Assembly (NCBI GenBank): GCA_030523645.1
Contig: JAUNIB010000004.1
Location: forward strand, 1 to 64,000
DNA from: Selenomonadaceae bacterium
Lineage (GTDB): Bacteria; Bacillota; Negativicutes; Selenomonadales; Selenomonadaceae
DNA: 64,000 bases
Direction: 5' to 3'
Positions 1 to 64,000 of this stretch are shown here, one piece after another (position 1 is the first letter of the stretch; every line of letters starts with the position of its first letter). The position numbers and the translations under genes were made by a program. The notes below the pieces were generated by a model. That model saw nothing but the letters and a program-made list of their open reading frames with translations. It did not search any database and was not told the DNA's origin.

Positions 1-20
1 GAACTCACAGCCTTATCTTC

Positions 21-193
21 ACCCCTCCGACCTGCTTCGCAGGCCACCTCCCCTAGAGGGGAGGCTTTAATCGCTACCATTTGTCCGACAGCGGGCTTGC
101 TGCGGCAAGCCCCTACAGGATGTTTGCTTCACCGGCACCTGTAGGGGTCGCCCGCAGGCGACCCGAAATTGGCTCCCCTAGAGGGGAGGCTTT
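21..193. repeat. Family B and C palindromic repeats at window start
   Basis: The gene-free first 378 bases are mostly repeats. A family B copy (21-67) has two hairpins, cctgcttcgcagg and cctcccctagaggggagg. A family C pair follows: gcgggcttgctgcggcaagc ending in ccctacagga (91-120) and its partner beginning cctgtagggg (138-165). A B half-element lies at 171-193. After that comes an AT-rich leader up to 378 in which I see no gene. Confidence 0.85.
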
Positions 194-378
194 AATATTA
201 CTAATTTCCAGTGTCACCGGCGACATTTCCGGTGGCACTTTTTCTTTACATTCTTTTTACTCCACGTCTTTTCTTTTCGCAAACAAGATATTGTATTTTT
301 CTTTCTTTATGCTATCATTAGAATTGGATTGGTTTATAGTTTTCTAATGATTTTTACTGTCTGCCTGGTGATATATAT

Positions 379-3300
379 ATGAAGAAGCTGAAAGATTATC
401 AGATTGTTTCTCTGGTAGTGTTCAGTATCCTGCTGAACTATCTGGGAAGGTATACTGCCGGTGCGCTGAATCTGCCCCTGTGGCTGGACTCGGTGGGGAC
501 CATACTGGTAGCTTATTATCTGGGGCCGGTGTGCGGTGCCGTGGCCGGTGCTGCGGTGAATATAGTCTACGGTTTCCAGTCGTCCGTCCACTTCGCCTAT
601 ATTCCGGTGAGCATTGTCACCGGTGTGGTCGCCGGTCTGGCGTCTGAGAGAGGGCGGTTCAGCAATTATTTCGAGGTCAGTACGGTTGCCTCCATGATTG
701 CTATCATCTCCACGGTCATTTCCACGCCGCTGAATTATTTCTTCAACAACGGCAGTACCGGCAATGACTGGGGCGACGGTATCATAAAGCTGCTGGAAGG
801 GTGGAATTTCCCTCCGGGTATCTGCTATCTGGTGGGTGAGTTCTACCTTGATTTCCTCGACAAGATTCTCTCGACTCTGCTGGTATTCGCGGCTGTCACC
901 TATATCCGCCGGAGGCTGCCGCATGGTCTGAAGCGGAAGCTGAAGCTGAAGGAGTCCGTATCCTCGCTGCTGCTGGCCTGTATGCTGGTGAACTGTGTCG
1001 GCAGTACCGCTGTGTCCGCCGCTATCCCCGATGATGATGACAATATCAGCTACAATTCCTATGTGCAGAATGTCTACGGCGGTATGAGCGGTCTCCTGGG
1101 CGGTGCCGCCAATGATATCACCTCCACCAAGGACGGTCTGCTGTGGATAGGTACCTACGGCGGTCTGTACCGGTACAACGGTACAGAGTTCAAGCGGATG
1201 AACAATCTCGATTCCATCAAGAATGTCAACTGTCTCTTCGTGGATGATGAGGGCCGTATGTGGGTAGGTACCAATGATGACGGTCTGTCCATCTGCATCA
1301 ATCAGCAGGTTGCCAATGTCATTGATGAGGGTGTGGGTCTGCCTTCCAATTCCGTCCGCTCCATTGCTTTCAGCTCGGACGGCTTCTACTATGTGGGTAC
1401 CTCCGATTCCCTGTGCGTTATCACTCTGTCTTCGGGTATCAAGATTCACCGGATTATCTCGGATATCAAGTATGCGAAGCGCATCGCTACCGACAGCAAC
1501 AAGAATGCGGTGGCGGTGACGGATGCGGGTGATATTTTCCTGCTTCGCAACGGCGAGATAGTGGACAGGCTGTCTCACTCCGGCGGCTATGTCTATACGG
1601 CCTGTGCCTTCGATGAGAGCGGCCGTCTCTATGTGGGTACTTCCTCCAATGTGGTAGAGTATCTGAGCATACGGGACAACAAGCTGGTGCGTGAGGGCAG
1701 TCTGACCTGCGACGGTATCAAGCAGATAAATACGCTGCGGTATGATGACAGCGGCAGGATTTTCGTCTGCTCGGATTTCGGCGTAGGGTATATCCGCAAG
1801 AATCAGTTCCATCATATTAATACCAACAGCTTCAACAGTCAGATTGACAATATGACCGTGGACTATCAGGGCAATCTCTGGTTCACCTCCTCCCGGCAGG
1901 GTCTGCTGCGGATGTGCCAGACTCCCTTCCTGGAGCTGTACAATGAGGCAGGTCTGGAGCCGAAGGTCGTCAACTCCGTAGCGAAGTGGAACAACAAGAT
2001 TTACTTCGGTACCGACAGCGGTCTGGATGTCATAGATGCCGTCACGCGGGCGAAGCTGTCCGAGTCCCTGTGCAGTCTGCTGGACAAGGTACGCATCCGC
2101 TGTCTGCTGGTAGATACCAAGAATCGTCTGTGGATATGCACCTCCGGCAACGGTGTCTATGAGGTGAGGTCCGATGGCAGCTATAGGGTCTACACCGCCG
2201 ATGACGGTATGCTGGGGAATAAGCAGCGCAGCTGTCTGCAGCTCTCCGACGGCAGTATGGCGGTAGCCGGTGATGCGGGTATCAGCTTCATCCGGGACGG
2301 TCAGGTAATCAAGACAGTAGGCAAGAAGCAGGGTCTCACCAATACGAAGATTCTCACCATGGCGGAGATGGAGTCCGGCAAGCTGGCCGCCGGCAGTGAC
2401 GGTGCCGGTATCTTCATCATCGAGAATTATCAGGTAGTCAGCAATATCAAGCGCGAGAACGGTCTCAGCTCCAATATCATCCTCCGCATAGTGAAGATGG
2501 ATGACGGTCTGGTGGTAGCTACCACCAGCAGTCTCTGCCATATCGACAGCTATGTGGGTGTCACGAAGATACGCAATTTCCCCTACAATAACAACTTCGA
2601 TATCATCGAGCGGAATGACAAGGTCTGGGTGCTGGGCGGTGCCGGTATCTACATCGTGGATAAGGCAAGTCTGCTGAGCAACGATCTCCGGAACTATGAT
2701 TTCCTCGATTCCCGGAAGGGTCTCCGGGGAGCCATCACGGCAAATGCGTGGAACTATGTGGATGCGGACGGCAATCTCTATGTGTCCTGCGACTCCGGTG
2801 TAAATGTCATAGATATGAATCACTACACCGCCGGTCGCCGGTCGTACCGCATGTCGGTCAAGAGCATCAGCGTAGACGGTGTGCCGCAGAAGCTCACCAT
2901 CGGCGATGTGGCCAATATCCCCCGCGGAGCCAGCAGGCTGGAGATCTACCCGGAAATCATCAACTACTCCATCAACAATCCCTATTTCATGTACTATCTG
3001 GACGGCTATGATACGGAGTATCATGTAGTGCCGCAGAATGAGCTGACTTCCGTAACCTATACCAATCTTCCCAGCAAGACCTATACCTTCCATCTGGCTA
3101 TCGCCGAGGAGAAGAACGGCAAGGTAATCGGCCGCCTGTCCTATGTCATCAACAAGGAGATGGATATACAGGATCACTACTGGTTCCTCATGTATGCTGC
3201 TCTGGTCTTCGTCCTGGCGGTAGTCTGGGTCACCTGGTTCATCATGCGGACGCAGGTACAGAAGACTCTCAATATGCAGCGCCGAGAGCTGGCACTGGTG

Positions 3301-3909
3301 AAGCGGCAGCTGGAGATGGGCAATGAGACGGTCATGGCTATCGCCCGGACGCTGGATGCCAAGGACGGCAATACCAGTCAGCACGCTTCCCGAGTGGCTG
3401 ACTACTCGGTGCTTATCGCCCGGAAGCTTGGCTTCACCGATGAGCAGTGCGAGAATCTCCGGAAGACCGCGCTCCTCCATGATATCGGCAAGATAGGTAT
3501 TCCCGACAGTGTACTGAACAAGCCCGGCAAGCTCACCGATGAGGAGTATGAGGTCATGAAATCTCATGTCGTACTGGGCGGCGATATACTGAAGGATTTC
3601 TCCCTCATCGACGGCGTAAGCGAGGGTGCGCTCTATCACCATGAGCGCTACGACGGCCGGGGCTATGTCCACGGTCTGAAGGGTGAGGAGATACCGCTGA
3701 ATGCCCGGATAATCGGCATCGCCGATGCCTTCGATGCCATGACTGCCAATCGCGTCTACCGCAAGCAGGTGGATTTCGCTTTCGTAATCGAGGAGATAAA
3801 GAAGGGCCGGGGTACTCAGTTTGACCCGCAGATGGTAGACATCATGCTGGAGCTGATTGAGAGCGGTCATATAGATATTCAGAGCATTTACGGGGAGGCG
3901 ACGGAGTAA
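379..3909 (+). CDS. Membrane sensor: ECF-S-like N-terminus, beta-propeller, HD-GYP output
   Basis: Predicted membrane sensor of 1176 residues whose C-terminal HD-GYP domain would hydrolyse cyclic di-GMP. Residues ~1-190 are hydrophobic helices resembling the substrate-binding component of ECF vitamin transporters (for example LDSVGTILVAYYLGP). A further helix (~198-215) leads to a two-component-regulator-type propeller (~230-820; blades such as LLWIGTYGGLYRYNG and RMWVGTNDDGL), a Y_Y_Y-like domain (~840-925), a transmembrane helix (~933-956), a coiled coil and HD-GYP (~985-1165). The metal ligands are intact in LLHDIGKIGIPD and HHERYDGRGY, but the GYP motif reads GYV. Its TAA stop shares one base with the next gene's ATG, so the two are coupled. 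A weak GGTGA precedes the ATG. The output domain is certain; the ECF-like label is inference. Confidence 0.9.
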   Translation: MKKLKDYQIVSLVVFSILLNYLGRYTAGALNLPLWLDSVGTILVAYYLGPVCGAVAGAAVNIVYGFQSSVHFAYIPVSIVTGVVAGLASERGRFSNYFEVSTVASMIAIISTVISTPLNYFFNNGSTGNDWGDGIIKLLEGWNFPPGICYLVGEFYLDFLDKILSTLLVFAAVTYIRRRLPHGLKRKLKLKESVSSLLLACMLVNCVGSTAVSAAIPDDDDNISYNSYVQNVYGGMSGLLGGAANDITSTKDGLLWIGTYGGLYRYNGTEFKRMNNLDSIKNVNCLFVDDEGRMWVGTNDDGLSICINQQVANVIDEGVGLPSNSVRSIAFSSDGFYYVGTSDSLCVITLSSGIKIHRIISDIKYAKRIATDSNKNAVAVTDAGDIFLLRNGEIVDRLSHSGGYVYTACAFDESGRLYVGTSSNVVEYLSIRDNKLVREGSLTCDGIKQINTLRYDDSGRIFVCSDFGVGYIRKNQFHHINTNSFNSQIDNMTVDYQGNLWFTSSRQGLLRMCQTPFLELYNEAGLEPKVVNSVAKWNNKIYFGTDSGLDVIDAVTRAKLSESLCSLLDKVRIRCLLVDTKNRLWICTSGNGVYEVRSDGSYRVYTADDGMLGNKQRSCLQLSDGSMAVAGDAGISFIRDGQVIKTVGKKQGLTNTKILTMAEMESGKLAAGSDGAGIFIIENYQVVSNIKRENGLSSNIILRIVKMDDGLVVATTSSLCHIDSYVGVTKIRNFPYNNNFDIIERNDKVWVLGGAGIYIVDKASLLSNDLRNYDFLDSRKGLRGAITANAWNYVDADGNLYVSCDSGVNVIDMNHYTAGRRSYRMSVKSISVDGVPQKLTIGDVANIPRGASRLEIYPEIINYSINNPYFMYYLDGYDTEYHVVPQNELTSVTYTNLPSKTYTFHLAIAEEKNGKVIGRLSYVINKEMDIQDHYWFLMYAALVFVLAVVWVTWFIMRTQVQKTLNMQRRELALVKRQLEMGNETVMAIARTLDAKDGNTSQHASRVADYSVLIARKLGFTDEQCENLRKTALLHDIGKIGIPDSVLNKPGKLTDEEYEVMKSHVVLGGDILKDFSLIDGVSEGALYHHERYDGRGYVHGLKGEEIPLNARIIGIADAFDAMTANRVYRKQVDFAFVIEEIKKGRGTQFDPQMVDIMLELIESGHIDIQSIYGEATE

Positions 3910-5126
3910 TGCAGAGAAAGCATATTCTCACCGGGATAACCACCGCCGTAATGATAATACTGGCCGTCAGCCTCCATCTTCTCTACCAGCGGTACAATGC
4001 TGACAGGACGGTGAAGGTAGGCTTCATCTATATCAGCGATGAAAGCACTCCCTACACCGCCAATTTCCTGAAGGCACAGGAGTCCATCCGCAAGAAGTTC
4101 GGTGATAAGGTAAGACTCATACCCCTGAGCAATATTGCCGAGGGCCGTCACGATGCAGCTCTCAATGAGCTGGTAAACTACGGCTGCGATATTATCTTCA
4201 CCACCAGCTACGGCTACGGTGAGACTACGAAGGAATTCGCCAGGCAGTATCCCAATATCCAGTTCTGTCAGGCTACCTGCGGCAATGCCAATGAGGGCGG
4301 CGTGGTGAAGAACTACCACACCTTCATGGGGGCTATCCACGAGGGCCGCTATATCACCGGCGTGCTGGCGGGCATGAAGCTGAAGGAGTTCATCGACAAT
4401 GGCAAGCTGACGCCGGAGATGGTGAAAATCGGCTATGTAGCGGCCTATCCCTACGCCGAGGTTATCTCCGGATATACCGCTTTCTTCCTGGGGGTCAGAG
4501 AGATAGTCCCGCAGGCGACCATGGTGGTAAAGTATGCTAATACCTGGAGCAGCTATGTCATCGAGAAGCGTATCGCCAAGGAGCTTATCGATGAGGGCTG
4601 CATCATCATCTCCCAGCACTCCGATACGGAGGGGCCGGCTGTGGCCTGCGAGACGGTGTCCAACCGCAAGACCGTATACCATGTAGGCTACAACAACAGT
4701 ATGCTGGATATCGCTCCCACCACTTCTCTGGTCAGCAGCCGCATCAACTGGGAGCCGTACATGGTCGCCGCTGTAGAGGCGGTCATCAAGGGGAAGAATA
4801 TCGAGGACAATGTGAAGGCCCGCATCATCGGCAACGATGCCTGCGGCAGCTTCGCGGAGAACTGGGTGGAAATCATCGGTCTCAATGATGTAATCACCAA
4901 CAAAAATTCCCGGAATATCATCCGGAAGTACACCGAGGCCTTCAAGAAGGGAAATCAGGAGGTATTCCGGGGCAACTACCGGGGTGTCAATCCTGAGGAT
5001 CCCTCCGATGTCATCGACCTCCGCCACGGCTATCAGGAGTGCAAGAACAGCTCCGCTCCTTCCTTCAATTATGTCCTTGATGATGTAATCAAGATTGAGC
5101 GGTCATCGGAGAAGTTCGGCTTCTGA
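3909..5126 (+). CDS. BMP/PnrA-family substrate-binding protein, membrane-anchored
   Basis: A 405-residue member of the BMP family, whose known members bind purine nucleosides or similar ligands for ABC import. One hydrophobic segment (residues ~8-25) gives an N-terminal anchor; there is no lipobox cysteine, unlike typical BMP lipoproteins. The BMP core starts at VKVGFIYISDESTPYTANF and includes the usual CDIIFTTSYGYG segment and an NRKTVYHVGY strand. It overlaps the HD-GYP sensor gene by one base (TAATG) and no ABC permease or ATPase genes lie nearby. I therefore infer that it acts as a periplasmic ligand-binding partner of the sensor rather than in transport. A strong terminator follows, closing a two-gene operon. 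Confidence 0.88.
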   Translation: MQRKHILTGITTAVMIILAVSLHLLYQRYNADRTVKVGFIYISDESTPYTANFLKAQESIRKKFGDKVRLIPLSNIAEGRHDAALNELVNYGCDIIFTTSYGYGETTKEFARQYPNIQFCQATCGNANEGGVVKNYHTFMGAIHEGRYITGVLAGMKLKEFIDNGKLTPEMVKIGYVAAYPYAEVISGYTAFFLGVREIVPQATMVVKYANTWSSYVIEKRIAKELIDEGCIIISQHSDTEGPAVACETVSNRKTVYHVGYNNSMLDIAPTTSLVSSRINWEPYMVAAVEAVIKGKNIEDNVKARIIGNDACGSFAENWVEIIGLNDVITNKNSRNIIRKYTEAFKKGNQEVFRGNYRGVNPEDPSDVIDLRHGYQECKNSSAPSFNYVLDDVIKIERSSEKFGF

Positions 5127-5143
5127 GATTACAGGGTTATTAA

Positions 5144-5192
5144 AAGGGACTGTGAAAAATGAGCAATCATTTTTCACAGTCCCTTTCTTTTT
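5144..5192 (+). terminator. Rho-independent terminator of the sensor operon
   Basis: A near-perfect stem of about 19 bp (aagggactgtgaaaaatga against its complement, loop gcaa) followed by ctttcttttt. Confidence 0.9.
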
Positions 5193-5215
5193 ATTCGATT
5201 ACAATCGTATAAAAT

Positions 5216-5244
5216 TTGATTTTTCATTTTTCATCGATTATAAT
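5216..5244 (+). promoter_or_regulatory. Sigma-70 promoter of the first DUF4143 ATPase gene
   Basis: TTGATT (-35), a 17-base spacer and TATAAT (-10), about 30 bases before the ATG. A 21-base direct repeat beginning TCGATTA, with 3 mismatches, brackets it (about 5194-5214 and 5235-5255). The -35 and most of the spacer recur in the promoter before trpD. Confidence 0.8.
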
Positions 5245-5273
5245 AGTACAAAATCTTCCAAAGGCGGTGCGAT

Positions 5274-6473
5274 ATGATTAAAAGAGAACAATACATAAAA
5301 AAAATCAGACCGTTCATAAACACCGATGTTGTGAAGGTGCTGACCGGTATTCGCCGCTGCGGCAAATCCGTCATGCTGGAGCTGATACAGCGGGAATTGC
5401 TGGAGCAGGGTGTCTCCGAGAGTCAGATTCTTTGCCTCAATTTTGAAGATTTGGCAAATGTCGACCTATGTGATGCCATGAAGCTGAACCGATGGGTAAT
5501 GGAAAAGGCAAAGGACATCTCCGGCAGAGTTTACCTTTTTCTTGACGAGGTGCAGGAGGTCAAGGAGTGGGAGCGGGCTGTTAATTCGCTCCGCGTCGCT
5601 CTGGATGCAGACATTTATGTTACCGGCTCCAATGCAAAGCTCCTGTCCGGTGAGCTGGCCACCTATCTGGCCGGCCGCTATGTTCAGTTCACAATATATC
5701 CCTTTTCCTACAGGGAATTTCTTCTGTCTCAGAATACAGGCGACAGTCCCCAAATGTTTCAGCGATATATTCTGCGGGGCGGTATGCCCTTCCTCCTGAA
5801 TCTGGCCTATCAGCCGGATGTATCCAAGCAGTACCTGAAGGATATTTACAGCTCTGTCATGCTGAAGGACATCATCCAGCGAAACAGGCTGCGGGATGCC
5901 GATTTGCTGGAGCGTATCCTGCTGTATATCCTCGGCGGCATAGGCAATATCGTCAGCGCCTCAAGCATCACCAAATATCTGAAAAGTGAAAACCGCAAAG
6001 CCTCAAACGATACGGTACTGTCGTATCTGAACGCCTGCACATCGGCATATCTTTTCTGCAAAATCCCCCGCTGGGATTTGCAAGGCAAGCGCCTGCTGTC
6101 CGTGAATGAGAAGTACTACGCAGCGGATGTGGGCATCCGTGAGGCCGTATACGGCAACAATATGCGCGACATCAATCAGGTATTGGAAAACATCGTTTGC
6201 CTTGAGCTTCTGTCGCGGAATTATAAAGTGATGATTGGAAAAGCCGGAGAATATGAAGTAGACTTCGTGGCTGAAAAGGATGGGAAACGGATATATATCC
6301 AGGTGACCTATCTCCTGGCCGGTGAAGAAACCATACGACGGGAGTTCGGCGTATACAATCATGTCCGGGACAATCATCCGAAGTATGTCCTGTCTATGGA
6401 TGAACTTGACTTCAGTCGGGAAGGAATCCGCCATGAAAATATTCGTCACTTCCTTCTCAGAGAGGATTGGTAA
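5274..6473 (+). CDS. AAA ATPase of the DUF4143 family
   Basis: A 399-residue ATPase of the AAA_14/DUF4143 group, common as accessory genes in anaerobes and without an established function. Walker A is GIRRCGKS (~residues 25-32) and Walker B is YLFLDEVQ (~86-93). A sensor-like YVTGSNAKLLSGE segment follows, then a winged-helix region. The C-terminus has the pattern YEVDFVAEKDGKRIYIQV (~325-342), which fits the PD-(D/E)XK nuclease-like fold reported for this family. The ATG at 5274 has aaggcggt as ribosome binding site. It is a single-gene unit with its own strong promoter. A diverged paralogue lies at 19619-20836. Family call is sure; biological role unknown. Confidence 0.9.
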   Translation: MIKREQYIKKIRPFINTDVVKVLTGIRRCGKSVMLELIQRELLEQGVSESQILCLNFEDLANVDLCDAMKLNRWVMEKAKDISGRVYLFLDEVQEVKEWERAVNSLRVALDADIYVTGSNAKLLSGELATYLAGRYVQFTIYPFSYREFLLSQNTGDSPQMFQRYILRGGMPFLLNLAYQPDVSKQYLKDIYSSVMLKDIIQRNRLRDADLLERILLYILGGIGNIVSASSITKYLKSENRKASNDTVLSYLNACTSAYLFCKIPRWDLQGKRLLSVNEKYYAADVGIREAVYGNNMRDINQVLENIVCLELLSRNYKVMIGKAGEYEVDFVAEKDGKRIYIQVTYLLAGEETIRREFGVYNHVRDNHPKYVLSMDELDFSREGIRHENIRHFLLREDW

Positions 6474-6495
6474 CGAATAGCATAAAGTATACAAT

Positions 6496-6524
6496 TTGAT
6501 TTTTCATTTTTCATATACTATAAT
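6496..6524 (+). promoter_or_regulatory. Promoter before trpD, sharing its core with the ATPase promoter
   Basis: TTGATT, 17 bases, TATAAT. The 19 bases TTGATTTTTCATTTTTCAT are identical to the promoter at 5216, and the -10 is the same, while the surrounding sequence differs. Confidence 0.75.
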
Positions 6525-6599
6525 ATTGTGAAACCATTTTCCGGTTTACCACGCTAAAATATATTGGTACCATGATTTTTATGAAGGAAGTGTTTTTCC

Positions 6600-7616
6600 A
6601 TGATAGCAGAAGCAATCAAGAAAATCGTCAGCAAGGGTGACTTGTCCTATAACGAAGCCTACACCGTCATGAACGAAATCATGAACGGTGAGACTACCGC
6701 CGTACAGAATGCGGCCTATCTCGCCGCCCTCTCCGCCAAAAGCACCAAGGCTGAGACCATCGAGGAAATCTCCGGCTCCGCTGCCGCTATGCGTGACCAT
6801 GCGCTGAAGGTAGACCACGAGGGCATGGAGGTACTGGAGATAGTCGGCACCGGCGGCGACCATGCCGGCAGCATCAATATCTCCACCACCGCGGCATTCA
6901 TCATCTCCGCCGCCGGCGTGAAGGTAGCCAAGCACGGCAACCGCGCCGCTTCCTCCAAGTCCGGCGCTGCCGACTGCCTCGAAGCTCTCGGCGTAAATAT
7001 CGACATTGCTCCGGAGAAATGCACTCAGCTCCTGAAGGACATCGGCCTCTGCTTCATGTTCGCTCAGAAGTATCACGGCTCCATGAAGTATGTCGGCCCC
7101 ATCCGCAAGGAGCTGGGTATCCGCACCGTATTCAACATCCTCGGACCTCTCACCAATCCCTCCCACCCGGACTATATGCTGCTGGGTGTCTATGACGAGT
7201 ATCTCCTGCAGCCGCTGGCTCAGGTAATGATGGATCTGGGCATCAATCGCGGCATGGTCGTATACGGTCAGGACTGCCTGGATGAAATCTCCATGAGCGC
7301 ACCTACCAGCATCTGCGAGTTCAAGGACGGCTGGATAAAGAACTACACCATCACTCCGGAGGAGTTCGGCTTCACCCGCTGCACCAAGGACGACATCGTA
7401 GGCGGCACTCCTCAGGAGAACGCTCAGGTAACTCTCGACATCCTCAACGGCGCCACCGGCCCCAAGACCGACATCGTACTGCTCAACGCAGCCGCTGCCC
7501 TCTATGTAGGCGGCAAGGCTGAGAGCATCGCTCAGGGTATCGAGATTGCTAAGGAAATGATTAAGAGCGGCAAGGCTCTCGCACAGGTAGAGGCCTTCAA
7601 GAAGGGTACCAACTAA
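6600..7616 (+). CDS. trpD: Anthranilate phosphoribosyltransferase
   Basis: Cytoplasmic enzyme joining anthranilate and PRPP, the second step of tryptophan synthesis. Full family length (338 residues). The PRPP loop is [12 protein letters not shown] (~80-91), followed by [29 protein letters not shown] (the KHGN segment at ~108) and the conserved [11 protein letters not shown] (~170-180). The start is the ATG at 6600 after gaaggaagtg. It stands alone: no other trp genes are adjacent, so it is either a scattered pathway gene or a TrpD2-like relative. The intact glycine-rich loop and GPLTNP motif favour true TrpD. Confidence 0.9.
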
Positions 7617-7663
7617 GGCGGTCGAACACACGACAGTCTTTACAGTTATTGGATAAATAATAG

Positions 7664-7700
7664 AACGGCAGAGGATAATGCTAATCCTCTGCCGTTTTTT
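7664..7700 (+). terminator. Terminator after trpD
   Basis: Stem AACGGCAGAGGAT with its complement, loop aatgcta, then TTTTTT. Confidence 0.92.
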
Positions 7701-7898
7701 ACCTCATCCGTCAGCCTTCGGCTGCCACCTTCTACAAATATGCTAAGTTCATCCATCGCTACGCTCGGATATCACTAAGCAATTTGTATGGCTCGCACTA
7801 AATTCGCAAGCTCATTAAGTGCTCATGCACACTCAGAGGGGAAGGTCTGACCCTCTCCTTTGGAGAGGGGGGACCGGCGAAGCCGGTGGGTGAGGTTT
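7701..7898. repeat. Long compound family A repeat, copy 1
   Basis: A ~198-bp unit. It has an acctcatccg end with hairpin cagccttcggctg, then a ~110-bp centre holding an imperfect inverted repeat (TACAAATATGCTAAGT against ACTAAGCAATTTGTA), then a ccctctcctttggagaggg hairpin and a gtgggtgaggttt end. The same arrangement recurs at 45900-46096. The rest of the 387-base gap 7617-8003 has no gene that I can see. Confidence 0.85.
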
Positions 7899-8003
7899 GT
7901 ATCACATTGGTCGCTTCTATTTGACCGCACTTTACATCCTTGATATTTTTGGTATAATAACTTTAGTATAACCATCTATTATTATGTTGGGAGTGTAATT
8001 GCT

Positions 8004-8432
8004 ATGGCAAAAATTATCGAAGTAGATTTTGGTAAAAACATAGTTTGTGTTGCAATGGAAGATAATTCCGTAAAGGAGCTTCCTTTTGAAATCTTTAAGT
8101 TTAAGCCCGAAAACGGCAAAATGATAAATGTCTATCAAAAGAGCGACGGCAGCTACATCGTAGAGGAAGCTGGCTCCTCCAGCGGCTTTGACGCACTGAA
8201 CCCTAATGGTGGCTATAAGATCAGCAAGGTCACTTTCCTGCTGGTTACTTTCTTCCTCGGTGGTATCGGCGTACACAAATTCATAACCGGCAGAATGCTT
8301 CAGGGCATCCTGTACCTGGTTCTCTGCTGGACCGGTATTCCGGCGCTACTGGCCATAGTGGAGTTCGTCATCGGCGCTATGAAGAATACCGATGCCAATG
8401 GCATGATTGAAGTAAAGGGCTTCTTCGGCTGA
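8004..8432 (+). CDS. TM2 domain-containing protein
   Basis: A 142-residue protein. An N-terminal soluble part (~1-70) of unknown function contains MAKIIEVDFGKNIVCVAMED. It is followed by a TM2 domain: a first helix TFLLVTFFLGGIGVHKFITG with the typical GGxGxHxFYxG-like signature, and a second helix around LYLVLCWTGIPALLAIVEF. TM2 proteins are small two-helix membrane proteins of unclear role. The start is the ATG at 8004 after gggagtg. It is monocistronic with its own terminator and convergent with the MATE gene. Confidence 0.88.
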   Translation: MAKIIEVDFGKNIVCVAMEDNSVKELPFEIFKFKPENGKMINVYQKSDGSYIVEEAGSSSGFDALNPNGGYKISKVTFLLVTFFLGGIGVHKFITGRMLQGILYLVLCWTGIPALLAIVEFVIGAMKNTDANGMIEVKGFFG

Positions 8433-8461
8433 AACGATTTTCCCTGACACAAAATATCATC

Positions 8462-8493
8462 AAAAAAGGAGCTGCTCACGCAGCTCCTTTTTT
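8462..8493. terminator. Bidirectional terminator
   Basis: AAAAAAGGAGCTGC, loop tcac, GCAGCTCCTTTTTT. It lies between the convergent TM2 and MATE genes and can serve both. Confidence 0.92.
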
Positions 8494-8518
8494 GCGTCAT
8501 CCTAACTGATGACATATT

Positions 8519-9874
8519 TTACTCTCCGTACTTAGCTCTCACCTTTTTAATCCTGACGGCCAGCAGGGCGAAGCCCACGAAGAGACCGGTGATGACTCCC
8601 TGCCAGTAGCCGTAGGCGCCCTGTCCGGCTATCTCGGCCAGTATCCAGCCCAATGGCAGTCCCACCACCCAGAAGCTGATGATGGACAGCACCAGTACGG
8701 GCTTCACATCCTTATAGCCCCGGAGCGCTCCCTGCAGGGGGGCGTTGAGGGCATCGGCGGCATTCATCAATGCGGCGTAGGTAACGAAGCCGGCAATAAG
8801 CTCCAACAGCTCCGGCTCCGTAGTAAAGAGGGTGGCTACCTCATGGCGCAGGGGCATGACCGACCCGATGAGCAGCACCGCCGCCAGCAGGCTCACCCGC
8901 TGACCGATGCGGGTATAGGACACCGCATCGTCCGGCCTGCCTGCTCCCAGCTCGAAGCCTACCAGTATGGTGAGGGCGATACTGCAGGCCATGGGGATGG
9001 CGTAGAGCATGGAAGTGACGCTGAAGGCCGCCTGACTGGCTCCCACGATGAGGGTGCCGTAGGTGGCGATAAATAGTCCCATTGCTCCGAAGATACTCGT
9101 CTCCGACAGCATGGCCAGACCGATAGGGAGGCCGATTTTCAGAGCCTTCGGCCACTCACCGGGCTGGGGTCTCGGCACGCTGTCAAATATCCGATAGTCG
9201 GCAAAGGGCGTCATCCACCGCACCGTAAGGGCATGGATGACGAAGCCGGTACAGAAGGCCGCCAGAGTTCCGTAGGCAGCACCCACGCCTCCCATAGCCT
9301 CCACCGGGCCCCAGCCGAAAATGAAAATGTAGTTGAAGAGAATGTTCAGCGGAGCGGTAAGGCTGGTAATCAGCATTGTTATCCGGGTGCAGCCGAGAGC
9401 GTTCATAAACTCCCGCATGGACACCATGAGCATGGACACCGGCAGGCAGAGCATCATGACCCGGCTGTAGGCGAGCGCCACCGCCCAGACCCGCGGCTCC
9501 AGGTCCAGCCTGTCCAGCAGAGGCGGCACGCCGAAGTAGATGATGAGGCTGCCGGTAAGTCCCAGCAGCAGCGCCCAGTAGACGCTCTGCCGCACGACCC
9601 GGCGTATCTCGGCACTGTTTCCGTTGCCGTAGAGGTGAGCGATGACCGGCGACAGACCGGAGACGATACCCAGACAGGTGACGAATAGGGGCATATAGAT
9701 ATTGCCCGCTACCGATACGCCGGCCAGCTCCACGCTGTTCACATGGCCTGTCATCATGGTATCCGACATGTGAACGCTCATAATGGCGATATTTGTAATC
9801 AGCACCGGCAGCATGACCACGATGAAGGTCTTCAGCCGCTGGCGAAAGGAAAATGTCTGCTCCGTCTGTGTCAC
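8519..9874 (-). CDS. MATE-family efflux transporter
   Basis: A 451-residue inner-membrane protein with about twelve hydrophobic helices in the MatE double-domain pattern. These transporters export drugs or metabolites in exchange for Na+ or H+. Diagnostic segments are an N-terminal PVLITNIAIMSVHMSDTMM, a conserved G-x-x-S-P-V-I-A-H segment in helix 2, and PLNILFNYIFIFGWGP at the end of the first half. The start is uncertain: the GTG at 9874 lies inside AGGAGGTG, which itself looks like the ribosome binding site, and the next in-frame ATG (residue 21) would cut into the first helix. Substrate cannot be predicted. Confidence 0.9.
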   Translation of the reverse strand: MTQTEQTFSFRQRLKTFIVVMLPVLITNIAIMSVHMSDTMMTGHVNSVELAGVSVAGNIYMPLFVTCLGIVSGLSPVIAHLYGNGNSAEIRRVVRQSVYWALLLGLTGSLIIYFGVPPLLDRLDLEPRVWAVALAYSRVMMLCLPVSMLMVSMREFMNALGCTRITMLITSLTAPLNILFNYIFIFGWGPVEAMGGVGAAYGTLAAFCTGFVIHALTVRWMTPFADYRIFDSVPRPQPGEWPKALKIGLPIGLAMLSETSIFGAMGLFIATYGTLIVGASQAAFSVTSMLYAIPMACSIALTILVGFELGAGRPDDAVSYTRIGQRVSLLAAVLLIGSVMPLRHEVATLFTTEPELLELIAGFVTYAALMNAADALNAPLQGALRGYKDVKPVLVLSIISFWVVGLPLGWILAEIAGQGAYGYWQGVITGLFVGFALLAVRIKKVRAKYGE

Positions 9875-9933
9875 CTCCTGTTTTCCCCGGTTTATTCACC
9901 GATAAATGGACAAATTCCCCGTTTGTCCACTGT

Positions 9934-9963
9934 TTTTCCACAATAGTTATACACTTTTCCACA
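9934..9963. promoter_or_regulatory. Cluster of DnaA-box-like 9-mers
   Basis: TTTTCCACA (9934), TTATACACT (9947) and TTTTCCACA (9955), each one mismatch from TTATCCACA/TTATACACA, lie in the gap between trmO and the MATE gene. They may titrate DnaA or be chance in AT-rich DNA. Confidence 0.35.
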
Positions 9964-9994
9964 AAAAAGTGGAAAATCTTATATTGTTAGCCCC

Positions 9995-10681
9995 TTATTT
10001 TTCGGGGTTTTCCACCGCTGTAACAGTTAGTATGTCCTCGCTAACCCGGAATTTTATCTCCCGCCCGCCGAAGCTCATGCCGTATATCCGCTCCGGGTCG
10101 CTGTGATAGGATGGCCGGGGGTCGTTGGCCAGTACGCTCATCAGCGCTTCCCTGTCTGCCGCCGGTATCTGCTCCAGCAGCTCCGCCGGGAAGTCCACCG
10201 ACAGCAGGGACCAGCCCACGGTGCGGAAGCCTTCGGCGGCCTCCGGGTGGCTGTCCACATAGGCAAGGTAGGGCTTGATGTCGAAGATGGGGGTGCCGTC
10301 CATCAGGTCGGCGCCCTTCACCATGAGGACGGTCCCCTCGTCCGCCCTCCGCTCGATACCGGCGAACTCTACGCAGGAGAGGCCGAGGGGATTGGGCCGG
10401 AAGGGTGAGCGGGTGGCCAGCACGCCGATGCGGGTGTTGCCGCCGAGGATTGGCGGCCGCACTGTAGGCGTCCACTTCGCCCGGACATTCTCCGAGAACA
10501 TCCAGATGAGCCACAGGTGGGTGAAGCCTTCAATTCCCCGGAGCATATCCTCGTTGCGAAACTCCGGCTCGAAGACGATACGCCCTTTCAGCTCCTTCAC
10601 TACGCCGCTCTGGCGGGGTATGCCGAACTTCGTGGGGAAGTCGGTGCGGATGCGGGCGATAGGTTTTATTGTGAGTTCCAT
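9995..10681 (-). CDS. trmO: tRNA (N6-threonylcarbamoyladenosine37-N6)-methyltransferase TrmO
   Basis: A 228-residue TsaA/TrmO-family protein that uses S-adenosylmethionine to methylate t6A37 in certain tRNAs (known for the family). The N-terminus IKPIARIRTDFPTKFGIPRQ, the FTHLWLIWMFS segment and TRSPFRPNPLGLS (~90-102) are the family signatures, followed by GADLMDGTPIFDIKPYL. The C-terminal ~80 residues form the second small domain found in the longer YaeB-type members. The ATG overlaps the stop of the upstream ABC-F gene by one base (TGATG), so the two are co-translated, a plausible pairing of translation-related functions. Confidence 0.92.
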   Translation of the reverse strand: MELTIKPIARIRTDFPTKFGIPRQSGVVKELKGRIVFEPEFRNEDMLRGIEGFTHLWLIWMFSENVRAKWTPTVRPPILGGNTRIGVLATRSPFRPNPLGLSCVEFAGIERRADEGTVLMVKGADLMDGTPIFDIKPYLAYVDSHPEAAEGFRTVGWSLLSVDFPAELLEQIPAADREALMSVLANDPRPSYHSDPERIYGMSFGGREIKFRVSEDILTVTAVENPEK

Positions 10682-12243
10682 CAGATAACCTTAGTCGTCC
10701 ACTTCTCAATGTTCCACACATCGTCCACCCAGTCCTCGTAGAACTCCGGCTCATGGGATACCAGCAGCACTGCTCCCTTGTACTCCATGAGGGCTCGGCG
10801 CAGCTCGTCCTTGGCATCCACATCAAGGTGGTTGGTAGGCTCGTCGAGTACCAGCAGATTGCAGGGGGCCTGCATGGCGATTGCCAGCCGTACCTTCGCT
10901 GCCTCGCCGCCGGAGAGGACGGACATGTGGCTCTCGATATGCTCGGTGGTCAGACCGCAGGCGGCAAGGGCTGCTCTGACCTCGAAGTTCGTCATACCCG
11001 GATAGGCGTGCCAGAATTCATCAAGGGCGGTGTTGCTGTTGTCCCGGCTGGTCTCCTGCTCGAAGTAGCCGATGGACACGAAGTCACCCAGCTCTACCTC
11101 GCCGGAGACGGCCTTTATCTTGCCAAGGAAGGTCTTGAGCATGGTGGTCTTGCCGAGGCCGTTGACACCCCGGACAGCTACCTTCTTGCCACGCTCCAGC
11201 TGGAGATTCAGCGGGGCGGTCAGCGGCTCGTCGTAGCCGATGACCAGCTCACGGGCATCGATGACGACACGGGAAGGAGTGCGGTCCTCGTGGAATTTGA
11301 AGTGGGGCTTCGGCTTCTCGGTGCGCTTCTCCAGCACCTCCATGCGGTCAAGCATCTTCTGACGGGAGTTTGCCATACCGCGGGTAGCTACGCGGGCCTT
11401 GTTGCGGGCGATGAAGTCCTCGGCTCTCTTTATCTCCGCCTGCTGACGCTCGTAGGCGGCGTCCTCCTGACGGCGCTTTATCTCTACCATTTCAAGGAAT
11501 TTCTCGTAGCCTACGCTGTAGCGGGTGAGCTTGGCATTCTCTACATGATAGATGACATTGGTGACGGCCTTCAGGAAGGGTACATCGTGGCTGACGAGGA
11601 TGAAGGCATTCTCGTAGTTGTTCAGATAGTTCTTCAGCCAGTTGATATGCTCCACATCGAGATAGTTGGTGGGCTCGTCGAGGATGAGGATGGTGGGAGT
11701 CTCCAGCAGGAGCTTCGTCAGCAGTACCTTGGTGCGCTGACCGCCGGAAAGCTCGTCTACGGGGCGGTCAAGGCCGATGTCCCGGAGGCCGAGTCCCCCG
11801 GCTACCTCCTCAATGCGGGAATCAAGGGAGTAGAAGGATGCGCCGTCGAGAATGTCCTGTATCTCGCCTACATCTTCAAGGAGCTTGGCCATCTCCGGGT
11901 CGTTCTCGTCCAGCTCCGCCATCTTGTCGTAGGCGGCAATCATTTCCTGCTCCATCTTGTACATATCGTCAAAGGCGGTGCGAAGTACCTCACGGATGGT
12001 CTGGCCCTTCTTCAGAACGCTGTGCTGGTCAAGATAGCCTACCTTGATGCGGCGGGCCCACTCAATCTTGCCCTCGTCGGGCTGGAGGCGGCCGGTGATA
12101 ATGGACAGGAAGGTACTCTTGCCCTCGCCGTTGGCACCGACGAGCGCTACATGCTCGCCCTTCACTAGACGGAAGGTGGCGTCCTCGAAGATAGTCCGGG
12201 CGCCGAAGCCGTGGGATACATGCTCAACATTCAGTATGCTCAT
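10681..12243 (-). CDS. ABC-F family ATPase (YbiT-like)
   Basis: A 520-residue soluble protein with two ABC ATPase domains and no membrane segments, the ABC-F layout known to act on the ribosome. Domain 1 has Walker A GANGEGKST (~36-44), signature LSGGQ (~160) and DEPTNYLD. An arm and a charged linker follow (~230-300, rich in R/K/E). Domain 2 has GVNGLGKTT (~340), LSGGE and DEPTNHLD. Length and the YbiT-like N-terminus MSILNVEHVSHGFG point to the YbiT or related subgroup rather than a dedicated antibiotic-resistance protein. It is first in a two-gene operon with trmO. Ribosome binding site aaggaga lies upstream of the ATG. Confidence 0.92.
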   Translation of the reverse strand: MSILNVEHVSHGFGARTIFEDATFRLVKGEHVALVGANGEGKSTFLSIITGRLQPDEGKIEWARRIKVGYLDQHSVLKKGQTIREVLRTAFDDMYKMEQEMIAAYDKMAELDENDPEMAKLLEDVGEIQDILDGASFYSLDSRIEEVAGGLGLRDIGLDRPVDELSGGQRTKVLLTKLLLETPTILILDEPTNYLDVEHINWLKNYLNNYENAFILVSHDVPFLKAVTNVIYHVENAKLTRYSVGYEKFLEMVEIKRRQEDAAYERQQAEIKRAEDFIARNKARVATRGMANSRQKMLDRMEVLEKRTEKPKPHFKFHEDRTPSRVVIDARELVIGYDEPLTAPLNLQLERGKKVAVRGVNGLGKTTMLKTFLGKIKAVSGEVELGDFVSIGYFEQETSRDNSNTALDEFWHAYPGMTNFEVRAALAACGLTTEHIESHMSVLSGGEAAKVRLAIAMQAPCNLLVLDEPTNHLDVDAKDELRRALMEYKGAVLLVSHEPEFYEDWVDDVWNIEKWTTKVI

Positions 12244-12276
12244 TTGTATTTCTCCTTATCATATAATCGGTCTAGT

Positions 12277-12370
12277 GACCTTCCCCTCTGGGGAAGGTGG
12301 CAGCCGAAGGCTGACGGATGAGGTCAAACCACCGCCTGCGGCGGTCCCCCCTCTCCAAAGGAGAGGGTCT
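12277..12370. repeat. Family A repeat pair
   Basis: A gaccttcccctctggggaagg copy (hairpin cagccgaaggctg, end ggatgaggt) followed by a cctgcggcgg/ccctctcc copy. In the rest of the 413-base gap 12244-12656 I see only AT-rich DNA with a short gcataggcatagtcattcgc stretch and no gene. Confidence 0.85.
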
Positions 12371-12656
12371 ATAACCGTAAGGATGACCTTATCCAATTAA
12401 CTGCGGACTCATATAAAGTCTACCGCCTTAGCCAAAGACATTCCTATGCACAGCTCACACTCCGCAGGGGCAAACCGCATAGGCATAGTCATTCGCATAA
12501 TGACATAATATTATAGTTTATCAAAAATATTCCCCTGCCGCAATCTCAGGGCGAAAAAAGTCCCCGTCCCTCCTGCCCTCCGGCCGTCTGCTCAATAATA
12601 ACTCCATAAAATAAAAGATAAATTGACTCACAGCCTCTAAGGGACTACAATTACAA

Positions 12657-15137
12657 ATGGAGTATTATCCTCATTTCTATCATATCTATCGGAAGAAAAG
12701 GGAATCCCACATGAGCAATGAAAGGATAAACCACCCGGCACGCCTGGCCAGCTACAATCAGACGTTGCTGGAAAATACCACCTTCTACGATGATGTGGTC
12801 TGGATGTTCGACACTCTCAGCGGCTGTGCCAAAATAATACTGGACAAGCTGCAGCCCGAAATGACCGGCACCACCATCAATCAGGAGGATATTCACAACT
12901 TAGTTGAGAAATTTACCCATCTGGGCGATACCTCCGTCATCCTCCGGGACTTCAGCCCGAAGGGACTGCAGCAGCTGAAGACTACCCATGTCTACACCTG
13001 CCGCCCCTGGGAGGTGGTCGGAGAATACCGGGTAATGCAGTATATCATGACCCCGGAAATCGACGAGCACGGCGATACCATCAGAGTCTATGTCACCTTC
13101 CGCAATATCCGTGAGCTTTATGAGCATCAGATGGCCCACAAGCGGACTCTGAGGCAGCTGAACCGCTACAAGGAAGATATGGACAGATTCCTCTCGGCGG
13201 TCTCCTGCGGTATCATCCAGTACACACGGGACACCAAGCGCATAATCTATATAAACGAATTCGCTTTGGAAATCCTCGGCTACTCCTCCCTGCAGGAGTT
13301 ACTCAGCACCAGATTTACCGGCATAACGAAAACCGTCAACAAGGCCGATGCCCAAATCATGCAGCAGCTCATAAACCGTCTGGAAAAGGAAGGCGACAAG
13401 GTCTCCTACGAGTACCGGGTCACCCACCGGGACGGCAAGACACTGGTCTGCTACGGCACCGCTCTGCTGATAAATCTGCCCACCCTGAAGGAGCCGGTAA
13501 TCCAGCGCAGTATCATCGACATTACCGCCAGCACCAAAATATCACAGCTCTACGGCCAGATGCTGGATACCCTCGCCGGCACCCAGATGGGCCTCTGGAA
13601 CTTCATCCGGGGAGACGGCGCTCCCCGGCTCTACGCCGACACGACTATGGTGAAAATGCTGGGCCTTTCTCCCGATGTTTCTCCGGAGGACAGCGCCAGA
13701 CAGCTCTTCTCCCACATTTCCAAGGAAGACCTCATTGCCCTCAACGAATTCGCCGCCAAGGTGGAGCGGGGCATCCAGACGGAAATCTACTACGCCTACG
13801 AGCATCCCAGCAAAGGAACGCTGTACTTCCGCGCCGGTGCCGTCCTTGACCCCAGCTACCCCGGCCCCGGCAAGCTCATGCGCGGCTACCATCACGATAT
13901 CACCGAGCATCGTCTCCAGCTGGCGGAGCAGGAGGCCAACCAGCGTCGGCTCATACAGGACGCCCTCACCCGGGCGGAGCATGCCAACCGGGCCAAGACC
14001 ACCTTCCTCAACAACATGAGCCACGACATCCGCACCCCTATGAACGCCATTATCGGCTATACTACTCTGGCCCTCTCCCATCTGGGAGACGACGAGAAGG
14101 TAGCCGACTATCTGAGCAAGATACAGTCCAGCTCCAATCACCTGCTGGACCTCATCAACGATGTACTGGACATGAGCCGCATCGAAGCCGGACGAGTGAC
14201 CCTGCAGGAAGCAAATGAATCCCTGCCGGAGCTGCTGGACGACCTGCGGGCGCTGCTCCAGACCGAGGTCGTGAAGAAGCGGCTGCGGTTCAGCTACGAG
14301 ATAAAGAATCTGCAGGACCATTTAGTCTGCTGCGACCGGCTGCGGCTCAATCAGATACTTCTCAACTGCCTCACCAACTCCATAAAATACACCCCGGAAT
14401 ACGGCATGGTGAGCCTCACGGTAACACAGGTGCCATGCCCCAGCTACGAGCACGCTACCTACGAATTCCGCATCAAGGACAGCGGCATCGGCATGAGCCG
14501 GGAATTCCTCAGCAAGATATTCGACCCCTTCTCCCGGGAGAAATCCTCTACCGTCAGCGGTATTCAGGGTACCGGCCTCGGCATGACCATCACGAAAAAT
14601 CTGGTGGCCATGATGGGCGGCGATATTACCGTCACCAGCCAGAAAGGCGTGGGAACGGAATTCGTCATCGAGCTGACCTTCCTGAAGGCTTCCGGAGCCG
14701 AAATCGACAGCCGCAAGTATGACTACGGCCACAATGAAAACCTCGACAATCTGAAGGGCATCCGCATCCTGCTGGCCGAGGACAACGAGCTGAACATGGA
14801 GATAGCCAGCGAGCTGCTGTCGGAGGCAGGTGCAGAGGTGGACACCGTAGAGGACGGCTCCATCGCATTGGAGAAGATACGCACCGCTCAGGTGGGCAGA
14901 TACGATGTCATCCTCATGGATGTCCAGATGCCCATCATGGACGGCTACACCGCCACCGGTGCCATCCGCGGCCTGAAGGACAACCCCAACGCCAATATCC
15001 CCATCATCGCCATGACCGCCAACGCCTTCAACGAGGACAAGTGGCTGGCGAAGGAAGCCGGCATGAACGGCCATCTGTCAAAACCATTCAACATCAAGGA
15101 AGTCATCAAGACTATCCACGACGTGCTGGGATACTGA
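12657..15137 (+). CDS. PAS-containing hybrid histidine kinase
   Basis: An 826-residue cytoplasmic hybrid sensor kinase. An unassigned N-terminal region (~1-170) is followed by PAS-like domains (~175-290 and ~295-415) and a HisKA domain with its phospho-acceptor in FLNNMSHDIRTPMNA (~His 452). Next come the HATPase lobe (RLNQILLNCLTNSIKYTP, then GTGLGMTITKNL) and a C-terminal receiver (~700-825) with ILLAEDNELN and phospho-acceptor Asp in DVILMDVQMP. No membrane segment is visible. The ATG at 12657 may not be used: the in-frame ATG at 12711 (MSNERINHP) has a better placed aaaaggga. No partner regulator is adjacent. It shares its kinase core with the proteins at 25697 and 56294. Confidence 0.9.
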   Translation: MEYYPHFYHIYRKKRESHMSNERINHPARLASYNQTLLENTTFYDDVVWMFDTLSGCAKIILDKLQPEMTGTTINQEDIHNLVEKFTHLGDTSVILRDFSPKGLQQLKTTHVYTCRPWEVVGEYRVMQYIMTPEIDEHGDTIRVYVTFRNIRELYEHQMAHKRTLRQLNRYKEDMDRFLSAVSCGIIQYTRDTKRIIYINEFALEILGYSSLQELLSTRFTGITKTVNKADAQIMQQLINRLEKEGDKVSYEYRVTHRDGKTLVCYGTALLINLPTLKEPVIQRSIIDITASTKISQLYGQMLDTLAGTQMGLWNFIRGDGAPRLYADTTMVKMLGLSPDVSPEDSARQLFSHISKEDLIALNEFAAKVERGIQTEIYYAYEHPSKGTLYFRAGAVLDPSYPGPGKLMRGYHHDITEHRLQLAEQEANQRRLIQDALTRAEHANRAKTTFLNNMSHDIRTPMNAIIGYTTLALSHLGDDEKVADYLSKIQSSSNHLLDLINDVLDMSRIEAGRVTLQEANESLPELLDDLRALLQTEVVKKRLRFSYEIKNLQDHLVCCDRLRLNQILLNCLTNSIKYTPEYGMVSLTVTQVPCPSYEHATYEFRIKDSGIGMSREFLSKIFDPFSREKSSTVSGIQGTGLGMTITKNLVAMMGGDITVTSQKGVGTEFVIELTFLKASGAEIDSRKYDYGHNENLDNLKGIRILLAEDNELNMEIASELLSEAGAEVDTVEDGSIALEKIRTAQVGRYDVILMDVQMPIMDGYTATGAIRGLKDNPNANIPIIAMTANAFNEDKWLAKEAGMNGHLSKPFNIKEVIKTIHDVLGY

Positions 15138-15184
15138 CGGTGGCCCCTGACAGCCTGACAAACTCACAAACGGAAACTAAATCT

Positions 15185-15241
15185 GCAGCAAAAACGGCAG
15201 GCAGTACCGCAATCTTATGCGATACGCCTGCCGTTTGTTTG
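15185..15241 (+). repeat. 57-bp direct repeat / terminator, left copy
   Basis: The stem acggcaggc...gcctgccgt is followed by ttgtttg and fits a terminator for the kinase gene. The same 57 bases recur at 16755-16811 with two mismatches, so the AbiE pair lies between direct repeats. Confidence 0.85.
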
Positions 15242-15411
15242 CAACCTCCTATGGTACTTCACTACCTCTATAATCTGTCCGGCTCACCAGTCACTAAGTA
15301 AATCCAGGTAATAATTAATATTTTACCTATAATTGCTTTGACAAAAAAGGAAAAACAAGCTATATTCAGTATTGGTAGGAAAAAATTATAATTTTACCGA
15401 GGTTTACTCAA

Positions 15412-15954
15412 ATGATTTTATCTTATAAGGACTGTATTGAGCGGTTTGGCAGCCATTACAAGCTGGATATGTTTGTCGCCGAAGGAAAAATTTACAAACT
15501 GGAAGCTGGTATTTACTCTACCGATAAGTTCCCTTCGGATCTGGAAGTCATATTCAAGAAATATCCCCACGCCGTTCTTACCGGAGAAAGTGCTTTCTAT
15601 GTCCACGGCCTTACTGATGTTATACCGGAAAAATACTGGCTTGCAACGAAGTCAAAGGCTGCTCCCATAAAAAGCGACAAGATTAATCAGGTCTTTGTAC
15701 GAGAGGATTTGCTGCCGCTTGGGGCAGCAGAGAAATCCGTCGACGGAGTATCGATACCGGTTTACGATAAAGAGCGAATGCTCATTGAGCTGCTGCGGAG
15801 CAAAAATACAATGCCCTACGATTTGTACAAGGAAATCATCGGCCGCTACCGAAAAATAATCAACGAGCTGGAAATCTGGCGAATTCAGGAATACGCCGCC
15901 ATTTTCCCCAAGAGCAAAATGATAAGCAAGGCACTTGACGAGGAGGTATTCTGA
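15412..15954 (+). CDS. abiEi: AbiEi-type antitoxin
   Basis: A 180-residue protein fitting the antitoxin of type IV AbiE systems, which represses its own operon and counters the toxin. The N-terminus (MILSYKDCIERFGS...KIYKLEAGIYS) resembles the winged-helix AbiEi N-terminal domain. The middle segment with VLTGESAFYVHGLTD and VYDKERMLIELL is typical of the family. It is followed after two bases by the AbiEii gene, the standard order. An AT-rich leader with a weak promoter-like region precedes it. The assignment rests on the pattern together with its neighbour. Confidence 0.82.
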   Translation: MILSYKDCIERFGSHYKLDMFVAEGKIYKLEAGIYSTDKFPSDLEVIFKKYPHAVLTGESAFYVHGLTDVIPEKYWLATKSKAAPIKSDKINQVFVREDLLPLGAAEKSVDGVSIPVYDKERMLIELLRSKNTMPYDLYKEIIGRYRKIINELEIWRIQEYAAIFPKSKMISKALDEEVF

Positions 15955-15956
15955 AT

Positions 15957-16754
15957 ATGCAGCTCCGGGAAATGATGGGTATATATGCTGAAGACGGTCT
16001 CTCTGCCAATCTGGCTGCTGCCAGGGTTTGTCAGGATGTCGTATTGAAGGCCATAGCCGACGGCCCTCTGAGCCGGAATGTCACCATAAAGGGCGGTGTA
16101 GTCATGCGAAGCATGACCGATGATATTCGCCGAGCAACCAGAGACATAGACCTTGACCTTATCCACTACTCCATAGAAGACGCTGCCATAGAATTGTTCG
16201 TCAGTAAGATGAACTCCATCCCCGGCCTTACAATAGAGATTGCCGGGCCAATAGAGGAGCTGAAGCATCAGGACTATCACGGCAAGTCTATAAAGGTCAG
16301 AATAACCGATGAAACCGGGTATCATGTGGAAAGCAAGATAGATATCGGTGTCCATAAGCATCTGGAGCTGACACAAGAGGAATACTGCTTTGATGTGTGC
16401 ATGGATGAAAACGGTGCCAGTCTGCTGAAGAATTCCAAGGAGCAGGCTCTGGTGGAAAAGCTGCGGGCGCTTCTGATATTCGGTCAAAACAACCGGCGAT
16501 ATAAGGACATCTATGATATATACTACTTAAAGGATTTCGTGGATATTAACAGACTGCGGGAGTACATACGGCTTCTTATCTTCGATGATGAAAAGATGAG
16601 GGAGCAGTCAATGGCAGATATCGTCCATCGGGTAGAAAGTGCCTTTCGCAATAAAAAATATTTAAGAGGAATAGCTTCCTCAAGACAGCGCTGGATAGAT
16701 GAAGATGTGAGCATTATTACCGGGGGAATAGTCATATTCCTCAATAATCTGTAA
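15957..16754 (+). CDS. abiEii: AbiEii/AbiGii-type nucleotidyltransferase toxin
   Basis: A 265-residue nucleotidyltransferase-fold toxin of the AbiE system; AbiEii-family toxins block growth by nucleotide transfer to RNA and can protect against phage. The motif VTIKGGVVMRSM followed by RATRDIDLDL (~residues 40-63) gives the GG...DxD catalytic arrangement. KEQALVEKLRALLIFG and RRYKDIYDIYYL are the conserved C-terminal motifs that normally read EK..A...R.K D..D. It starts two bases after the antitoxin stop. The pair sits between 57-bp direct repeats, a sign of acquisition as a cassette. Confidence 0.88.
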   Translation: MQLREMMGIYAEDGLSANLAAARVCQDVVLKAIADGPLSRNVTIKGGVVMRSMTDDIRRATRDIDLDLIHYSIEDAAIELFVSKMNSIPGLTIEIAGPIEELKHQDYHGKSIKVRITDETGYHVESKIDIGVHKHLELTQEEYCFDVCMDENGASLLKNSKEQALVEKLRALLIFGQNNRRYKDIYDIYYLKDFVDINRLREYIRLLIFDDEKMREQSMADIVHRVESAFRNKKYLRGIASSRQRWIDEDVSIITGGIVIFLNNL

Positions 16755-16811
16755 GCATCAAAAACGGCAGGCCGTACCGCAATCTTATGCGATACGCCTG
16801 CCGTTTGTTTG
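16755..16811 (+). repeat. 57-bp direct repeat / terminator, right copy
   Basis: Matches 15185-15241 with two mismatches. It starts right at the end of abiEii (the repeat follows the TAA) and its hairpin can terminate the operon. Confidence 0.85.
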
Positions 16812-16823
16812 TGTTTTACCTTC

Positions 16824-16941
16824 TACCCCCCCAGTCGCTTTCAGCGACAGCCCCCCCTGAATGGGGGCCTTCATTTACTTTGCCGCATCCAAAGCCTCCC
16901 ATCAAGGGGAGGTGGCCTGCATAGCAGGCCGGAGGGGTGAA
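16824..16941. repeat. Family B repeats
   Basis: Two B copies in opposite orientation: tacccccccagtcgc... with hairpin ccccccctgaatgggggcc, and aaagcctcccatcaagggga ending in ggaggggtga. Confidence 0.8.
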
Positions 16942-16946
16942 TGATT

Positions 16947-17550
16947 TTATCTTTCCAGTCGTTTCTTCAGCTTCTTCAGAGCCTTCAGCCGTATCTGGCT
17001 CACTCTCTGTACTGTGATATTCATCTCAGCTGCCAGCTCCTTCTGGGACAGCTCCCGGAAATAAATGGCATTGATGACGAACTTCTCCCGCTCGCTCAAT
17101 ACCTCAGCGGCCTGCTCCAGCTGCTGCCTGTCCTCAAGCGATTTGTATGCGTTCCGCGAGTCCGGTATACGCTCGATAAAGTCGTCTGAGGTGTCTTCTG
17201 CTCCATCGTCCGTGAAGCGAGCGGTGCGGCCCCTCCCGGCGCTGCATCTCCCGATTGACCCGGTTGGCGATAGTCCGGAGGTCTCCGTAGACCTTCGCTC
17301 TGGCCCAGGCGGCAAAGGGAACACCCCTTCTCTCATCATAGGCCATGATGGCGCTGTAGAGAGCGAATAAGGCATCAGTCAATGCCGCCTCGTAGCTGTC
17401 AGTGCGATAGGCCCGGCCGGCTGCGGCTCTGGCCAGTGGCTCATACTGGGCCAGCAGCGCGGTGGCTGCGGAGTTGTCACCATTCTTGGCGGCGGCAAGG
17501 AGGCTCATTTCCTCCTCTTTGGAAAGGTTGCTGAGGTAATTTTTGTCCAT
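16947..17550 (-). pseudogene. Sigma-70 family RNA polymerase sigma factor, frameshifted
   Basis: Two overlapping minus-strand frames together encode one ~200-residue sigma factor. The N-terminal part (from ATG 17550, MDKNYLSNLSKEEEMSLL) holds region 2 with ALYSAIMAYDERRGVPFAAW and runs to REMQRREG. It then continues out of frame, ending at 17134. Region 4 lies in the +1 frame from about 17232 to 16947: AAEVLSEREKFVINAIYF, then a helix-turn-helix QKELAAEMNITVQRVSQIRL. The shift falls at 17226-17240 in gggaggggccgc. It may be a real one-base insertion, a sequencing error in a G/C run, or programmed frameshifting, although I see no classical slippery motif. Ribosome binding site aaggaga precedes the ATG. 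The target regulon is unknown. Confidence 0.82.
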
Positions 17551-17759
17551 TGCATTTCTCCTTATAGCTGTAAAATAGCGGTGAATTAAAATATTTGTTC
17601 GTATTATAGCACAGGAATTTCTCTTTGAAAAGCTATTTTGGGAAAATATTTTCTATTTTATATATCCCGGACTTTCATGGTTTTTCTTTTTTCTTCGATT
17701 ATGATATATTGTAAGTACAGTTTACCTTTTCAGATACAGTTGATACGGAGGTGTATATC

Positions 17760-19451
17760 ATGAAGGTTGTTATCGTCGGCGGTGTGGCCGGTGGAGCCAG
17801 CGCCGCTGCCCGACTCAGACGACTGGACGAGGGAGCGGAGATAGTCATCTTTGAGCGGACGGGCTTCGTTTCCTATGCCAACTGCGGTCTCCCCTACTTC
17901 ATAGGCGGCGTGATACAGGACAGGAGCGAGCTGCTGCTGAAGACCCCGGAGAGTTTCTGGAGCCGGTTTCACATCACGGTGAAGGTCAGCACCGAGGTAC
18001 TGTCCGTGAACCGGGCCGCCAAGACTGTCACCGTCAAAAACCTCATCACCGGTGAGGAATGGGCCGAGCCCTACGACAAGCTGATACTCTCACCCGGAGC
18101 AAAGGCTGTCCTGCCGCCCCTTCCCGGCATTGACAGCGACAGGATATTCACCCTCCGTACCGTGGAGGATACCTTCAGGATTCACGACTTCATCGCCGCC
18201 AATCAGCCAAAGAGCGCCGTGGTCATCGGCGGCGGCTTCATCGGTCTGGAGATGGCGGAAAATCTCAGCGATAAAGGGCTGGCCGTCACTATTCTGGAGC
18301 TGCAGAGCCAGCTTATGACCACCTTTGACTCCGATATGGCTTCCTTCATCCACAACCGGCTGCGGCAGGCGGGCATCGCCCTCCGGCTGAATACCGGGGC
18401 GGCCGGATTCGAGGACAGGGACGGTAAAATCGTCACTCTGCTGAAGGACAATACCGGCATTGCCGCCGACATGGTGATAATGGCGGCAGGTGTGGCTCCC
18501 GACTCCTCCCTTGCCGTGAATGCAGGGCTGAAGACCGGTATCCGGGGCAGCATCTGTGTGGATGACCACATGAGGACTTCCGACGAGGATATTTACGCCG
18601 TAGGCGATGCGGTGCAGGTGAAGCACTTCGTCACCGGGGCCGATGCCCTTATCTCTCTGGCCGGACCTGCCAATAAGCAGGGGCGGATTGCCGCCGACAA
18701 TATCTGCGGCATTGACAGCACCTACAGCGGAAGTCTCGGCTCATCGGTTATCAAGATTTTCGATATGACGGCTGCCTCCACGGGACTGACGGAGAGAGCG
18801 GCAAGGGCCGCCGGCCTCGACTGCGAAAGCGTTGTCCTCGGCCCCATGTCCCACGCCGTCTACTACCCCGGAGCCAAGGCTCTGACCATGAAGGTAGTCT
18901 TTGAGCGGGGGACGCTCCGCATACTGGGTGCCCAAATCATCGGTGCCGAGGGAGCGGACAAGCGGCTGGATGTGATAGCCACCGCCATTCAGGCAGAGAT
19001 GAAGGCCGACAGACTGAAAAATCTCGACCTCGCCTATGCTCCGCCCTACTCTTCCGCCAAGGATCCGGTGAATATGGCGGGCTTCATCATCGAGAACATC
19101 AGCAAGGGACTCATGAAGCAGTACCACGCCGAGGATGTGGACAGCCTGCCCAGAGACGGCAGCGTTACCCTGCTGGACACTAGGACGGTGGAAGAATACG
19201 GTCGGAGCCATGCGGACGGATACATCAATATACCGCTGGACGAGCTGCGGGAGCGGCTGTCGGAGATGGACAAGACAAAGCCGGTCTATGTCATGTGCCA
19301 CAGCGGTCTCCGGAGCTACATCGCCTGCCGGATACTATCGGAGAACGGCTACGACAGCTACAACTTCTCCGGGGGCTACCGCTTCTACGAAAGCGTCTGC
19401 AACGAGAAGCTGGCCAATGACAATCTGTACCCCTGCGGGATGGAGAAGTAA
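17760..19451 (+). CDS. CoA-disulfide reductase with C-terminal rhodanese domain
   Basis: A 563-residue flavoprotein of the CoA-disulfide/persulfide reductase group, which uses NAD(P)H to reduce disulfides or CoA persulfides. FAD site MKVVIVGGVAGGASAAARLR is at the N-terminus. The single active-site cysteine is in SYANCGLPY (~Cys 43), the NAD(P)H site is AVVIGGGFIGLEMAE (~155), and a dimerisation domain follows. A rhodanese domain (~465-555) carries its own cysteine in VMCHSGLRSY. The family fusion handles polysulfide or persulfide sulfur. I place the start at ATG 17760, because the in-frame GTG at 17751 is part of the GGAGGTG ribosome binding site. Monocistronic, divergent from the sigma factor gene. 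Confidence 0.92.
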   Translation: MKVVIVGGVAGGASAAARLRRLDEGAEIVIFERTGFVSYANCGLPYFIGGVIQDRSELLLKTPESFWSRFHITVKVSTEVLSVNRAAKTVTVKNLITGEEWAEPYDKLILSPGAKAVLPPLPGIDSDRIFTLRTVEDTFRIHDFIAANQPKSAVVIGGGFIGLEMAENLSDKGLAVTILELQSQLMTTFDSDMASFIHNRLRQAGIALRLNTGAAGFEDRDGKIVTLLKDNTGIAADMVIMAAGVAPDSSLAVNAGLKTGIRGSICVDDHMRTSDEDIYAVGDAVQVKHFVTGADALISLAGPANKQGRIAADNICGIDSTYSGSLGSSVIKIFDMTAASTGLTERAARAAGLDCESVVLGPMSHAVYYPGAKALTMKVVFERGTLRILGAQIIGAEGADKRLDVIATAIQAEMKADRLKNLDLAYAPPYSSAKDPVNMAGFIIENISKGLMKQYHAEDVDSLPRDGSVTLLDTRTVEEYGRSHADGYINIPLDELRERLSEMDKTKPVYVMCHSGLRSYIACRILSENGYDSYNFSGGYRFYESVCNEKLANDNLYPCGMEK

Positions 19452-19472
19452 AATATAGTAGTGCCTATAGTA

Positions 19473-19517
19473 AATGGCTGCGGGAATGAGAGATCTTCCC
19501 GCAGCCATTCTTTTTTT
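19473..19517 (+). terminator. Terminator of the CoA-disulfide reductase gene
   Basis: Stem AATGGCTGCGGGAA against TTCCCGCAGCCATT, then CTTTTTTT. Confidence 0.93.
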
Positions 19518-19526
19518 CCGTTATAA

Positions 19527-19597
19527 TTTGGATTATATTCCAAACTTGTATTGAATATCACTTTAATTCGGAGTATAATCCAAATTAAAGTGATATT
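19527..19597 (+). promoter_or_regulatory. Promoter with palindromic operators for the second DUF4143 ATPase
   Basis: TTGAAT (19551) and TATAAT (19574) with a 17-base spacer form the promoter. Two related 18-bp palindromes, TTTGGATTATATTCCAAA (19527) and TTCGGAGTATAATCCAAA (19567), start exactly 40 bp apart, the second covering the -10. A perfect 15-bp inverted repeat (AATATCACTTTAATT, 19554-19568, with 19583-19597) overlaps the second. The layout suggests a repressor binding on one face of the helix. Confidence 0.72.
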
Positions 19598-19618
19598 TTG
19601 TGAAAGATAGGTGGTACT

Positions 19619-20836
19619 ATGCAATACATAGAGCGGAAGGAATATCTTGACTTCCTCTGTCGCTATAGAGATTTGGAACTTATAAAGGTAGTCTCCGGCG
19701 TCAGACGCTGCGGCAAATCCACTCTTTTCAAGCTGTTTAGAGAAAAGCTGCTGTCAGAGGGAATCTCAGAATCCCAGCTGATTACTATAAATTTTGAAGA
19801 TATGGACTTTGAACATCTACTTGAATACAGAGCCCTGCATGAATATATTTTAACTAAGTCCAAGGATAATTCACAAAAGACTACCTATGTATTTTTAGAT
19901 GAAATACAAAGAGTAGATGGATTTGAAAAGTGCATTAACAGCCTAGCCCTAAGAGAAAATCTAGATATATACATCACCGGCTCCAACGGATACTTTCTTT
20001 CCGGCGAGCTTGCCACACTGCTTACCGGACGATATGTAGAGCTGAAGATGCTGCCTTTGTCCTTCAAGGAATACTGCAGTGGCCCGGTTGCAAAATCGAC
20101 CATTTCTTTGCGGGAAAAATACGCCAAATATGTAAGGGAAAGCTCCTTTCCCTACGCCGCAACAACTCTGTCCGGCAAACCGGAAGAAATAAATCAATAT
20201 CTGGAATCACTTTATAATACAATTCTCGTTAAAGATATTCTGACTAGAATTCAGGTGCGAGATGTAAAAATCCTGGACAGTATGCTCAGATATACCCTCA
20301 AGAACATAGGCAGCCTCATTACGCCTCACAAAATATCGAATTCCCTGTCCAGTGCCGGAAGGAAAACTGATACAAAGACAATTGAAAGATATTTGCAGAG
20401 TCTGCAGGACAGTCTCGTCCTCTATCAAGCTGACCGCTATGATCTGAAGGGTAAAGAAGTCCTGAAAATCAATGCCAAATATTATGTGGTAGATATTGCT
20501 CTGCGATATTTGCTGACAGGCGGCGCTGGCAAAGACAGCGGTCACATGCTGGAGAATGTTGTATATTTGGAATTGCTGCGGCGCGGCTATCGGGTATCTG
20601 TTGGACAGCTCCCCGGCGGAGAAATTGACTTTGTGGCAGAAAAGCAGGGACACCTCAGCTACTATCAGGTGGCTGAATCTGTGCTGTCTGATGATGTACT
20701 GGCAAGAGAGCTGGCACCATTGCAAACCTTGAAGGACAACTTCCCAAAATATCTGCTTACAATGGATGAATTGCCGGTCCAGCATGACGGTATCCAGCAG
20801 CTGAATGTACTGGAATGGCTGTGCGGCAATATTTGA
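19619..20836 (+). CDS. AAA ATPase of the DUF4143 family, second copy
   Basis: A 405-residue paralogue of the protein at 5274. Walker A is GVRRCGKS (~27-34), Walker B is YVFLDEIQ (~90-97) and YITGSNGYFLSGE follows. The C-terminal nuclease-like motif is GGEIDFVAEKQGHLSYYQV. Function unknown; some family genes behave as stand-alone accessory genes. It is AT-richer than the flanking housekeeping genes, with a strong promoter and a symmetrical operator immediately upstream, so tight regulation is likely. The start is the ATG at 19619 with gataggtggt as ribosome binding site. It is followed by a bidirectional terminator. Confidence 0.9.
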   Translation: MQYIERKEYLDFLCRYRDLELIKVVSGVRRCGKSTLFKLFREKLLSEGISESQLITINFEDMDFEHLLEYRALHEYILTKSKDNSQKTTYVFLDEIQRVDGFEKCINSLALRENLDIYITGSNGYFLSGELATLLTGRYVELKMLPLSFKEYCSGPVAKSTISLREKYAKYVRESSFPYAATTLSGKPEEINQYLESLYNTILVKDILTRIQVRDVKILDSMLRYTLKNIGSLITPHKISNSLSSAGRKTDTKTIERYLQSLQDSLVLYQADRYDLKGKEVLKINAKYYVVDIALRYLLTGGAGKDSGHMLENVVYLELLRRGYRVSVGQLPGGEIDFVAEKQGHLSYYQVAESVLSDDVLARELAPLQTLKDNFPKYLLTMDELPVQHDGIQQLNVLEWLCGNI

Positions 20837-20837
20837 A

Positions 20838-20888
20838 AAAATAGCGAAGTCGACGCCAAGATTATTATGGCATCGACTTCGCTATTAC
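20838..20888. terminator. Bidirectional terminator between convergent genes
   Basis: A 19-bp stem, AATAGCGAAGTCGACGCCA with its near-perfect complement, A-rich on the left and T-containing on the right. Confidence 0.88.
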
Positions 20889-20915
20889 TTTACAAATTTT
20901 TTATCAGGCTTTCCC

Positions 20916-21674
20916 TCAAGTTCCCTTTACCTCTTCTTCCTCATAAAACAGTTCGTCCTGTTTTGAGGCAGCACTCGTACTTGAAGTATTCGGTACACTT
21001 GCTGAGCCACTTACAACTTCTTCCGAATATTCTTCCTCAGATGAATCCTGTCCGCTATTCACAGCAGGTTCATAATATTCATCTTCCTCCGCTTCGTCCT
21101 CCGAGACATATAACTCTGACTCATCATTATATCCAAACCATCTTGCTTTCGGATCCCAAAACAATCTGTAGACAGTTGGATTCTTATTACCGGTTTCGCT
21201 AAATGCCAGAATCAAATCTCCAGTTTTTCCTACAAACATTAGAGGCACCGGATGTGGCGATTTATAATCCTTGCTATCAATGTATTTATGCAGTTTTTTA
21301 TCCTTTGCATCATACCCCATAAGGACTACACGCTGAGCGGTATTTAACCCAAGGAATATCCCGTCATCCTCCACATGCCTGTATACGGATATTGAATATC
21401 CGCCCGGAACTTCAGGGCAATTACCTTCAGATATTCTTTTTCCGTTTACCCAGACAATCAGATGATACTTTGCCTTGGACTTTCCAAATCTAAGATTTCT
21501 AAACCTAATCTTGATTGTATTTTCACCTGCCTGATATGTTCGCTCCCATGCTTTATCCGGTCCGAGTTTAAGCATTCCTGTACGAGCTATTGCCATAAAT
21601 TGTCCCGCTTCTGCAGGACTGCTGCTCAACAGTATCGTGAACATCAAGAGCATCAACAGCAAAAATCTTTTCAA
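20916..21674 (-). CDS. Secreted protein with acidic C-terminal tail, unknown function
   Basis: I do not recognise a family. The 252-residue product begins with a clear signal peptide (MKRFLLLMLLMFTILLSSSP, cleavage after AEA at ~23). A compact middle region (~25-180) with many beta-strand-like segments follows, then a low-complexity acidic tail (~185-252) full of E, D and S. It starts 15 bases after the stop of the zinc-ribbon membrane protein gene, so it is the last gene of a three-gene operon. The operon is AT-rich and uses A/T-ending codons unlike the neighbouring housekeeping genes, which suggests transfer. Confidence 0.75.
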   Translation of the reverse strand: MKRFLLLMLLMFTILLSSSPAEAGQFMAIARTGMLKLGPDKAWERTYQAGENTIKIRFRNLRFGKSKAKYHLIVWVNGKRISEGNCPEVPGGYSISVYRHVEDDGIFLGLNTAQRVVLMGYDAKDKKLHKYIDSKDYKSPHPVPLMFVGKTGDLILAFSETGNKNPTVYRLFWDPKARWFGYNDESELYVSEDEAEEDEYYEPAVNSGQDSSEEEYSEEVVSGSASVPNTSSTSAASKQDELFYEEEEVKGT

Positions 21675-21689
21675 GCTAATTCCCCCTCA

Positions 21690-23384
21690 TCACGGCTGCT
21701 TCTTGGGCTTCAGACTCATCCATGTCAAATCGTGCGCTTCTGCGCTAAAGTGTGTCGTTGAGCCAGCCTTAACACCCTCTATAGGTATCGTCAATGGAAT
21801 GACCGCACTCTGTTTAGGCTTCAGAATAGAAGAAAATTTTACCTCGGGAACATTGTAGCCCTTTATAGCTGCCATTACCTTTCCGGGGTTATTTATTTCA
21901 TCAAAAGCCTCCACATCTATCTGCATCTTTGTCACTCTGGAAACAGGTTTATCAGTGCCATTATAGAACTGTCCATCCAGCACGATTTCTCCATCCTTGC
22001 GAGTAACCTGCGTAATGACATATACAACTTCGGTTTTTTCCCTGAAATTCTTTACTCTTTCATGCTGTGCCTTTCTTCCCTTTGCTATTATCTCCTTTGC
22101 TTCCTTTGATCTTTTTTCCTTCCTGGCAACAGTATACTTAGCCAGCAAATTTACCAGCTTAGGCTGCTCCTTGAGTTTAGAGAAGTCTATTCCCTCAAAT
22201 TTAATCTGGTCAATGATTGCATTCTGCTTTGCTGTCAGCTCTTGGACATTTCCACTTACCTTTTCTATGTCACGCCCCGGAGCCAGCACCTCAGCAGTCT
22301 TTAGTAATATAGCTCTTTCCAGCTCTACACTTTTGACTAAGCGAATATGTTCAACACTGTATTTGTCCGGCGGAGTTGTAGATTTCAAATCTTCGTGAAT
22401 CTTTTTAAGGTTTGCCGCTGCAGATTCCAGTTTAGCGGCCATCGCATCTACCGCAGACTGGTCATAGTTCTTATCCATAAGTTCCAGTTCCGCAATAATC
22501 GGCGGCATGACAGAAGCTGCCTCTGCATAGCTGCTAACTTTCGACTCATACCTTGACACACCGAACTTGCCGAACACGAAATATCCGCCAATGCAGACAA
22601 TAGCCACAGCTGCGGCTATTGCGATTTTCTTGACCGGAATCTTCTCTGCAAAGTCTTCTTCCTGAGCCTTTTCCAAGAGATTATTGGCCCCGGTCAGCAT
22701 TTTTGATTTCGACTTGTCGACTAAAACTCCCAGATTTTTCTTCATCCGGTCAAGTTCTTCTTTATCCCGCTCCTTGGCTCGCTCCATTATTATTTGTTGC
22801 TGAACCTGGCTGCTCTGGTTGACGAGATTTGCGACTTCCTGCTCCGCAGAAATGCTATTCGCACTGTTTGCCGCAGCTTCTTCAGCAGGAATAGATGCAC
22901 CTTCATTTTCCTGCGGTACATCAGTCTGCTGCTCGCCATACTGCGGAGCCTGATTTACTTGCTGCTCACCATTGTCCACAACAAAGGTATATCCACAGGT
23001 ACGGCAAACAAACGACCTACTGTATATATCAAGCAATTCCAAATATGTAGTCTCGTTGTATCGCGTATCTCTGTAGAATTTATATGCAGGCCACAAAAGC
23101 AGTAAAATTGCACTTAATATATAACTCAGACATTCGTCTATCTGTACACTGGTAAAACGGTTAAACGCCGCACAGAAATTAAATATTGAGCACCAGGTTA
23201 AGAGCCATGTAAACACACTCATCGGCATTTTAGGTGCAGGTGGATTGAAATCTGGTCTGTTTTGGTAAGTTTTTATGAATTGTAAATCATCCTGTACTAT
23301 AGTATTACCGAATGTATCTTTTGCTATACCAAACCATTCACACATATGTGAACCACAGTTTGGACATTTTACACCGTCATTCAT
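21690..23384 (-). CDS. Zinc-ribbon membrane protein with extracytoplasmic FxLYD-like domain
   Basis: A 564-residue protein of unknown function. An N-terminal zinc ribbon (CPNCGSHMCEWFG) and later CRTCGY (~130) form the probable metal site. Two hydrophobic helices (~60-100) follow. There is then a long low-complexity E/Q/N-rich region (~150-230) and another transmembrane helix (IAIAAAVAIVCIGGYFVFG, ~250-268). A helical region comes next, and finally a beta domain (~445-560; GEIVLDGQFYNGTDKPVSRV) that resembles FxLYD domains. The arrangement suggests a membrane sensor or scaffold, but that is inference. The ribosome binding site gaggaggtga overlaps the stop of the upstream small gene, pointing to translational coupling. 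Confidence 0.75.
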   Translation of the reverse strand: MNDGVKCPNCGSHMCEWFGIAKDTFGNTIVQDDLQFIKTYQNRPDFNPPAPKMPMSVFTWLLTWCSIFNFCAAFNRFTSVQIDECLSYILSAILLLLWPAYKFYRDTRYNETTYLELLDIYSRSFVCRTCGYTFVVDNGEQQVNQAPQYGEQQTDVPQENEGASIPAEEAAANSANSISAEQEVANLVNQSSQVQQQIIMERAKERDKEELDRMKKNLGVLVDKSKSKMLTGANNLLEKAQEEDFAEKIPVKKIAIAAAVAIVCIGGYFVFGKFGVSRYESKVSSYAEAASVMPPIIAELELMDKNYDQSAVDAMAAKLESAAANLKKIHEDLKSTTPPDKYSVEHIRLVKSVELERAILLKTAEVLAPGRDIEKVSGNVQELTAKQNAIIDQIKFEGIDFSKLKEQPKLVNLLAKYTVARKEKRSKEAKEIIAKGRKAQHERVKNFREKTEVVYVITQVTRKDGEIVLDGQFYNGTDKPVSRVTKMQIDVEAFDEINNPGKVMAAIKGYNVPEVKFSSILKPKQSAVIPLTIPIEGVKAGSTTHFSAEAHDLTWMSLKPKKQP

Positions 23385-23388
23385 TTTA

Positions 23389-23529
23389 TCACCTCCTCTC
23401 TATCTCCCTAGAAGTACGGCGAAAATCTCTAACCCCTGGCAACTGATAGAACATTTCTTTAATTAAGCCCCATACTCCTCCTAAAGACATCAATACAAAA
23501 ATCTTTATAAAACCAATAACATAACGCAT
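23389..23529 (-). CDS. Small membrane protein of 46 residues, start of the zinc-ribbon operon
   Basis: A short open frame, MRYVIGFIKIFVLMSLGGVW and on to a basic end (RDFRRTSREIERR). It has a strong ribosome binding site (ttggaggtgtttggt before the ATG). The hydrophobic segment covers residues ~4-22. Its final codons and TGA lie in the gagaggaggtga that serves as ribosome binding site for the next gene, so coupling is built in. No family recognised. Good signals at both ends make it more than a chance frame. Confidence 0.6.
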   Translation of the reverse strand: MRYVIGFIKIFVLMSLGGVWGLIKEMFYQLPGVRDFRRTSREIERR

Positions 23530-23677
23530 ACCAAACACCTCCAACAGGAGGAATTATATCACATCTGCCCCCCCCGAAAAGACACATGTTATATTTAATT
23601 TGCATCTTAATTTAGTTTTCTATACATCACATCTCACTAATTTTTAGACTATAACCCATACCTACTACCGTATATAA

Positions 23678-23724
23678 AAATCGACAGGCGATACCGTAAT
23701 CAATACAGTATTGCCTGTCGATTT
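23678..23724 (-). terminator. Terminator after pncC
   Basis: Stem AAATCGACAGGC...GCCTGTCGATTT. Its sequence resembles a diverged version of the 57-bp element at 15185, so terminator hairpins here form a family. The rest of 23530-23776 is AT-rich and holds the presumed promoter of the operon to its left. Confidence 0.8.
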
Positions 23725-23776
23725 ATACATTATCATATTCCAAACTAAGTCCAACTACTAATAAGCTGTATATTGC

Positions 23777-24259
23777 TTATTTTGCCGACAGCAACTCCGC
23801 CAGCTTCTCATACACCTCTTTGGCGTAGTACTCCTTTATCTCCCGACGGGTCATGCCCCTCACATCCGCCTTGATACTGTATTCGTATATGTCGCCGCCG
23901 ATGATAATGCAGTAGTAGGCTTCTCCCTGCACACTGTCCGCATTGCTGGGGTCAACATTGCCGGTGGTGCCGGTGATGGCCACGGCAATATCGGCGCAGT
24001 AGGCTTCCTGTACCGCCGCCGCCATCTCCTGCGCGCACTGCGGCGAGTAGACGCCGTATTCCTCGATGACATAGGGAGATACGCCAGCCGCCTCCTTGGC
24101 TTCGTTGGAGTAGGTGACGACACTGCCCTTGAAGATGGCCGATGCGCCCTCGGTGTCCGTCAGGAGGGAGGCAAGGAGGCCGGAGGTACAGCTTTCCATG
24201 AAGGTTATTGTCCAATTGGAGGCTATCAGCTTTTCGGTAACTTCTTTTGCTCTGTTCAT
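23777..24259 (-). CDS. pncC: Nicotinamide-nucleotide amidohydrolase (CinA C-terminal family)
   Basis: A 160-residue stand-alone CinA C-terminal domain. PncC deamidates NMN to nicotinic acid mononucleotide in NAD recycling. The family motif is seen in ITFMESCTSGLLASLLTD (~18-35), then FKGSVVTYSNEAK and VAITGTTGN where the family usually reads GIAGP, so the catalytic loop is slightly unusual. The frame can be read further upstream, but those codons lie in a family A repeat, so I choose ATG 24259 (MNRAKEVTEKL). Single gene with its own terminator. Confidence 0.85.
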   Translation of the reverse strand: MNRAKEVTEKLIASNWTITFMESCTSGLLASLLTDTEGASAIFKGSVVTYSNEAKEAAGVSPYVIEEYGVYSPQCAQEMAAAVQEAYCADIAVAITGTTGNVDPSNADSVQGEAYYCIIIGGDIYEYSIKADVRGMTRREIKEYYAKEVYEKLAELLSAK

Positions 24260-24285
24260 TCCCGTGACCCTCTCTGTATTTTCTG

Positions 24286-24386
24286 ACCTCACCCACCGCC
24301 TACGGCGGTCCCCCCTCCCCAATGGGGAGGGTAATAACCTTCCCCTCTGGGGAAGGTGGCCGAGCGTAGCGAGGTCGGATGAGGTT
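24286..24386. repeat. Family A repeats between ygjP-like gene and pncC
   Basis: cctcacccaccgcctacggc with a ccctccccaatggggaggg hairpin, then an inverted copy ending ggatgaggt. Confidence 0.85.
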
Positions 24387-24390
24387 TCAA

Positions 24391-24954
24391 TTATTTATGG
24401 CACCTCATCATTATCTCACTGCCGTGCTCCTTCAGCCACTTATTCCACCGGCGATACTCCGGATACACCCGCAGGACATGAGCATAGAATCTCTCGGAAT
24501 GATTCATCTCCAGCCGATGACACAGCTCATGTACCACAATGGCGTCGATAACCTCCGGCGGCGTCAGCATCAGGAGGCAGTTGAAATTCAGATTGCCCTT
24601 CACGGAGCAGCTGCCCCACTTGGTCTTCTGATTGCGAATGGTGATTCGTCCGTAGGTGACGCCCAGTATGGCGGCGTAGTGCTGCACTCTGCCGGGTATA
24701 TAGGCAAGTGCTCTGTCAGCCAAACGGCTGATGTCATCCACTGTCAGCGGCGGCAGACTATTCGCTCTTGCCTGACGCTCCTGCACGATGGCGGTGTGCT
24801 TCTCTATCCAGCTCCGGTTCTTCTCTATCATTTCCCTGGTCTGCTTGACGGTGGTACGCATCGGCACCCGGAGGATGACGGTACCTTCGTTGTTTATCTC
24901 TATCCGCACCGTCCGCCGCCGGCTCTTTATTACTTCGTATTTTATTTCGTCCAT
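24391..24954 (-). CDS. YgjP-like metallopeptidase (DUF45 family)
   Basis: A 187-residue predicted zinc peptidase of the YgjP/DUF45 (M48-related) family. The active site is VVHELCHRLEMNHSERFY (~140-157), giving HExxH plus a downstream His. The conserved QKTKWGSCSVKGNLNFN segment (~108-124) precedes it. Physiological substrate unknown; some family members are associated with restriction-modification loci, but none is present here. The start is the ATG at 24954. Its 3' end abuts a family A repeat and upstream repeats separate it from the DUF559 gene, so it is probably transcribed alone. Confidence 0.88.
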   Translation of the reverse strand: MDEIKYEVIKSRRRTVRIEINNEGTVILRVPMRTTVKQTREMIEKNRSWIEKHTAIVQERQARANSLPPLTVDDISRLADRALAYIPGRVQHYAAILGVTYGRITIRNQKTKWGSCSVKGNLNFNCLLMLTPPEVIDAIVVHELCHRLEMNHSERFYAHVLRVYPEYRRWNKWLKEHGSEIMMRCHK

Positions 24955-24976
24955 GATTATAATTGGTGATGTTCAG

Positions 24977-25090
24977 ACCTCATCCACCAGCTTCGCTGGT
25001 CCCCCTTCCCCAGAGGGGAAGGTTTTAGATTGATTATATGTTACCTCATCCGTCTCGCTTCGCGAGCCACCTTCTCCATAGGAGAAGGTC
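24977..25090. repeat. Two tandem family A repeats
   Basis: Hairpins ccagcttcgctgg and tctcgcttcgcgagc, with the conserved linker attagaccgattata after the second. A ~75-bp stretch including linkers recurs almost unchanged near the second DUF559 gene (36183-36255). Confidence 0.85.
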
Positions 25091-25137
25091 ATTAGACCGA
25101 TTATATTGTATCCCATTTGTCGCTTTAGGCTGACACC

Positions 25138-25569
25138 TTATTCAGAATAGAAGGCCGTAACCCTCTCCTTTGGAGAGGGGGGACCGCCGTAGGCGGTGGG
25201 TGAGGTTTCTTTACCTATAATTCTGCTTTTTACAATTCTGTCTATATCCTCACAGACACTTCTAAATTCTGTATTTATCTGCCTATTGTTGTATCTGATT
25301 ACTTTTATTCCAAGTTTAGCCAATATGTCATCTCTTTCGATATCAGCCGTTACTTTTTCCTCTTCATAGTGCTGAGTGCCATCTATTTCGATAGCCAACT
25401 TAGCTTCTGAACAGTAAAAATCAACTATAAATTGCTGAATAGGTAATTGTCGTCTGAATTGCTTTGGATAGCCGCGAAGGTATTGATACCAAAGCTTCTT
25501 CTCTTCTTCCGTCATTTCCTTGCGCAGTTTCCTTGAATACTTCTTAAGATATGATTCATAAATGCGCAT
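25138..25569 (-). CDS. DUF559 (Vsr-like) endonuclease, copy 1, tail extended into repeat
   Basis: A 143-residue DUF559 protein, a family with the very-short-patch-repair/restriction endonuclease fold. The core has MTEEEKKLWYQYLRGYPKQF, IQQFIVDFYCSEAKLAIEID (the catalytic-type DFYC...ExD segment) and KLGIKVIRYNNRQI. Compared with the copy at 35758 the normal stop codon has changed (AAGTAA to AAAGAA). Translation therefore runs 23 residues into the adjoining family A repeat (SPTAYGGPPSPKERV). No ordinary leader exists: the ATG directly follows the repeat end ggatgaggtagt, whose GAGGT is the only possible ribosome binding site. Role unknown; possibly tied to repeat spread. Confidence 0.85.
   Translation of the reverse strand: MRIYESYLKKYSRKLRKEMTEEEKKLWYQYLRGYPKQFRRQLPIQQFIVDFYCSEAKLAIEIDGTQHYEEEKVTADIERDDILAKLGIKVIRYNNRQINTEFRSVCEDIDRIVKSRIIGKETSPTAYGGPPSPKERVTAFYSE
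25160..25208. repeat. Family A repeat forming the 3' end of DUF559 copy 1
   Basis: ccctctcctttggagaggg hairpin and ccgccgtaggcgg hairpin, ending gtgggtgaggttt. It is translated as the C-terminal tail. Confidence 0.85.
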
Positions 25570-25690
25570 ACTACCTCATCCACCAGCTTCGCTGGTCCCC
25601 CTTCCCCAGAGGGGAAGGTCATTAGACTGATTATTAGTTACCTCATCCACCAGCTTCGCTGGTCCCCCTTCCCCAGAGGGGAAGGTTTTA
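25570..25690. repeat. Two near-identical family A repeats upstream of DUF559 copy 1
   Basis: Two copies of the unit with hairpins ccagcttcgctgg and ccttccccagaggggaagg, separated by the linker cattagactgattattagt. Confidence 0.9.
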
Positions 25691-25696
25691 GATTGA

Positions 25697-28492
25697 TTAA
25701 TTCTTCCCCGCCTCATCCAGCACTCTGCGGATAGTCTGAGTCACCCGTTCCTGGTCAACCGGCTTGGGGATATGGGCATTCATCCCCGCCTCCAGACACC
25801 GTCTGGCATCCTCTTCAAAGGCATTGGCAGTCATAGCGATAATAGGAATATTCCGGTAGGAGGCTCCCTCAGACATACGGATTTCTCTTGTTGCCTGCAG
25901 GCCATCCATCACCGGCATCATGATATCCATGATGACCACATCATAGCTTTCGCCCTCCGCCAGCTTCTTCAGCGCGATGCTGCCGTCCTCGGCCTCATCA
26001 ACGACGGCTCCTTCCTCCTCCAGTATATATCGGGTGATTTCCCTGTTCAGCTCATTATCCTCTACCAGCAGGATACGGCTGCCGGATATATCGGCCTTTT
26101 CCCGGGACGGCTTCGCCTCCCTGCCGGCTTCCTTCTCCCTTTCCACATCGATTTTCAGCGGCAGCTTCACAGTGAAGGTACTGCCTACATCCTTAGCACT
26201 TTCCACACTGATAGTACCGCCCATATTGTCCACGATAATCTTGACGATAGACAAGCCGAGACCCGTTCCCTTGTAGTAGGTGCGGCTTCCGGCCTTTTCC
26301 TGAGAGAATGGCTTGAAGATATTCTGCAGGAATTCCTCGCTCATTCCGATGCCGTTGTCCTTCACCCGGAAGGTAAACTCCACCGTTTCATCGTCCAGCA
26401 GCTTTTCGTCACAGAAAAATTCCAGTCTGCCGCCGTTCCGGTTGTACTTCACTCCGTTGGAAGCTAGATTGATAAACAGCTGTCTCAGGTGCAGGTCGCT
26501 GGAGAATACATACCGGTGCTTCGGCATCTCCTCCGGATGACCGATGATGGTCACATTCATTTCTCTGGCCTGAGGGGTAATCATTGTCACACAGTCGTCC
26601 AGTACCTTCGACAAATCTACCTGCTCGCTGGGTATGGACATGGAGCCGTCCTCCAGCTTGCTCATATCCAGCACATCATTGATGAGGGCCAGCAGATGGC
26701 CGGAGGAAATGTCAATCTTCGTGAGGCAGTCATCTACCCTCTGTTTGTCATCAAGATTTCGCTTGGCGATGTGCGTCATGCCTACGATGGCATTCATAGG
26801 GGTACGGATGTCATGGCTCATATTGGCCAGGAAGTCTGACTTCGCCTTATTGGCCTGCATGGCCTCCATGGATGCTTCCCTGGCTTCCTTGTAGGCTGCC
26901 TCCAGCTCTGCCTTCTGCTTCTTGTCCCGCTTGTGGGTAAGATAGCCGAGGACAGCCGCTGCCAGCAGTACGGTGGTTATCAGCACAGCCACGCTGAATT
27001 TTATAGGATTGCGATAGATGTGAGTCAGTATCGACTCCTCATCCCTGATACGATAGCGATTGACCAGACCCACTATAGTCCTGTCGGACACAGAGAGGGT
27101 ATACTTATTCATCAGCGTGTAGAGGGACAGGTCGGCATCCTTCTTCACCGCCATGCGGAACTGGGTACCGGTACCTCTCAAAGGCTCGTATCTTATGACA
27201 TTGCTGTAGTCATTGGTTACATGGTAGGCGGCACTGTAGGTAAACATATATGTAGCATCGACAACACCGGACTTTACCGCCTCGACACACTCCTTAATAT
27301 TGCTGTATTCCACAAGCTCCTTTCCTTCATAGAGGTTTTTATAGTTTTCCTTCATGCCGATAGCGCCTTTTTTTACGGCAATTTTCTCGAAATTCTTTTT
27401 GTCTGCCCGGTACAGCACAGCCATAAGCCCATCGAAGTAGGCCTCTGTCATATTGTAGCCGCTCTGCTCGGCCGAGTATACGGTACCGGGGTAGTCTACG
27501 ATAATATCCGCTGCTCCCTGCCGACAAAGCTCATAGAATTCCTGAGTGTCCTTTACCTTCAGCACCTCATACTTCAGCGAAAATTTATTGGCAGCCTCCT
27601 CGAAAACATCGAAGAAAATACCCTTATTCTTACCATCCTCAATAAATGAATAAGGCTTGGTATCGGGATTCAGAAGAATTTTGAGAGGAGGCTTTTCTTC
27701 GGCTCTCACCAGAAAAATCCGCTCGTCAAGACTAAGGCTTGGATCAGTGCGTCCATTACCGATGTCATAGTAACGATGGTAAAGATTTTCCCTCCATCTG
27801 GGATTATCCACATCCATGTGTCTGACGGCTTCGTTGATTCTCGCCATCAGCTCAATGCCGTCTTTCCTGCCGGCTACATATACCGGCTCATCGTTGAACC
27901 GCTCAAGAATGATTTCTTCCACACCAAGGGGACGGAAATCACGGGTAGCCAGACCGTCTACCTCTCCGTGAATCAGAGCATCGTTAAGGCTGTTTCCGTC
28001 CTTATATCTTTTAATCTGATAAGTGAAGCCGTTCTGCTGGGCAAATTTTGCCAGCTCCGGCTCCAGACTGTTGCCATCCATCATGCCGAGGATAATACCG
28101 TTATAGGTACCGGGACGGCCGGCATGATATCTGATATTGCTGTCCCGGGTGGTGATGATGATACAGCTGTCACCGATACCGGTATTGCTGAAAATATATT
28201 CATCATTTCGCTCCGGCGTCTTGTGGACTGGGGCGAGAACATCTATTTCTCCCCGGGATAGCATCTCCAACATTTCATCGTAGGACCTGTCGGTAATATA
28301 TTCATACTCCAGACTTGCGTATGGAGCCACCATCCGAAGAAGGTCATAGCCGTAGCCGCTGCGCTCACCGTTTTTATCTGTGTAGGAAAAGCCTTTTAGC
28401 TGAGGGAATCCTACCTTTACCTTCAGGATTTCATCCTGTCGGTCAGCCGATACAGGTACGCACAGTGATACTGCGGCAAATATCATCATCAA
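25697..28492 (-). CDS. BvgS/EvgS-type hybrid histidine kinase with periplasmic binding domains
   Basis: A 931-residue hybrid kinase. A signal-like segment is followed by two SBP_bac_3 domains (~25-245 and ~265-490; first KVGFPQLKGFSYTDKNGERS, second PLKILLNPDTKPYSFIEDG), so it likely senses amino acids or other small solutes in the periplasm. A transmembrane helix (~500-522), HisKA with DFLANMSHDIRTPMNA, HATPase (GTGLGLSIVKIIVD) and a receiver with ILLVEDNELN and DVVIMDIMMP follow. The frame opens at TTG 28492. However, a better start, ATG 28512 with ribosome binding site cggagaa, is out of frame by one base in an A4 run. Adding one A would give a classical signal peptide beginning MRRVLKILMMIF. 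Confidence 0.9.
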   Translation of the reverse strand: MMMIFAAVSLCVPVSADRQDEILKVKVGFPQLKGFSYTDKNGERSGYGYDLLRMVAPYASLEYEYITDRSYDEMLEMLSRGEIDVLAPVHKTPERNDEYIFSNTGIGDSCIIITTRDSNIRYHAGRPGTYNGIILGMMDGNSLEPELAKFAQQNGFTYQIKRYKDGNSLNDALIHGEVDGLATRDFRPLGVEEIILERFNDEPVYVAGRKDGIELMARINEAVRHMDVDNPRWRENLYHRYYDIGNGRTDPSLSLDERIFLVRAEEKPPLKILLNPDTKPYSFIEDGKNKGIFFDVFEEAANKFSLKYEVLKVKDTQEFYELCRQGAADIIVDYPGTVYSAEQSGYNMTEAYFDGLMAVLYRADKKNFEKIAVKKGAIGMKENYKNLYEGKELVEYSNIKECVEAVKSGVVDATYMFTYSAAYHVTNDYSNVIRYEPLRGTGTQFRMAVKKDADLSLYTLMNKYTLSVSDRTIVGLVNRYRIRDEESILTHIYRNPIKFSVAVLITTVLLAAAVLGYLTHKRDKKQKAELEAAYKEAREASMEAMQANKAKSDFLANMSHDIRTPMNAIVGMTHIAKRNLDDKQRVDDCLTKIDISSGHLLALINDVLDMSKLEDGSMSIPSEQVDLSKVLDDCVTMITPQAREMNVTIIGHPEEMPKHRYVFSSDLHLRQLFINLASNGVKYNRNGGRLEFFCDEKLLDDETVEFTFRVKDNGIGMSEEFLQNIFKPFSQEKAGSRTYYKGTGLGLSIVKIIVDNMGGTISVESAKDVGSTFTVKLPLKIDVEREKEAGREAKPSREKADISGSRILLVEDNELNREITRYILEEEGAVVDEAEDGSIALKKLAEGESYDVVIMDIMMPVMDGLQATREIRMSEGASYRNIPIIAMTANAFEEDARRCLEAGMNAHIPKPVDQERVTQTIRRVLDEAGKN

Positions 28493-28512
28493 TATTTTAG
28501 CACGCGCCGCAT

Positions 28513-29006
28513 ATTTATTCTCCGTAGTTATTAAACTAACTTTCTCTCTGTAAATTACAAGTAAATTTTAGCTTAATTGTATCAAATAACTTTAATAATG
28601 TGAATATTGCAATTTTGGATTATCGGTTTATTTTCTGACGGGAGTGAATTTCTTTGCGAATAATTTTGAAAGACTTTTCCACAGAAATTATCCCCATTTG
28701 CACAATTTTGTTTCATGTGAAACAATCAATGAAAATCATCCCGGACTATGATTATTCTTTTCCTTGCTGATTTATATAAAATTTCTTGGTTATGTATACT
28801 AAGAGGTGCCTATATGATTACATTCACAATTCTTAGAATTTTAGATTGTCATATACACACAGAGAATCCAAAAGAAGATTATTTATTCCGGCATCTTGTG
28901 GCTACGGCCGCCCTTAAAATTGAAATCCCCACAAATTATTTATTTCCTTAGTGGTCGCCCGCGGGCGACCCATTTTATAGTACCCACGGCAGCAAAGTAT
29001 AAAAAA
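28513..29006. other. AT-rich gene-free stretch with parS-like site
   Basis: About 490 bases holding the upstream region of the BvgS-type kinase gene, TTTTCCACA and TTATCCCCA (DnaA-box-like), a parS-like palindrome and half of a family C repeat (28951-28973). A 67-codon frame at 28748 lacks a ribosome binding site and I do not accept it. Confidence 0.6.
28708..28725. promoter_or_regulatory. parS-like ParB-binding palindrome, copy 1
   Basis: TTGTTTCATGTGAAACAA is a perfect 18-bp palindrome. It differs from the general parS consensus TGTTTCACGTGAAACA only at the central CG, which is TG here. An identical site lies at 34456. Confidence 0.75.
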
Positions 29007-29039
29007 CTGCCTGACGATCAATGACGACCGTCAGGCAGC
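29007..29039 (-). terminator. Terminator of the DUF362 gene
   Basis: Stem CTGCCTGACG/CGTCAGGCAG followed, on the minus strand, by TTTTTT. Confidence 0.9.
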
Positions 29040-29053
29040 AATAAATCATTTTA

Positions 29054-30187
29054 TCAGAGCTTCAGCTTGATAAGCTCATATTCACGGGTACCGGCACCGA
29101 TTTTCTCAGCGTGAGCCAGGCAGCTCTTCCACTCAGAGTTCGGGGTGCTGTTGTGGAAGTGGTCGTGACCCTTGCAGGCCTCGGGATCCTTCTCCAGATT
29201 CTTGGCCAGCTGGCTTCCCGGCAGCGGGTCGGCAGCACAGCAGAGGTCAGCACAGGCCTGGTCGATGGCGACCATATCTGCGGAAGCCAGCATACCGATA
29301 TCCGGCAGGATGGGGACATCGTTCTCAGCGTGACAGTCGCAGTTCGGCGATACATCGACGATGAGGCTCAGGTGGAACTGCGGACGACCGGCAACGAGAG
29401 CGGCAGCGTACTCAGCCATACGGATATTCATCTTCTCGCAGCTGCTCCACTCCTGCGGGATGATAGCGTCAGTGGGGCAAAGGCCCAGGCAGCGGCCGCA
29501 GCCGAGGCACTTGTTGATATCAATGGTACTCTTGCGGTCGGTGATTGACGGAGCGCCGTGAGCGCAGATAGATACGCACTTGCCGCAGCCTACGCACTTT
29601 TCCTGCTTTACGACCATCTTGCCGTTGCAGTGCATCTCCATCTTGCCGGCGCGGCTGCCGCCGCCCATACCGATGTTCTTGATAGCGCCGCCGAAGCCGG
29701 CCATTTCGTGACCCTTGAAGTGGGTGAGGGTGATGATAATATCGGCATCAGCCAGTGCGCGGCCGACCTTTGCTTCCTTTACAAGCTCGCCGTTCGGTAC
29801 CGGGAGAAGTGCCTCATCGGTGCCCTTCAGACCGTCGGCGATAATGGTGTGACAGCCGATAGAGAGTGGGTTGAAGCCGTTCTCATAGGCGGTGTCCAGA
29901 TGCTCCAGAGCTTCCTTGCGGCTGCCGACATAGAGAGTGTTGCAGTCGGTGACGAAGGGCTTGCCGCCTTTTTCTTTGATGAGGTCAACGATGGCCTTTA
30001 CATAGTTTGGACGGAGGTAGGCAATATTACCCCGCTCGCCGAAGTGCATCTTGATGGCAACGAATTTGCCCTTGAAATCAATATCAGCCATGCCGGACTT
30101 CTCAGCCAGCTTTTTCAGCTTCAGGGGCAGCGGAGTTCCGCCGTAGCCGGTAACAAAGTCGGTAAAATAAACCTTTGCTTTTTCCAT
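29054..30187 (-). CDS. DUF362 iron-sulfur protein
   Basis: A 377-residue protein of the DUF362 family with an inserted double 4Fe-4S ferredoxin module. The DUF362 core spans ~1-185 (VAIKMHFGERGNIAYLRPNY, then HFKGHEMAGFGGAIKNIGMG) and continues after the clusters. The cluster motifs are CVGCGKCVSIC (~193) and CLGCGRCLGLCP (~222). Further cysteines (NCDCHAEND, DLCCAADPLPGSQ) may bind another centre. The biochemical role is not established; such proteins are probably electron carriers or redox enzymes in anaerobes. The start is the ATG at 30187 after ggaggtttt. Single gene with its own terminator. Confidence 0.88.
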   Translation of the reverse strand: MEKAKVYFTDFVTGYGGTPLPLKLKKLAEKSGMADIDFKGKFVAIKMHFGERGNIAYLRPNYVKAIVDLIKEKGGKPFVTDCNTLYVGSRKEALEHLDTAYENGFNPLSIGCHTIIADGLKGTDEALLPVPNGELVKEAKVGRALADADIIITLTHFKGHEMAGFGGAIKNIGMGGGSRAGKMEMHCNGKMVVKQEKCVGCGKCVSICAHGAPSITDRKSTIDINKCLGCGRCLGLCPTDAIIPQEWSSCEKMNIRMAEYAAALVAGRPQFHLSLIVDVSPNCDCHAENDVPILPDIGMLASADMVAIDQACADLCCAADPLPGSQLAKNLEKDPEACKGHDHFHNSTPNSEWKSCLAHAEKIGAGTREYELIKLKL

Positions 30188-30297
30188 GATAAAACCTCCG
30201 ATAAAAACTACACAAATTACATGGGGGAATTATTTTTAATCATTAAGCCACTCACTAATTGGAGACTTAGGGGAAATATTCTTCTTTCAGCCGATGT

Positions 30298-30382
30298 CCT
30301 GTAGGGGTCGCCTGCAGGCGACCCGAAATAAAGATTTCTTTTTGTCAGACGGCGGGGCGGCTGCGGCCGCCCCCTACAGCAG
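30298..30382. repeat. Family C inverted pair
   Basis: cctgtaggggtcgcctgcaggcgaccc facing ggcggggcggctgcggccgc ending in cccctacagcagg. Part of the 487-base gene-free gap 30188-30674. Confidence 0.85.
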
Positions 30383-30419
30383 GAATCAAATACAACGGAC
30401 ACCACTTACAATTACTTTT

Positions 30420-30590
30420 CCTTAATGTATGCCATAACGAATATATTCTGTAAGAAAACCGTTAATCAACACTGGTACTTGGTGATTGACAAGTAAGCAT
30501 ACGCAGTCAGAGCCTAGTACCATTGTGTTGATTACCGAGCGAGAGCGTGTTTTCGTCAGATTATATTCGATATGTCGTTTAATTAAAAGG
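30420..30590 (+). repeat. Family D structured element, copy D1
   Basis: Starts CCTTAATGTA and ends ATTAAAAGG. Outer arms GAATATATTCTGTAAGAAAAC and GTTTTCGTCAGATTATATTC. The inner hairpin TAATCAACAC/GTGTTGATTA plus TGGTACT/AGTACCA closes a loop with GATTGACAAG and CGCAGTCAGA. A small hairpin GC-GAGA-GC follows. Immediately next to a family B repeat. Confidence 0.85.
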
Positions 30591-30593
30591 TAA

Positions 30594-30642
30594 AACCCCT
30601 CCGACCTGCTTCGCAGGCCACCTCCCCTACAGGGGAGGCTTT
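30594..30642. repeat. Family B repeat after pfkA
   Basis: acccctccgacctgcttcgc with hairpin cctcccctacaggggagg. Confidence 0.85.
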
Positions 30643-30674
30643 CAGGGCATATTTAAGTTGATTGTTAGTCCTTT

Positions 30675-31643
30675 TTATTGAAGTACTCTTGCCAGGCGTA
30701 CATAGTCCGGGTCGAGAGTCTTCTTGTTATTTACCGCATCAAAGAGGTCAATCTGCACTACCCGGCCGGCATTGAAACCGTAGACCACATTGGAAATACC
30801 GCCGATAAGGGCGAGAGCAGCCTGCTCACCGAGCTGGCTTGCCTTGATACGGTCCTGAATAGTCGGCGAGCCGCCGCGCTGGACATGACCAAGGACAGTC
30901 GGACGGGTCTCAATACCGGTCTCCTGCTGAATCTTCTCGGCAATATCCACAGCCTTGCCGGCACCCTCAGCAACAACTACCATGATGTAGCGCTTCTTGT
31001 TATTCTCATAGAGGTCTTTAATCTCAGCGATTATTTCCTCAAGGTCATAGTTTACCTCAGGCACGAGGATATACTCGGCACCACCGGCAATACCGGTAAC
31101 CATAGCCAGCCAGCCGCAGCGGCGGCCCATGACCTCAAGTACGGCACAGCGGCGATGAGCGCTGGCAGTATCTCTCAGCTTGTTGATGGCATCGATGATG
31201 GTATTAGCCGCAGTATCGCAGCCGATGGTATAGTCGGAGCCCCAGACATCATTGTCGATAGTACCAGGCAGACCGACGATAGAAATGCCATGCTCCTTGG
31301 CCAGAGAAGCAGCACCGCGGAGGCTTCCGTCACCACCGATGACGCAGAGGCCGTTAATGCCCCGCTTCTCCAGATTTGCATAGGCCTTTGCCCGGCCTTC
31401 GGGAGTCATAAACTCTTTGCTGCGGGCAGTGCCGAGGAAGGTGCCGCCTCGCTGGATAATATCGCTGACGCTCTTGCCGTTCAGCTGAATAATGTCGTCC
31501 TCAATCATACCCTTGTAGCCGTTATTGATGCCGTAGACATCTACACCGGCATAAAGAGCAGTGCGGACTACAGCACGGGCTGCAGCGTTCATGCCGGGGC
31601 TGTCCCCGCCGCTGGTCATGATTGCGATTGCTTTCTTAGCCAT
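30675..31643 (-). CDS. pfkA: ATP-dependent 6-phosphofructokinase
   Basis: Cytoplasmic glycolytic enzyme phosphorylating fructose 6-phosphate, 322 residues as in bacterial PfkA. ATP loop TSGGDSPGMNAAAR (~10-23), FLGTARSKEF, CVIGGDGSLRG (~95-105), catalytic VGLPGTIDND (~121-130) and MGRRCGWLA (~165-173). The second half of the window frame carries the allosteric region and GHVQRGGSPT. I use ATG 31643 rather than the longer frame because aaggagtg lies just before it. It starts 14 bases after def, forming a def-pfkA pair. Confidence 0.95.
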   Translation of the reverse strand: MAKKAIAIMTSGGDSPGMNAAARAVVRTALYAGVDVYGINNGYKGMIEDDIIQLNGKSVSDIIQRGGTFLGTARSKEFMTPEGRAKAYANLEKRGINGLCVIGGDGSLRGAASLAKEHGISIVGLPGTIDNDVWGSDYTIGCDTAANTIIDAINKLRDTASAHRRCAVLEVMGRRCGWLAMVTGIAGGAEYILVPEVNYDLEEIIAEIKDLYENNKKRYIMVVVAEGAGKAVDIAEKIQQETGIETRPTVLGHVQRGGSPTIQDRIKASQLGEQAALALIGGISNVVYGFNAGRVVQIDLFDAVNNKKTLDPDYVRLARVLQ

Positions 31644-31657
31644 ACTATCACTCCTTA

Positions 31658-32122
31658 TCAAATTACTTTACCGTTAATATGGTCACATTCGTGCTGAATA
31701 ATCTGGGCAGTAAAGCCGGAGAAGCTCTCGGTATGCTTCTTCAGCTGTCTGTCCTGATATGTTACGGTGATATTCTCGTAGCGGACTGTTTCCCGCTCTC
31801 CTTCAAGGGAGAGACAGCCTTCATTTGTCCGATAGGGCTTGCCCTGCTTTACTATCTGAGGATTCAGCATGACGATAATGTCGTCTCCCCGGGGAATGAT
31901 GGCGGAAACATTTCCCTCATCATCCGGCAACTGGTCCTCATCTATCTGACGGACAGCGATGATAGCGAGATTCTCCCCTATCATATTTGCCGCCATTCCT
32001 ACGCATTTATCCCGGTGAGCGTTGAGAGTTTCCTCCAAATCATTGGCTGCGAGAATATCTTTCTTCGCAGCCTGCTTCGCCTTAACGAATATCCGCTCAC
32101 CTTTTATTATTTCTCTTATCAT
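31658..32122 (-). CDS. def: Peptide deformylase
   Basis: A 154-residue metalloenzyme removing the formyl group from new proteins. The three family motifs are present in slightly altered form: CVGMAANMIG (~41-50, usually GxGLAAxQ), EGCLS (~97-101) and QHECDH (~140-145), giving the Cys and two His metal ligands. The Gln of motif 1 is replaced (AANMIG), as in the shorter, divergent Def types of some Firmicutes, so activity may differ from the main housekeeping enzyme. Upstream of pfkA and downstream of gyrB, separated from gyrB by family B and D repeats. Confidence 0.88.
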   Translation of the reverse strand: MIREIIKGERIFVKAKQAAKKDILAANDLEETLNAHRDKCVGMAANMIGENLAIIAVRQIDEDQLPDDEGNVSAIIPRGDDIIVMLNPQIVKQGKPYRTNEGCLSLEGERETVRYENITVTYQDRQLKKHTESFSGFTAQIIQHECDHINGKVI

Positions 32123-32151
32123 TTAGACGACTCCTATTAAAAGCCCTCTCT

Positions 32152-32198
32152 TTACCCCTCAGTCAGCTTCGCTGACAGCTCCCCTATAGGGGAGCCTT
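32152..32198. repeat. Family B repeat joined to D2
   Basis: acccctcagtcagcttcgct with hairpin ctcccctataggggag. It ends at the first base of the D2 element. Confidence 0.85.
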
Positions 32199-32359
32199 CC
32201 TTAATGTAAATCCGCTCACAAATACATCTGTAAGGAAACCTTTATGAACGCCGGTGCTTAGTGATTGACAAGCAGACTTGCGCAGTCAGAACTTAGCACC
32301 GTTACGTGAATAAAAGAGCGAAAGCGGGTTTCCGTCAGATATATTTGTGCGTTAGTTTT
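32199..32359 (+). repeat. Family D structured element, copy D2, abutting the gyrB stop
   Basis: Starts CCTTAATGTA. Outer arms CACAAATACATCTG and CAGATATATTTGTG. Inner stem CGGTGCT/AGCACCG with the invariant loop segments GATTGACAAG and CGCAGTCAGA. Small hairpin GC-GAAA-GC. The right end runs into the gyrB stop codon. Confidence 0.85.
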
Positions 32360-34441
32360 TTAAGCATCAATCTCATTGGCGTTCTTAGCATTTTCCTCAA
32401 TGAACTGGCGGCGCGGCTCGACTCTGTCACCCATGAGAACTGTGAAGAGGCGGTCAGCCTCCTCGGCATCCTCCATATCAACCCTCATCATAGTGCGGGT
32501 AGCAGGATCCATAGTAGTCTCCCAGAGCTGCTCAGGATTCATCTCGCCGAGGCCCTTGTAGCGCTGGACGGTAATACCGTCGCGGCCTATCTCATCCAGC
32601 TTTGCCTCCTGCTCCTCGTCGGAGTAAGTATACCAGTGATTACGGCCCTTGCGGATCTGGAACAAAGGCGGACGGGCAATATATACGCGACCGTTCTCAA
32701 TCAGCGGCTTCATGTGACGATAGAAGAAGGTCAGCAGCAGAGTACGGATATGAGCGCCGTCGACATCAGCATCGGTCATGATGATAATCTTGCTGTAGCG
32801 GGTCTTGGAGAGGTCAAAATCATCGTTGATTCCGCTGCCAAAAGCGGTAATCATAGTGCAGATTTCATTATTGGCAAAAATCTTATCGGCTCTTGCCTTC
32901 TCAACATTGAGAATCTTGCCGCGGAGGGGAAGAATCGCCTGGAAACGACGGTCACGACCGCTCTTGGCGCTGCCGCCTGCGGAGTCACCCTCGACCAGAT
33001 ATATCTCGCTCTGGGTCGGATCGTGAAGAGAGCAGTCAGCCAGCTTACCCGGCAAAGCGGAGATTTCCAGCGCATTCTGCTTCTTTACTGCCTCACGAGC
33101 CTTTTTAGCGGCTATTCTTGCCCGCTGAGCCAGAGCCATGCGCTCCAGAATACCCTTGACGATAGGCGGATTTTCCTCGAAGTATTCGCCCAATGCCTTT
33201 ACTACTATACTGCTTACAATACCGCGGACTTCGCTGTTGCCCAGCTTCGTCTTGGTCTGTCCCTCGAACTGAGGATTGGGAATCTTGATGCTGACGATAG
33301 CCGCCAAACCGGCCTGAACATCGATTGACTCGAAGTTTGGGTCTTTATCCTTCAGTATCTTATGACGGCGGGCATAGTCATTGGCCAGCTTGGTCATAGC
33401 GCCGCGGAAGCCGGCTGCATGGGTGCCGCCTTCCTCGGTATTGATATTGTTTACGAAGCTGTGGAGGTTCTCACGGTCAGTATCATTGTACTGGAGAGCA
33501 ACCTCGACGATAGTGTCATCCTTCTTGCCGTTGAAGTATATCGGGTTCGGATGGATGAGAGTCTTATTCTGATTCAGATAGTCAACATAGCTGATGATAC
33601 CGCCCTCGTAGCAGAAGGTCTCGCTCTTGAAGGCTCCGTTCTCATCGAGAGTACGCTCATCGGTAAGGCTGATGCTTACGCCTTTATTCAGGAAAGCCAG
33701 CTCACGGATACGCTTCCGGAGAGTATCATACTGGTAGATGCTGACGGAGAAAATATCGGCATCCGGCAGGAAGTGAACAGTAGTACCGGTGCTGTCGTCA
33801 GGGGCCGCACCTATCTCCTTCAAATTGGAGCTGGTGATACCCTTGGTAAATCCAATCTCATAGAGCTTGTTGTCACGCTGGACGGTGACGGTGAGGCTGG
33901 AGGAAAGCGCATTAACTACCGATACGCCGACGCCGTGAAGACCGCCGGACACCTTGTAGCCGCCCTTCTTGCCAAACTTACCACCGGCATGAAGAACAGT
34001 GAGGACGATTTCTACAGTCGGCTTTCCTTTTTCGTGCATATCGACCGGAATACCGCGGCCGTTATCCCGAACGGTAATGGAATTATCAGCGTGAATTGTT
34101 ACACCTATCTTGTTGCAGAAGCCGGCCATTGCCTCGTCAATAGAGTTGTCGATGACCTCATAAACGAGGTGGTGGAGTCCACGATAATCGGTACTGCCGA
34201 TGTACATACCGGGACGGACACGGACATTCTCCGGGAAGTCGAGAGCGGTAATGTCGGCACCGGTATACTCAGTGCTGGCAACAGCGGTCAGCTCGGCACC
34301 AAGTACCTCATTGCCGACGGTTACGCTGTCATCGATTTCTACTTCTACGCTGTCATCATTGGAGTCAATGAGAGCACCTTCCTGCTTCTCAATCATATCG
34401 TCAAGACCGAGCTTCTCTGCAATCTTATCTGCTATTGCCAT
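32360..34441 (-). CDS. gyrB: DNA gyrase subunit B
   Basis: A 693-residue ATPase subunit of gyrase. The GHKL domain has VYEVIDNSIDEAMAG, TVRDNGRGIPVD and GGLHGVGVSVVNALS. The transducer region follows. The TOPRIM part has YLVEGDSAGGSAKSGRDRRF, PLRGKILNVEKA and IIIMTDADVDGAHI. The C-terminus has VQRYKGLGEMNPEQLWETTM. It is ~50 residues longer than usual at the N-terminus, with an acidic segment before the normal start near ITALDFPENVRVRPGMYIG; the first ATG (34441) has aggagg before it, so I keep it. Gene order recF-dciA-gyrB is that of an origin region. A parS-like site lies 15 bases upstream. Confidence 0.97.
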   Translation of the reverse strand: MAIADKIAEKLGLDDMIEKQEGALIDSNDDSVEVEIDDSVTVGNEVLGAELTAVASTEYTGADITALDFPENVRVRPGMYIGSTDYRGLHHLVYEVIDNSIDEAMAGFCNKIGVTIHADNSITVRDNGRGIPVDMHEKGKPTVEIVLTVLHAGGKFGKKGGYKVSGGLHGVGVSVVNALSSSLTVTVQRDNKLYEIGFTKGITSSNLKEIGAAPDDSTGTTVHFLPDADIFSVSIYQYDTLRKRIRELAFLNKGVSISLTDERTLDENGAFKSETFCYEGGIISYVDYLNQNKTLIHPNPIYFNGKKDDTIVEVALQYNDTDRENLHSFVNNINTEEGGTHAAGFRGAMTKLANDYARRHKILKDKDPNFESIDVQAGLAAIVSIKIPNPQFEGQTKTKLGNSEVRGIVSSIVVKALGEYFEENPPIVKGILERMALAQRARIAAKKAREAVKKQNALEISALPGKLADCSLHDPTQSEIYLVEGDSAGGSAKSGRDRRFQAILPLRGKILNVEKARADKIFANNEICTMITAFGSGINDDFDLSKTRYSKIIIMTDADVDGAHIRTLLLTFFYRHMKPLIENGRVYIARPPLFQIRKGRNHWYTYSDEEQEAKLDEIGRDGITVQRYKGLGEMNPEQLWETTMDPATRTMMRVDMEDAEEADRLFTVLMGDRVEPRRQFIEENAKNANEIDA

Positions 34442-34455
34442 CTTTTCCTCCTATT

Positions 34456-34473
34456 TTGTTTCATGTGAAACAA
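34456..34473. promoter_or_regulatory. parS-like ParB-binding palindrome, copy 2
   Basis: TTGTTTCATGTGAAACAA, identical to 28708-28725, in the leader of gyrB. Two perfect copies near dnaA fit the origin-proximal parS pattern. Confidence 0.75.
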
Positions 34474-34512
34474 TCTATAGATTTTCATCCATGTTAACTT
34501 GATATTAAGTTA

Positions 34513-34594
34513 TTCCTGTAGGGGCTTGCCGCAGCAAGCCCGCATTTATTAAAGAAAAACCTTTATATCGGGTCGCCTGCGGGCGACCCCTACA
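34513..34594. repeat. Family C inverted pair
   Basis: cctgtaggggcttgccgcagc facing gggtcgcctgcgggcgaccc ending in ctacaa. Confidence 0.85.
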
Positions 34595-34649
34595 AATATC
34601 ATCATATAATGAATGTTATATAAAATTCATTATTTATTTTTTCTATTTA

Positions 34650-35609
34650 CTATATCTTCCTTTTCTTTTTAGAAGGCGGGAAAGGTCCACCCTTCAAATC
34701 ATATCTCAATTCATAAAGGTACTTGCTCATCACTACATTATTGAGCCTTTCCAATGGCAGGCTCTTGTAGAGCATTACCAGCACATATTCTTCCAATGTG
34801 TAGGTGCCGGGGGTATCGGTATCTTTTCGATACGGTACCTTGGCCGCCTGCTCTCTCAGCAGCTCCTGCCTTACCCGGTTGTACTCCTCCGGCCGGCATT
34901 TTATGTAGCTGTTTACTTCCGCATATCCCGCCCAAGGACAGGCGATGAGTTTTGACCTTATTCTCTGACGGTATTCCTCATGCTTCGTGACGATACAGGC
35001 TGAGCAGTATTCTTCCTCTGGTGACACCAGAGCGCCGCAGCCGCCAAGACATTTTACAAAACCATCTTTTACCTTACTTTTTCGTCTGGCTATATCTGCA
35101 GCCAGGCTTTTTTCTGCTCTGTACTTCAGCTCTCTGTCTGAAGTTCCCATCAGATTATCAACAGATTGCTTTGCTTCTTCCCTGTCTGCTTCACTGTAGA
35201 CTATTATTTCTTCATCTTCTGCCGGAGACTTTTTTACAGCCTGTTCCGGCCTCTGTTCGGGAAGCTTTATATCCTCCCAGGCAGTGAAGCGGATATCCTT
35301 TACTGTCTCGCCGCAGGTGTAGGCGTTTATCTTATCGATCAATTCCCGCTTCAGATACACCAGCTGATTGGCCCAGACTGACTGAGCACTGATAAACAGG
35401 GTATCAAAGGAAAAATGATTGGGAGTGGCGTGAGCCGACACAGTGGGCGACACAATCTCTGACCAGTGAGCCATAACAAGCTGCCGTCGGTACTCGGCGG
35501 ACATCTTCGCCCGTCGGCTTCGGAGGCTGGCTCCTCCCGACGACATATACAGGCGGCCCATGATGTCCTTGAAAGATTCAGTTTTCGTTATCCTCTCGGT
35601 TTCTGCCAT
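34650..35609 (-). CDS. dciA: DciA-like (DUF721) replicative helicase loader with added zinc-binding region
   Basis: A 319-residue DUF721 protein; DciA assists loading of the DnaB helicase in bacteria lacking DnaC/DnaI. The DUF721 core is at ~30-115 (RRQLVMAHWSEIVSPTVSAH, then LFISAQSVWANQLVYLKREL). The protein is about twice the usual length. A linker follows, then a cysteine cluster CLGGCGALVSPEEEYCSAC (~185-203) that may bind zinc, and a C-terminal helical region ending in KKKRK. The position between recF and gyrB matches the conserved context of dciA. I choose ATG 35609, since the GTG two codons earlier lies in aggcggtg, its ribosome binding site. Confidence 0.82.
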   Translation of the reverse strand: MAETERITKTESFKDIMGRLYMSSGGASLRSRRAKMSAEYRRQLVMAHWSEIVSPTVSAHATPNHFSFDTLFISAQSVWANQLVYLKRELIDKINAYTCGETVKDIRFTAWEDIKLPEQRPEQAVKKSPAEDEEIIVYSEADREEAKQSVDNLMGTSDRELKYRAEKSLAADIARRKSKVKDGFVKCLGGCGALVSPEEEYCSACIVTKHEEYRQRIRSKLIACPWAGYAEVNSYIKCRPEEYNRVRQELLREQAAKVPYRKDTDTPGTYTLEEYVLVMLYKSLPLERLNNVVMSKYLYELRYDLKGGPFPPSKKKRKI

Positions 35610-35645
35610 GTCCACCGCCTGCTGTCTATTTTACCTCATCATATT

Positions 35646-35759
35646 TTACCCTCCCCTCTGGGGAGGGGGGACCGCAAAGCGGTGGGTGAGGTTACATATA
35701 ATCAATCTCGTGACCCTCTCCCCCGGAGAGGGGGGACCGCGAAGCGGTGGGTGAGGTTT
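35646..35759. repeat. Two family A repeats downstream of DUF559 copy 2
   Basis: Hairpins ccctcccctctggggaggg and ccctctcccccggagaggg, each ending gtgggtgaggtt, with the linker atataatcaatctcgtg between them. Confidence 0.88.
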
Positions 35760-36120
35760 ACTTATCTATGATTCTACTTTTTACAATTCTGTCTATATCT
35801 TCACAGACACTTCTAAATTCATTATTTATCTGCCTGTTATTATATCTTATTACTTTTATTCCTACATCAGATAGAATTTCATCTCTTTTTGAATCGGACA
35901 ATACTTTTTCTTCTTCATAATGCTGAGAACCATCTATTTCAATAGCTAACTTTGCTTCTGAACAATAAAAATCAACTATAAATTGCTGGATAGGTAATTG
36001 GCGCCTGAATTGCTTTGGATAGCTGCGAAGGTATTGATACCAGAGCTTCTTTTCTTCTTCCGTCATTTTCTTGCGCAGTTTCCTTGAATACTTCTTAAGA
36101 TATGATTCATAAATGCGCAT
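35758..36120 (-). CDS. DUF559 (Vsr-like) endonuclease, copy 2
   Basis: A 120-residue DUF559 protein, clearly a recent duplicate of 25138-25569 (MRIYESYLKKYSRKLRKKMT, IQQFIVDFYCSEAKLAIEID, differing mainly in the segment LSDSKRDEILSDVG). It ends at its own TAA, directly at the repeat edge. It lies between recF and dciA, where no other gene is expected, in the replication operon. Family A repeats adjoin both sides and the upstream repeat end ggatgaggtagt precedes the ATG exactly as in copy 1. I infer insertion of a repeat-gene-repeat unit into an ancestral recF-dciA-gyrB operon. Confidence 0.88.
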   Translation of the reverse strand: MRIYESYLKKYSRKLRKKMTEEEKKLWYQYLRSYPKQFRRQLPIQQFIVDFYCSEAKLAIEIDGSQHYEEEKVLSDSKRDEILSDVGIKVIRYNNRQINNEFRSVCEDIDRIVKSRIIDK

Positions 36121-36122
36121 AC

Positions 36123-36306
36123 TACCTCATCCGACCTCGCTGCGCTCGGCCACCTTCCCCAGAGGGGAAGGTTTTTTTATTAATTATATGTTACCTCATC
36201 CGTCTCGCTTCGCGAGCCACCTTCTCCATAGGAGAAGGTCATTATACCGATTATAAGTTACCTCATCCGTCAGCCTTCGGCTGCCACCTTCCCCAGAGGG
36301 GAAGGT
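36123..36306. repeat. Three tandem family A repeats upstream of DUF559 copy 2
   Basis: Hairpins gacctcgctgcgctcggcc, tctcgcttcgcgagc and cagccttcggctg, each paired with a ccttcccc or ccttctcc hairpin. The conserved linker ggtcattataccgattata lies between units 2 and 3. The last repeat ends four bases before the recF stop. Confidence 0.9.
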
Positions 36307-36309
36307 ATT

Positions 36310-37587
36310 TCAAGTATCTACTGATACAACGCTGTTCTTCACCCTATAAACAGCCTGAATACAATCCAGAGCCCCGTCAAAGTAAGCCCTGTCCGTAGCG
36401 GTAATAACACTCTGAATATCAGACCGGCGGATATACTCGAGAAGCTCCAGCCGCCGTCCCCTATCAAGCTCACTCATCACATCGTCAAGGAGCAGGATAG
36501 GATACTCACCGGCAGTCTGCCGGAGGAACTCCACCTCCGCCAGCTTCAGGCACAGCGCCCCTGTCCGCTGCTGACCCTGTGAGCCGTAGCTTCTCAGGTC
36601 AAGACCGTTCACCGATATCTTTATATCATCACGGTGAGGGCCGATAGAGGTACTTCCCCGATAAATATCCTTTTTTCGCCGCAGCCGCAGCTCCGCCAGA
36701 TACCCCTCGGCTATACTTTTTATCACTAAATCATTAAAGACATCCTCATTGCTGCCGGAGACTATCTCCATCGCCTCGGACATCATTATTCTGCCTATAT
36801 CATCCTGCTTCAGATTGGCCTGCTCGTACTCTATATCAAGCACATCAGCCCCGGCAGTGAGCCTGTTGGCTATCTCTCCGGCCACCCTGTCCAGACGCTT
36901 TATGGCATTTATCCGCCGGATGACCACTCTGGCCGCCCGGTCAGCGAGATTTCTGTCCCAGACCTCCAGCATATCATCATAGCTGCTGCCGAAGGCTGCA
37001 GGCTGCGGAGCCTCGTCATAGGGATAATATCCCTCTATAGAAGTATCATCCTCATCGGAAAAGCCCATCATTTTTTCCTTAATGGACTTCAGCAGACTGT
37101 TTCGCTGATTGAGGATTTTTATATATTCATCAAAATCATGAAAATAAGCGGCACTGGCCTGACTAAGCTCTGCATCAAGGAATTTCCGGCGGCCTGCCGG
37201 CGCTCCCTTCACCAGATAAAGATCCTCAGGAGAAAAGCAGACAATATTCACCGAGCCCACATGCTGACGAAGAGTGACAGGCACTCCGTTGGCAATTATT
37301 TTTCTCCGGCTGACCCCGGATTTATAAATGTGAAAGGAAATATTGCTCTCTACGCCCAACCGGTCAAGGACTATATCAACAGAGGCTTCTCTGCTGCCCT
37401 TCTTCACCATATCCTTGTCATCGGAGGTACGGTGTGACCGGGCCAGAGCCGTGTAGAATATCGACTCCAGAATATTTGTCTTGCCCTGAGCATTCTCTCC
37501 CACCAGAAGATTAATTCCCGGGGAAATATCCAGCTTCAGTTCCTCGTAGCTGCGAAAATTTCGCAGAGCCAGCGTCTTTATCTTCAT
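36310..37587 (-). CDS. recF: DNA replication and repair protein RecF
   Basis: A 425-residue SMC-like ATPase that helps load RecA at gaps. Walker A GENAQGKTNILE (~30-41), signature region LRSYGSQGQQRTGALCLKLA (~333-352) and Walker B PILLLDDVMSELD (~366-378). The family motif GAPAGRRKFLD (~125) is present. Somewhat longer than the ~365-residue norm because of an insertion around residues 170-195 (DEDDTSIEGYYPYDEAPQP). It starts eight bases after dnaN in the replication operon. Its 3' end lies at a family A repeat. Confidence 0.95.
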   Translation of the reverse strand: MKIKTLALRNFRSYEELKLDISPGINLLVGENAQGKTNILESIFYTALARSHRTSDDKDMVKKGSREASVDIVLDRLGVESNISFHIYKSGVSRRKIIANGVPVTLRQHVGSVNIVCFSPEDLYLVKGAPAGRRKFLDAELSQASAAYFHDFDEYIKILNQRNSLLKSIKEKMMGFSDEDDTSIEGYYPYDEAPQPAAFGSSYDDMLEVWDRNLADRAARVVIRRINAIKRLDRVAGEIANRLTAGADVLDIEYEQANLKQDDIGRIMMSEAMEIVSGSNEDVFNDLVIKSIAEGYLAELRLRRKKDIYRGSTSIGPHRDDIKISVNGLDLRSYGSQGQQRTGALCLKLAEVEFLRQTAGEYPILLLDDVMSELDRGRRLELLEYIRRSDIQSVITATDRAYFDGALDCIQAVYRVKNSVVSVDT

Positions 37588-37595
37588 TTAATCCA

Positions 37596-38732
37596 TCAGT
37601 TCTTTGTTCTTACGGGAGTAATGACGCAGCGGAAGCTCTCATTGCCCGGCTCACGAATGATAGCCGGCTTCAGCGAGGCAGCCATATCAAGGATTACCTC
37701 GTCGCTGTTCATTACCTTCATGGCATCCGCCAGATAGTCAGGATTGAAAGCTATGGTCAGCTCGCCGCCCTCAATAGCTGCCTCGATGGTGTCCTCGGCA
37801 AAGCCGATAGCCTGACTGTTGGCGCTTACTACCACGGCATTGCCGCCGAAGGCCAGCTTCACTACCGTAGCTATATTGGAGCTCTTGGCAATGATGGAGG
37901 CGCGGGTGACAGCCTGCTGGAAGAGGCTCCGGCGAATGGTAGCGGTGATAGGCAGCTCCTTGGGGATTACCCGGCGATAGTCGGGGAATACGCCCTCGAT
38001 AACGGAGGTGGCAATCATCATATTATCAAAGGAGAAAATAACATTCTCCCGGGAAATATCTACGGTAACTGTAGCATCCGTATCCGGCATGGTGCGGCCG
38101 ATTTCAGCCAGCACTCGTGAAGGAACGATGGTCTGAGCCTTTGCTCCGTCTCCCTCTACACTGCCGGTGGTAATGGCCAGACGGTGTGTATTGGTGGCTA
38201 CCAGATTTATATCTCTGTCGTTGAGATCCATAAGGCAGCCGGTGAAGATTGCCTTGCCGCTGATTTCATTTTCCTGGGCGGCAGCGAAGCAGACCTCGTA
38301 GATGAGCTTCTTGAAGTAGTTGGCAGCTACGGTGAAGGTAGCGGCAGCCTTGTGCTGCTTCGGCTCCGGGAATTCGCCTATCATAGTCAGCAGGTCGCAC
38401 TTTGCATCATCGGAGGAGAGCTTTACCATGTTGCGCTCTTTGTCCTCTACGAAGGTGACATTGAGACCGCGGAAGGTACGGCAGAAGTCATAGAGATATT
38501 TGGCCGAGAGAATCATCTCACCGGCTTCTTCTACATTTGCCTTTGCCTTCGTTACTATGTACAGGTCATTGTTGGTAGCTCTCAGCTCTATTTCTCCGGT
38601 GCTGTCACCGTCACCGGGAAAAGCGATAATGCAGATACCGGATAATATAGGTGAGTTGGGAGAAGAAGATACAGCTTTGATAGCTACGGAAAGAGATTCC
38701 ATTAATTCTTGTCTTTCACAGGTAAATTTCAT
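37596..38732 (-). CDS. dnaN: DNA polymerase III beta subunit (sliding clamp)
   Basis: A 378-residue clamp, ring-forming processivity factor of the replicative polymerase. N-terminus MKFTCERQELMESLSVAIKA, typical AKYLYDFCRTF and TNTHRLAI segments, a third domain with IEGVFPDYRRVIPKE (~230-245) and terminal CVITPVRTKN. I choose ATG 38732; the frame can start four codons earlier at a GTG, but those codons are part of a perfect DnaA box (TTATCCACA, 38735-38743), placing the box at the start codon. Second gene of the dnaA-dnaN-recF order. Confidence 0.95.
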   Translation of the reverse strand: MKFTCERQELMESLSVAIKAVSSSPNSPILSGICIIAFPGDGDSTGEIELRATNNDLYIVTKAKANVEEAGEMILSAKYLYDFCRTFRGLNVTFVEDKERNMVKLSSDDAKCDLLTMIGEFPEPKQHKAAATFTVAANYFKKLIYEVCFAAAQENEISGKAIFTGCLMDLNDRDINLVATNTHRLAITTGSVEGDGAKAQTIVPSRVLAEIGRTMPDTDATVTVDISRENVIFSFDNMMIATSVIEGVFPDYRRVIPKELPITATIRRSLFQQAVTRASIIAKSSNIATVVKLAFGGNAVVVSANSQAIGFAEDTIEAAIEGGELTIAFNPDYLADAMKVMNSDEVILDMAASLKPAIIREPGNESFRCVITPVRTKN

Positions 38733-38734
38733 TG

Positions 38735-38970
38735 TTATCCACACGACCTTTTTATTTGGGATTTATTTATTTTATATAAAGAGATAGTATTCTTAGTAGT
38801 ATAGGCGGTTGAAAAGTGGAAAAGACTGTTCAGACCAGTGATATCACTAAAAGGCGGTGTGGAAAGCCAGTGGATTGTCATCCACATTTTGTCCACATAT
38901 CCACATCGGTCATGATGGTCTGAAATCTATTCACAACCCGTCCACCGGTTGTCTACATGTTCTCCACAGA
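38735..38970. other. DnaA-box cluster between dnaA and dnaN (part of oriC)
   Basis: A perfect TTATCCACA (38735) is followed by several one-mismatch boxes: TCATCCACA, TTGTCCACA and ATATCCACA around 38878-38905, and TTCTCCACA near 38960. An A-rich stretch (gaaaaaattgcttataaata) follows and could be the unwinding element. Together with boxes upstream of dnaA this suggests a two-part origin like that of other Firmicutes. Confidence 0.7.
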
Positions 38971-39008
38971 GAAAAAATTGCTTATAAATACCGCGAAGCG
39001 GTATTATT

Positions 39009-39173
39009 CCTTAATGTAATTCCGTATGAATATGGTGTGTAAGAAAACCGTTAATCAACATCGGTACTTGACGATTGACAAGTAAGCATACGCAGTCAGA
39101 GTCTAGTACCGCTATGTTGATTATCGAGCGGAAGCGGGTTTTCGTCATATCATATTCAGTAGGTAAGTTAAAT
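39009..39173 (+). repeat. Family D structured element, copy D3, in the dnaA-dnaN gap
   Basis: Starts CCTTAATGTA. Inner stem TAATCAACAT/ATGTTGATTA plus CGGTACT/AGTACCG, both changed in step with D1. Invariant loop segments GATTGACAAG and CGCAGTCAGA. Small hairpin GC-GGAA-GC. Confidence 0.85.
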
Positions 39174-39343
39174 CCTAAATAATGACTGACCGCACAAATA
39201 CATCTAACGGAAACTCGCTCTCGCTCTTTTATTCACGCAGCGGTGCTAAGTTCTGACTGCGCAAGTCTGCTTGTCAATCACTAAGCACCGGCGTTCATAA
39301 AGGTTTCCTTATAGATGTATTTACTTGCGGATTTACATTAAGG
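39174..39343 (-). repeat. Family D structured element, copy D4, back to back with D3
   Basis: Minus-strand copy, closest to D2: CCTTAATGTAAATCCGC end, inner stem CGGTGCT/AGCACCG, small hairpin GC-GAGA-GC. It lies 34 bases from the dnaA stop codon. Confidence 0.85.
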
Positions 39344-39377
39344 TAATGACGGCTTCGCCGTCTTTATAGTAATAAAA

Positions 39378-40895
39378 CTACATCTGCTGAATTTGTCTGA
39401 TAAGCTCGATAACCGACTTGTCTATATCTTCTTTTATAGGTCTGCTATCGCGAATCTTATTGAATGCGTGCATTATCGTGGTGTGATCCTTGCCGCCGAA
39501 ATAGTTTCCTATCTGCTGGAGGCTGGTGTCGGTCAGCTCCTTGGAGAGATAGATGGCTATTTGACGAGGCACGACTATATCACGGCTGCGGCTCTTACCG
39601 AGGAGGTCTTCCTTGCTTACCTTGAAGTAGCGGCAGACCATCTCCTGAATGAGCTCGATAGTGACAGTAGGACGATTAGTCTTAGGGCCATATATATCCT
39701 CTAGTGCTCTCTGAGCAGCATTGGTAGTTATTGTTACCTTGTTGATGGAGGAGAAGGCAACGACTCTGGTGAGGGCGCCTTCCAGCTCACGGATATTCTT
39801 ATCTATGCGGCTGGCGATGAATACAAGCACATCGTCAGGTACGCTGATATGGTCCAGCATTGCCTTCTTCTGAAGGATAGCGATACGGGTCTCCAGGTCA
39901 GGCGCGGTAATGTCGGTGATAAGTCCCCACTCGAAGCGGGAGCGGAGCCTGTCCTCCAGAGTCTTCAGCTCACTGGGCTTCCGGTCGCTGGAGAGGATTA
40001 TCTGCTTGTTGTCCTGACGGAGAGCATTGAAGGTATGGAAGAATTCTTCCTGAGTACGCTCCTTGTTGTGGAGGAACTGAATATCATCCACCAGCAGGGC
40101 ATCTATGCTCCGATAGCGCTGACGGAATTTATCCGGGCGGCCTTCCTGAATGGAGTCGATGAATTCATTGGTGAACTTCTCACTGGTGATGTAGAGTACC
40201 CGCATATTGGGGTAATTGGTGAGAATCTGATTTCCGATAGCGTGCATCAGATGGGTCTTGCCCAGACCTACACCGCCGTAGATGAAGAAAGGATTGTAGG
40301 TCATGCCCGGAGACTCGGCTACTGCCTTGGCGGCTGCATGTGCGAAGCTGTTGCTGCTGCCGGTAACGAATGTCTCGAAGGTGTAGTTCTGACGAAGGGA
40401 TGACCTGTCTCCCGGCCCGATAATAGTGAGCTGCGAGGAGTCATCGGCCACCTTTATACTGGGTGCCGGCTTCTCCTCCTGAGTGGTCTTGGCATCAAAC
40501 AATGCCCCCTGCCCGGTCCTTTCGTCAATATATATTTTTTCCGGCTCACCGGTGCCGGAGGAAGCTGTCTTCTCTGCGTATGAGTCCTTAGTTTCTTCCT
40601 TCACTGCGGGAGTGTCGGGAGCAGCTGTGCCGGGCATATCGCTGATGGATATTATCTCCACGCCGATATCGTGACCTGCCACCTGCTTGGCGGCTTCATC
40701 TATATGAGTCTTGTACCGGGACATGATGAAGCTCTTGGCTATATCAGTCTGAGCGGCGAGGATGAAGCTCACCTCAGAGAGAGATACAGGGACAAGAGGA
40801 ACAAGCCAGGGGTCTACGGCTGCTTCAGTAGCCGGATTTTCCCTCAGCACCTTCAGTATCTGCTGCCATGTGTTGTCCGGATTCATATCAAACAT
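39378..40895 (-). CDS. dnaA: Chromosomal replication initiator DnaA
   Basis: A 505-residue AAA+ initiator that binds DnaA boxes and melts the origin. Domain I ~1-90; an extended acidic, proline-containing linker (~90-165); domain III with Walker A GGVGLGKTHLMHAIGN (~208-223) and Walker B ALLVDDIQFL; domain IV with the DNA-binding signature KDHTTIMHAFNKIRD (~468-482). The start is the ATG at 40895 after cgaaaggaac. DnaA boxes lie just upstream, compatible with autoregulation, and also in the gap to dnaN. Confidence 0.97.
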   Translation of the reverse strand: MFDMNPDNTWQQILKVLRENPATEAAVDPWLVPLVPVSLSEVSFILAAQTDIAKSFIMSRYKTHIDEAAKQVAGHDIGVEIISISDMPGTAAPDTPAVKEETKDSYAEKTASSGTGEPEKIYIDERTGQGALFDAKTTQEEKPAPSIKVADDSSQLTIIGPGDRSSLRQNYTFETFVTGSSNSFAHAAAKAVAESPGMTYNPFFIYGGVGLGKTHLMHAIGNQILTNYPNMRVLYITSEKFTNEFIDSIQEGRPDKFRQRYRSIDALLVDDIQFLHNKERTQEEFFHTFNALRQDNKQIILSSDRKPSELKTLEDRLRSRFEWGLITDITAPDLETRIAILQKKAMLDHISVPDDVLVFIASRIDKNIRELEGALTRVVAFSSINKVTITTNAAQRALEDIYGPKTNRPTVTIELIQEMVCRYFKVSKEDLLGKSRSRDIVVPRQIAIYLSKELTDTSLQQIGNYFGGKDHTTIMHAFNKIRDSRPIKEDIDKSVIELIRQIQQM

Positions 40896-40916
40896 AAAAT
40901 TGTTCCTTTCGGGGAG

Positions 40917-40948
40917 TTTTCCACAGGATTATCCACAAATGTGTATAA
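40917..40948. promoter_or_regulatory. DnaA boxes upstream of dnaA
   Basis: TTTTCCACA (40917-40925), perfect TTATCCACA (40929-40937) and TGTGTATAA (40940-40948, the complement of TTATACACA). They lie in the 356-base gap 40896-41251, which otherwise holds the dnaA leader and the yvrJ terminator. Confidence 0.8.
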
Positions 40949-41197
40949 CTATGTGTTAAATTCTCAGGTGATTAGGGGTAAAAAATTTATTTTGACTGCC
41001 GTTTTGTAAATACGAATAACCAGTTTCAGTTCAAAACTGACCGCATTTTCCCGAAAAAGGGTACAAAAAGCAACAGCCTTTCAGCCACCTTATAATATAG
41101 CATAAAAGGCCGCGGCTTTCAATGTGATATGGACTTATATTAAATAGGAAAAAAGATGTATACAGGCAGGAAAATTTCTGATTTCAGGCAATAAAAA

Positions 41198-41223
41198 ATC
41201 CCCCGATTAAATATCGGGGGATT
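41198..41223 (-). terminator. Terminator of the amidase-YvrJ operon
   Basis: Stem AATCCCCCGAT/ATCGGGGGATT, with TTTTTT following on the minus strand. Confidence 0.9.
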
Positions 41224-41251
41224 GTGAATAAGATTGTCTCAGAAAATATTA

Positions 41252-41407
41252 CTAAGATGATGCCGCGATAAATCTGTCTATCGTCCTGGTCAGCTCTCCG
41301 ATAGTGCGGTCAAGCTCCTTCAGCCGCTCTTCGATGCGGACAAGAAGGTAGCCGGACACTACGATGGGAAAGCCGTAGCCTGACACATAGGTCATAATTT
41401 CGTCCAT
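41252..41407 (-). CDS. YvrJ family small membrane protein
   Basis: A 51-residue protein, MDEIMTYVSGYGFPIVVSGY and on through LLVRIEERLKELDRTIGEL, matching the YvrJ pattern of one hydrophobic helix (~10-25, GFPIVVSGYLLVRIE) and a short amphipathic coil. Function unknown. Ribosome binding site aaaggagc before the ATG. In Firmicutes YvrJ genes commonly occur with DUF1659 and DUF2922 genes; here those are 6 kb upstream on the same strand. A terminator follows. Confidence 0.82.
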   Translation of the reverse strand: MDEIMTYVSGYGFPIVVSGYLLVRIEERLKELDRTIGELTRTIDRFIAASS

Positions 41408-41453
41408 TAGTTTGCTCCTTTCGTAATTAATAGGTGTTGTGATATGTCTGCTA

Positions 41454-41652
41454 ACCGGTCTAATAACCTTCCCCTATGGGGAAGGTGGCCGAGCGCAGCG
41501 AGGTCGGATGAGGTAATATAGGATATCTGCTTATCTAACCTCACCCACCGGCTTCGCCGGTCCACCCTCTCCAGAGGAGAGGGTTGATAAGCTGGATAGT
41601 TGAGGTAACATATAGTCCGAGAAATGACCTTCTCCCTTGGAGACGGATGAGG
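41454..41652. repeat. Family A repeats between the cell-wall amidase and yvrJ
   Basis: A ccttcccctatggggaagg copy with hairpin ggccgagcgcagcgaggtc, a cctcacccaccggcttcgcc copy, and a damaged copy (cttctcccttggagacggat) lacking its second hairpin. Confidence 0.82.
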
Positions 41653-42162
41653 TTATCGACAATATTCGATAATCCCTGCGGCCAATGCTGACGCGAAGTC
41701 ATCAGTCCGCTGGTTCAGCAGCCACTCATCATCCTGATTGGTGATGAAGGCCAGTTCTACAAGTACGGCTGTCGCCTCCGTCTGATTGACTACATAGAGG
41801 CGGGAGCCGTCCTTCACTCCCCTGTCTGCTGTCCCCAGATAGACCACGATAGCCCGGTCGATACAGAGTCCCAGCTCGTATCCGGCCTCGCTCATGGCGT
41901 AGACCTCCGTGCCCTTTGCCGCCTGTGTGACGGCGCCGTTGCAGTGGATAGATACGAATATATCTGCTCCGAAGCCGTCAGAGGCTCCGACGATAGACTC
42001 CAGCTCGTCACTCTGGAAAGTCAGCACCTCATAGCCGCTGTCCCGCAGAAGTGCGGCACAGCTTTCCATGACCTGACGGCAGATATCCGCCTCCGTGCTG
42101 CAGCTGCCGCAGGCCCCGGGATCCATCCCAGACATGTGGCCGGCGTTTAGTGCAATATGCAT
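41653..42162 (-). CDS. N-acetylmuramoyl-L-alanine amidase (Amidase_3)
   Basis: A 169-residue peptidoglycan amidase domain, cutting between muramic acid and the stem peptide. Zinc ligands: His in ALNAGHMSGMDPGA (~7-20), Glu in STEADICRQV (~25) and His in SIHCNGA (~75). The catalytic Glu is in VELAFITNQDD (~138). It has no signal peptide and no cell-wall binding repeat, so export is unclear; such short forms occur with YvrJ-type clusters. The start is ATG 42162, because the in-frame GTG at 42171 is within the ggaggtg ribosome binding site. The stop codon coincides with the edge of a family A repeat. Confidence 0.88.
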   Translation of the reverse strand: MHIALNAGHMSGMDPGACGSCSTEADICRQVMESCAALLRDSGYEVLTFQSDELESIVGASDGFGADIFVSIHCNGAVTQAAKGTEVYAMSEAGYELGLCIDRAIVVYLGTADRGVKDGSRLYVVNQTEATAVLVELAFITNQDDEWLLNQRTDDFASALAAGIIEYCR

Positions 42163-42315
42163 AAAAATCACCTCCTTTCTACCCTTCTATCTTGTAGGTA
42201 TCAGGAGGCGGTGATTTTGAAATAGCCTATGAAAATTGTTCCGGTATCGCATCAATTTGATACGCTTTCAGTAAAGCAGAACTGATCTACAACCATGACA
42301 GACAGACTAAAAAAT

Positions 42316-42368
42316 AATCCCTCTTTAGTCAACGCGGCAGTTAAACCGGCATTGGCTAAAGAGGGATT
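42316..42368. terminator. Bidirectional terminator
   Basis: Stem AATCCCTCTTTAG/CTAAAGAGGGATT with T-runs on both sides. It ends the esterase operon. Confidence 0.88.
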
Positions 42369-42385
42369 TTTTGTGGGTTAATGAG

Positions 42386-44134
42386 TTATTTCTGGCGCTC
42401 CATCAATATCGCTTTTAACTGTGCGACTGCCTCGGGATCGAGCTTCGCCGCGCCCTCGATCAGCGTCTTTTCGTTGCCTTCACCGAGGAACGGGCTGTCC
42501 TTTATACTCATCATCTTCATCACTGCGGCGTTGCGCTCGCTCTCCGGGTCACGCTCGGCTCGCATATTCATGCCTATCATCATCCGATACTTCGTATCGT
42601 TTTTGTACTCAGGCCACGTCAGGCCGTCCGTCGATGGGTCGCCGGTCTTGCAGAAGTTCGCTATCATCCTCTGGAATTTCCGCGACAGCTCGACCTCTTC
42701 ATCTGTGCCGAGTGCACAATTACCGTCGAATGACCCGAACATATAAAAGCAGTCTATGGCGTGGGCGGCCCCCATGTAGGAGTAGTCGCCGTCGTAGCCC
42801 TTTTCGAAGGTGTAGAAGAATCCCTTGCCGCCGTTTTTCGCGTGCATCTCTGCCTGATAGAGCATGCCGGCGTTGAAGGCGTAGTCGTCCATGTACGCGT
42901 GGGAAATGTCTGCCTCGGAACGCCCGGCGGTGCGCAGTGCGTCATTGTATTCGCGGTAGGCCGCCGCATATTCGGCATCTCCATTCTCCAGAGCGTTCAG
43001 CACCTTGCCTTTGCAGACGGCGTCGTACACCCTTTCAAGACCTCCGAATACGGTGATGTAGTAGCGGAACTCATTCGCCGTGTGTCCCTGCATGATAGTG
43101 ATGTCGGAGCTGTCTCCCCGCACCCATGCATCGAGAGGGTCAGCCTCAATCACCGAATTACCTTTCAGAGGATGGTGGTAGATATCCCCGACATTCAGGC
43201 CCCACCACTTTTTGAGCTTTGGGAAGGGGATTCGCTGGAGGTCTTTGACCGTATTGGCACCGAACTCCTTGCGAAGGGCGGCGATTTGGTCGCGAGCATT
43301 CGACACATCGTTGAACTGAGTGACCGAGCCGCTCATGGGGATGGCCTTGGTGAAGAGGCCGCGCGCTTCCGGCATGACGCAAAGCATCGAGACTGCGCCG
43401 CCGCCGGCGGACTCGCCGCTTATCGTGACGTTATCCGGGTCGCCGCCGAAGGCCGAGATGTTCTCCTTTATCCATTTGAGAGATTGGACGAGGTCGAGCA
43501 TACAGAGGGCCTCGGAGCCCTTGAACTCTGCGCCGTCGGGGAACGAAGACAAATCAATCTGCCCCAGCATTCCGAGGCGGTAGTCCACGGTAACGACGAG
43601 GATATCAGGGTTGTCGTTCGCGAAATTGTATCCGTTGTAGAGCGAGTCGGCGGTGCCGCCCGACATCCATCCGCCGCCGTGGATGAAGACGAGGACGGGC
43701 TTCTTGTCGGTGCCTTGAGTGTTCTTCCAAATATTCAGACCAAGGCACTCCTCGCCCTGCTCGTACACCGAGGCTTTCTCGTCGGGGTCGATGCTCTGCA
43801 TACCGCTCTTCATGAAGTGGTACGCTTCATATACACGGTTGGACGGAGCGGGCGCTTTAGGCGCTCTGAAGCGCAGGTCGCCGACGGGCTGCTCTGCGAA
43901 GGGTATGCCCTTCCACACCGTCACGTCGCCTATCTGCTTGCCGACGAAGGTGCCGTTGACGCACTTGGCGGCGAGGCGAGAGTCAAAGTTTCCGGTTATA
44001 GTTTTGTTTGGGTGATATTCGTCCATCACCGCCGCGGCTTTCCACTCGTCACTGGTCTTAGCATCGGCACAGCTCGTAAAGGAGCAGAGGCACGCGGCGG
44101 CAAGGAGCATGGCGACAGATTTTTTGACATTCAT
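42386..44134 (-). CDS. Type B carboxylesterase, exported
   Basis: A 582-residue alpha/beta-hydrolase of the carboxylesterase type B family (para-nitrobenzyl esterase-like). The N-terminus MNVKKSVAMLLAAACLCSFT is a signal peptide with a possible lipidation cysteine in FTSCADA. VWKGIPFAEQPVGDLRFRAP is the family start, FIHGGGW forms the oxyanion hole and the nucleophile is Ser in ISGESAGGGAVS. A His near MGAAHAIDCFYMFGS (~500) fits the triad. The start is ATG 44134 (ggagaag ahead); a longer frame would overlap the amidase. It is four bases after the amidase stop, so one operon. Codons rich in gcg/cga differ from neighbours, suggesting transfer. Confidence 0.9.
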   Translation of the reverse strand: MNVKKSVAMLLAAACLCSFTSCADAKTSDEWKAAAVMDEYHPNKTITGNFDSRLAAKCVNGTFVGKQIGDVTVWKGIPFAEQPVGDLRFRAPKAPAPSNRVYEAYHFMKSGMQSIDPDEKASVYEQGEECLGLNIWKNTQGTDKKPVLVFIHGGGWMSGGTADSLYNGYNFANDNPDILVVTVDYRLGMLGQIDLSSFPDGAEFKGSEALCMLDLVQSLKWIKENISAFGGDPDNVTISGESAGGGAVSMLCVMPEARGLFTKAIPMSGSVTQFNDVSNARDQIAALRKEFGANTVKDLQRIPFPKLKKWWGLNVGDIYHHPLKGNSVIEADPLDAWVRGDSSDITIMQGHTANEFRYYITVFGGLERVYDAVCKGKVLNALENGDAEYAAAYREYNDALRTAGRSEADISHAYMDDYAFNAGMLYQAEMHAKNGGKGFFYTFEKGYDGDYSYMGAAHAIDCFYMFGSFDGNCALGTDEEVELSRKFQRMIANFCKTGDPSTDGLTWPEYKNDTKYRMMIGMNMRAERDPESERNAAVMKMMSIKDSPFLGEGNEKTLIEGAAKLDPEAVAQLKAILMERQK

Positions 44135-44138
44135 GACA

Positions 44139-45722
44139 TCACTTCTCCATTCGGAAGTCAGGGAACCGTCCCTCGCTGAAGTTCTGCTTGAGCGTCTTCG
44201 ACAGCGCAGAGGCGACGCGGAAGGCAGCGACATCGTCGTAGGTGTTGCCGACTACCTGCACGCCCATCGGGACGTTGCGTGACGATACAGCGACGGGCAC
44301 ATCGACTACCGGGTAGGTGTAGAGCACGTTCCAATACATCGTAGCGCAGTTCATTATCGAGCTTGGCACCTTGCGGCCGTTCAGTACGACGCGCGTGTCG
44401 TCGGACGAGTCGACATCGGCGAGGACGTGGGGCGTCATCATCGTCGGCATTATGAGAGCCGTGTATCCTTTCGTGAAGACGCGCTGCTGTACGTCGCTGT
44501 TGAGCTCGGCGGCGAGCATGGTGGCAGCCGCCTTACCTGCGTTGCCCGTGTTGTCGGCGACCTTAAATATATCGCGCAGGTACGGCGTGAACTGCTCCTG
44601 ATCCATATCCCGCATCGAATCGAGCGTCAGAGCCATGGAGCCGCCGATGAGCCCATTTATGTATACCTTGAGGTTTTCGTCGTTCACGCGCCACGAGCTT
44701 TCTACTATGTCGACCTGTGCGCCGAGAGAACGCAGAGCGCTGACAACGCCGTCCATACTTGTGCGCACATCATCGTCAATACTGGCTTCGTTGTACTTAT
44801 CCAGGTACATGACGGCGATTTTGGCGCCTTTGAGACTATCGTACTTGGCAGGCATCTCGACCTTCGGCAGAGAGGTGAATACTTCAGGGCTTGGGCCGCT
44901 GATGATGTTCTGCATGAGCACGAGGTCGTCAAAGGTACGCGTCATCGGGCCGTACACTACATACGGCATTTCATCGTCGCACGGTATGCGGCTGAAGGGA
45001 GGCTTGAAGCCGTAGACACCGTTCATTGCGGAAGGGATGCGTATGGAGCCGCCCATGTCGGACCCGGTTGCGATGGTGCAGAAGCCAGCGGCGAGCGCAG
45101 CTCCGGAGCCGCCGGAAGAACCGCCGGCACCATATTTTTCGTTCCACGGATTGCGCGTTACGCCGTAGAGATTGCTCCATGTCATAGAGCTGATGAAGAG
45201 TTCCGGCGCTGTCGTCTGGAAGACCGGAATCGCACCGGCGTCGATGAGCCGCTGCACCACAGTATCCTTCTCCGTCGCCGGAGGAACGTCTTTCATTACA
45301 ATGGTTGCATTATCGTTTCGCCAGCCGGGGACTCTGAGGTCGCACTTCACGCCGACAGTGATGCCCTCAAGCGGGCGATTCGTGCCGTTCTTGTAGCGCT
45401 CCTCAGCCGCGCGTGCCTCGCTGCGAGCAGCCGCGAAGCGCTCGGCGGTAATCGCGTTTACCTTGCCGTTCCAGGTGAGGGGATTATCGAGCAGGTCTCG
45501 CGTGTCTGTCTTAATTTGTCCGTTGTACTTCTCAACGCGGGCGATTTGCGCTTCGAGCACCTGCGTCGGTGTGACCTCGCCACTCTTGAACAGCTAGATC
45601 AGGCGCGTCGCCGACATATAAGACAGCTCCTGCTCAGTGAACGATGCTGCAAAGGCCACTGTCACATTGATCGCTGTCGCGATGATGGCAATAGCCGATG
45701 CCATGAAGAATTTTCTCATCAT
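44139..45722 (-). pseudogene. Exported amidase-signature amidase interrupted by an in-frame TAG
   Basis: Reading from ATG 45722 (ribosome binding site ggaggtatgtt) gives a signal peptide MMRKFFMASAIAIIATAINV and then SFTEQELSYMSATRLI. A TAG follows at codon 43 (45594-45596), and the frame continues as LFKSGEVTPTQVLEAQIARV. That is the normal N-terminus of amidase-signature enzymes, where the residue at the stop is usually Glu or Gln. The remaining 473 codons are intact with Ser-cisSer-Lys residues: Lys in GITVGVKCDL and Ser residues in GAGGSSGGSGAALAAG and GSDMGGSIRIPS. A single nonsense change, a recoded codon or a base-call error could explain it. High-GC codon use matches the esterase downstream. 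Confidence 0.85.
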
Positions 45723-45899
45723 AACATACCTCCTATGGTAGATATCAGCCGGTAGAAGCTGCTTAACGCATCATCTCCGGCAAACTGTACAAATGGCATG
45801 AACTTGTACTTTTTCATTATAATCCCGATGGTTTTCGCTCTGCAATAGATTTTTTATATGTGTACAATAAATAACTTATACTAAAAAAGTCTGACACCG

Positions 45900-46096
45900 A
45901 CCTCATCCGTCTCGCTTCGCGAGCCACCTTCTACAAACATGCTAAGTTCATCCATCGCTGCGCTCGGATATCACTAAGCAGTTTGCATGGCTCGCACTAA
46001 ATTCGCAAGCTCATTAAGTGCTCATGCACACTCAAAGGGGAAAGTCTTTACCCTCTCCTATGGAGAGGGGGGACCGGCGCAGCCGGTGGGTGAGGT
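45900..46096. repeat. Long compound family A repeat, copy 2
   Basis: Same layout as 7701-7898. Central inverted repeat ACAAACATGCTAAGT against ACTAAGCAGTTTGCA. Relative to copy 1 one pair has changed from T-A to C-G on both arms. Confidence 0.85.
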
Positions 46097-46099
46097 AGA

Positions 46100-46120
46100 T
46101 AAACGGTTTTCTTACAGACA
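46100..46120 (-). repeat. Fragment of family D
   Basis: AAACGGTTTTCTTACAGACA is the complement of the left arm of D1/D3 (CTGTAAGAAAACCGTT). It directly follows the long family A repeat. Confidence 0.6.
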
Positions 46121-46148
46121 TTTTTCTTCGCAACTATACATAAAAGAA

Positions 46149-46189
46149 GGGTCTGTGAAAAAGATGAATGCTCATCTTTTCACAGACCC
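46149..46189 (-). terminator. Terminator of the pyridoxamine kinase gene
   Basis: Stem GGGTCTGTGAAAA...TTTTCACAGACCC with a four-base loop, followed by TTCTTTTA on the minus strand. Its arms resemble the terminator at 5144. Confidence 0.88.
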
Positions 46190-46194
46190 AGATA

Positions 46195-47073
46195 TTAACA
46201 GAGTCCCAAATCTCTTATATAGCTGCCGAGGCAAGCCTCGAAGTTCACGCCGTAGCGAATCTCTGTCCCGGCGGCATGAGTGAGGCGGATAGCTCGGACG
46301 GTGAAGTCTACAGCGATGCGGACAGATTCGGCAACGCTGTGGCCGGTGAGGGCGGCGCCGACAATGGCACTGCCGAATACATCACCGGTGCCGTGATAGC
46401 TTCCCTCTACGGTGGGGCCGAGGATGTAGTCTATCTGGCCGGTGGAGCGGTCGAAGGTGGCAGCGCCGAGATGGTCGGGGTCATCCTCCAGCCAGGCGCC
46501 GGTGAGGACGATGCTTGGCTTCTCGGTGATGATGGCCAGACGGGTCAGAATGTCGTCGATATACTCGCGGCTGTAGGGGCCGTCCTTATATTTTTCTCCC
46601 AGCAGGAAGCAGGCCTCCGTCATGTTCGGCTTAATGATGTTGGCTACCCGGCATAGCTCCAGCATTTCCGGGGGGAAGGCCTCGTTGAAGGCAGCGTAGA
46701 GTCGGCCGTTGTCACCCATTACCGGGTCGACCAGCACGAGGGTGTCCTTGTTGGAGAGGTCGCTGACCATCTTCTTCATCAGCTGTACCTGATTGAAGGA
46801 GCCGAGGTAGCCGGTGTAGATAGCGTCAAACTTTACCTTCAATGACTGCCAGTGGCGAACCATGGGGATAATGTCGTCGGTAAGGTCGCGGCAGGTATAG
46901 CCGGTGAAGCCGCCGGTGTGAGTGGACAGGACGGCGGTAGGCAGTACGGAGCATTCTACTCCGGCGGCGGAGATGATGGGCAGCGCTACCGTGAGGGAGC
47001 ATTTGCCGACGCCGGAGATGTCGTGGACGGCCAGCGCCCGCTTCTGTTCTATAGGTTTATCATAGTCAATCAT
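46195..47073 (-). CDS. Pyridoxamine/pyridoxal kinase
   Basis: A 292-residue ribokinase-fold kinase that phosphorylates B6 vitamers. N-terminal ALAVHDISGVGKCSLTVALP (~14-33), substrate region LSTHTGGFTGYTCRDLTDDI, LVDPVMGDNGRLY (~115-127), IKPNMTEACFLLGE and the catalytic anion-hole segment YHGTGDVFGSAIVGA (~226-240). The PdxY/PdxK family is clear; the Firmicute annotation is usually pyridoxamine kinase. The start is the ATG at 47073 following gaggtaacaa. It is probably a single-gene unit with its own terminator and unrelated to the small-protein genes upstream. Confidence 0.9.
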   Translation of the reverse strand: MIDYDKPIEQKRALAVHDISGVGKCSLTVALPIISAAGVECSVLPTAVLSTHTGGFTGYTCRDLTDDIIPMVRHWQSLKVKFDAIYTGYLGSFNQVQLMKKMVSDLSNKDTLVLVDPVMGDNGRLYAAFNEAFPPEMLELCRVANIIKPNMTEACFLLGEKYKDGPYSREYIDDILTRLAIITEKPSIVLTGAWLEDDPDHLGAATFDRSTGQIDYILGPTVEGSYHGTGDVFGSAIVGAALTGHSVAESVRIAVDFTVRAIRLTHAAGTEIRYGVNFEACLGSYIRDLGLC

Positions 47074-47168
47074 TGTTGTTACCTCGTATAGTCAATAGAT
47101 GTGACAAGCATTATAGCACTTTTCCGGCATATCTGCCAACACAGGCATCCGGCAGCAAGGCAAACAAA

Positions 47169-47194
47169 AAGGAGCCGTCTTTCGACAGCTCCTT
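47169..47194 (-). terminator. Terminator of the DUF1659-DUF2922 operon
   Basis: Stem AAGGAGC with GCTCCTT and an inner GTC/GAC pair around tttc, followed on the minus strand by TTTTTG. Confidence 0.85.
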
Positions 47195-47199
47195 GTAAA

Positions 47200-47412
47200 T
47201 CAGAAGAGTACCTCTTCATCAACGCTGCGGACTACCGCAGACTTGGCAGCAGCGACGCGGGCGCCGTTGACATCAAAGGCATCCTTGGCGACGACGGTGT
47301 TCATGAAGGAACGCACATCCTCGGCAGAGAGGTCAGCCCTGGGGGACGGGAGGTTGAGCAGCTTACTCTTCTCGTTGTCCAGAGTGAAGGTCATTTTCAG
47401 CTCTTTTGCCAT
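47200..47412 (-). CDS. DUF2922 domain-containing protein
   Basis: A 70-residue protein of the DUF2922 family. It matches the pattern of a beta-rich start (KELKMTFTLDNEKSKLLNLP), an acidic middle (LSAEDVRSFMNTVVAKD) and the terminal strand AAKSAVVRSVDEEVLF. Function unknown; such genes follow DUF1659 genes in many Firmicutes, as here. Ribosome binding site aaaggaga lies before ATG 47412. A family D remnant (47458-47497) lies in the gap to DUF1659. Confidence 0.85.
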   Translation of the reverse strand: MAKELKMTFTLDNEKSKLLNLPSPRADLSAEDVRSFMNTVVAKDAFDVNGARVAAAKSAVVRSVDEEVLF

Positions 47413-47457
47413 GATATTTCTCCTTTCTTCATTTTTTACGCACTGAATTTTGTTTAG

Positions 47458-47497
47458 GAATAAAGTTTGTAAGAAAACCCTTCGTCAAACTTTATTC
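47458..47497. repeat. Miniature family D remnant
   Basis: GAATAAAGTTTG and CAAACTTTATTC arms around TAAGAAAACCCTTCGT. It keeps the outer-arm junction of family D (TGTAAGAAAACC joined to TTCGTCA) but lacks the whole inner domain. Confidence 0.65.
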
Positions 47498-47517
47498 TGT
47501 AAACTGTTGTGCAGGAA

Positions 47518-47742
47518 TTACTCCTCTACCAGTACGGCAGTGGACTGGCGGACGATGCTGCCTACCGGGTAGGTCTGAAGAGCGCCGTAGAGGGCGCCGA
47601 TAGCACGGGCATCGTCATCGCTGACAGCCGGGTCGAGGGAGACAATAGAGCGCGGGGAATACTTGGCCTTGCCATTATCACCGACTCCGGTCTCTACATT
47701 GACCATCAGCTTTGCGGTTTCGTTTGCTTTTACGGTTGCCAT
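47518..47742 (-). CDS. DUF1659 domain-containing protein
   Basis: A 74-residue protein of the DUF1659 family: ETAKLMVNVETGVGDNGKAK, then RSIVSLDPAVSDDDARAIGA, and a terminal LQTYPVGSIVRQSTAVLVEE. Function unknown. It is first in a two-gene operon with DUF2922. Ribosome binding site aaaggaggtgac sits before the ATG. The upstream sequence (cacctcctttctac and ttgaaata) resembles the leader of the cell-wall amidase at 42162, hinting at a common origin of the two promoter regions. Confidence 0.86.
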   Translation of the reverse strand: MATVKANETAKLMVNVETGVGDNGKAKYSPRSIVSLDPAVSDDDARAIGALYGALQTYPVGSIVRQSTAVLVEE

Positions 47743-47816
47743 GTTGTCACCTCCTTTCTACTCACCAGGTGGTAGAAGGAGAAGACTTTGAAATACAGAA
47801 AATAAAAAAATAAAAA

Positions 47817-47844
47817 AGTCTGCAGACAAAATTGCCTGCAGGCT
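47817..47844 (-). terminator. Terminator of the ABC importer operon
   Basis: AGCCTGCAGGC, loop, TCTGCAGACT, then TTTTTTATTTTTTT on the minus strand. Confidence 0.88.
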
Positions 47845-47874
47845 GAGTAAATATGAAGATATGAGCCCTTCCGG

Positions 47875-48900
47875 TTATTCTCCGGGGCGGCTTTTTCTCA
47901 ATAAATAAAGGAAGTAAGGTGTGCCGAGGAGGGCGGTCATTATGCCTACCCTTATCTCCGTTGGAGCCAGCAGTACCCGCCCCATGGTGTCGCAGAATAC
48001 CAGAAAGGCACCGCCCGCCAAGAGACAGGCCGGCAGGAGCCGCCGATGGTCTGGGCCGACAATGAGCCGCAGGAAGTGAGGCACCACCAGCCCGATGAAG
48101 CCGATATTGCCGCTGATGCAGACGCCGGTAGCTGTCACCAGTGCCGCCAGTGACAGGAAGAGCATCCGATAGAAGCCTACCGGCATCCCCAGTGACCGGG
48201 CTTCTGTCTCCCCCAGCACCAGTACATTCAGGTGACGGGCCAGCAGTACCATGATACCGCTGCCAATGAGGATGGGGCCGAGGCCGATAAATACATGCTC
48301 CCAGCGGCGGTAGCCGAGACCGCCAACCGTCCAGAAGAGGTACTGCTGCATACGATGCTCGTCAACTGCGGTGACGATGGCGGCAGTTATCGCTCCCAGC
48401 AGCATGCCTACTACTACGCCGGACAGGAGCAGAGTCATCACCGGTATTTTGCCGTGACGCATGGCCAGAGCCACTGTGACTGCCACTGCCGTGAGGGAGC
48501 CCACGAAGGCACAGGTTGGCATTGCGTACATACTTGCTTCGCTGAGACCAAGGGCGATAGCCAGTACCGCGCCTACCGAGGCACCGCCGGAGACGCCGAT
48601 TATCCCCGGGTCAGCCAGAGGATTGGAGAAAAGCCCCTGCATTACTGCACCGGAAACAGCCAGTCCAGCCCCCACCATGAGACCAACGATAGTCCGGGGG
48701 AACCTGATATGCCAGAGGACAGCCTCCTGATTGGGAGTGACATTTACCGCCGGGAAAAGATTCAGTCCGGCCTCCCGGCTGACAGAGGCGAGGATATTCA
48801 GGAATGGCATTTCAAACTGACCCTTGGCCAGCGAGAAGCAGCCGGCAGCGATAAAGGACAGCAGGAGGAGGAGCATGACGAGGGAAAAATTTTTCCTCAT
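47875..48900 (-). CDS. FecCD-family ABC importer permease
   Basis: A 341-residue inner-membrane permease of the BtuC/FecCD family for iron complexes, heme or cobalamin, with about ten hydrophobic helices. Family motifs: WHIRFPRTIVGLMVGAGLA (~63-81), GAVMQGLFSNPLADPGIIGV (~84-103), GASVGAVLA, and VVPHFLRLIVGPDHRRLLPA (~275-294), the segment that contacts the ATPase. The start ATG overlaps the end of the ATPase gene by four bases (ATGA), so the pair is coupled. The ligand cannot be read from the sequence. Confidence 0.93.
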   Translation of the reverse strand: MRKNFSLVMLLLLLSFIAAGCFSLAKGQFEMPFLNILASVSREAGLNLFPAVNVTPNQEAVLWHIRFPRTIVGLMVGAGLAVSGAVMQGLFSNPLADPGIIGVSGGASVGAVLAIALGLSEASMYAMPTCAFVGSLTAVAVTVALAMRHGKIPVMTLLLSGVVVGMLLGAITAAIVTAVDEHRMQQYLFWTVGGLGYRRWEHVFIGLGPILIGSGIMVLLARHLNVLVLGETEARSLGMPVGFYRMLFLSLAALVTATGVCISGNIGFIGLVVPHFLRLIVGPDHRRLLPACLLAGGAFLVFCDTMGRVLLAPTEIRVGIMTALLGTPYFLYLLRKSRPGE

Positions 48901-49739
48901 GCAGTCCCCTCCTTCCCGAGAATAATCGAGAGAAGGGCCGCCCGGCGGCTGTCGTTCTCCGGAGCGGCGGAGTAAACCTCGTGATGACCGGTCTGCTGAT
49001 TAATCGATACTCTGATGGGAGTACCGAAGGCGGCAGTGAGGATGTCTTCCCGCAGTACATCGGACACCGGTCCGTCAGCCACCAGCCTGCTCTGTCCCAG
49101 CATCAGCAGACGGGAACAGAAGCGGGCCGCCAGATTCATCTCGTGTACCACCATGAGGATTGTCTTGCCGCCCCGGCACAGGTCACGGGCGAAGCGGTAT
49201 ATCTCCTCCTGATAGAAGATGTCGAGACCGGTGGCCGGCTCGTCAAGGAACATGACGGGAGACTGCTGAGCCAGTACCTTGGCCAGCAGTACCCGCTGCC
49301 GCTGACCGCCGGAAATCTCCGTCAGGGATTTCTCCGCTAAATCAGCTACTCCTGTGTAGGCAAGGCAGGCATCCACTATAGCTTCGTCACGGTCTGACTC
49401 TTTTTCCCACCATTTTAGATAGGGATAGCGGCCGGTCATTACGATTTCCCGAACACTGTAGCCGAAGGAGATATTCACCTGCTGCTGTAGGTAGGCTGCC
49501 GACAGGGCGATTTCCTTCTCCTTCTGCTCTGTGATAGGTCTGCCCATGAGCCGGACGGAGCCCTTCAGCGGTGGGATGATTCCCCTGAGTGTCTTCAGCA
49601 GGGTAGATTTACCTGCTCCGTTTGGCCCGATAATGCCCACCAGCTCACCGGGGCGGACGCCGAAGGAAAGCCCTTCCATGACAGGGTGGCCGGGGTAGCC
49701 GGTGGCGAGATTGTCAGCTTCTATTACATAGTCGTTCAT
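48897..49739 (-). CDS. ABC importer ATP-binding protein (FecE/BtuD type)
   Basis: A 280-residue ATPase of the same importer. Walker A GPNGAGKSTLLKTL (~37-50), Q-loop in AAYLQQQVNISFGYSV, signature ISGGQRQRVLLAKVLAQ (~142-158), Walker B PVMFLDEPATGLD (~162-174) and H-loop VVHEMN (~195). The C-terminal extension (VSINQQTGHHEVYSAAPEND) is common in iron/heme type ATPases. It forms an operon with the permease. The TIM-barrel gene and the receptor gene lie upstream on the same strand, separated by family A repeats. Confidence 0.93.
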   Translation of the reverse strand: MNDYVIEADNLATGYPGHPVMEGLSFGVRPGELVGIIGPNGAGKSTLLKTLRGIIPPLKGSVRLMGRPITEQKEKEIALSAAYLQQQVNISFGYSVREIVMTGRYPYLKWWEKESDRDEAIVDACLAYTGVADLAEKSLTEISGGQRQRVLLAKVLAQQSPVMFLDEPATGLDIFYQEEIYRFARDLCRGGKTILMVVHEMNLAARFCSRLLMLGQSRLVADGPVSDVLREDILTAAFGTPIRVSINQQTGHHEVYSAAPENDSRRAALLSIILGKEGTA

Positions 49740-49769
49740 GGCGACACCAATATTTTTAGAAATACTTTT

Positions 49770-49900
49770 AAACCTTCCCCTTTGGGGAAGGTGGCCGAGC
49801 GTAGCGAGGTCGGATGAGGTTGATACTTGCTATCCGAACCTCACCCACCGCTTCGCGGTCCCCCCTCTCCATAGGAGAGGGTCACTAGACTGATTATATG
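49770..49900. repeat. Family A repeats, partly coding
   Basis: A ccttcccctttggggaagg copy and a cctcacccaccgcttcgcgg/ccctctcc copy with the linker tcactagactgattatatg. The second copy supplies the last ~17 codons of the TIM-barrel gene. Confidence 0.85.
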
Positions 49901-50848
49901 ATGTTGCTGTATCTTCAGCTTTTCCTCCCAGTCTGCCATGTCCGATGGCATGAACTCATGAACAAGGCAGTCGGGAGATATGAAGTCAAATAGCTTCTTT
50001 ACATAGGGTGTGGTGATTGGTAAATGATTGTCGATGTGACCGATATACTCCATAGCCTGCCGCATATCCGGGATGATGTCGTCAGCGGCCTCGGCCATGC
50101 GGGCGGCATACTTTCCTGACAGAGACTGATGGAGATGGACAGTCTTCACCCGACCGGCCAGCTCTCCCAGCGCCTCCATCCGGCGGCATACATAGTCTAT
50201 CCCCTGCTCCTGAGTCCGGAGACTCCAGTCGGTACACATGAGATGACCGGTGTCGAGGCAGAAGCCGCTGTTTTTGTGACTCAGCCTGTCCAGCAGTTCT
50301 CTTGCGAGAGCCGGGTCGGTGAAGTTCAGACCGGGCCACCAGATATTTTCCGCAAGGAAGGCGATACTCTCCGGCAGCTCTGCCGTGATTTCGTTGATGA
50401 GATTGGCAGCGGCGGTGATGACCGCCTCGGAGCCGATTGCGTGACGGCGGTGGAAGATTTCGACTGCGGCACATTCAGCCACATGAAAGACAACATACTT
50501 CGCCCCTGCCTTTACTGCCTGACGGATGTTGTGACGCCATAGCTCCACCCAGCCTTCGGCAGTCTCGGCCTCGTAGTAGTCCGTCAGCCTTGTGCCGGCT
50601 GGGAGACGGAGAGCGGCCTTCTCCCTCTCTCCAAGATAGAAGCAGTACCATGTGGGCCAGAAGCGGAGGTGGACGCCGTGAATGTACTCCGGCGGGTAGC
50701 CTGTGGGGTCATACTCGCCGCATATCATCAGCTCCAGACCGTCAAGATGATTTCGCCGGAGGAATGGCGGGAGGTTCCCCGCCGCATCTCCGGCAAAACA
50801 TTTGTCGCTGTCGTATGAAAGGTCAGAAATATTTACCAGTTGTTTCAT
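49841..50848 (-). CDS. Sugar phosphate isomerase/epimerase-like TIM-barrel protein
   Basis: A 335-residue protein of the xylose-isomerase-like TIM-barrel superfamily. Diagnostic features are LDGLELMICGEYDPTGYPPE, AVKAGAKYVVFHVAE (strand 3-4), IAFLAENIWWPGLNF with a metal-ligand Glu, FCLDTGHLM (Asp/His ligands) and VKTVHLHQS. Substrate unknown. It lies 20 bases downstream of the TonB-dependent receptor and just before the ABC importer, so it may act on the imported ligand (inference). The last ~17 residues (SLVTLSYGEGGPRSGG) are translated from a family A repeat, meaning the original 3' end was replaced or extended. Confidence 0.82.
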   Translation of the reverse strand: MKQLVNISDLSYDSDKCFAGDAAGNLPPFLRRNHLDGLELMICGEYDPTGYPPEYIHGVHLRFWPTWYCFYLGEREKAALRLPAGTRLTDYYEAETAEGWVELWRHNIRQAVKAGAKYVVFHVAECAAVEIFHRRHAIGSEAVITAAANLINEITAELPESIAFLAENIWWPGLNFTDPALARELLDRLSHKNSGFCLDTGHLMCTDWSLRTQEQGIDYVCRRMEALGELAGRVKTVHLHQSLSGKYAARMAEAADDIIPDMRQAMEYIGHIDNHLPITTPYVKKLFDFISPDCLVHEFMPSDMADWEEKLKIQQHHIISLVTLSYGEGGPRSGG

Positions 50849-50868
50849 AGGATTTGTGCTGCTTTGTG

Positions 50869-52851
50869 TTAGAAGGAAACTTGAACGCCCATCTGAATGA
50901 AGCGGCCGTATCCGGGAGCATTTCTATTGGAACCGGCATTGTAGAACTGATTCGTAATGTTATTGGCCTTCAAATAAATTTTCCAAGTATCATCGAATTT
51001 GTAGGATGCATTGAGATTGAGAAGTGCGTAATGCTTGCTGCCCATGTTAGTCTCATGTCTACCGCTGGCAATAGTAGTATCAACACCGACAAACCATCCA
51101 CGGTTTCGATAGTTTATGCCAAGGCGATAGCTGTTGGGAGCATTGTAATAAAGGTCTTTATGCATACCTTTACCATCGGCTTCATCAATTTTGGTATTAG
51201 TGAATGCCATACCTGCATCAAATGACCAATGCTTATTCAATTTCTGTTTGTAGGTAAGTTCAAATCCGCGCTTCTTCTCTTTGTTCAAATTTCTGGCATA
51301 AGATTTTGGGGCAAAGGTTACAGAGTCCCACCTGATTGCATCTTTTATCTCACTCATAAACAGGGATGCACTTAAGCTAGAATTATCGTTAAATTCGTGA
51401 TTCCAGCCAAGGGTGGCAGTATAACCTGTTTCCGGCTTTAGATTAGGATCTCCCTCATAAATGTATCCCCCGCCGTAGTCTGCGTAATACCACAGGTCAT
51501 CAGCTTGGGGAGCATTGAATACCCTTCCCCATGAAGCATAAACCTGATTTTTCTTGTCCGGGGTGAAGTTTACAGCGACCTTTGGAGACCACTTTGTACC
51601 GAATTTATTGTGGTGATCCATGCGGAGACCGGGGACAACAGACCACTTTTTACCGATTTTCCAAGTGTCTTGAACATATACTGCGGTATTTTCTATTTTT
51701 TTATTATCATAACCATTTGCTGCATTGCTTGATTTTGTCTGTCGCCAGTCAAGTCCGGCAATCAGAACATGGTCTTTGCCAAGTTCCCAACCATTTTGAT
51801 ATTCTACACCGCTAGTCTTATAAGAAAACTTGCCGCTTACATCATTATTCTTTTTATCATGGTATACTCGGAGGAAGCCGGGAGCCTTGCTTCCTTCTTT
51901 GAAGTTCCAAGTTAAACCTACACTATTTTGTATTCTTCTGTAGCTACCACTTGCTAAAAATCCTATTGGAGCATACATTGGGTTTGTATTGTAATAATGC
52001 CCTCCGTCTTTAATGTTGGTATGAGAATAATTAAAGCTTACAGATTCCCTTTTATTAAGTTTTTGGTCAAGACGAATGGAAAAGTTCTTATCATTTACAT
52101 CACTGCCGGGCATTTTTATTGAATTGCCATCGGCATCTTTCGTCCTGAAATATTGCTGGTGGGTAATGGACCCAGTAACAAACCAACTGAAGTCCTTCAC
52201 ACTACCTTCATTGGTAAGTTGGTAATTGCCACGATGCCATGAACCATAGGCAGCATCGATAGTTGTGTGTACTCCCTTTGTGCCTTTCTTTGTAATGATG
52301 TTGATGACACCACCGACAGCATCGGAGCCGTAGAGAGCAGAGGCTCCACCCTTGACAACCTCGATTCGCTCGATGTTTTTCATAGAGGGAATCATCCGCA
52401 AGTCAGCAGTTGCCTTATTTACGCCTATACCTTGGTCACTGTTGATGCGTTTGCCATCTACTAGAACGAGGACGCGGTAATCACCATTTACCATGATTAT
52501 ATCCTGTCCCATAGTTCCTTCGTCTTTGACAACAACGCCGTTAACATTATGTAAGGCCTCACCAACACTATTGTAATGCTTATCCTCGATCTCCTGTGCC
52601 GTGATAACTGACACATTTGCCGGGACATCGGTAATAGCCTGCGGCATACGGCTGGCGGTGACGACTACGCCGTCAACGGCGTAGGTATTGAGGGCGACAG
52701 GGGCAGCCTCCGGGGCGGCCTTTTCTTCCTGTGCGGTCTTGGACTCCGCGGCAGCGGTTCCCTCTGCCTCTGCGGCATAGCCATGCACCGGCAGGATAGC
52801 AGCCGCAGCCGAGCAGGCCAGGGCAACACCCAGATAGAGTTTGGATTTCAT
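50869..52851 (-). CDS. TonB-dependent outer-membrane receptor
   Basis: A 660-residue receptor of the BtuB/FepA/heme-receptor class. A signal peptide MKSKLYLGVALACSAAAAIL is followed by an alanine/glutamate-rich linker and a TonB-box-like segment (VDGVVVTASRMPQ). The plug follows (~65-175, with NVNGVVVKDEG, MVNGDYRVLVLVDGKRIN and RIEVVKGGASALYGSDAVGG). The beta-barrel ends in the expected Phe (FIQMGVQVSF). The start is ATG 52851 with taaggagga before it; the longer frame has none. The ligand is probably an iron or cobalamin-type complex, imported with the permease, ATPase and binding protein here. AT-richer than its neighbours. Confidence 0.94.
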   Translation of the reverse strand: MKSKLYLGVALACSAAAAILPVHGYAAEAEGTAAAESKTAQEEKAAPEAAPVALNTYAVDGVVVTASRMPQAITDVPANVSVITAQEIEDKHYNSVGEALHNVNGVVVKDEGTMGQDIIMVNGDYRVLVLVDGKRINSDQGIGVNKATADLRMIPSMKNIERIEVVKGGASALYGSDAVGGVINIITKKGTKGVHTTIDAAYGSWHRGNYQLTNEGSVKDFSWFVTGSITHQQYFRTKDADGNSIKMPGSDVNDKNFSIRLDQKLNKRESVSFNYSHTNIKDGGHYYNTNPMYAPIGFLASGSYRRIQNSVGLTWNFKEGSKAPGFLRVYHDKKNNDVSGKFSYKTSGVEYQNGWELGKDHVLIAGLDWRQTKSSNAANGYDNKKIENTAVYVQDTWKIGKKWSVVPGLRMDHHNKFGTKWSPKVAVNFTPDKKNQVYASWGRVFNAPQADDLWYYADYGGGYIYEGDPNLKPETGYTATLGWNHEFNDNSSLSASLFMSEIKDAIRWDSVTFAPKSYARNLNKEKKRGFELTYKQKLNKHWSFDAGMAFTNTKIDEADGKGMHKDLYYNAPNSYRLGINYRNRGWFVGVDTTIASGRHETNMGSKHYALLNLNASYKFDDTWKIYLKANNITNQFYNAGSNRNAPGYGRFIQMGVQVSF

Positions 52852-52872
52852 TGGATATTCCTCCTTAAAAAT

Positions 52873-52897
52873 AATGATATGTACATGTTTCATCATT
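52873..52897 (-). promoter_or_regulatory. Palindromic operator candidate upstream of the receptor
   Basis: AATGAT...ATCATT arms around ACATGT, an imperfect 25-bp palindrome just before the receptor gene. It is loosely Fur-box-like, but identity is uncertain. Confidence 0.35.
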
Positions 52898-52926
52898 AGA
52901 TGATGAGACGGTCATTGCAACGGTTG

Positions 52927-53045
52927 AAAGCCTCCCCTATAGGGGAGGTGCCCGAAGGGCGGAGGGGTAAAATACTTAGGAAATCCGTTATGCATTTACC
53001 CCTTAGACGGCTGTGCCGCCAGCTCCTATAAAGGGGAGCCTTTAT
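52927..53045. repeat. Family B repeats
   Basis: gcctcccctataggggaggt ending in ggaggggtaaaa, and an inverted partner tttacccctta...aggggagcc. They separate the receptor gene from the binding-protein gene. Confidence 0.85.
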
Positions 53046-53054
53046 ATGTGTATG

Positions 53055-54029
53055 CTAATCTGCCGCTGACAGATGCTCGCTGTCGGACTGGGCAAATTCA
53101 TCGCCATATATGACATAGGCTATTTCCTTCACGGCAAAGACGAAGTCCTGAGAGCCGTTATAGATATAGCTTTCTCTCGGATATAGAAGCCGCTGATGGC
53201 GGATGGCCTTCACATTTTTCAGCGAAGGGTCATCAAGATACCGGCGGCTGAACTTGTTGGAATCGAAGCTGACCCCGGCGGTGTATGAGGGGAGAAAGAG
53301 AATATCGGGGTTTATGACCACAAGCTGCTCCTTGCTCATAGTCTGCCCGTTCTTTATACCGGCCTCGGAGCGGCCGTTGATGACACCGGCCAGCTTGCAG
53401 GCCTCGTCAAAGGTGCAGCCGCTGCCGCCGTAGCCGTCCATTAGTGAGATGAGCAGCACCCGGGGGATTTCCCGCTGGGGCAGTTTCCGCAGCTTTGCCT
53501 GAATATCCTCCAGGGTTCTGTCCATGAGAGCCGTCAGCTTTTTTCCCCGCTCCGGCTCACCGATGGCGGCTGACAGCCGGTGAACGGTGTCCTTTATCTC
53601 CGCGAGATTTTTCGGCCCCGGACAGACATATACCTTCAGCCCGAGGTCGCGAAGATTTTCCACCAGCTCTATATCGCCCCAGTCCGGGACAATCACCAGG
53701 TCCGGTCTGAGCGCCATAATCTCCTCTACTGATGGATTGCTTATCTTCGTGGGTATCTGCTTTGCCAGTCCCGTCACATTGGAGCTGACGGGGTCCTCAA
53801 GGAGAGCGTTGACGGCAGCCATCCGCTCCGGCTTCACCAGTCCCAGCATGATCGTATCGGTACTCATGGACAGGGTGAGTATCCTCTGAGGCGGGGCGGG
53901 CATCTTCACCTCAGTGCCTTTACAGTCGGTGATGGTGTAGGAGCTTGCGGTGTCGGCTGTCTCCTTCGCTGCCGGCCCGCAGCCAGTGGTCAGCAGAAGA
54001 AGAAATGCGAGTAAAATTTTCAAAATCAC
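53055..54029 (-). CDS. Periplasmic ligand-binding lipoprotein (FecB/BtuF type)
   Basis: A 324-residue class III binding protein for the ABC importer. The signal peptide ends in the lipobox LTTGC (Cys ~17). The periplasmic-binding fold has ITDCKGTEVKMPAPPQRILT, EEIMALRPDLVIVPDWGD, a long connecting helix (~160-190) and PDILFLPSYTAG. The start codon appears to be GTG 54029, with the family B repeat end (gaggggt) as the nearest purine-rich stretch; TTG 54023 is possible. It lies between the receptor gene and tonB on the same strand, so it completes the uptake system. Confidence 0.9.
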   Translation of the reverse strand: MILKILLAFLLLLTTGCGPAAKETADTASSYTITDCKGTEVKMPAPPQRILTLSMSTDTIMLGLVKPERMAAVNALLEDPVSSNVTGLAKQIPTKISNPSVEEIMALRPDLVIVPDWGDIELVENLRDLGLKVYVCPGPKNLAEIKDTVHRLSAAIGEPERGKKLTALMDRTLEDIQAKLRKLPQREIPRVLLISLMDGYGGSGCTFDEACKLAGVINGRSEAGIKNGQTMSKEQLVVINPDILFLPSYTAGVSFDSNKFSRRYLDDPSLKNVKAIRHQRLLYPRESYIYNGSQDFVFAVKEIAYVIYGDEFAQSDSEHLSAAD

Positions 54030-54040
54030 AATGTGTATGT

Positions 54041-54179
54041 TACCCCTCAGTCAGCTTCGCTGACAGCTCCCCTAGAGGGGAGCCTATAGACTGATTATTG
54101 TTACCCCTGAGTAAGCAAAGCCGATGCCCAAGCCTCCCCTGCAGGGGAGGTGCTGAGCGCAGCGAAGCGGAGGGGTAAA
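54041..54179. repeat. Family B repeats between tonB and the binding-protein gene
   Basis: tacccctcagtcagcttcgc/ctcccctagaggggag and a second copy cctcccctgcaggggagg ending ggaggggtaaat, with the linker tatagactgattattgtt that is also seen in family A. Confidence 0.85.
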
Positions 54180-54186
54180 TGTATCC

Positions 54187-54909
54187 TTAATTCAATCTAA
54201 ACGCCACCGGCACCTGCACATAGCACCGCACCGGTCTTCCCTGTCCATCCAGTCCCGGAGAGAAACGCCACTCCTCTACAGCCTCCGCAGCCGCCTCATC
54301 AAGATACACATCACCGGCAGACTCCATTATCTCCACGGACTCAGGCACGCCGGCTTTGTCCAGCAGGATACGGAGATATGCCGTACCTTCTACGCCCCGC
54401 CGTCTGGCGCTGGGCGGATAGTCCGGCTGTACAGCCCGCAATATGGACGGAGCCACGGCGGGAGTCTGTATAGCGTTGCCGTCTATGGCACTGCCGCTGC
54501 CGTTTCCGGCTTTATCTCCATCCCCTGCTCCGTCTCCGCTGCCGCTGCCCTGACCGTTGCCATTCTTTTGAGCGGTGCTGTCGGGTCTTGATTGGGCTGT
54601 ATTGTCCTGCGGCTTTGTTTCTGTCTGCTCCGCCGGTTTCTCCGGCGGATTTTCTTTTGTCTCTTCCACTATGTCATCAGCCTTGGGCGGTGCTATCTCC
54701 TGCACTGGCTTCGCTGCCGGAGCGGCGGCTGTTTCTTTAGTCGCTGCTGCCAGTGAGCCGGAGCCTATGAGGGACACTTCATAGACAGGCTCGTCGATGA
54801 CAGGCGGCTTTGCGGAGAGAAAGCCTGCAAGCCCCAGCGCTCCCAGAGCGGCAATGTGAAAGGCGATTCCCATAGCCATGGCGGTGGTCTGCCGCCCTGC
54901 CCCGGTCAT
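54187..54909 (-). CDS. tonB: Energy transducer TonB
   Basis: A 240-residue TonB. N-terminal membrane anchor with MAMGIAFHIAALGALGLAGF. A long periplasmic linker (~60-150) is rich in P, E, K, Q and then G/D/N (GSGSGDGAGDGDKAGNGSGS). The C-terminal domain (~155-240) has QPDYPPSARRRGVEGTAYLR and EWRFSPGLDGQGRPV. It links the proton-motive force captured by ExbBD to the receptor. The ATG overlaps the exbD stop by four bases. The glycine/aspartate-rich linker replaces part of the usual Pro-rich spacer. Confidence 0.93.
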   Translation of the reverse strand: MTGAGRQTTAMAMGIAFHIAALGALGLAGFLSAKPPVIDEPVYEVSLIGSGSLAAATKETAAAPAAKPVQEIAPPKADDIVEETKENPPEKPAEQTETKPQDNTAQSRPDSTAQKNGNGQGSGSGDGAGDGDKAGNGSGSAIDGNAIQTPAVAPSILRAVQPDYPPSARRRGVEGTAYLRILLDKAGVPESVEIMESAGDVYLDEAAAEAVEEWRFSPGLDGQGRPVRCYVQVPVAFRLN

Positions 54910-55319
54910 TTCGTTCCCTCGGAATCGGCAGCAAGGCCGATGCGGGAAATTCCTGCTTCCTTGAACTTATCCAGCAGAGCAATGACGGTGCCGTAGTTTA
55001 CGGTGCCGTCACCCCGGAGAATAACCGCGAAATCCTTGTCCCGCTGCTTCGCCTCCTTGGCGGCAGCGATGACTGCCTCCTGGGTGGACAGCTTGTCCCC
55101 CAGCCACACGGCGCCGCCTGCCTTCACCGTCACCACGAAGGGAGAGCTTTTCACCCGCTGGGTCTGCCGGGCTGTCGGCAGCTGGACGGGGACGGCCTTC
55201 AGGTCGCTCATATACATAGTGCTGAGGATGAAGAAAACCAGCAGCAGGAAAATCATGTCAATCATGGGGCTGAGCATGATGCCGGTGTTCTCGTCCCGAT
55301 TTTTTGTGAACTTTATCAT
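54906..55319 (-). CDS. exbD: ExbD/TolR-family biopolymer transport protein
   Basis: A 137-residue ExbD with one transmembrane helix. MLSPMIDMIFLLLVFFILST carries the proton-conducting Asp (~Asp 21), and a periplasmic domain (~60-135) has AVILRGDGTVNYGTVIALLD. Works with ExbB to energise TonB. Coupled to tonB by an ATGA overlap. The 171-base gap to exbB contains a family A repeat pair, so the original exbB-exbD junction has been split. Confidence 0.94.
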   Translation of the reverse strand: MIKFTKNRDENTGIMLSPMIDMIFLLLVFFILSTMYMSDLKAVPVQLPTARQTQRVKSSPFVVTVKAGGAVWLGDKLSTQEAVIAAAKEAKQRDKDFAVILRGDGTVNYGTVIALLDKFKEAGISRIGLAADSEGTK

Positions 55320-55371
55320 AATTGCCTCGGTTTGTTAGTGTGGATTCTTATGAATATAGACTGCAGCAGAA

Positions 55372-55470
55372 ACCTCATCCGTCAGCCTACGGCTGCCACC
55401 TTCTCCATAGGAGAAGGTCTTTACCCTCCCCTTTGGGGAGGGGGGACCAGCGAAGCTGGTGGGTGAGGTT
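55372..55470. repeat. Family A repeats between exbB and exbD
   Basis: acctcatccgtcagcctacg/ccttctccataggagaagg and a ccctcccctttggggaggg/ccagcgaagctgg copy. Confidence 0.88.
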
Positions 55471-55490
55471 AATACATTGGCGTTACTGCC

Positions 55491-56090
55491 TTATCTCGCA
55501 CAATGTGCCTCCAACAATGCGTTGGCAATCTCCTCCAGCGTCAGCTCCACCTGATGAAGCCGTCTGGAGAAATAAGCGTGGGAGCAGATGCCCATGACGG
55601 CGATAGACAGACCGAAGACCGTGGTAATGAGTGCCTCGCCGATACCGGCAGTGACGGCCATAGGATTGTCCATGCGGACATCGAGCGCATTGAAGGAAGC
55701 AATCATGCCGGTGACGGTACCCAGCAGACCAAGTACCGGAGCCAGACTCACGGCTACTTCCAGATAGCTGAGGCCGGCGGCGAACTTCTCCCGGGTCTTC
55801 TCGCCCTGAATGGTGATGTACTCCTCAGGGTGCTTCACTGCCGGCAGCTCGGATACCACCTTGGAGACGAATTCCCCCAGAGCCCCGTCGCCGGAAGCAG
55901 CTGTGAGAGCCGCTGTATCTCCCCGGCCTGTCAGCCGCCGGACTGCCTCGCCGTAGCTCAGCCCTTTATCATTTGCCCGATAATATATGAATCGTTCCGC
56001 AGATATGATTACCACGGTCAGAGAGCAGACAAGCAGCGGGTACATCATCAGACCGCCTTTACTAAAGTATTCCAGACCTTGAAAAAACAT
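55491..56090 (-). CDS. exbB: ExbB/TolQ-family proton channel protein
   Basis: A 199-residue ExbB with three transmembrane helices (~10-30, ~110-135, ~150-175). Conserved LEVAVSLAPVLGLLGTVTGM in helix 2 and AGIGEALITTVFGLSIAVMG in helix 3 identify the MotA/TolQ/ExbB family. The start is ATG 56090 (MFFQGLEYFSKGG), because the preceding codons are the ggaggaaaaggaa ribosome binding site. First gene of the exbB-exbD-tonB-binding protein-receptor series. Divergent from the third hybrid kinase. Confidence 0.93.
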   Translation of the reverse strand: MFFQGLEYFSKGGLMMYPLLVCSLTVVIISAERFIYYRANDKGLSYGEAVRRLTGRGDTAALTAASGDGALGEFVSKVVSELPAVKHPEEYITIQGEKTREKFAAGLSYLEVAVSLAPVLGLLGTVTGMIASFNALDVRMDNPMAVTAGIGEALITTVFGLSIAVMGICSHAYFSRRLHQVELTLEEIANALLEAHCAR

Positions 56091-56293
56091 TTCCTTTTCC
56101 TCCAAAAATATCTATTCATAATATATGGTTTATGATATTATGTGATATTATAATGTATAGTTAATTATAGTGCAATGGTTAATAAGAAAAAACATAAAAT
56201 ATTTAATATGATTTTCGATAAATCAATATTTTATTTTGCAATAATTTCGCATTACCTAGAGTTGCATATACGGAATAATGGAGCGGTAAAGGA
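56091..56293. promoter_or_regulatory. AT-rich divergent regulatory region
   Basis: Very AT-rich, with tandem TGATATTATG/TGATATTATA at about 56131-56150. It must hold the promoters of exbB (minus) and of the hybrid kinase gene (plus). Specific elements are not assigned. Confidence 0.5.
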
Positions 56294-58414
56294 ATGAAAA
56301 GAATGAAAAAATCGCCGCAGAAGGAAAAAGTGCAAATGACCGGCATGGTAGACTACAACCATGCCCTTTTTGAAAGCATGGCCCAGTTCTGCGATGCGGT
56401 GCTGCTGATTGAGCTGAAGGAAGGGACAATCAAGACCCTCCACAACCGGCTCTTCCCGCTGATGATTGGGCGCACTGCTCCCCTGTCCTCCGTTCGGGAT
56501 TTCGTCCTCCGGTTCATGTCGGGCCATCAGGCGGAGGAACTTATCAGCCGTCTCAGTCCCCTGTACCTGCAGGGACTGCGGCAGAGCATTTCCTACTCTA
56601 CCGGAATATTCCTGGTGGGAGACCAGCCGCACAATCTCCATTACACCATGACTCCCGAATACGACGGATACAACCGGGTCGTCCGGGTATACCTGACCTT
56701 CCTTGATATGCAGGTATTCATGGAGAACAACGGTTTCGTGAAGGAGACGGAGCAGCCGGACGGCGGAGAGCAGCTCGCTGCAATGCCCCGGGAAATCAGC
56801 GACGAAATCGTCGCCAACAGAGCAAGGCAGCGGACACTGACTGAGGCTCTGATGGCGGCGGAGCAGGCCAACAAGGCAAAGACCGTATTCCTCAACAACA
56901 TGAGCCACGACATCCGCACCCCTATGAACGCTATCGTGGGCTACACTACGCTGGCCATCGCCCACATGGACGAGCCGGAGCTGGTGGCGGACTATCTCAG
57001 CAAGATAAAGACCTCTTCCGACCATCTCCTGTCCCTTATCAACGACATACTGGACATGAGCCGCATAGAGTCCGGCAAGATGAAGCTGGATGAGACGGAG
57101 GTATCACTGCCGGAGCTGATGAACGACCTCCAGAACATCGTCCGGGAGGAAATGAACTCCAAGAAGCTGGAGCTGTTCTTCGATACGGTAGATGTCACCA
57201 ATGAAGTCGTCTGGTGCGACCGGCTGCGGCTAAATCAAATCCTGCTGAACTGTATCAGCAATGCGGTGAAATACACCCCTGCCTACGGCTCCGTGGGCAT
57301 CCGGGTCATTCAGGAGCCGGGCAGCCGCCCCGACAGGGCGAACTATGTGTTTAAGGTGCTGGACACCGGTATCGGCATGAGCGATGAGTTTGCCAAGCAT
57401 ATCTTTGAGCCGTTCTCCCGGGAGGAAACCAGTACGGTAAACGGCATACAGGGTACCGGTCTCGGCATGGCCATTACCAAGAATCTGGTGGATATGCTGG
57501 GCGGCGATATCTCTGTCATCACCAGGAAGGGCAAGGGAACGGAATTTACCATCCGGCTTACCCTGAGAATTGCCGTGAAGGGTATCCATCAGGACTTCAT
57601 CATCGACAGCCTGTGGAACAATCACGCACTGGTGGTAGCGGCCAATCCAGACACCTGTATCAGCGTCACGGATATGTTGGCCAATATCGGCCTCCGGGCC
57701 GAGTGGACGGCCTCACCTCGGGAGGCGCTGCTCCGTACCGGCCATGCCAGCCGCAGGGGGGATCCCTACGAGCTGTATATCATCGACGATGCCCTGCCGG
57801 ACATGAGCGGCATTGAGCTGGCCCGGACAATCAGAAGCGGGGAAACTGTCAAATCAATGATTATCCTCACCTCCCATGACCGGGCGAGAGCGGAGACCAA
57901 GGCCCTTGACGCAGGGATAAATGTAATCTGTACCAAGCCCCTCTTTATGTCCAAGCTCCACGACACTATCCGACGGGCGCTGGAGAAAACGCCTGCCGAA
58001 GAAGCAGGGAAGCCTGCCGAAAGTCCGTCTCTGGAGGGACTCACCATCCTGCTGACGGAGGACAACGAGCTGAATCAGGAAATCGCCGTCACCCTCCTGA
58101 CCGACGCCGGAGCCGCAGTAGATGTAGCAGGCAACGGCAGCCTCGCCGTGGAAAGGATAACCGCCGAGCCGGAGGACAAATACGACCTGATACTCATGGA
58201 CATCCAGATGCCGGTGATGAACGGCTACGAGGCCACGAAAGCCATCCGGGAGCTGCCGGGGGCAAAGGGCAAAATCCCCATTATCGCCATGACCGCCGAT
58301 GCCTTCAGGGAGGACAAGCTGCAGGCTATCTCCTCCGGTATGAATGCCCATATACCGAAGCCAATCTCCATGGATGTACTGGCAGATACCATCCGGGAGG
58401 TACTTAATAGCTGA
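56294..58414 (+). CDS. Hybrid histidine kinase with two receiver domains
   Basis: A 706-residue cytoplasmic hybrid kinase. An N-terminal sensor-like region (~1-175) shows no clear family but aligns in style with the start of the protein at 12657. HisKA contains FLNNMSHDIRTPMNA (His ~204). HATPase has RLNQILLNCISNAVKYTP and GTGLGMAITKNL. Receiver 1 (~440-565) keeps the Asp in YIIDDALPDMSG but lacks the usual acidic pair near its start (HALVVAANPDT), so it may be a pseudo-receiver. Receiver 2 (~580-700) is complete (ILLTEDNELN, ILMDIQMPVMNG, HIPKPIS). The terminator after it is weakly placed; the condensation/cNMP protein gene follows. Confidence 0.9.
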   Translation: MKRMKKSPQKEKVQMTGMVDYNHALFESMAQFCDAVLLIELKEGTIKTLHNRLFPLMIGRTAPLSSVRDFVLRFMSGHQAEELISRLSPLYLQGLRQSISYSTGIFLVGDQPHNLHYTMTPEYDGYNRVVRVYLTFLDMQVFMENNGFVKETEQPDGGEQLAAMPREISDEIVANRARQRTLTEALMAAEQANKAKTVFLNNMSHDIRTPMNAIVGYTTLAIAHMDEPELVADYLSKIKTSSDHLLSLINDILDMSRIESGKMKLDETEVSLPELMNDLQNIVREEMNSKKLELFFDTVDVTNEVVWCDRLRLNQILLNCISNAVKYTPAYGSVGIRVIQEPGSRPDRANYVFKVLDTGIGMSDEFAKHIFEPFSREETSTVNGIQGTGLGMAITKNLVDMLGGDISVITRKGKGTEFTIRLTLRIAVKGIHQDFIIDSLWNNHALVVAANPDTCISVTDMLANIGLRAEWTASPREALLRTGHASRRGDPYELYIIDDALPDMSGIELARTIRSGETVKSMIILTSHDRARAETKALDAGINVICTKPLFMSKLHDTIRRALEKTPAEEAGKPAESPSLEGLTILLTEDNELNQEIAVTLLTDAGAAVDVAGNGSLAVERITAEPEDKYDLILMDIQMPVMNGYEATKAIRELPGAKGKIPIIAMTADAFREDKLQAISSGMNAHIPKPISMDVLADTIREVLNS

Positions 58415-58440
58415 CCGGCGAAATATACTCATCCTATAAA

Positions 58441-58483
58441 GACAGAAAGCCCCCGGCAATGTCACGCCGGGGGTTTCTGCTGT
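58441..58483 (+). terminator. Hairpin terminator after the hybrid kinase
   Basis: Stem gcccccggc/gccgggggt extended by gacagaaa/tttctgctgtc. There is no long T-run, so termination may be partial. Confidence 0.7.
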
Positions 58484-58617
58484 CAGCGGTTATGCGGGCC
58501 GAAATCTTTTTTCTTCCACAGGCTGCCTCTGCTGTGGTATATTTATAAAGAAATAAGTAACATATTAAGAGAAATAACGGAAATAATTGTGCGCTCCCCT
58601 AGGAAAAGGAGGATACC

Positions 58618-60552
58618 ATGACTACCGAAAAAGACACAGCCGCTGCTCCCGGTACGCCTATTGACTGGAAAAATGTCCTGCCTCAGACGGACCTCGACAA
58701 TCTGGAATACAAATATATGGGACACATCGAGGCGGTCCGCACTCTGGACGCGGAAGAAGCGCTGATGTTTCAGGACTCCTGTCAGGACTTCCTCAGCATG
58801 GTTGTCCAGCAGCAGTTCCGATTGAAATCCCAGTACAGTACTCCGCCGCAGGACGGCACTGCTCCTGTCCTGTCAGCCTACGGCAAAAAAGGCGGCTCTG
58901 CTCTAATCTCTCCCATTGGTCTGGAGCGGAGACTACGCCGCCTGATGCTGAAGAACAAAGCCCTGCGTACCAGCTACTACCGGTCTGATAGCGGAGAGGT
59001 CTACGCCGTAGAGTCGGCGGTCAATATCCCCCTGCACACCATCACCTTCAACAGACTTACCGATCTGGAGCCGGAGGATGTGGGGCCGCACCTCCAGCGG
59101 GTCATGCAGGCCGACCGTCACTGCCCCTGCCGGCTGGACTCGCCTTTCCTGCCCCGTATACAGATATACTCCCTGTCTTCCTCGGAGTATGCAGTCATCA
59201 TCTCTCAGCCCCTCATCATCGCCCACCGCTGGGACCCGCAGAGCTTCCTGGCCTCCCTGCTTCATCCGGCCGACACCGCCATGCTGATGGATGCGGCGGC
59301 GGTACCGCAGCCCTCGGAATACCTGACGAAGCAGCATGAGTCTGCGGCCAATATGTCATTCTGGGAGGAATACCTGAGCGGACTGACCACCATGCCGGAG
59401 CTGCCCGGCTATCTCAGCCCCCTGCAGAAGCCTCAGCGGCTTCGGGTAGAGCTGCGGACTATTGACAATGATGCCTTCTCGGCGCTGAAGCTGGTCTGCT
59501 CCTCCGGAGACCGCAGGGAATGGATTGCCCTGCTGTCAAGCCTTTGGGGACTGACTCTCCAAAGCTTCAGCAAAAGTACCGATGTATGCTTCCCTGTCCA
59601 GCTCCCTGAGGAGGACAACCAGCGCCATATCAGCAGACTTCTCTTTGCCAACAGACCTATGCCCTGCCGCGTTATCGCCGGACAGTATGAGCGGGTCCAG
59701 GATCTGGTCCGTCAGCAGTATCAGAGCCTGCTGACTGCCATAGAGTGCGGCGCCCCCTCCCCGGATGAATTTAATCGCCTGACGAAGCAGAGCGGCACCT
59801 ACAAGCATATCCTGTCCTTCAGCGACTTCCAGAGCGTGGAGGTGCTGAATCCTCCCACCGACTGCGGCATTACCTCTACCATCTGGCACCTCTGCACCAA
59901 TACCGACAGCCTGCGGATAAACTTCCATCTCGACAGGGAAGTCCTGTCTCTGGAAGTCACCTACTACGAGGAAGCACTGAGCAAGGACAGCGTCAGCGCC
60001 ATACTTGACCGCTATATCCACACGCTGGAGCTGGCTCCGAAATACTGGCAGGCCATGTGCAGCGAGCTGGTAGAGGCGGCGCTCCCCATGCACCACAAAG
60101 AGCTGAATGAAAGACAGCACGAAATGCTGGCGAACATCCTCAGCAAGTCATCGCTGCTGGCCAAAGTGCCGAAGGAGCAGGTGAAGACCATGCTCACGGA
60201 AGCCTCCATCTACGACCTGCCCTGCTATGAGGTGGTGCAGACTACCGGCAGCCGGCAGAGCGACATACTGCTGCTCATCTCCGGCAATGTACTGCGGCAG
60301 CGGGTAAACAGCGAAGGCTGGATGGTTCCCCTGAACATCATCGGTCCCGGCGAGCTGGTCAATGAATTTGCCCTGCTGGACGAAACCAGCAAAATCTACG
60401 GCGAGGTGGTCAGCGACAAGGCTATTATCGTCGCCATCCCCATACCCTTCTTCCGGAAGCTGCTCCAGCAGATGAACGACTTCTCTCTGGACTTCGCCCA
60501 GTACCTTCTCAGACAGCTCGATACCTACCAGCACCTGTGGCTGACGGTGTGA
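58618..60552 (+). CDS. Condensation-domain-like protein fused to a cNMP-binding domain
   Basis: A 644-residue soluble protein of unusual make-up. Residues ~45-480 resemble the condensation-domain (CoA-dependent acyltransferase-like) fold: RRLMLKNKALRTSYYRSDSG matches the LxxxHxxLRTxf region. IIAHRWDPQS is where the HHxxxDG motif should be, reduced to one His and one Asp. NFHLDREVLSLEVTYYEEAL matches the end of the domain. Residues ~510-640 are a cyclic-nucleotide-binding domain (LLAKVPKEQVKTMLTEASIY, ILLLISGNVLRQR, GPGELVNEFALLDE). No helix-turn-helix follows. The start is ATG 58618 with aaaaggaggat. Whether the first domain is catalytic is doubtful; a ligand-regulated adaptor is an alternative. 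Confidence 0.72.
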   Translation: MTTEKDTAAAPGTPIDWKNVLPQTDLDNLEYKYMGHIEAVRTLDAEEALMFQDSCQDFLSMVVQQQFRLKSQYSTPPQDGTAPVLSAYGKKGGSALISPIGLERRLRRLMLKNKALRTSYYRSDSGEVYAVESAVNIPLHTITFNRLTDLEPEDVGPHLQRVMQADRHCPCRLDSPFLPRIQIYSLSSSEYAVIISQPLIIAHRWDPQSFLASLLHPADTAMLMDAAAVPQPSEYLTKQHESAANMSFWEEYLSGLTTMPELPGYLSPLQKPQRLRVELRTIDNDAFSALKLVCSSGDRREWIALLSSLWGLTLQSFSKSTDVCFPVQLPEEDNQRHISRLLFANRPMPCRVIAGQYERVQDLVRQQYQSLLTAIECGAPSPDEFNRLTKQSGTYKHILSFSDFQSVEVLNPPTDCGITSTIWHLCTNTDSLRINFHLDREVLSLEVTYYEEALSKDSVSAILDRYIHTLELAPKYWQAMCSELVEAALPMHHKELNERQHEMLANILSKSSLLAKVPKEQVKTMLTEASIYDLPCYEVVQTTGSRQSDILLLISGNVLRQRVNSEGWMVPLNIIGPGELVNEFALLDETSKIYGEVVSDKAIIVAIPIPFFRKLLQQMNDFSLDFAQYLLRQLDTYQHLWLTV

Positions 60553-60660
60553 CGCATCATCCTGTGTCATTGGGTGTGTCATTGGGGACGGTTCTTAGTG
60601 ACACATAATCCGTCAAATGAACTCGAAAAATTTGCGCATTGCTGCAAAAAAATCGAATAG

Positions 60661-60710
60661 AAAACTCCCGTCTGCGGTCTGTATTCATTTCAGCCCCAGG
60701 CGGGAGTTTT
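60661..60710 (+). terminator. Terminator before ppk1
   Basis: AAAACTCCCG...CGGGAGTTTT, ending the condensation/cNMP gene. Confidence 0.85.
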
Positions 60711-60831
60711 GCTTATCCGATAATTTTATTCAGTTTGTTATTGCAATTTGCACATAAATATTGGCATTATATATAACTAGACAGAGGTATTGATAAAGGA
60801 ATTTTCTACATACAGCGGAAGGAAAGCCAGC

Positions 60832-62961
60832 ATGGAGGATTTAGAGAGGATACAGGCTGAAGAGGACAGTATTCTGTCCACGGCCGATAACTGCTGCAAA
60901 CTGCATAGTACTTATACAAACCGGGAGCTGTCCTGGCTGTCCTTTAATGAACGGGTGCTGGAGGAAGCGGCCAGAGAAGGTATCCCTTTGGCCAATCGAT
61001 TGAATTATCTGGCGATTTATCAGAGCAATCTGGATGAATTTTTCCGCGTGCGGGTGGGGGCGCTGACATATCAGTCGCTGCTGCCGGAGCAGACCTGTGA
61101 AAACAAGACGGGGCTGAATGCCAGAGAGCAGCTGGCAGCGATTATGGCCAAGGCAAGGGAACTGAATCTCCGCAAAGAGGAAATATACCGCTCCCTGCGC
61201 CTGAGGCTGGCAGAGCGGGGAATCAGACTGCTGGATATGAAGGCCTTGACCGCAGAGCAGAGCAAATATCTGGTCAAGAGCTTTAAGCTGTCCGTGGCCC
61301 GGCTGCTGTCGCCGGTGGTAGTAGGCAAGCGAAAGCGGCTGCCTTTCTTTCGTAATTATGGTACTTATGCGGTTGCACGGCTGCGGGGAAAAAAGGGCAA
61401 GGCTGACAAGACGAAGCTGGGAATCGTTTACTGCGGGGCAAGTGCGCTGCCGAGGCTGATTTCCGTGCCATGGGAAGAGAAAAGCTATGTGCTGACAGAC
61501 GAGCTGGTGCTGTATTGCCTGCCGCGGATGTTCAAAAAATTCACGGTGGAGGACAAAGCACTGGTACGGGTGACGCGGAACGCGGACATTCGGGCGCAGG
61601 AGCTTCTGGTGGCGAATGAAGATTACCGGGCGTTTATGACGGAGTTGATGAAAAAACGCAACAGGCTGATGCCGGTGCGACTGGAGGCGACACAGGGGGC
61701 GGGGGAAGATTTTATCCGCAGTCTGTGTGCTGATTTGCGGGTGGCAGAGGATAATGTATTTTTCCATAGTGCGCCCTTGAATTTTGCCTTCTTCTATCAG
61801 CTGCAGGACCATCTGCCGGAGGAGCCGACGCGCTATTACCGGCACCGCTTTCCTCAGAGGTACACACAGTTCCGGGCGGGGGAGAGCATACTGTCTCAGG
61901 TACGGCAGCGGGACAGGCTGCTGAGCTACCCTTATGACAGTATGGAGCCATTTTTGGATCTGCTGCATGAAGCGGCGGAAGCGAAGGCAGTGGAGGCTAT
62001 CCGCATGACCCTGTACCGGCTGGCGCCCAACAGCCGCATTGTAGAGCTGCTGATTATGGCAGCTGAGAACGGCAAGCGGGTAGAGGTACTGCTGGAGTTG
62101 AAGGCTCGCTTCGATGAGGAAAATAACATCAGGTGGTCGCGGCGGCTGGAGCAGGCAGGCTGCAAGGTGGTATACGGTCTGAGCCAGCTGAAGGTTCATG
62201 CCAAGCTGTGCCTCATCAGCGGCAAAGAAGAGGACGGGCCCTTTTACATTTCCTATGTGGGCACGGGGAATTTTAACGAAAAGACGGCGCAGCTCTATAC
62301 GGATTACGGTCTGCTGACGGCGCGCTCTGCCGTGGGTCAGGCTGTGGAGAGAGTCTTCTGCGCCCTGATGGCCGGGGAGAGCGTCAGTGAAGCACCGCCG
62401 CTTCTGGCGGCACCCCATGGACTGCAGCGGCGGATGCTGGAGCTGATGGAGCAGGAGATAAGCAAGGCGGAGGCAGGCAGACCTGCCTATATCGGGATAA
62501 AAATCAATGCTCTGACGGATAAGAAAATCATCGACCAGCTGATAATGGCTTCCAAGGCCGGTGTACAGGTAGAACTGCTGGTGCGCGGCATCTGCTGTCT
62601 GAAGCCTGGGATACCCGGCGAGACGGAGAATATTCGTGTCGTCAGCGTGGTCGGCAGATTTTTGGAGCATTCCCGGGTGTATATTTTTGGCCAAGGTGAA
62701 ACGGAGAGTATCTTCATTTCTTCGGCTGATTTCATGACGCGCAATGCGGCCAACCGGGTGGAGGTGGCTCTGCTGGTGCTGGATGCAGGAATCAAGGAGC
62801 AGCTGCGCGGGATGTTCCGGACGATGATGCGGGATAACTATCAGGCGTGGGAACAGCAGGCTGACGGCTCTTATCAGCGGGTGAGCAATACAGCCGAAGA
62901 ACTGAATTCTCAGGAGTATTTCTTTGCCAAAGCCTATGAAATTGCGGCCGGAAGGAAATGA
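60832..62961 (+). CDS. ppk1: Polyphosphate kinase 1
   Basis: A 709-residue PPK1, making polyphosphate from ATP. N-terminal domain begins YTNRELSWLSFNERVLEEA. The middle has LDEFFRVRVGAL. The first catalytic His is in YGLSQLKVHAKLCLI (~460) with the upstream AIRMTLYRLAPNSRIVELL; the second His is in VVGRFLEHSRVYIFG (~617). I use ATG 60832 (ggaaggaaagccagc ahead); the frame can be read from a TTG 14 codons earlier. Full family length, single gene with terminators on both sides. Confidence 0.95.
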   Translation: MEDLERIQAEEDSILSTADNCCKLHSTYTNRELSWLSFNERVLEEAAREGIPLANRLNYLAIYQSNLDEFFRVRVGALTYQSLLPEQTCENKTGLNAREQLAAIMAKARELNLRKEEIYRSLRLRLAERGIRLLDMKALTAEQSKYLVKSFKLSVARLLSPVVVGKRKRLPFFRNYGTYAVARLRGKKGKADKTKLGIVYCGASALPRLISVPWEEKSYVLTDELVLYCLPRMFKKFTVEDKALVRVTRNADIRAQELLVANEDYRAFMTELMKKRNRLMPVRLEATQGAGEDFIRSLCADLRVAEDNVFFHSAPLNFAFFYQLQDHLPEEPTRYYRHRFPQRYTQFRAGESILSQVRQRDRLLSYPYDSMEPFLDLLHEAAEAKAVEAIRMTLYRLAPNSRIVELLIMAAENGKRVEVLLELKARFDEENNIRWSRRLEQAGCKVVYGLSQLKVHAKLCLISGKEEDGPFYISYVGTGNFNEKTAQLYTDYGLLTARSAVGQAVERVFCALMAGESVSEAPPLLAAPHGLQRRMLELMEQEISKAEAGRPAYIGIKINALTDKKIIDQLIMASKAGVQVELLVRGICCLKPGIPGETENIRVVSVVGRFLEHSRVYIFGQGETESIFISSADFMTRNAANRVEVALLVLDAGIKEQLRGMFRTMMRDNYQAWEQQADGSYQRVSNTAEELNSQEYFFAKAYEIAAGRK

Positions 62962-62976
62962 CATACCGATAAGAAG

Positions 62977-63017
62977 AACTCCCATCAACGACCTCGTGTG
63001 GGTCGAAGATGGGAGTT
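62977..63017. terminator. Bidirectional terminator
   Basis: AACTCCCATC/GATGGGAGTT with an inner cgacc...ggtcg stem. It lies between convergent ppk1 and the dipeptidase gene. Confidence 0.88.
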
Positions 63018-63020
63018 TGT

Positions 63021-63740
63021 TTAATTTCTGTATTTATCAACCGGGTAGTCGAAGTATGTATCGGGATATGGCTCATCGGCCAGCGTGAAATGCCACCATT
63101 CGGTGTCCAGCGGCTCGAAGCCGCCTTTGACCATGGCTTCTCTGAGTATCATTCTGTTGGCTATCTGCTGCTCGGTCAGCTGTCCTGTGTAGTCCGGGTG
63201 GGACAGCTCGCCTAGGAAGTCGAAGGGGCCGCCCATGTCCACTTCCCGGCCGGTGGCCATATCGAACAGGGTCAGGTCTACCGTGGAGCCGCGGGAGTGG
63301 CCGGAGCGGTGGGCGATATAGCCCAGTTCATAGCATTCTGATTTGTTGACTTCCGGATAGAAGTATGGCTTCATGGTCAGGCTGTCCAGGTCACTGCCCC
63401 AGCGGGCGAAATGCTCTACAGCCCGCTGGGGTCTGTAGGCATCAAAAATCTTTAGCCGGTAGCCTTTTTTCTTGACATCGTCGCTGACTTTCTTCAGGGC
63501 CTGGGCAGCTTCTGCCGTGATCATGGCTACGGGGGCATTGTATCCGTCGATTCGCTGACCGACGAAGTTGTAGGTGGAGTAATACCTTATTTCAAGGATG
63601 ACATCGGGCACCGCTTCTGACAGGTCAACGAATTCCTTCGGCATCGGCTCGCCGGCGGCTTCGGCCTCACCGGCTCCGTTGATGCAGAAAGCCGTCAGCA
63701 AAAGACCGGCGGCAAGCATTCTCCGCATTAATTTTCTCAT
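63021..63740 (-). CDS. D-alanyl-D-alanine dipeptidase (VanX/DdpX type), exported
   Basis: A 239-residue M15D peptidase cleaving D-Ala-D-Ala. A signal peptide (MRKLMRRMLAAGLLLTAFCI, cleavage after AEA ~28) is followed by a mature domain with DVILEIRYYSTYNFVG, IFDAYRPQRAVEHF, zinc site SGHSRGSTVDLTL (His and Asp, ~145-157) and EWWHF (Glu and His, ~214-218). Secretion suggests recycling or remodelling of cell-wall peptides rather than intracellular vancomycin resistance; no vanHA genes are present. It starts 22 bases after an L,D-transpeptidase-like gene, so the two cell-wall genes are probably one operon. Confidence 0.93.
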   Translation of the reverse strand: MRKLMRRMLAAGLLLTAFCINGAGEAEAAGEPMPKEFVDLSEAVPDVILEIRYYSTYNFVGQRIDGYNAPVAMITAEAAQALKKVSDDVKKKGYRLKIFDAYRPQRAVEHFARWGSDLDSLTMKPYFYPEVNKSECYELGYIAHRSGHSRGSTVDLTLFDMATGREVDMGGPFDFLGELSHPDYTGQLTEQQIANRMILREAMVKGGFEPLDTEWWHFTLADEPYPDTYFDYPVDKYRN

Positions 63741-63761
63741 TTTGTGCCTCGTTTATTTCCG

Positions 63762-64000
63762 TCAATAGATGGCGATTTTCCCTCCGGGAGTCACAGTTCT
63801 CAGCAGACGGATGATATTTTCCTCCGGCATAGCCACGCAGCCGGCGGTGTATTCCTCATCGGTACTGCAGTGAATGAGTATGGCCGAGCCCTTGCCATAG
63901 ATGTTTTCACGATTGAAGTCTATTATCAGGCCGTACCGGTAGGCGACATCATACTCTATCATGTGTTCGCCGCTGCAGTGGTGAGGTTTGTCCTTGATAT
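63762..64000 (-). CDS. L,D-transpeptidase (YkuD family), 3' end only
   Basis: The gene runs off the right edge of the window; the frame is open through position 64000 (KDKPHHCSGEHMIEYDVAYR before the internal Met). The catalytic motif is visible as ILIHCSTDEEYTAGCVAMP, with His and Cys in the HxxxxxxxxSxGC-type arrangement. Such enzymes crosslink peptidoglycan or attach proteins to it. A YafK/ErfK-like type with the MIEYDVAYRYGLIIDFN segment seems likely. Upstream part and start are not visible. Confidence 0.85.
   Translation of the reverse strand, partial: IKDKPHHCSGEHMIEYDVAYRYGLIIDFNRENIYGKGSAILIHCSTDEEYTAGCVAMPEENIIRLLRTVTPGGKIAIY

Follow-up and report, generated by a model that had tools for sequence, protein, structure and literature searches.

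The outputs known for partner switching, a familiar control circuit of bacteria, are limited to sigma factors and a small number of diguanylate cyclases. In the spoIIAA-spoIIAB-sigF layout, the sigma factor gene comes after those of the STAS antagonist and the kinase. The phosphatase, STAS and kinase components of the RsbU-RsbV-RsbW-SigB and SpoIIE-SpoIIAA-SpoIIAB-SigF switches are also found near the genes of the family described here, but the sigma factor would be replaced, in its very gene position at some loci, by a protein that joins a condensation fold to a CRP-like domain. Partner switches with non-sigma targets, e.g., diguanylate cyclases, are already known (PMC8457831; STAS review, PMC8256260), so that the novelty would lie in the fold of the proposed effector. 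SiaABCD, HsbA-HsbD and BgrV-BgrR (PMC8457831) resemble the proposed system in having a non-sigma effector under STAS-type partners, but theirs is a diguanylate cyclase, whereas this one has a condensation fold. A full-text search, with most subscription papers beyond its reach, found no paper on the condensation/CRP-like architecture, nor any containing both 'STAS domain' and 'condensation domain'.

The gene and its product

The gene lies in the window (the whole stretch of 64,000 nucleotides of a Selenomonadaceae bacterium that was analysed) as an uninterrupted reading frame, whose GC content by codon position (0.59/0.39/0.75) is similar to that of the adjoining genes. An Rfam search of the window gave no matches. 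The features of the gene are the following:

58604..58612, + strand: ribosome binding site AAAAGGAGG, strong, 5' of the 58618-60552 gene
58618..60552, + strand: whole gene, pseudo-condensation plus CRP-like domain, 644 aa (Pfam, homologues)
58723..60051, + strand: condensation-fold region, residues ~36-478, with the Pfam match at 102-473 (Pfam, fold search)
58831..58911, + strand: insertion, residues 72-98, missing in most homologues (alignment), low model confidence
59209..59229, + strand: PLIIAHR, residues 198-204, at the HHxxxDG site (aligned to HHIIMDG of a true NRPS domain)
60229..60471, + strand: CRP-like (cNMP_binding) domain, residues 538-618 (Pfam, PDB match, hhalign)
60361..60396, + strand: degenerate phosphate-binding cassette, residues 582-593 (alignment to CRP)
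60475..60546, + strand: C-terminal helix, residues 620-643, final element, no helix-turn-helix (alignment, model)

The AlphaFold model of the whole protein, built from 76 sequences, has a pLDDT of 81 and a pTM of 0.73, and the segment 82-93, inside the insertion, falls below a pLDDT of 50. The original prediction, namely a condensation fold followed by a Crp-type domain with no DNA-binding motif, is supported by Pfam (below the cut-off for the Crp-type part), AlphaFold, Foldseek and hhalign.

A condensation fold without the catalytic motif

The first part of the protein matches the Condensation profile over its curated cut-off (PF00668, residues 102-473, E 1.8e-9), and shares with NRPS condensation domains, including the X domain, both this profile and the predicted fold over the whole domain. 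The structure prediction and fold search that had been proposed as a check give a two-lobed condensation fold for the N-terminal part; the best PDB matches of the model are NRPS condensation domains (Foldseek, E down to 4.7e-20), and the closest PDB sequence match of this part is bacitracin synthase 3, an NRPS protein. Unlike other PF00668 domains, however, this one lacks HHxxxDG, stands outside an NRPS chain, has a CRP-like domain attached and belongs to a family linked to signalling genes.

HHxxxDG is present in none of the 80 aligned family members, in which the position of the catalytic His is taken by Gln (59 members), Glu (8) or a His that has lost the rest of the motif (2). The window protein has Leu there. 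This motif had been described as reduced to AHRWD: it is indeed degenerate, but AHRWD is displaced from the catalytic site, its His sitting at the position of the motif's Asp. Judging from these residues, the pseudo-condensation protein is not expected to retain catalysis. A signal-controlled acyltransferase, that is, an active condensation-type enzyme switched by the CRP-like domain, had been one of two functions suggested for it. The fold is complete and a distant homologue that belongs to an NRPS cluster (L173) retains PHITFDG, but this function is very improbable because HHxxxDG is missing throughout the aligned family, mostly with Gln for the catalytic His, and because the condensation domain of a 372-aa paralogue, next to its CRP-like domain, is limited to the first part. 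The other suggestion, a degenerate ligand-binding adaptor, comes closer.

A non-canonical CRP-like domain

In the window protein, the cNMP_binding match of Pfam scores 24.0 bits, under the cut-off of 27.5 that better-conserved relatives exceed (30.8-37.9 bits). The family profile aligns with E. coli CRP at an E value of 7.7e-6 (hhalign), and the best PDB sequence matches of this second part are cyclic-nucleotide-binding or CRP-type proteins (5d1i, E 0.0016). The likeness to CRP/FNR domains lies in the probable fold, in the Glu of the cassette (CRP Glu72, retained in the window protein and in 50 of the 80 members) and in the C-terminal helix, a CRP-like C-helix whose family consensus is QMEKYQxLWxQS. 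In contrast to CRP/FNR, Asn stands for CRP Gly71 in all 80 members, and the phosphate-binding Arg82 has been lost in every one of them, being Ile in the window protein and Leu, Ile, Val or Met in 75. There is no helix-turn-helix domain either; since the helix at 620-643 ends the chain, nothing that could bind DNA follows the CRP-like domain. With both HHxxxDG and the phosphate-binding Arg lost, a classical cAMP sensor would be very unlikely, like the acyltransferase, and the residues of the CRP-like half give no reason to expect classical cAMP binding.

Distribution, selection and origin of the family

Homologues, mostly full-length and with 20-28% identity, occur in 109 of 189 Selenomonadaceae genomes; named loci come from Selenomonas ruminantium, Anaerovibrio, Schwartzia, Quinella and many rumen MAGs, and the family is common among rumen-type Selenomonadaceae. 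The 80 loci were located by a family-alignment search, an earlier single-sequence scan of named contigs having given nothing. Outside the Selenomonadaceae, three further genomes of their class carry the full architecture, and in a phylum sample of 398 genomes the matches beyond this family of bacteria were all partial ones to the condensation domain, most of them within very long frames of NRPS-like character. The 372-aa paralogue, which combines its shortened condensation domain with a CRP-like domain, is encoded in Anaerovibrio (L044:8611-9729).

Across ten close pairs, dN/dS ranges from 0.05 to 0.21, which attests, at the level of sequence, to purifying selection on the family. The window protein keeps 25 of the 40 columns conserved at ≥95% in the other members, and forms the longest terminal branch of the tree (2.31), so long that its exact place is unsure. 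This long branch and the loss of the catalytic motif could be signs of a decaying, functionless NRPS fragment, but the intact reading frame, the normal coding statistics, the family-wide presence, the low dN/dS of the relatives and the conserved C-terminal helix make such a fragment extremely improbable.

At one locus (L173:1-10343, genome G298), an NRPS is followed by a two-carrier protein and then by a condensation/CRP-like homologue, an arrangement that could represent the ancestor state. This homologue, which has the CRP-like domain as well, preserves both catalytic residues (His and Asp) in its PHITFDG, and in the unrooted tree it stands between NRPS domains and the remaining members, which form a 100/100 clade. 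The family probably descends from an NRPS-associated protein, and this NRPS-cluster protein would have lost catalysis before its spread in the Selenomonadaceae.

The hybrid kinase upstream in the window

The gene is preceded in the window by a kinase gene and by two signals in the gap between them:

56294..58414, + strand: hybrid histidine kinase with two receiver matches (context, probably outside the system)
58450..58473, strand unassigned: GC-rich terminator-like hairpin 3' of the hybrid kinase (called on the minus strand; the stem is symmetrical)
58515..58543, + strand: promoter-like site TCCACA-17-TATATT with extended -10 (weak; the number of such sites found does not exceed chance expectation)

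Because this gap of 203 bases contains a terminator-like hairpin and a weak promoter-like site, the kinase and the gene, both on the same strand, are probably separate operons and not a single one. The double-receiver kinase had been taken as the context of the gene, a linkage that does not generalise: kinases resembling it occur within ~5 kb at 4 of the 80 loci, and hybrid-kinase linkage was ruled out as the general context. In one Selenomonadaceae MAG, paralogues lie near receiver-GGDEF proteins and hybrid kinases (L119:1431-8743, L127:3037-9748), and L119 also has a nearby STAS gene. A role as two-component partner of the adjacent kinase draws on this adjacency and on the two paralogues, but it is decidedly unlikely in view of the hairpin and the gap, the few loci with similar kinases and the STAS gene near L119.

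A partner-switching module beside some relatives

In other genera, the neighbours of the family genes include SpoIIE/RsbU-type phosphatases, STAS antagonists and RsbW-like kinases, with domains confirmed by Pfam. At least one gene of this module lies within 5.5 kb at 27 of the 80 loci, less than 150 bp away at 25 of them, and all three types are present at 10. The 56 module genes are all on the same strand as the pseudo-condensation gene, which comes before or after the module in several gene orders. The STAS phosphosite (ASAGLR/SSAGLR) and the N- and G-boxes of the kinase look intact, and the phosphatases have Cache-HAMP (dCache-HAMP) or 5TMR input. The order is SpoIIE-STAS-kinase-pseudo-condensation gene at L138, with 4-base overlaps, and STAS-kinase-pseudo-condensation gene at L067 and L137; at these three loci the gene occupies the sigma-factor slot of the spoIIAA-spoIIAB-sigF layout. 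A sigma factor as hidden target within the linked operons was considered and rejected, as searches of the flanks of linked loci with own-genome sigma factors as queries found no similar gene.

The other 53 loci are not near module genes, and their neighbours (histidine phosphatase, menaquinone synthesis, ribosomal protein S15 and others) show no common functional theme. Across genomes, strong SpoIIE and the gene co-occur (106/19 versus 6/58 genomes; Fisher 6e-25, uncorrected for phylogeny, a p-value that overstates the association because the genomes share ancestry). Six genomes have the gene without strong SpoIIE and 19 show the reverse, several of them being incomplete.

The protein might instead act upstream, in which case its two halves would bind small ligands or acyl groups on carriers and would set the activity of the phosphatase, STAS protein or kinase as a sensor or scaffold. 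CRP-like folds usually sense, the gene may stand on either side of the module, and the conserved non-canonical pocket, with its invariant Asn, could hold another ligand. Such an input is nevertheless unlikely, as the phosphatases already have dedicated sensors and, at L138, L137 and L067, the gene has the position of a target and not that of an input. It is moderately probable that the dead condensation plus non-canonical CRP-like protein is an effector or regulatory partner of partner switching of the RsbU-RsbV-RsbW type. The data suggest that the phosphatase/STAS/kinase switch has taken on an enzyme fold as a new target.

In the genome of the window, the single STAS-kinase-SpoIIE-SpoIIE cluster is on contig C3 and the pseudo-condensation gene on C11; as the gene is unlinked from the module of its own genome, its role is assigned through family membership. 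The sigma factors of this genome are RpoD, a FliA/WhiG-type, SigH and one unclassified, and none of them reached the SigB/F/G cut-off. Two stand-alone condensation proteins with HHxxxD motifs are also encoded in it (L226:8126-9517, minus strand, and L225:7602-8936), and the former gene is followed by a MATE gene.

STAS-condensation fusions and MATE-kinase proteins

A separate gene type of the same genomes encodes proteins in which a STAS domain is joined to a full condensation domain, whose YHxxxDG motif (e.g., YHAIMDG) retains the catalytic His and Asp. These fusions and the proteins associated with them are:

L221:7047-8705: STAS-condensation fusion
L222:7165-8772: STAS-condensation fusion
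L223:9919-11511, minus strand: STAS-condensation fusion
L224:6787-8391: STAS-condensation fusion
L227:7252-8844: STAS-condensation fusion
L229:7442-9046, minus strand: STAS-condensation fusion
L222:8769-12401: A-PCP-C NRPS-like protein, ~1,205 aa, inside a STAS-condensation operon
L223:6285-9902, minus strand: A-PCP-C NRPS-like protein, ~1,205 aa, inside a STAS-condensation operon
L046:3369-5111: MATE exporter fused to RsbW-like HATPase_c_2
L083:5548-7302: MATE exporter fused to RsbW-like HATPase_c_2
L223:4509-6275, minus strand: MATE exporter fused to RsbW-like HATPase_c_2

The STAS-condensation genes mostly lie 3' of a SpoIIE phosphatase and 5' of a MATE-kinase fusion, and twice an A-PCP-C gene stands between the STAS-condensation and MATE genes; the MATE protein of L222 has no kinase domain at the threshold applied. 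The MATE-kinase fusion is also found in two operons of the catalytically dead protein (L046 and L083), and 77 of the 79 genomes with the STAS-condensation family, some forms of which are without the STAS part, carry the dead condensation/CRP-like gene as well. The fusion links the STAS and condensation folds directly.

Proposed mechanism and its meaning

In the proposed model, a signal would be sensed through the Cache-HAMP or 5TMR input of a membrane phosphatase (SpoIIE/PP2C), which would then dephosphorylate the STAS protein. Once free, the STAS protein would bind to the RsbW-like kinase or make direct contact with the effector. In this way the condensation/CRP-like protein would be released or engaged, as are the sigma factor or diguanylate cyclase of known systems, and would relay its state through protein contact and not through catalysis; carrier proteins or condensation enzymes may still be able to dock on its condensation fold. 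What we infer from these arrangements is the physical contact, the direction in which it works and the target further downstream. As a more tentative extension, the switch of the Selenomonadaceae may have been rewired to control condensation chemistry, so that active STAS-condensation, A-PCP-C and MATE-kinase proteins would together make up a small-molecule system gated by signals, and the dead protein would be the regulatory partner dedicated to it.

If the model is true, the condensation-fold output, together with the STAS-condensation fusion, would be a new output class of partner switching, and signals would have a route to gate NRPS-type chemistry post-translationally. The family would also make visible the path that leads from a catalytic NRPS relative to a signalling pseudo-enzyme.
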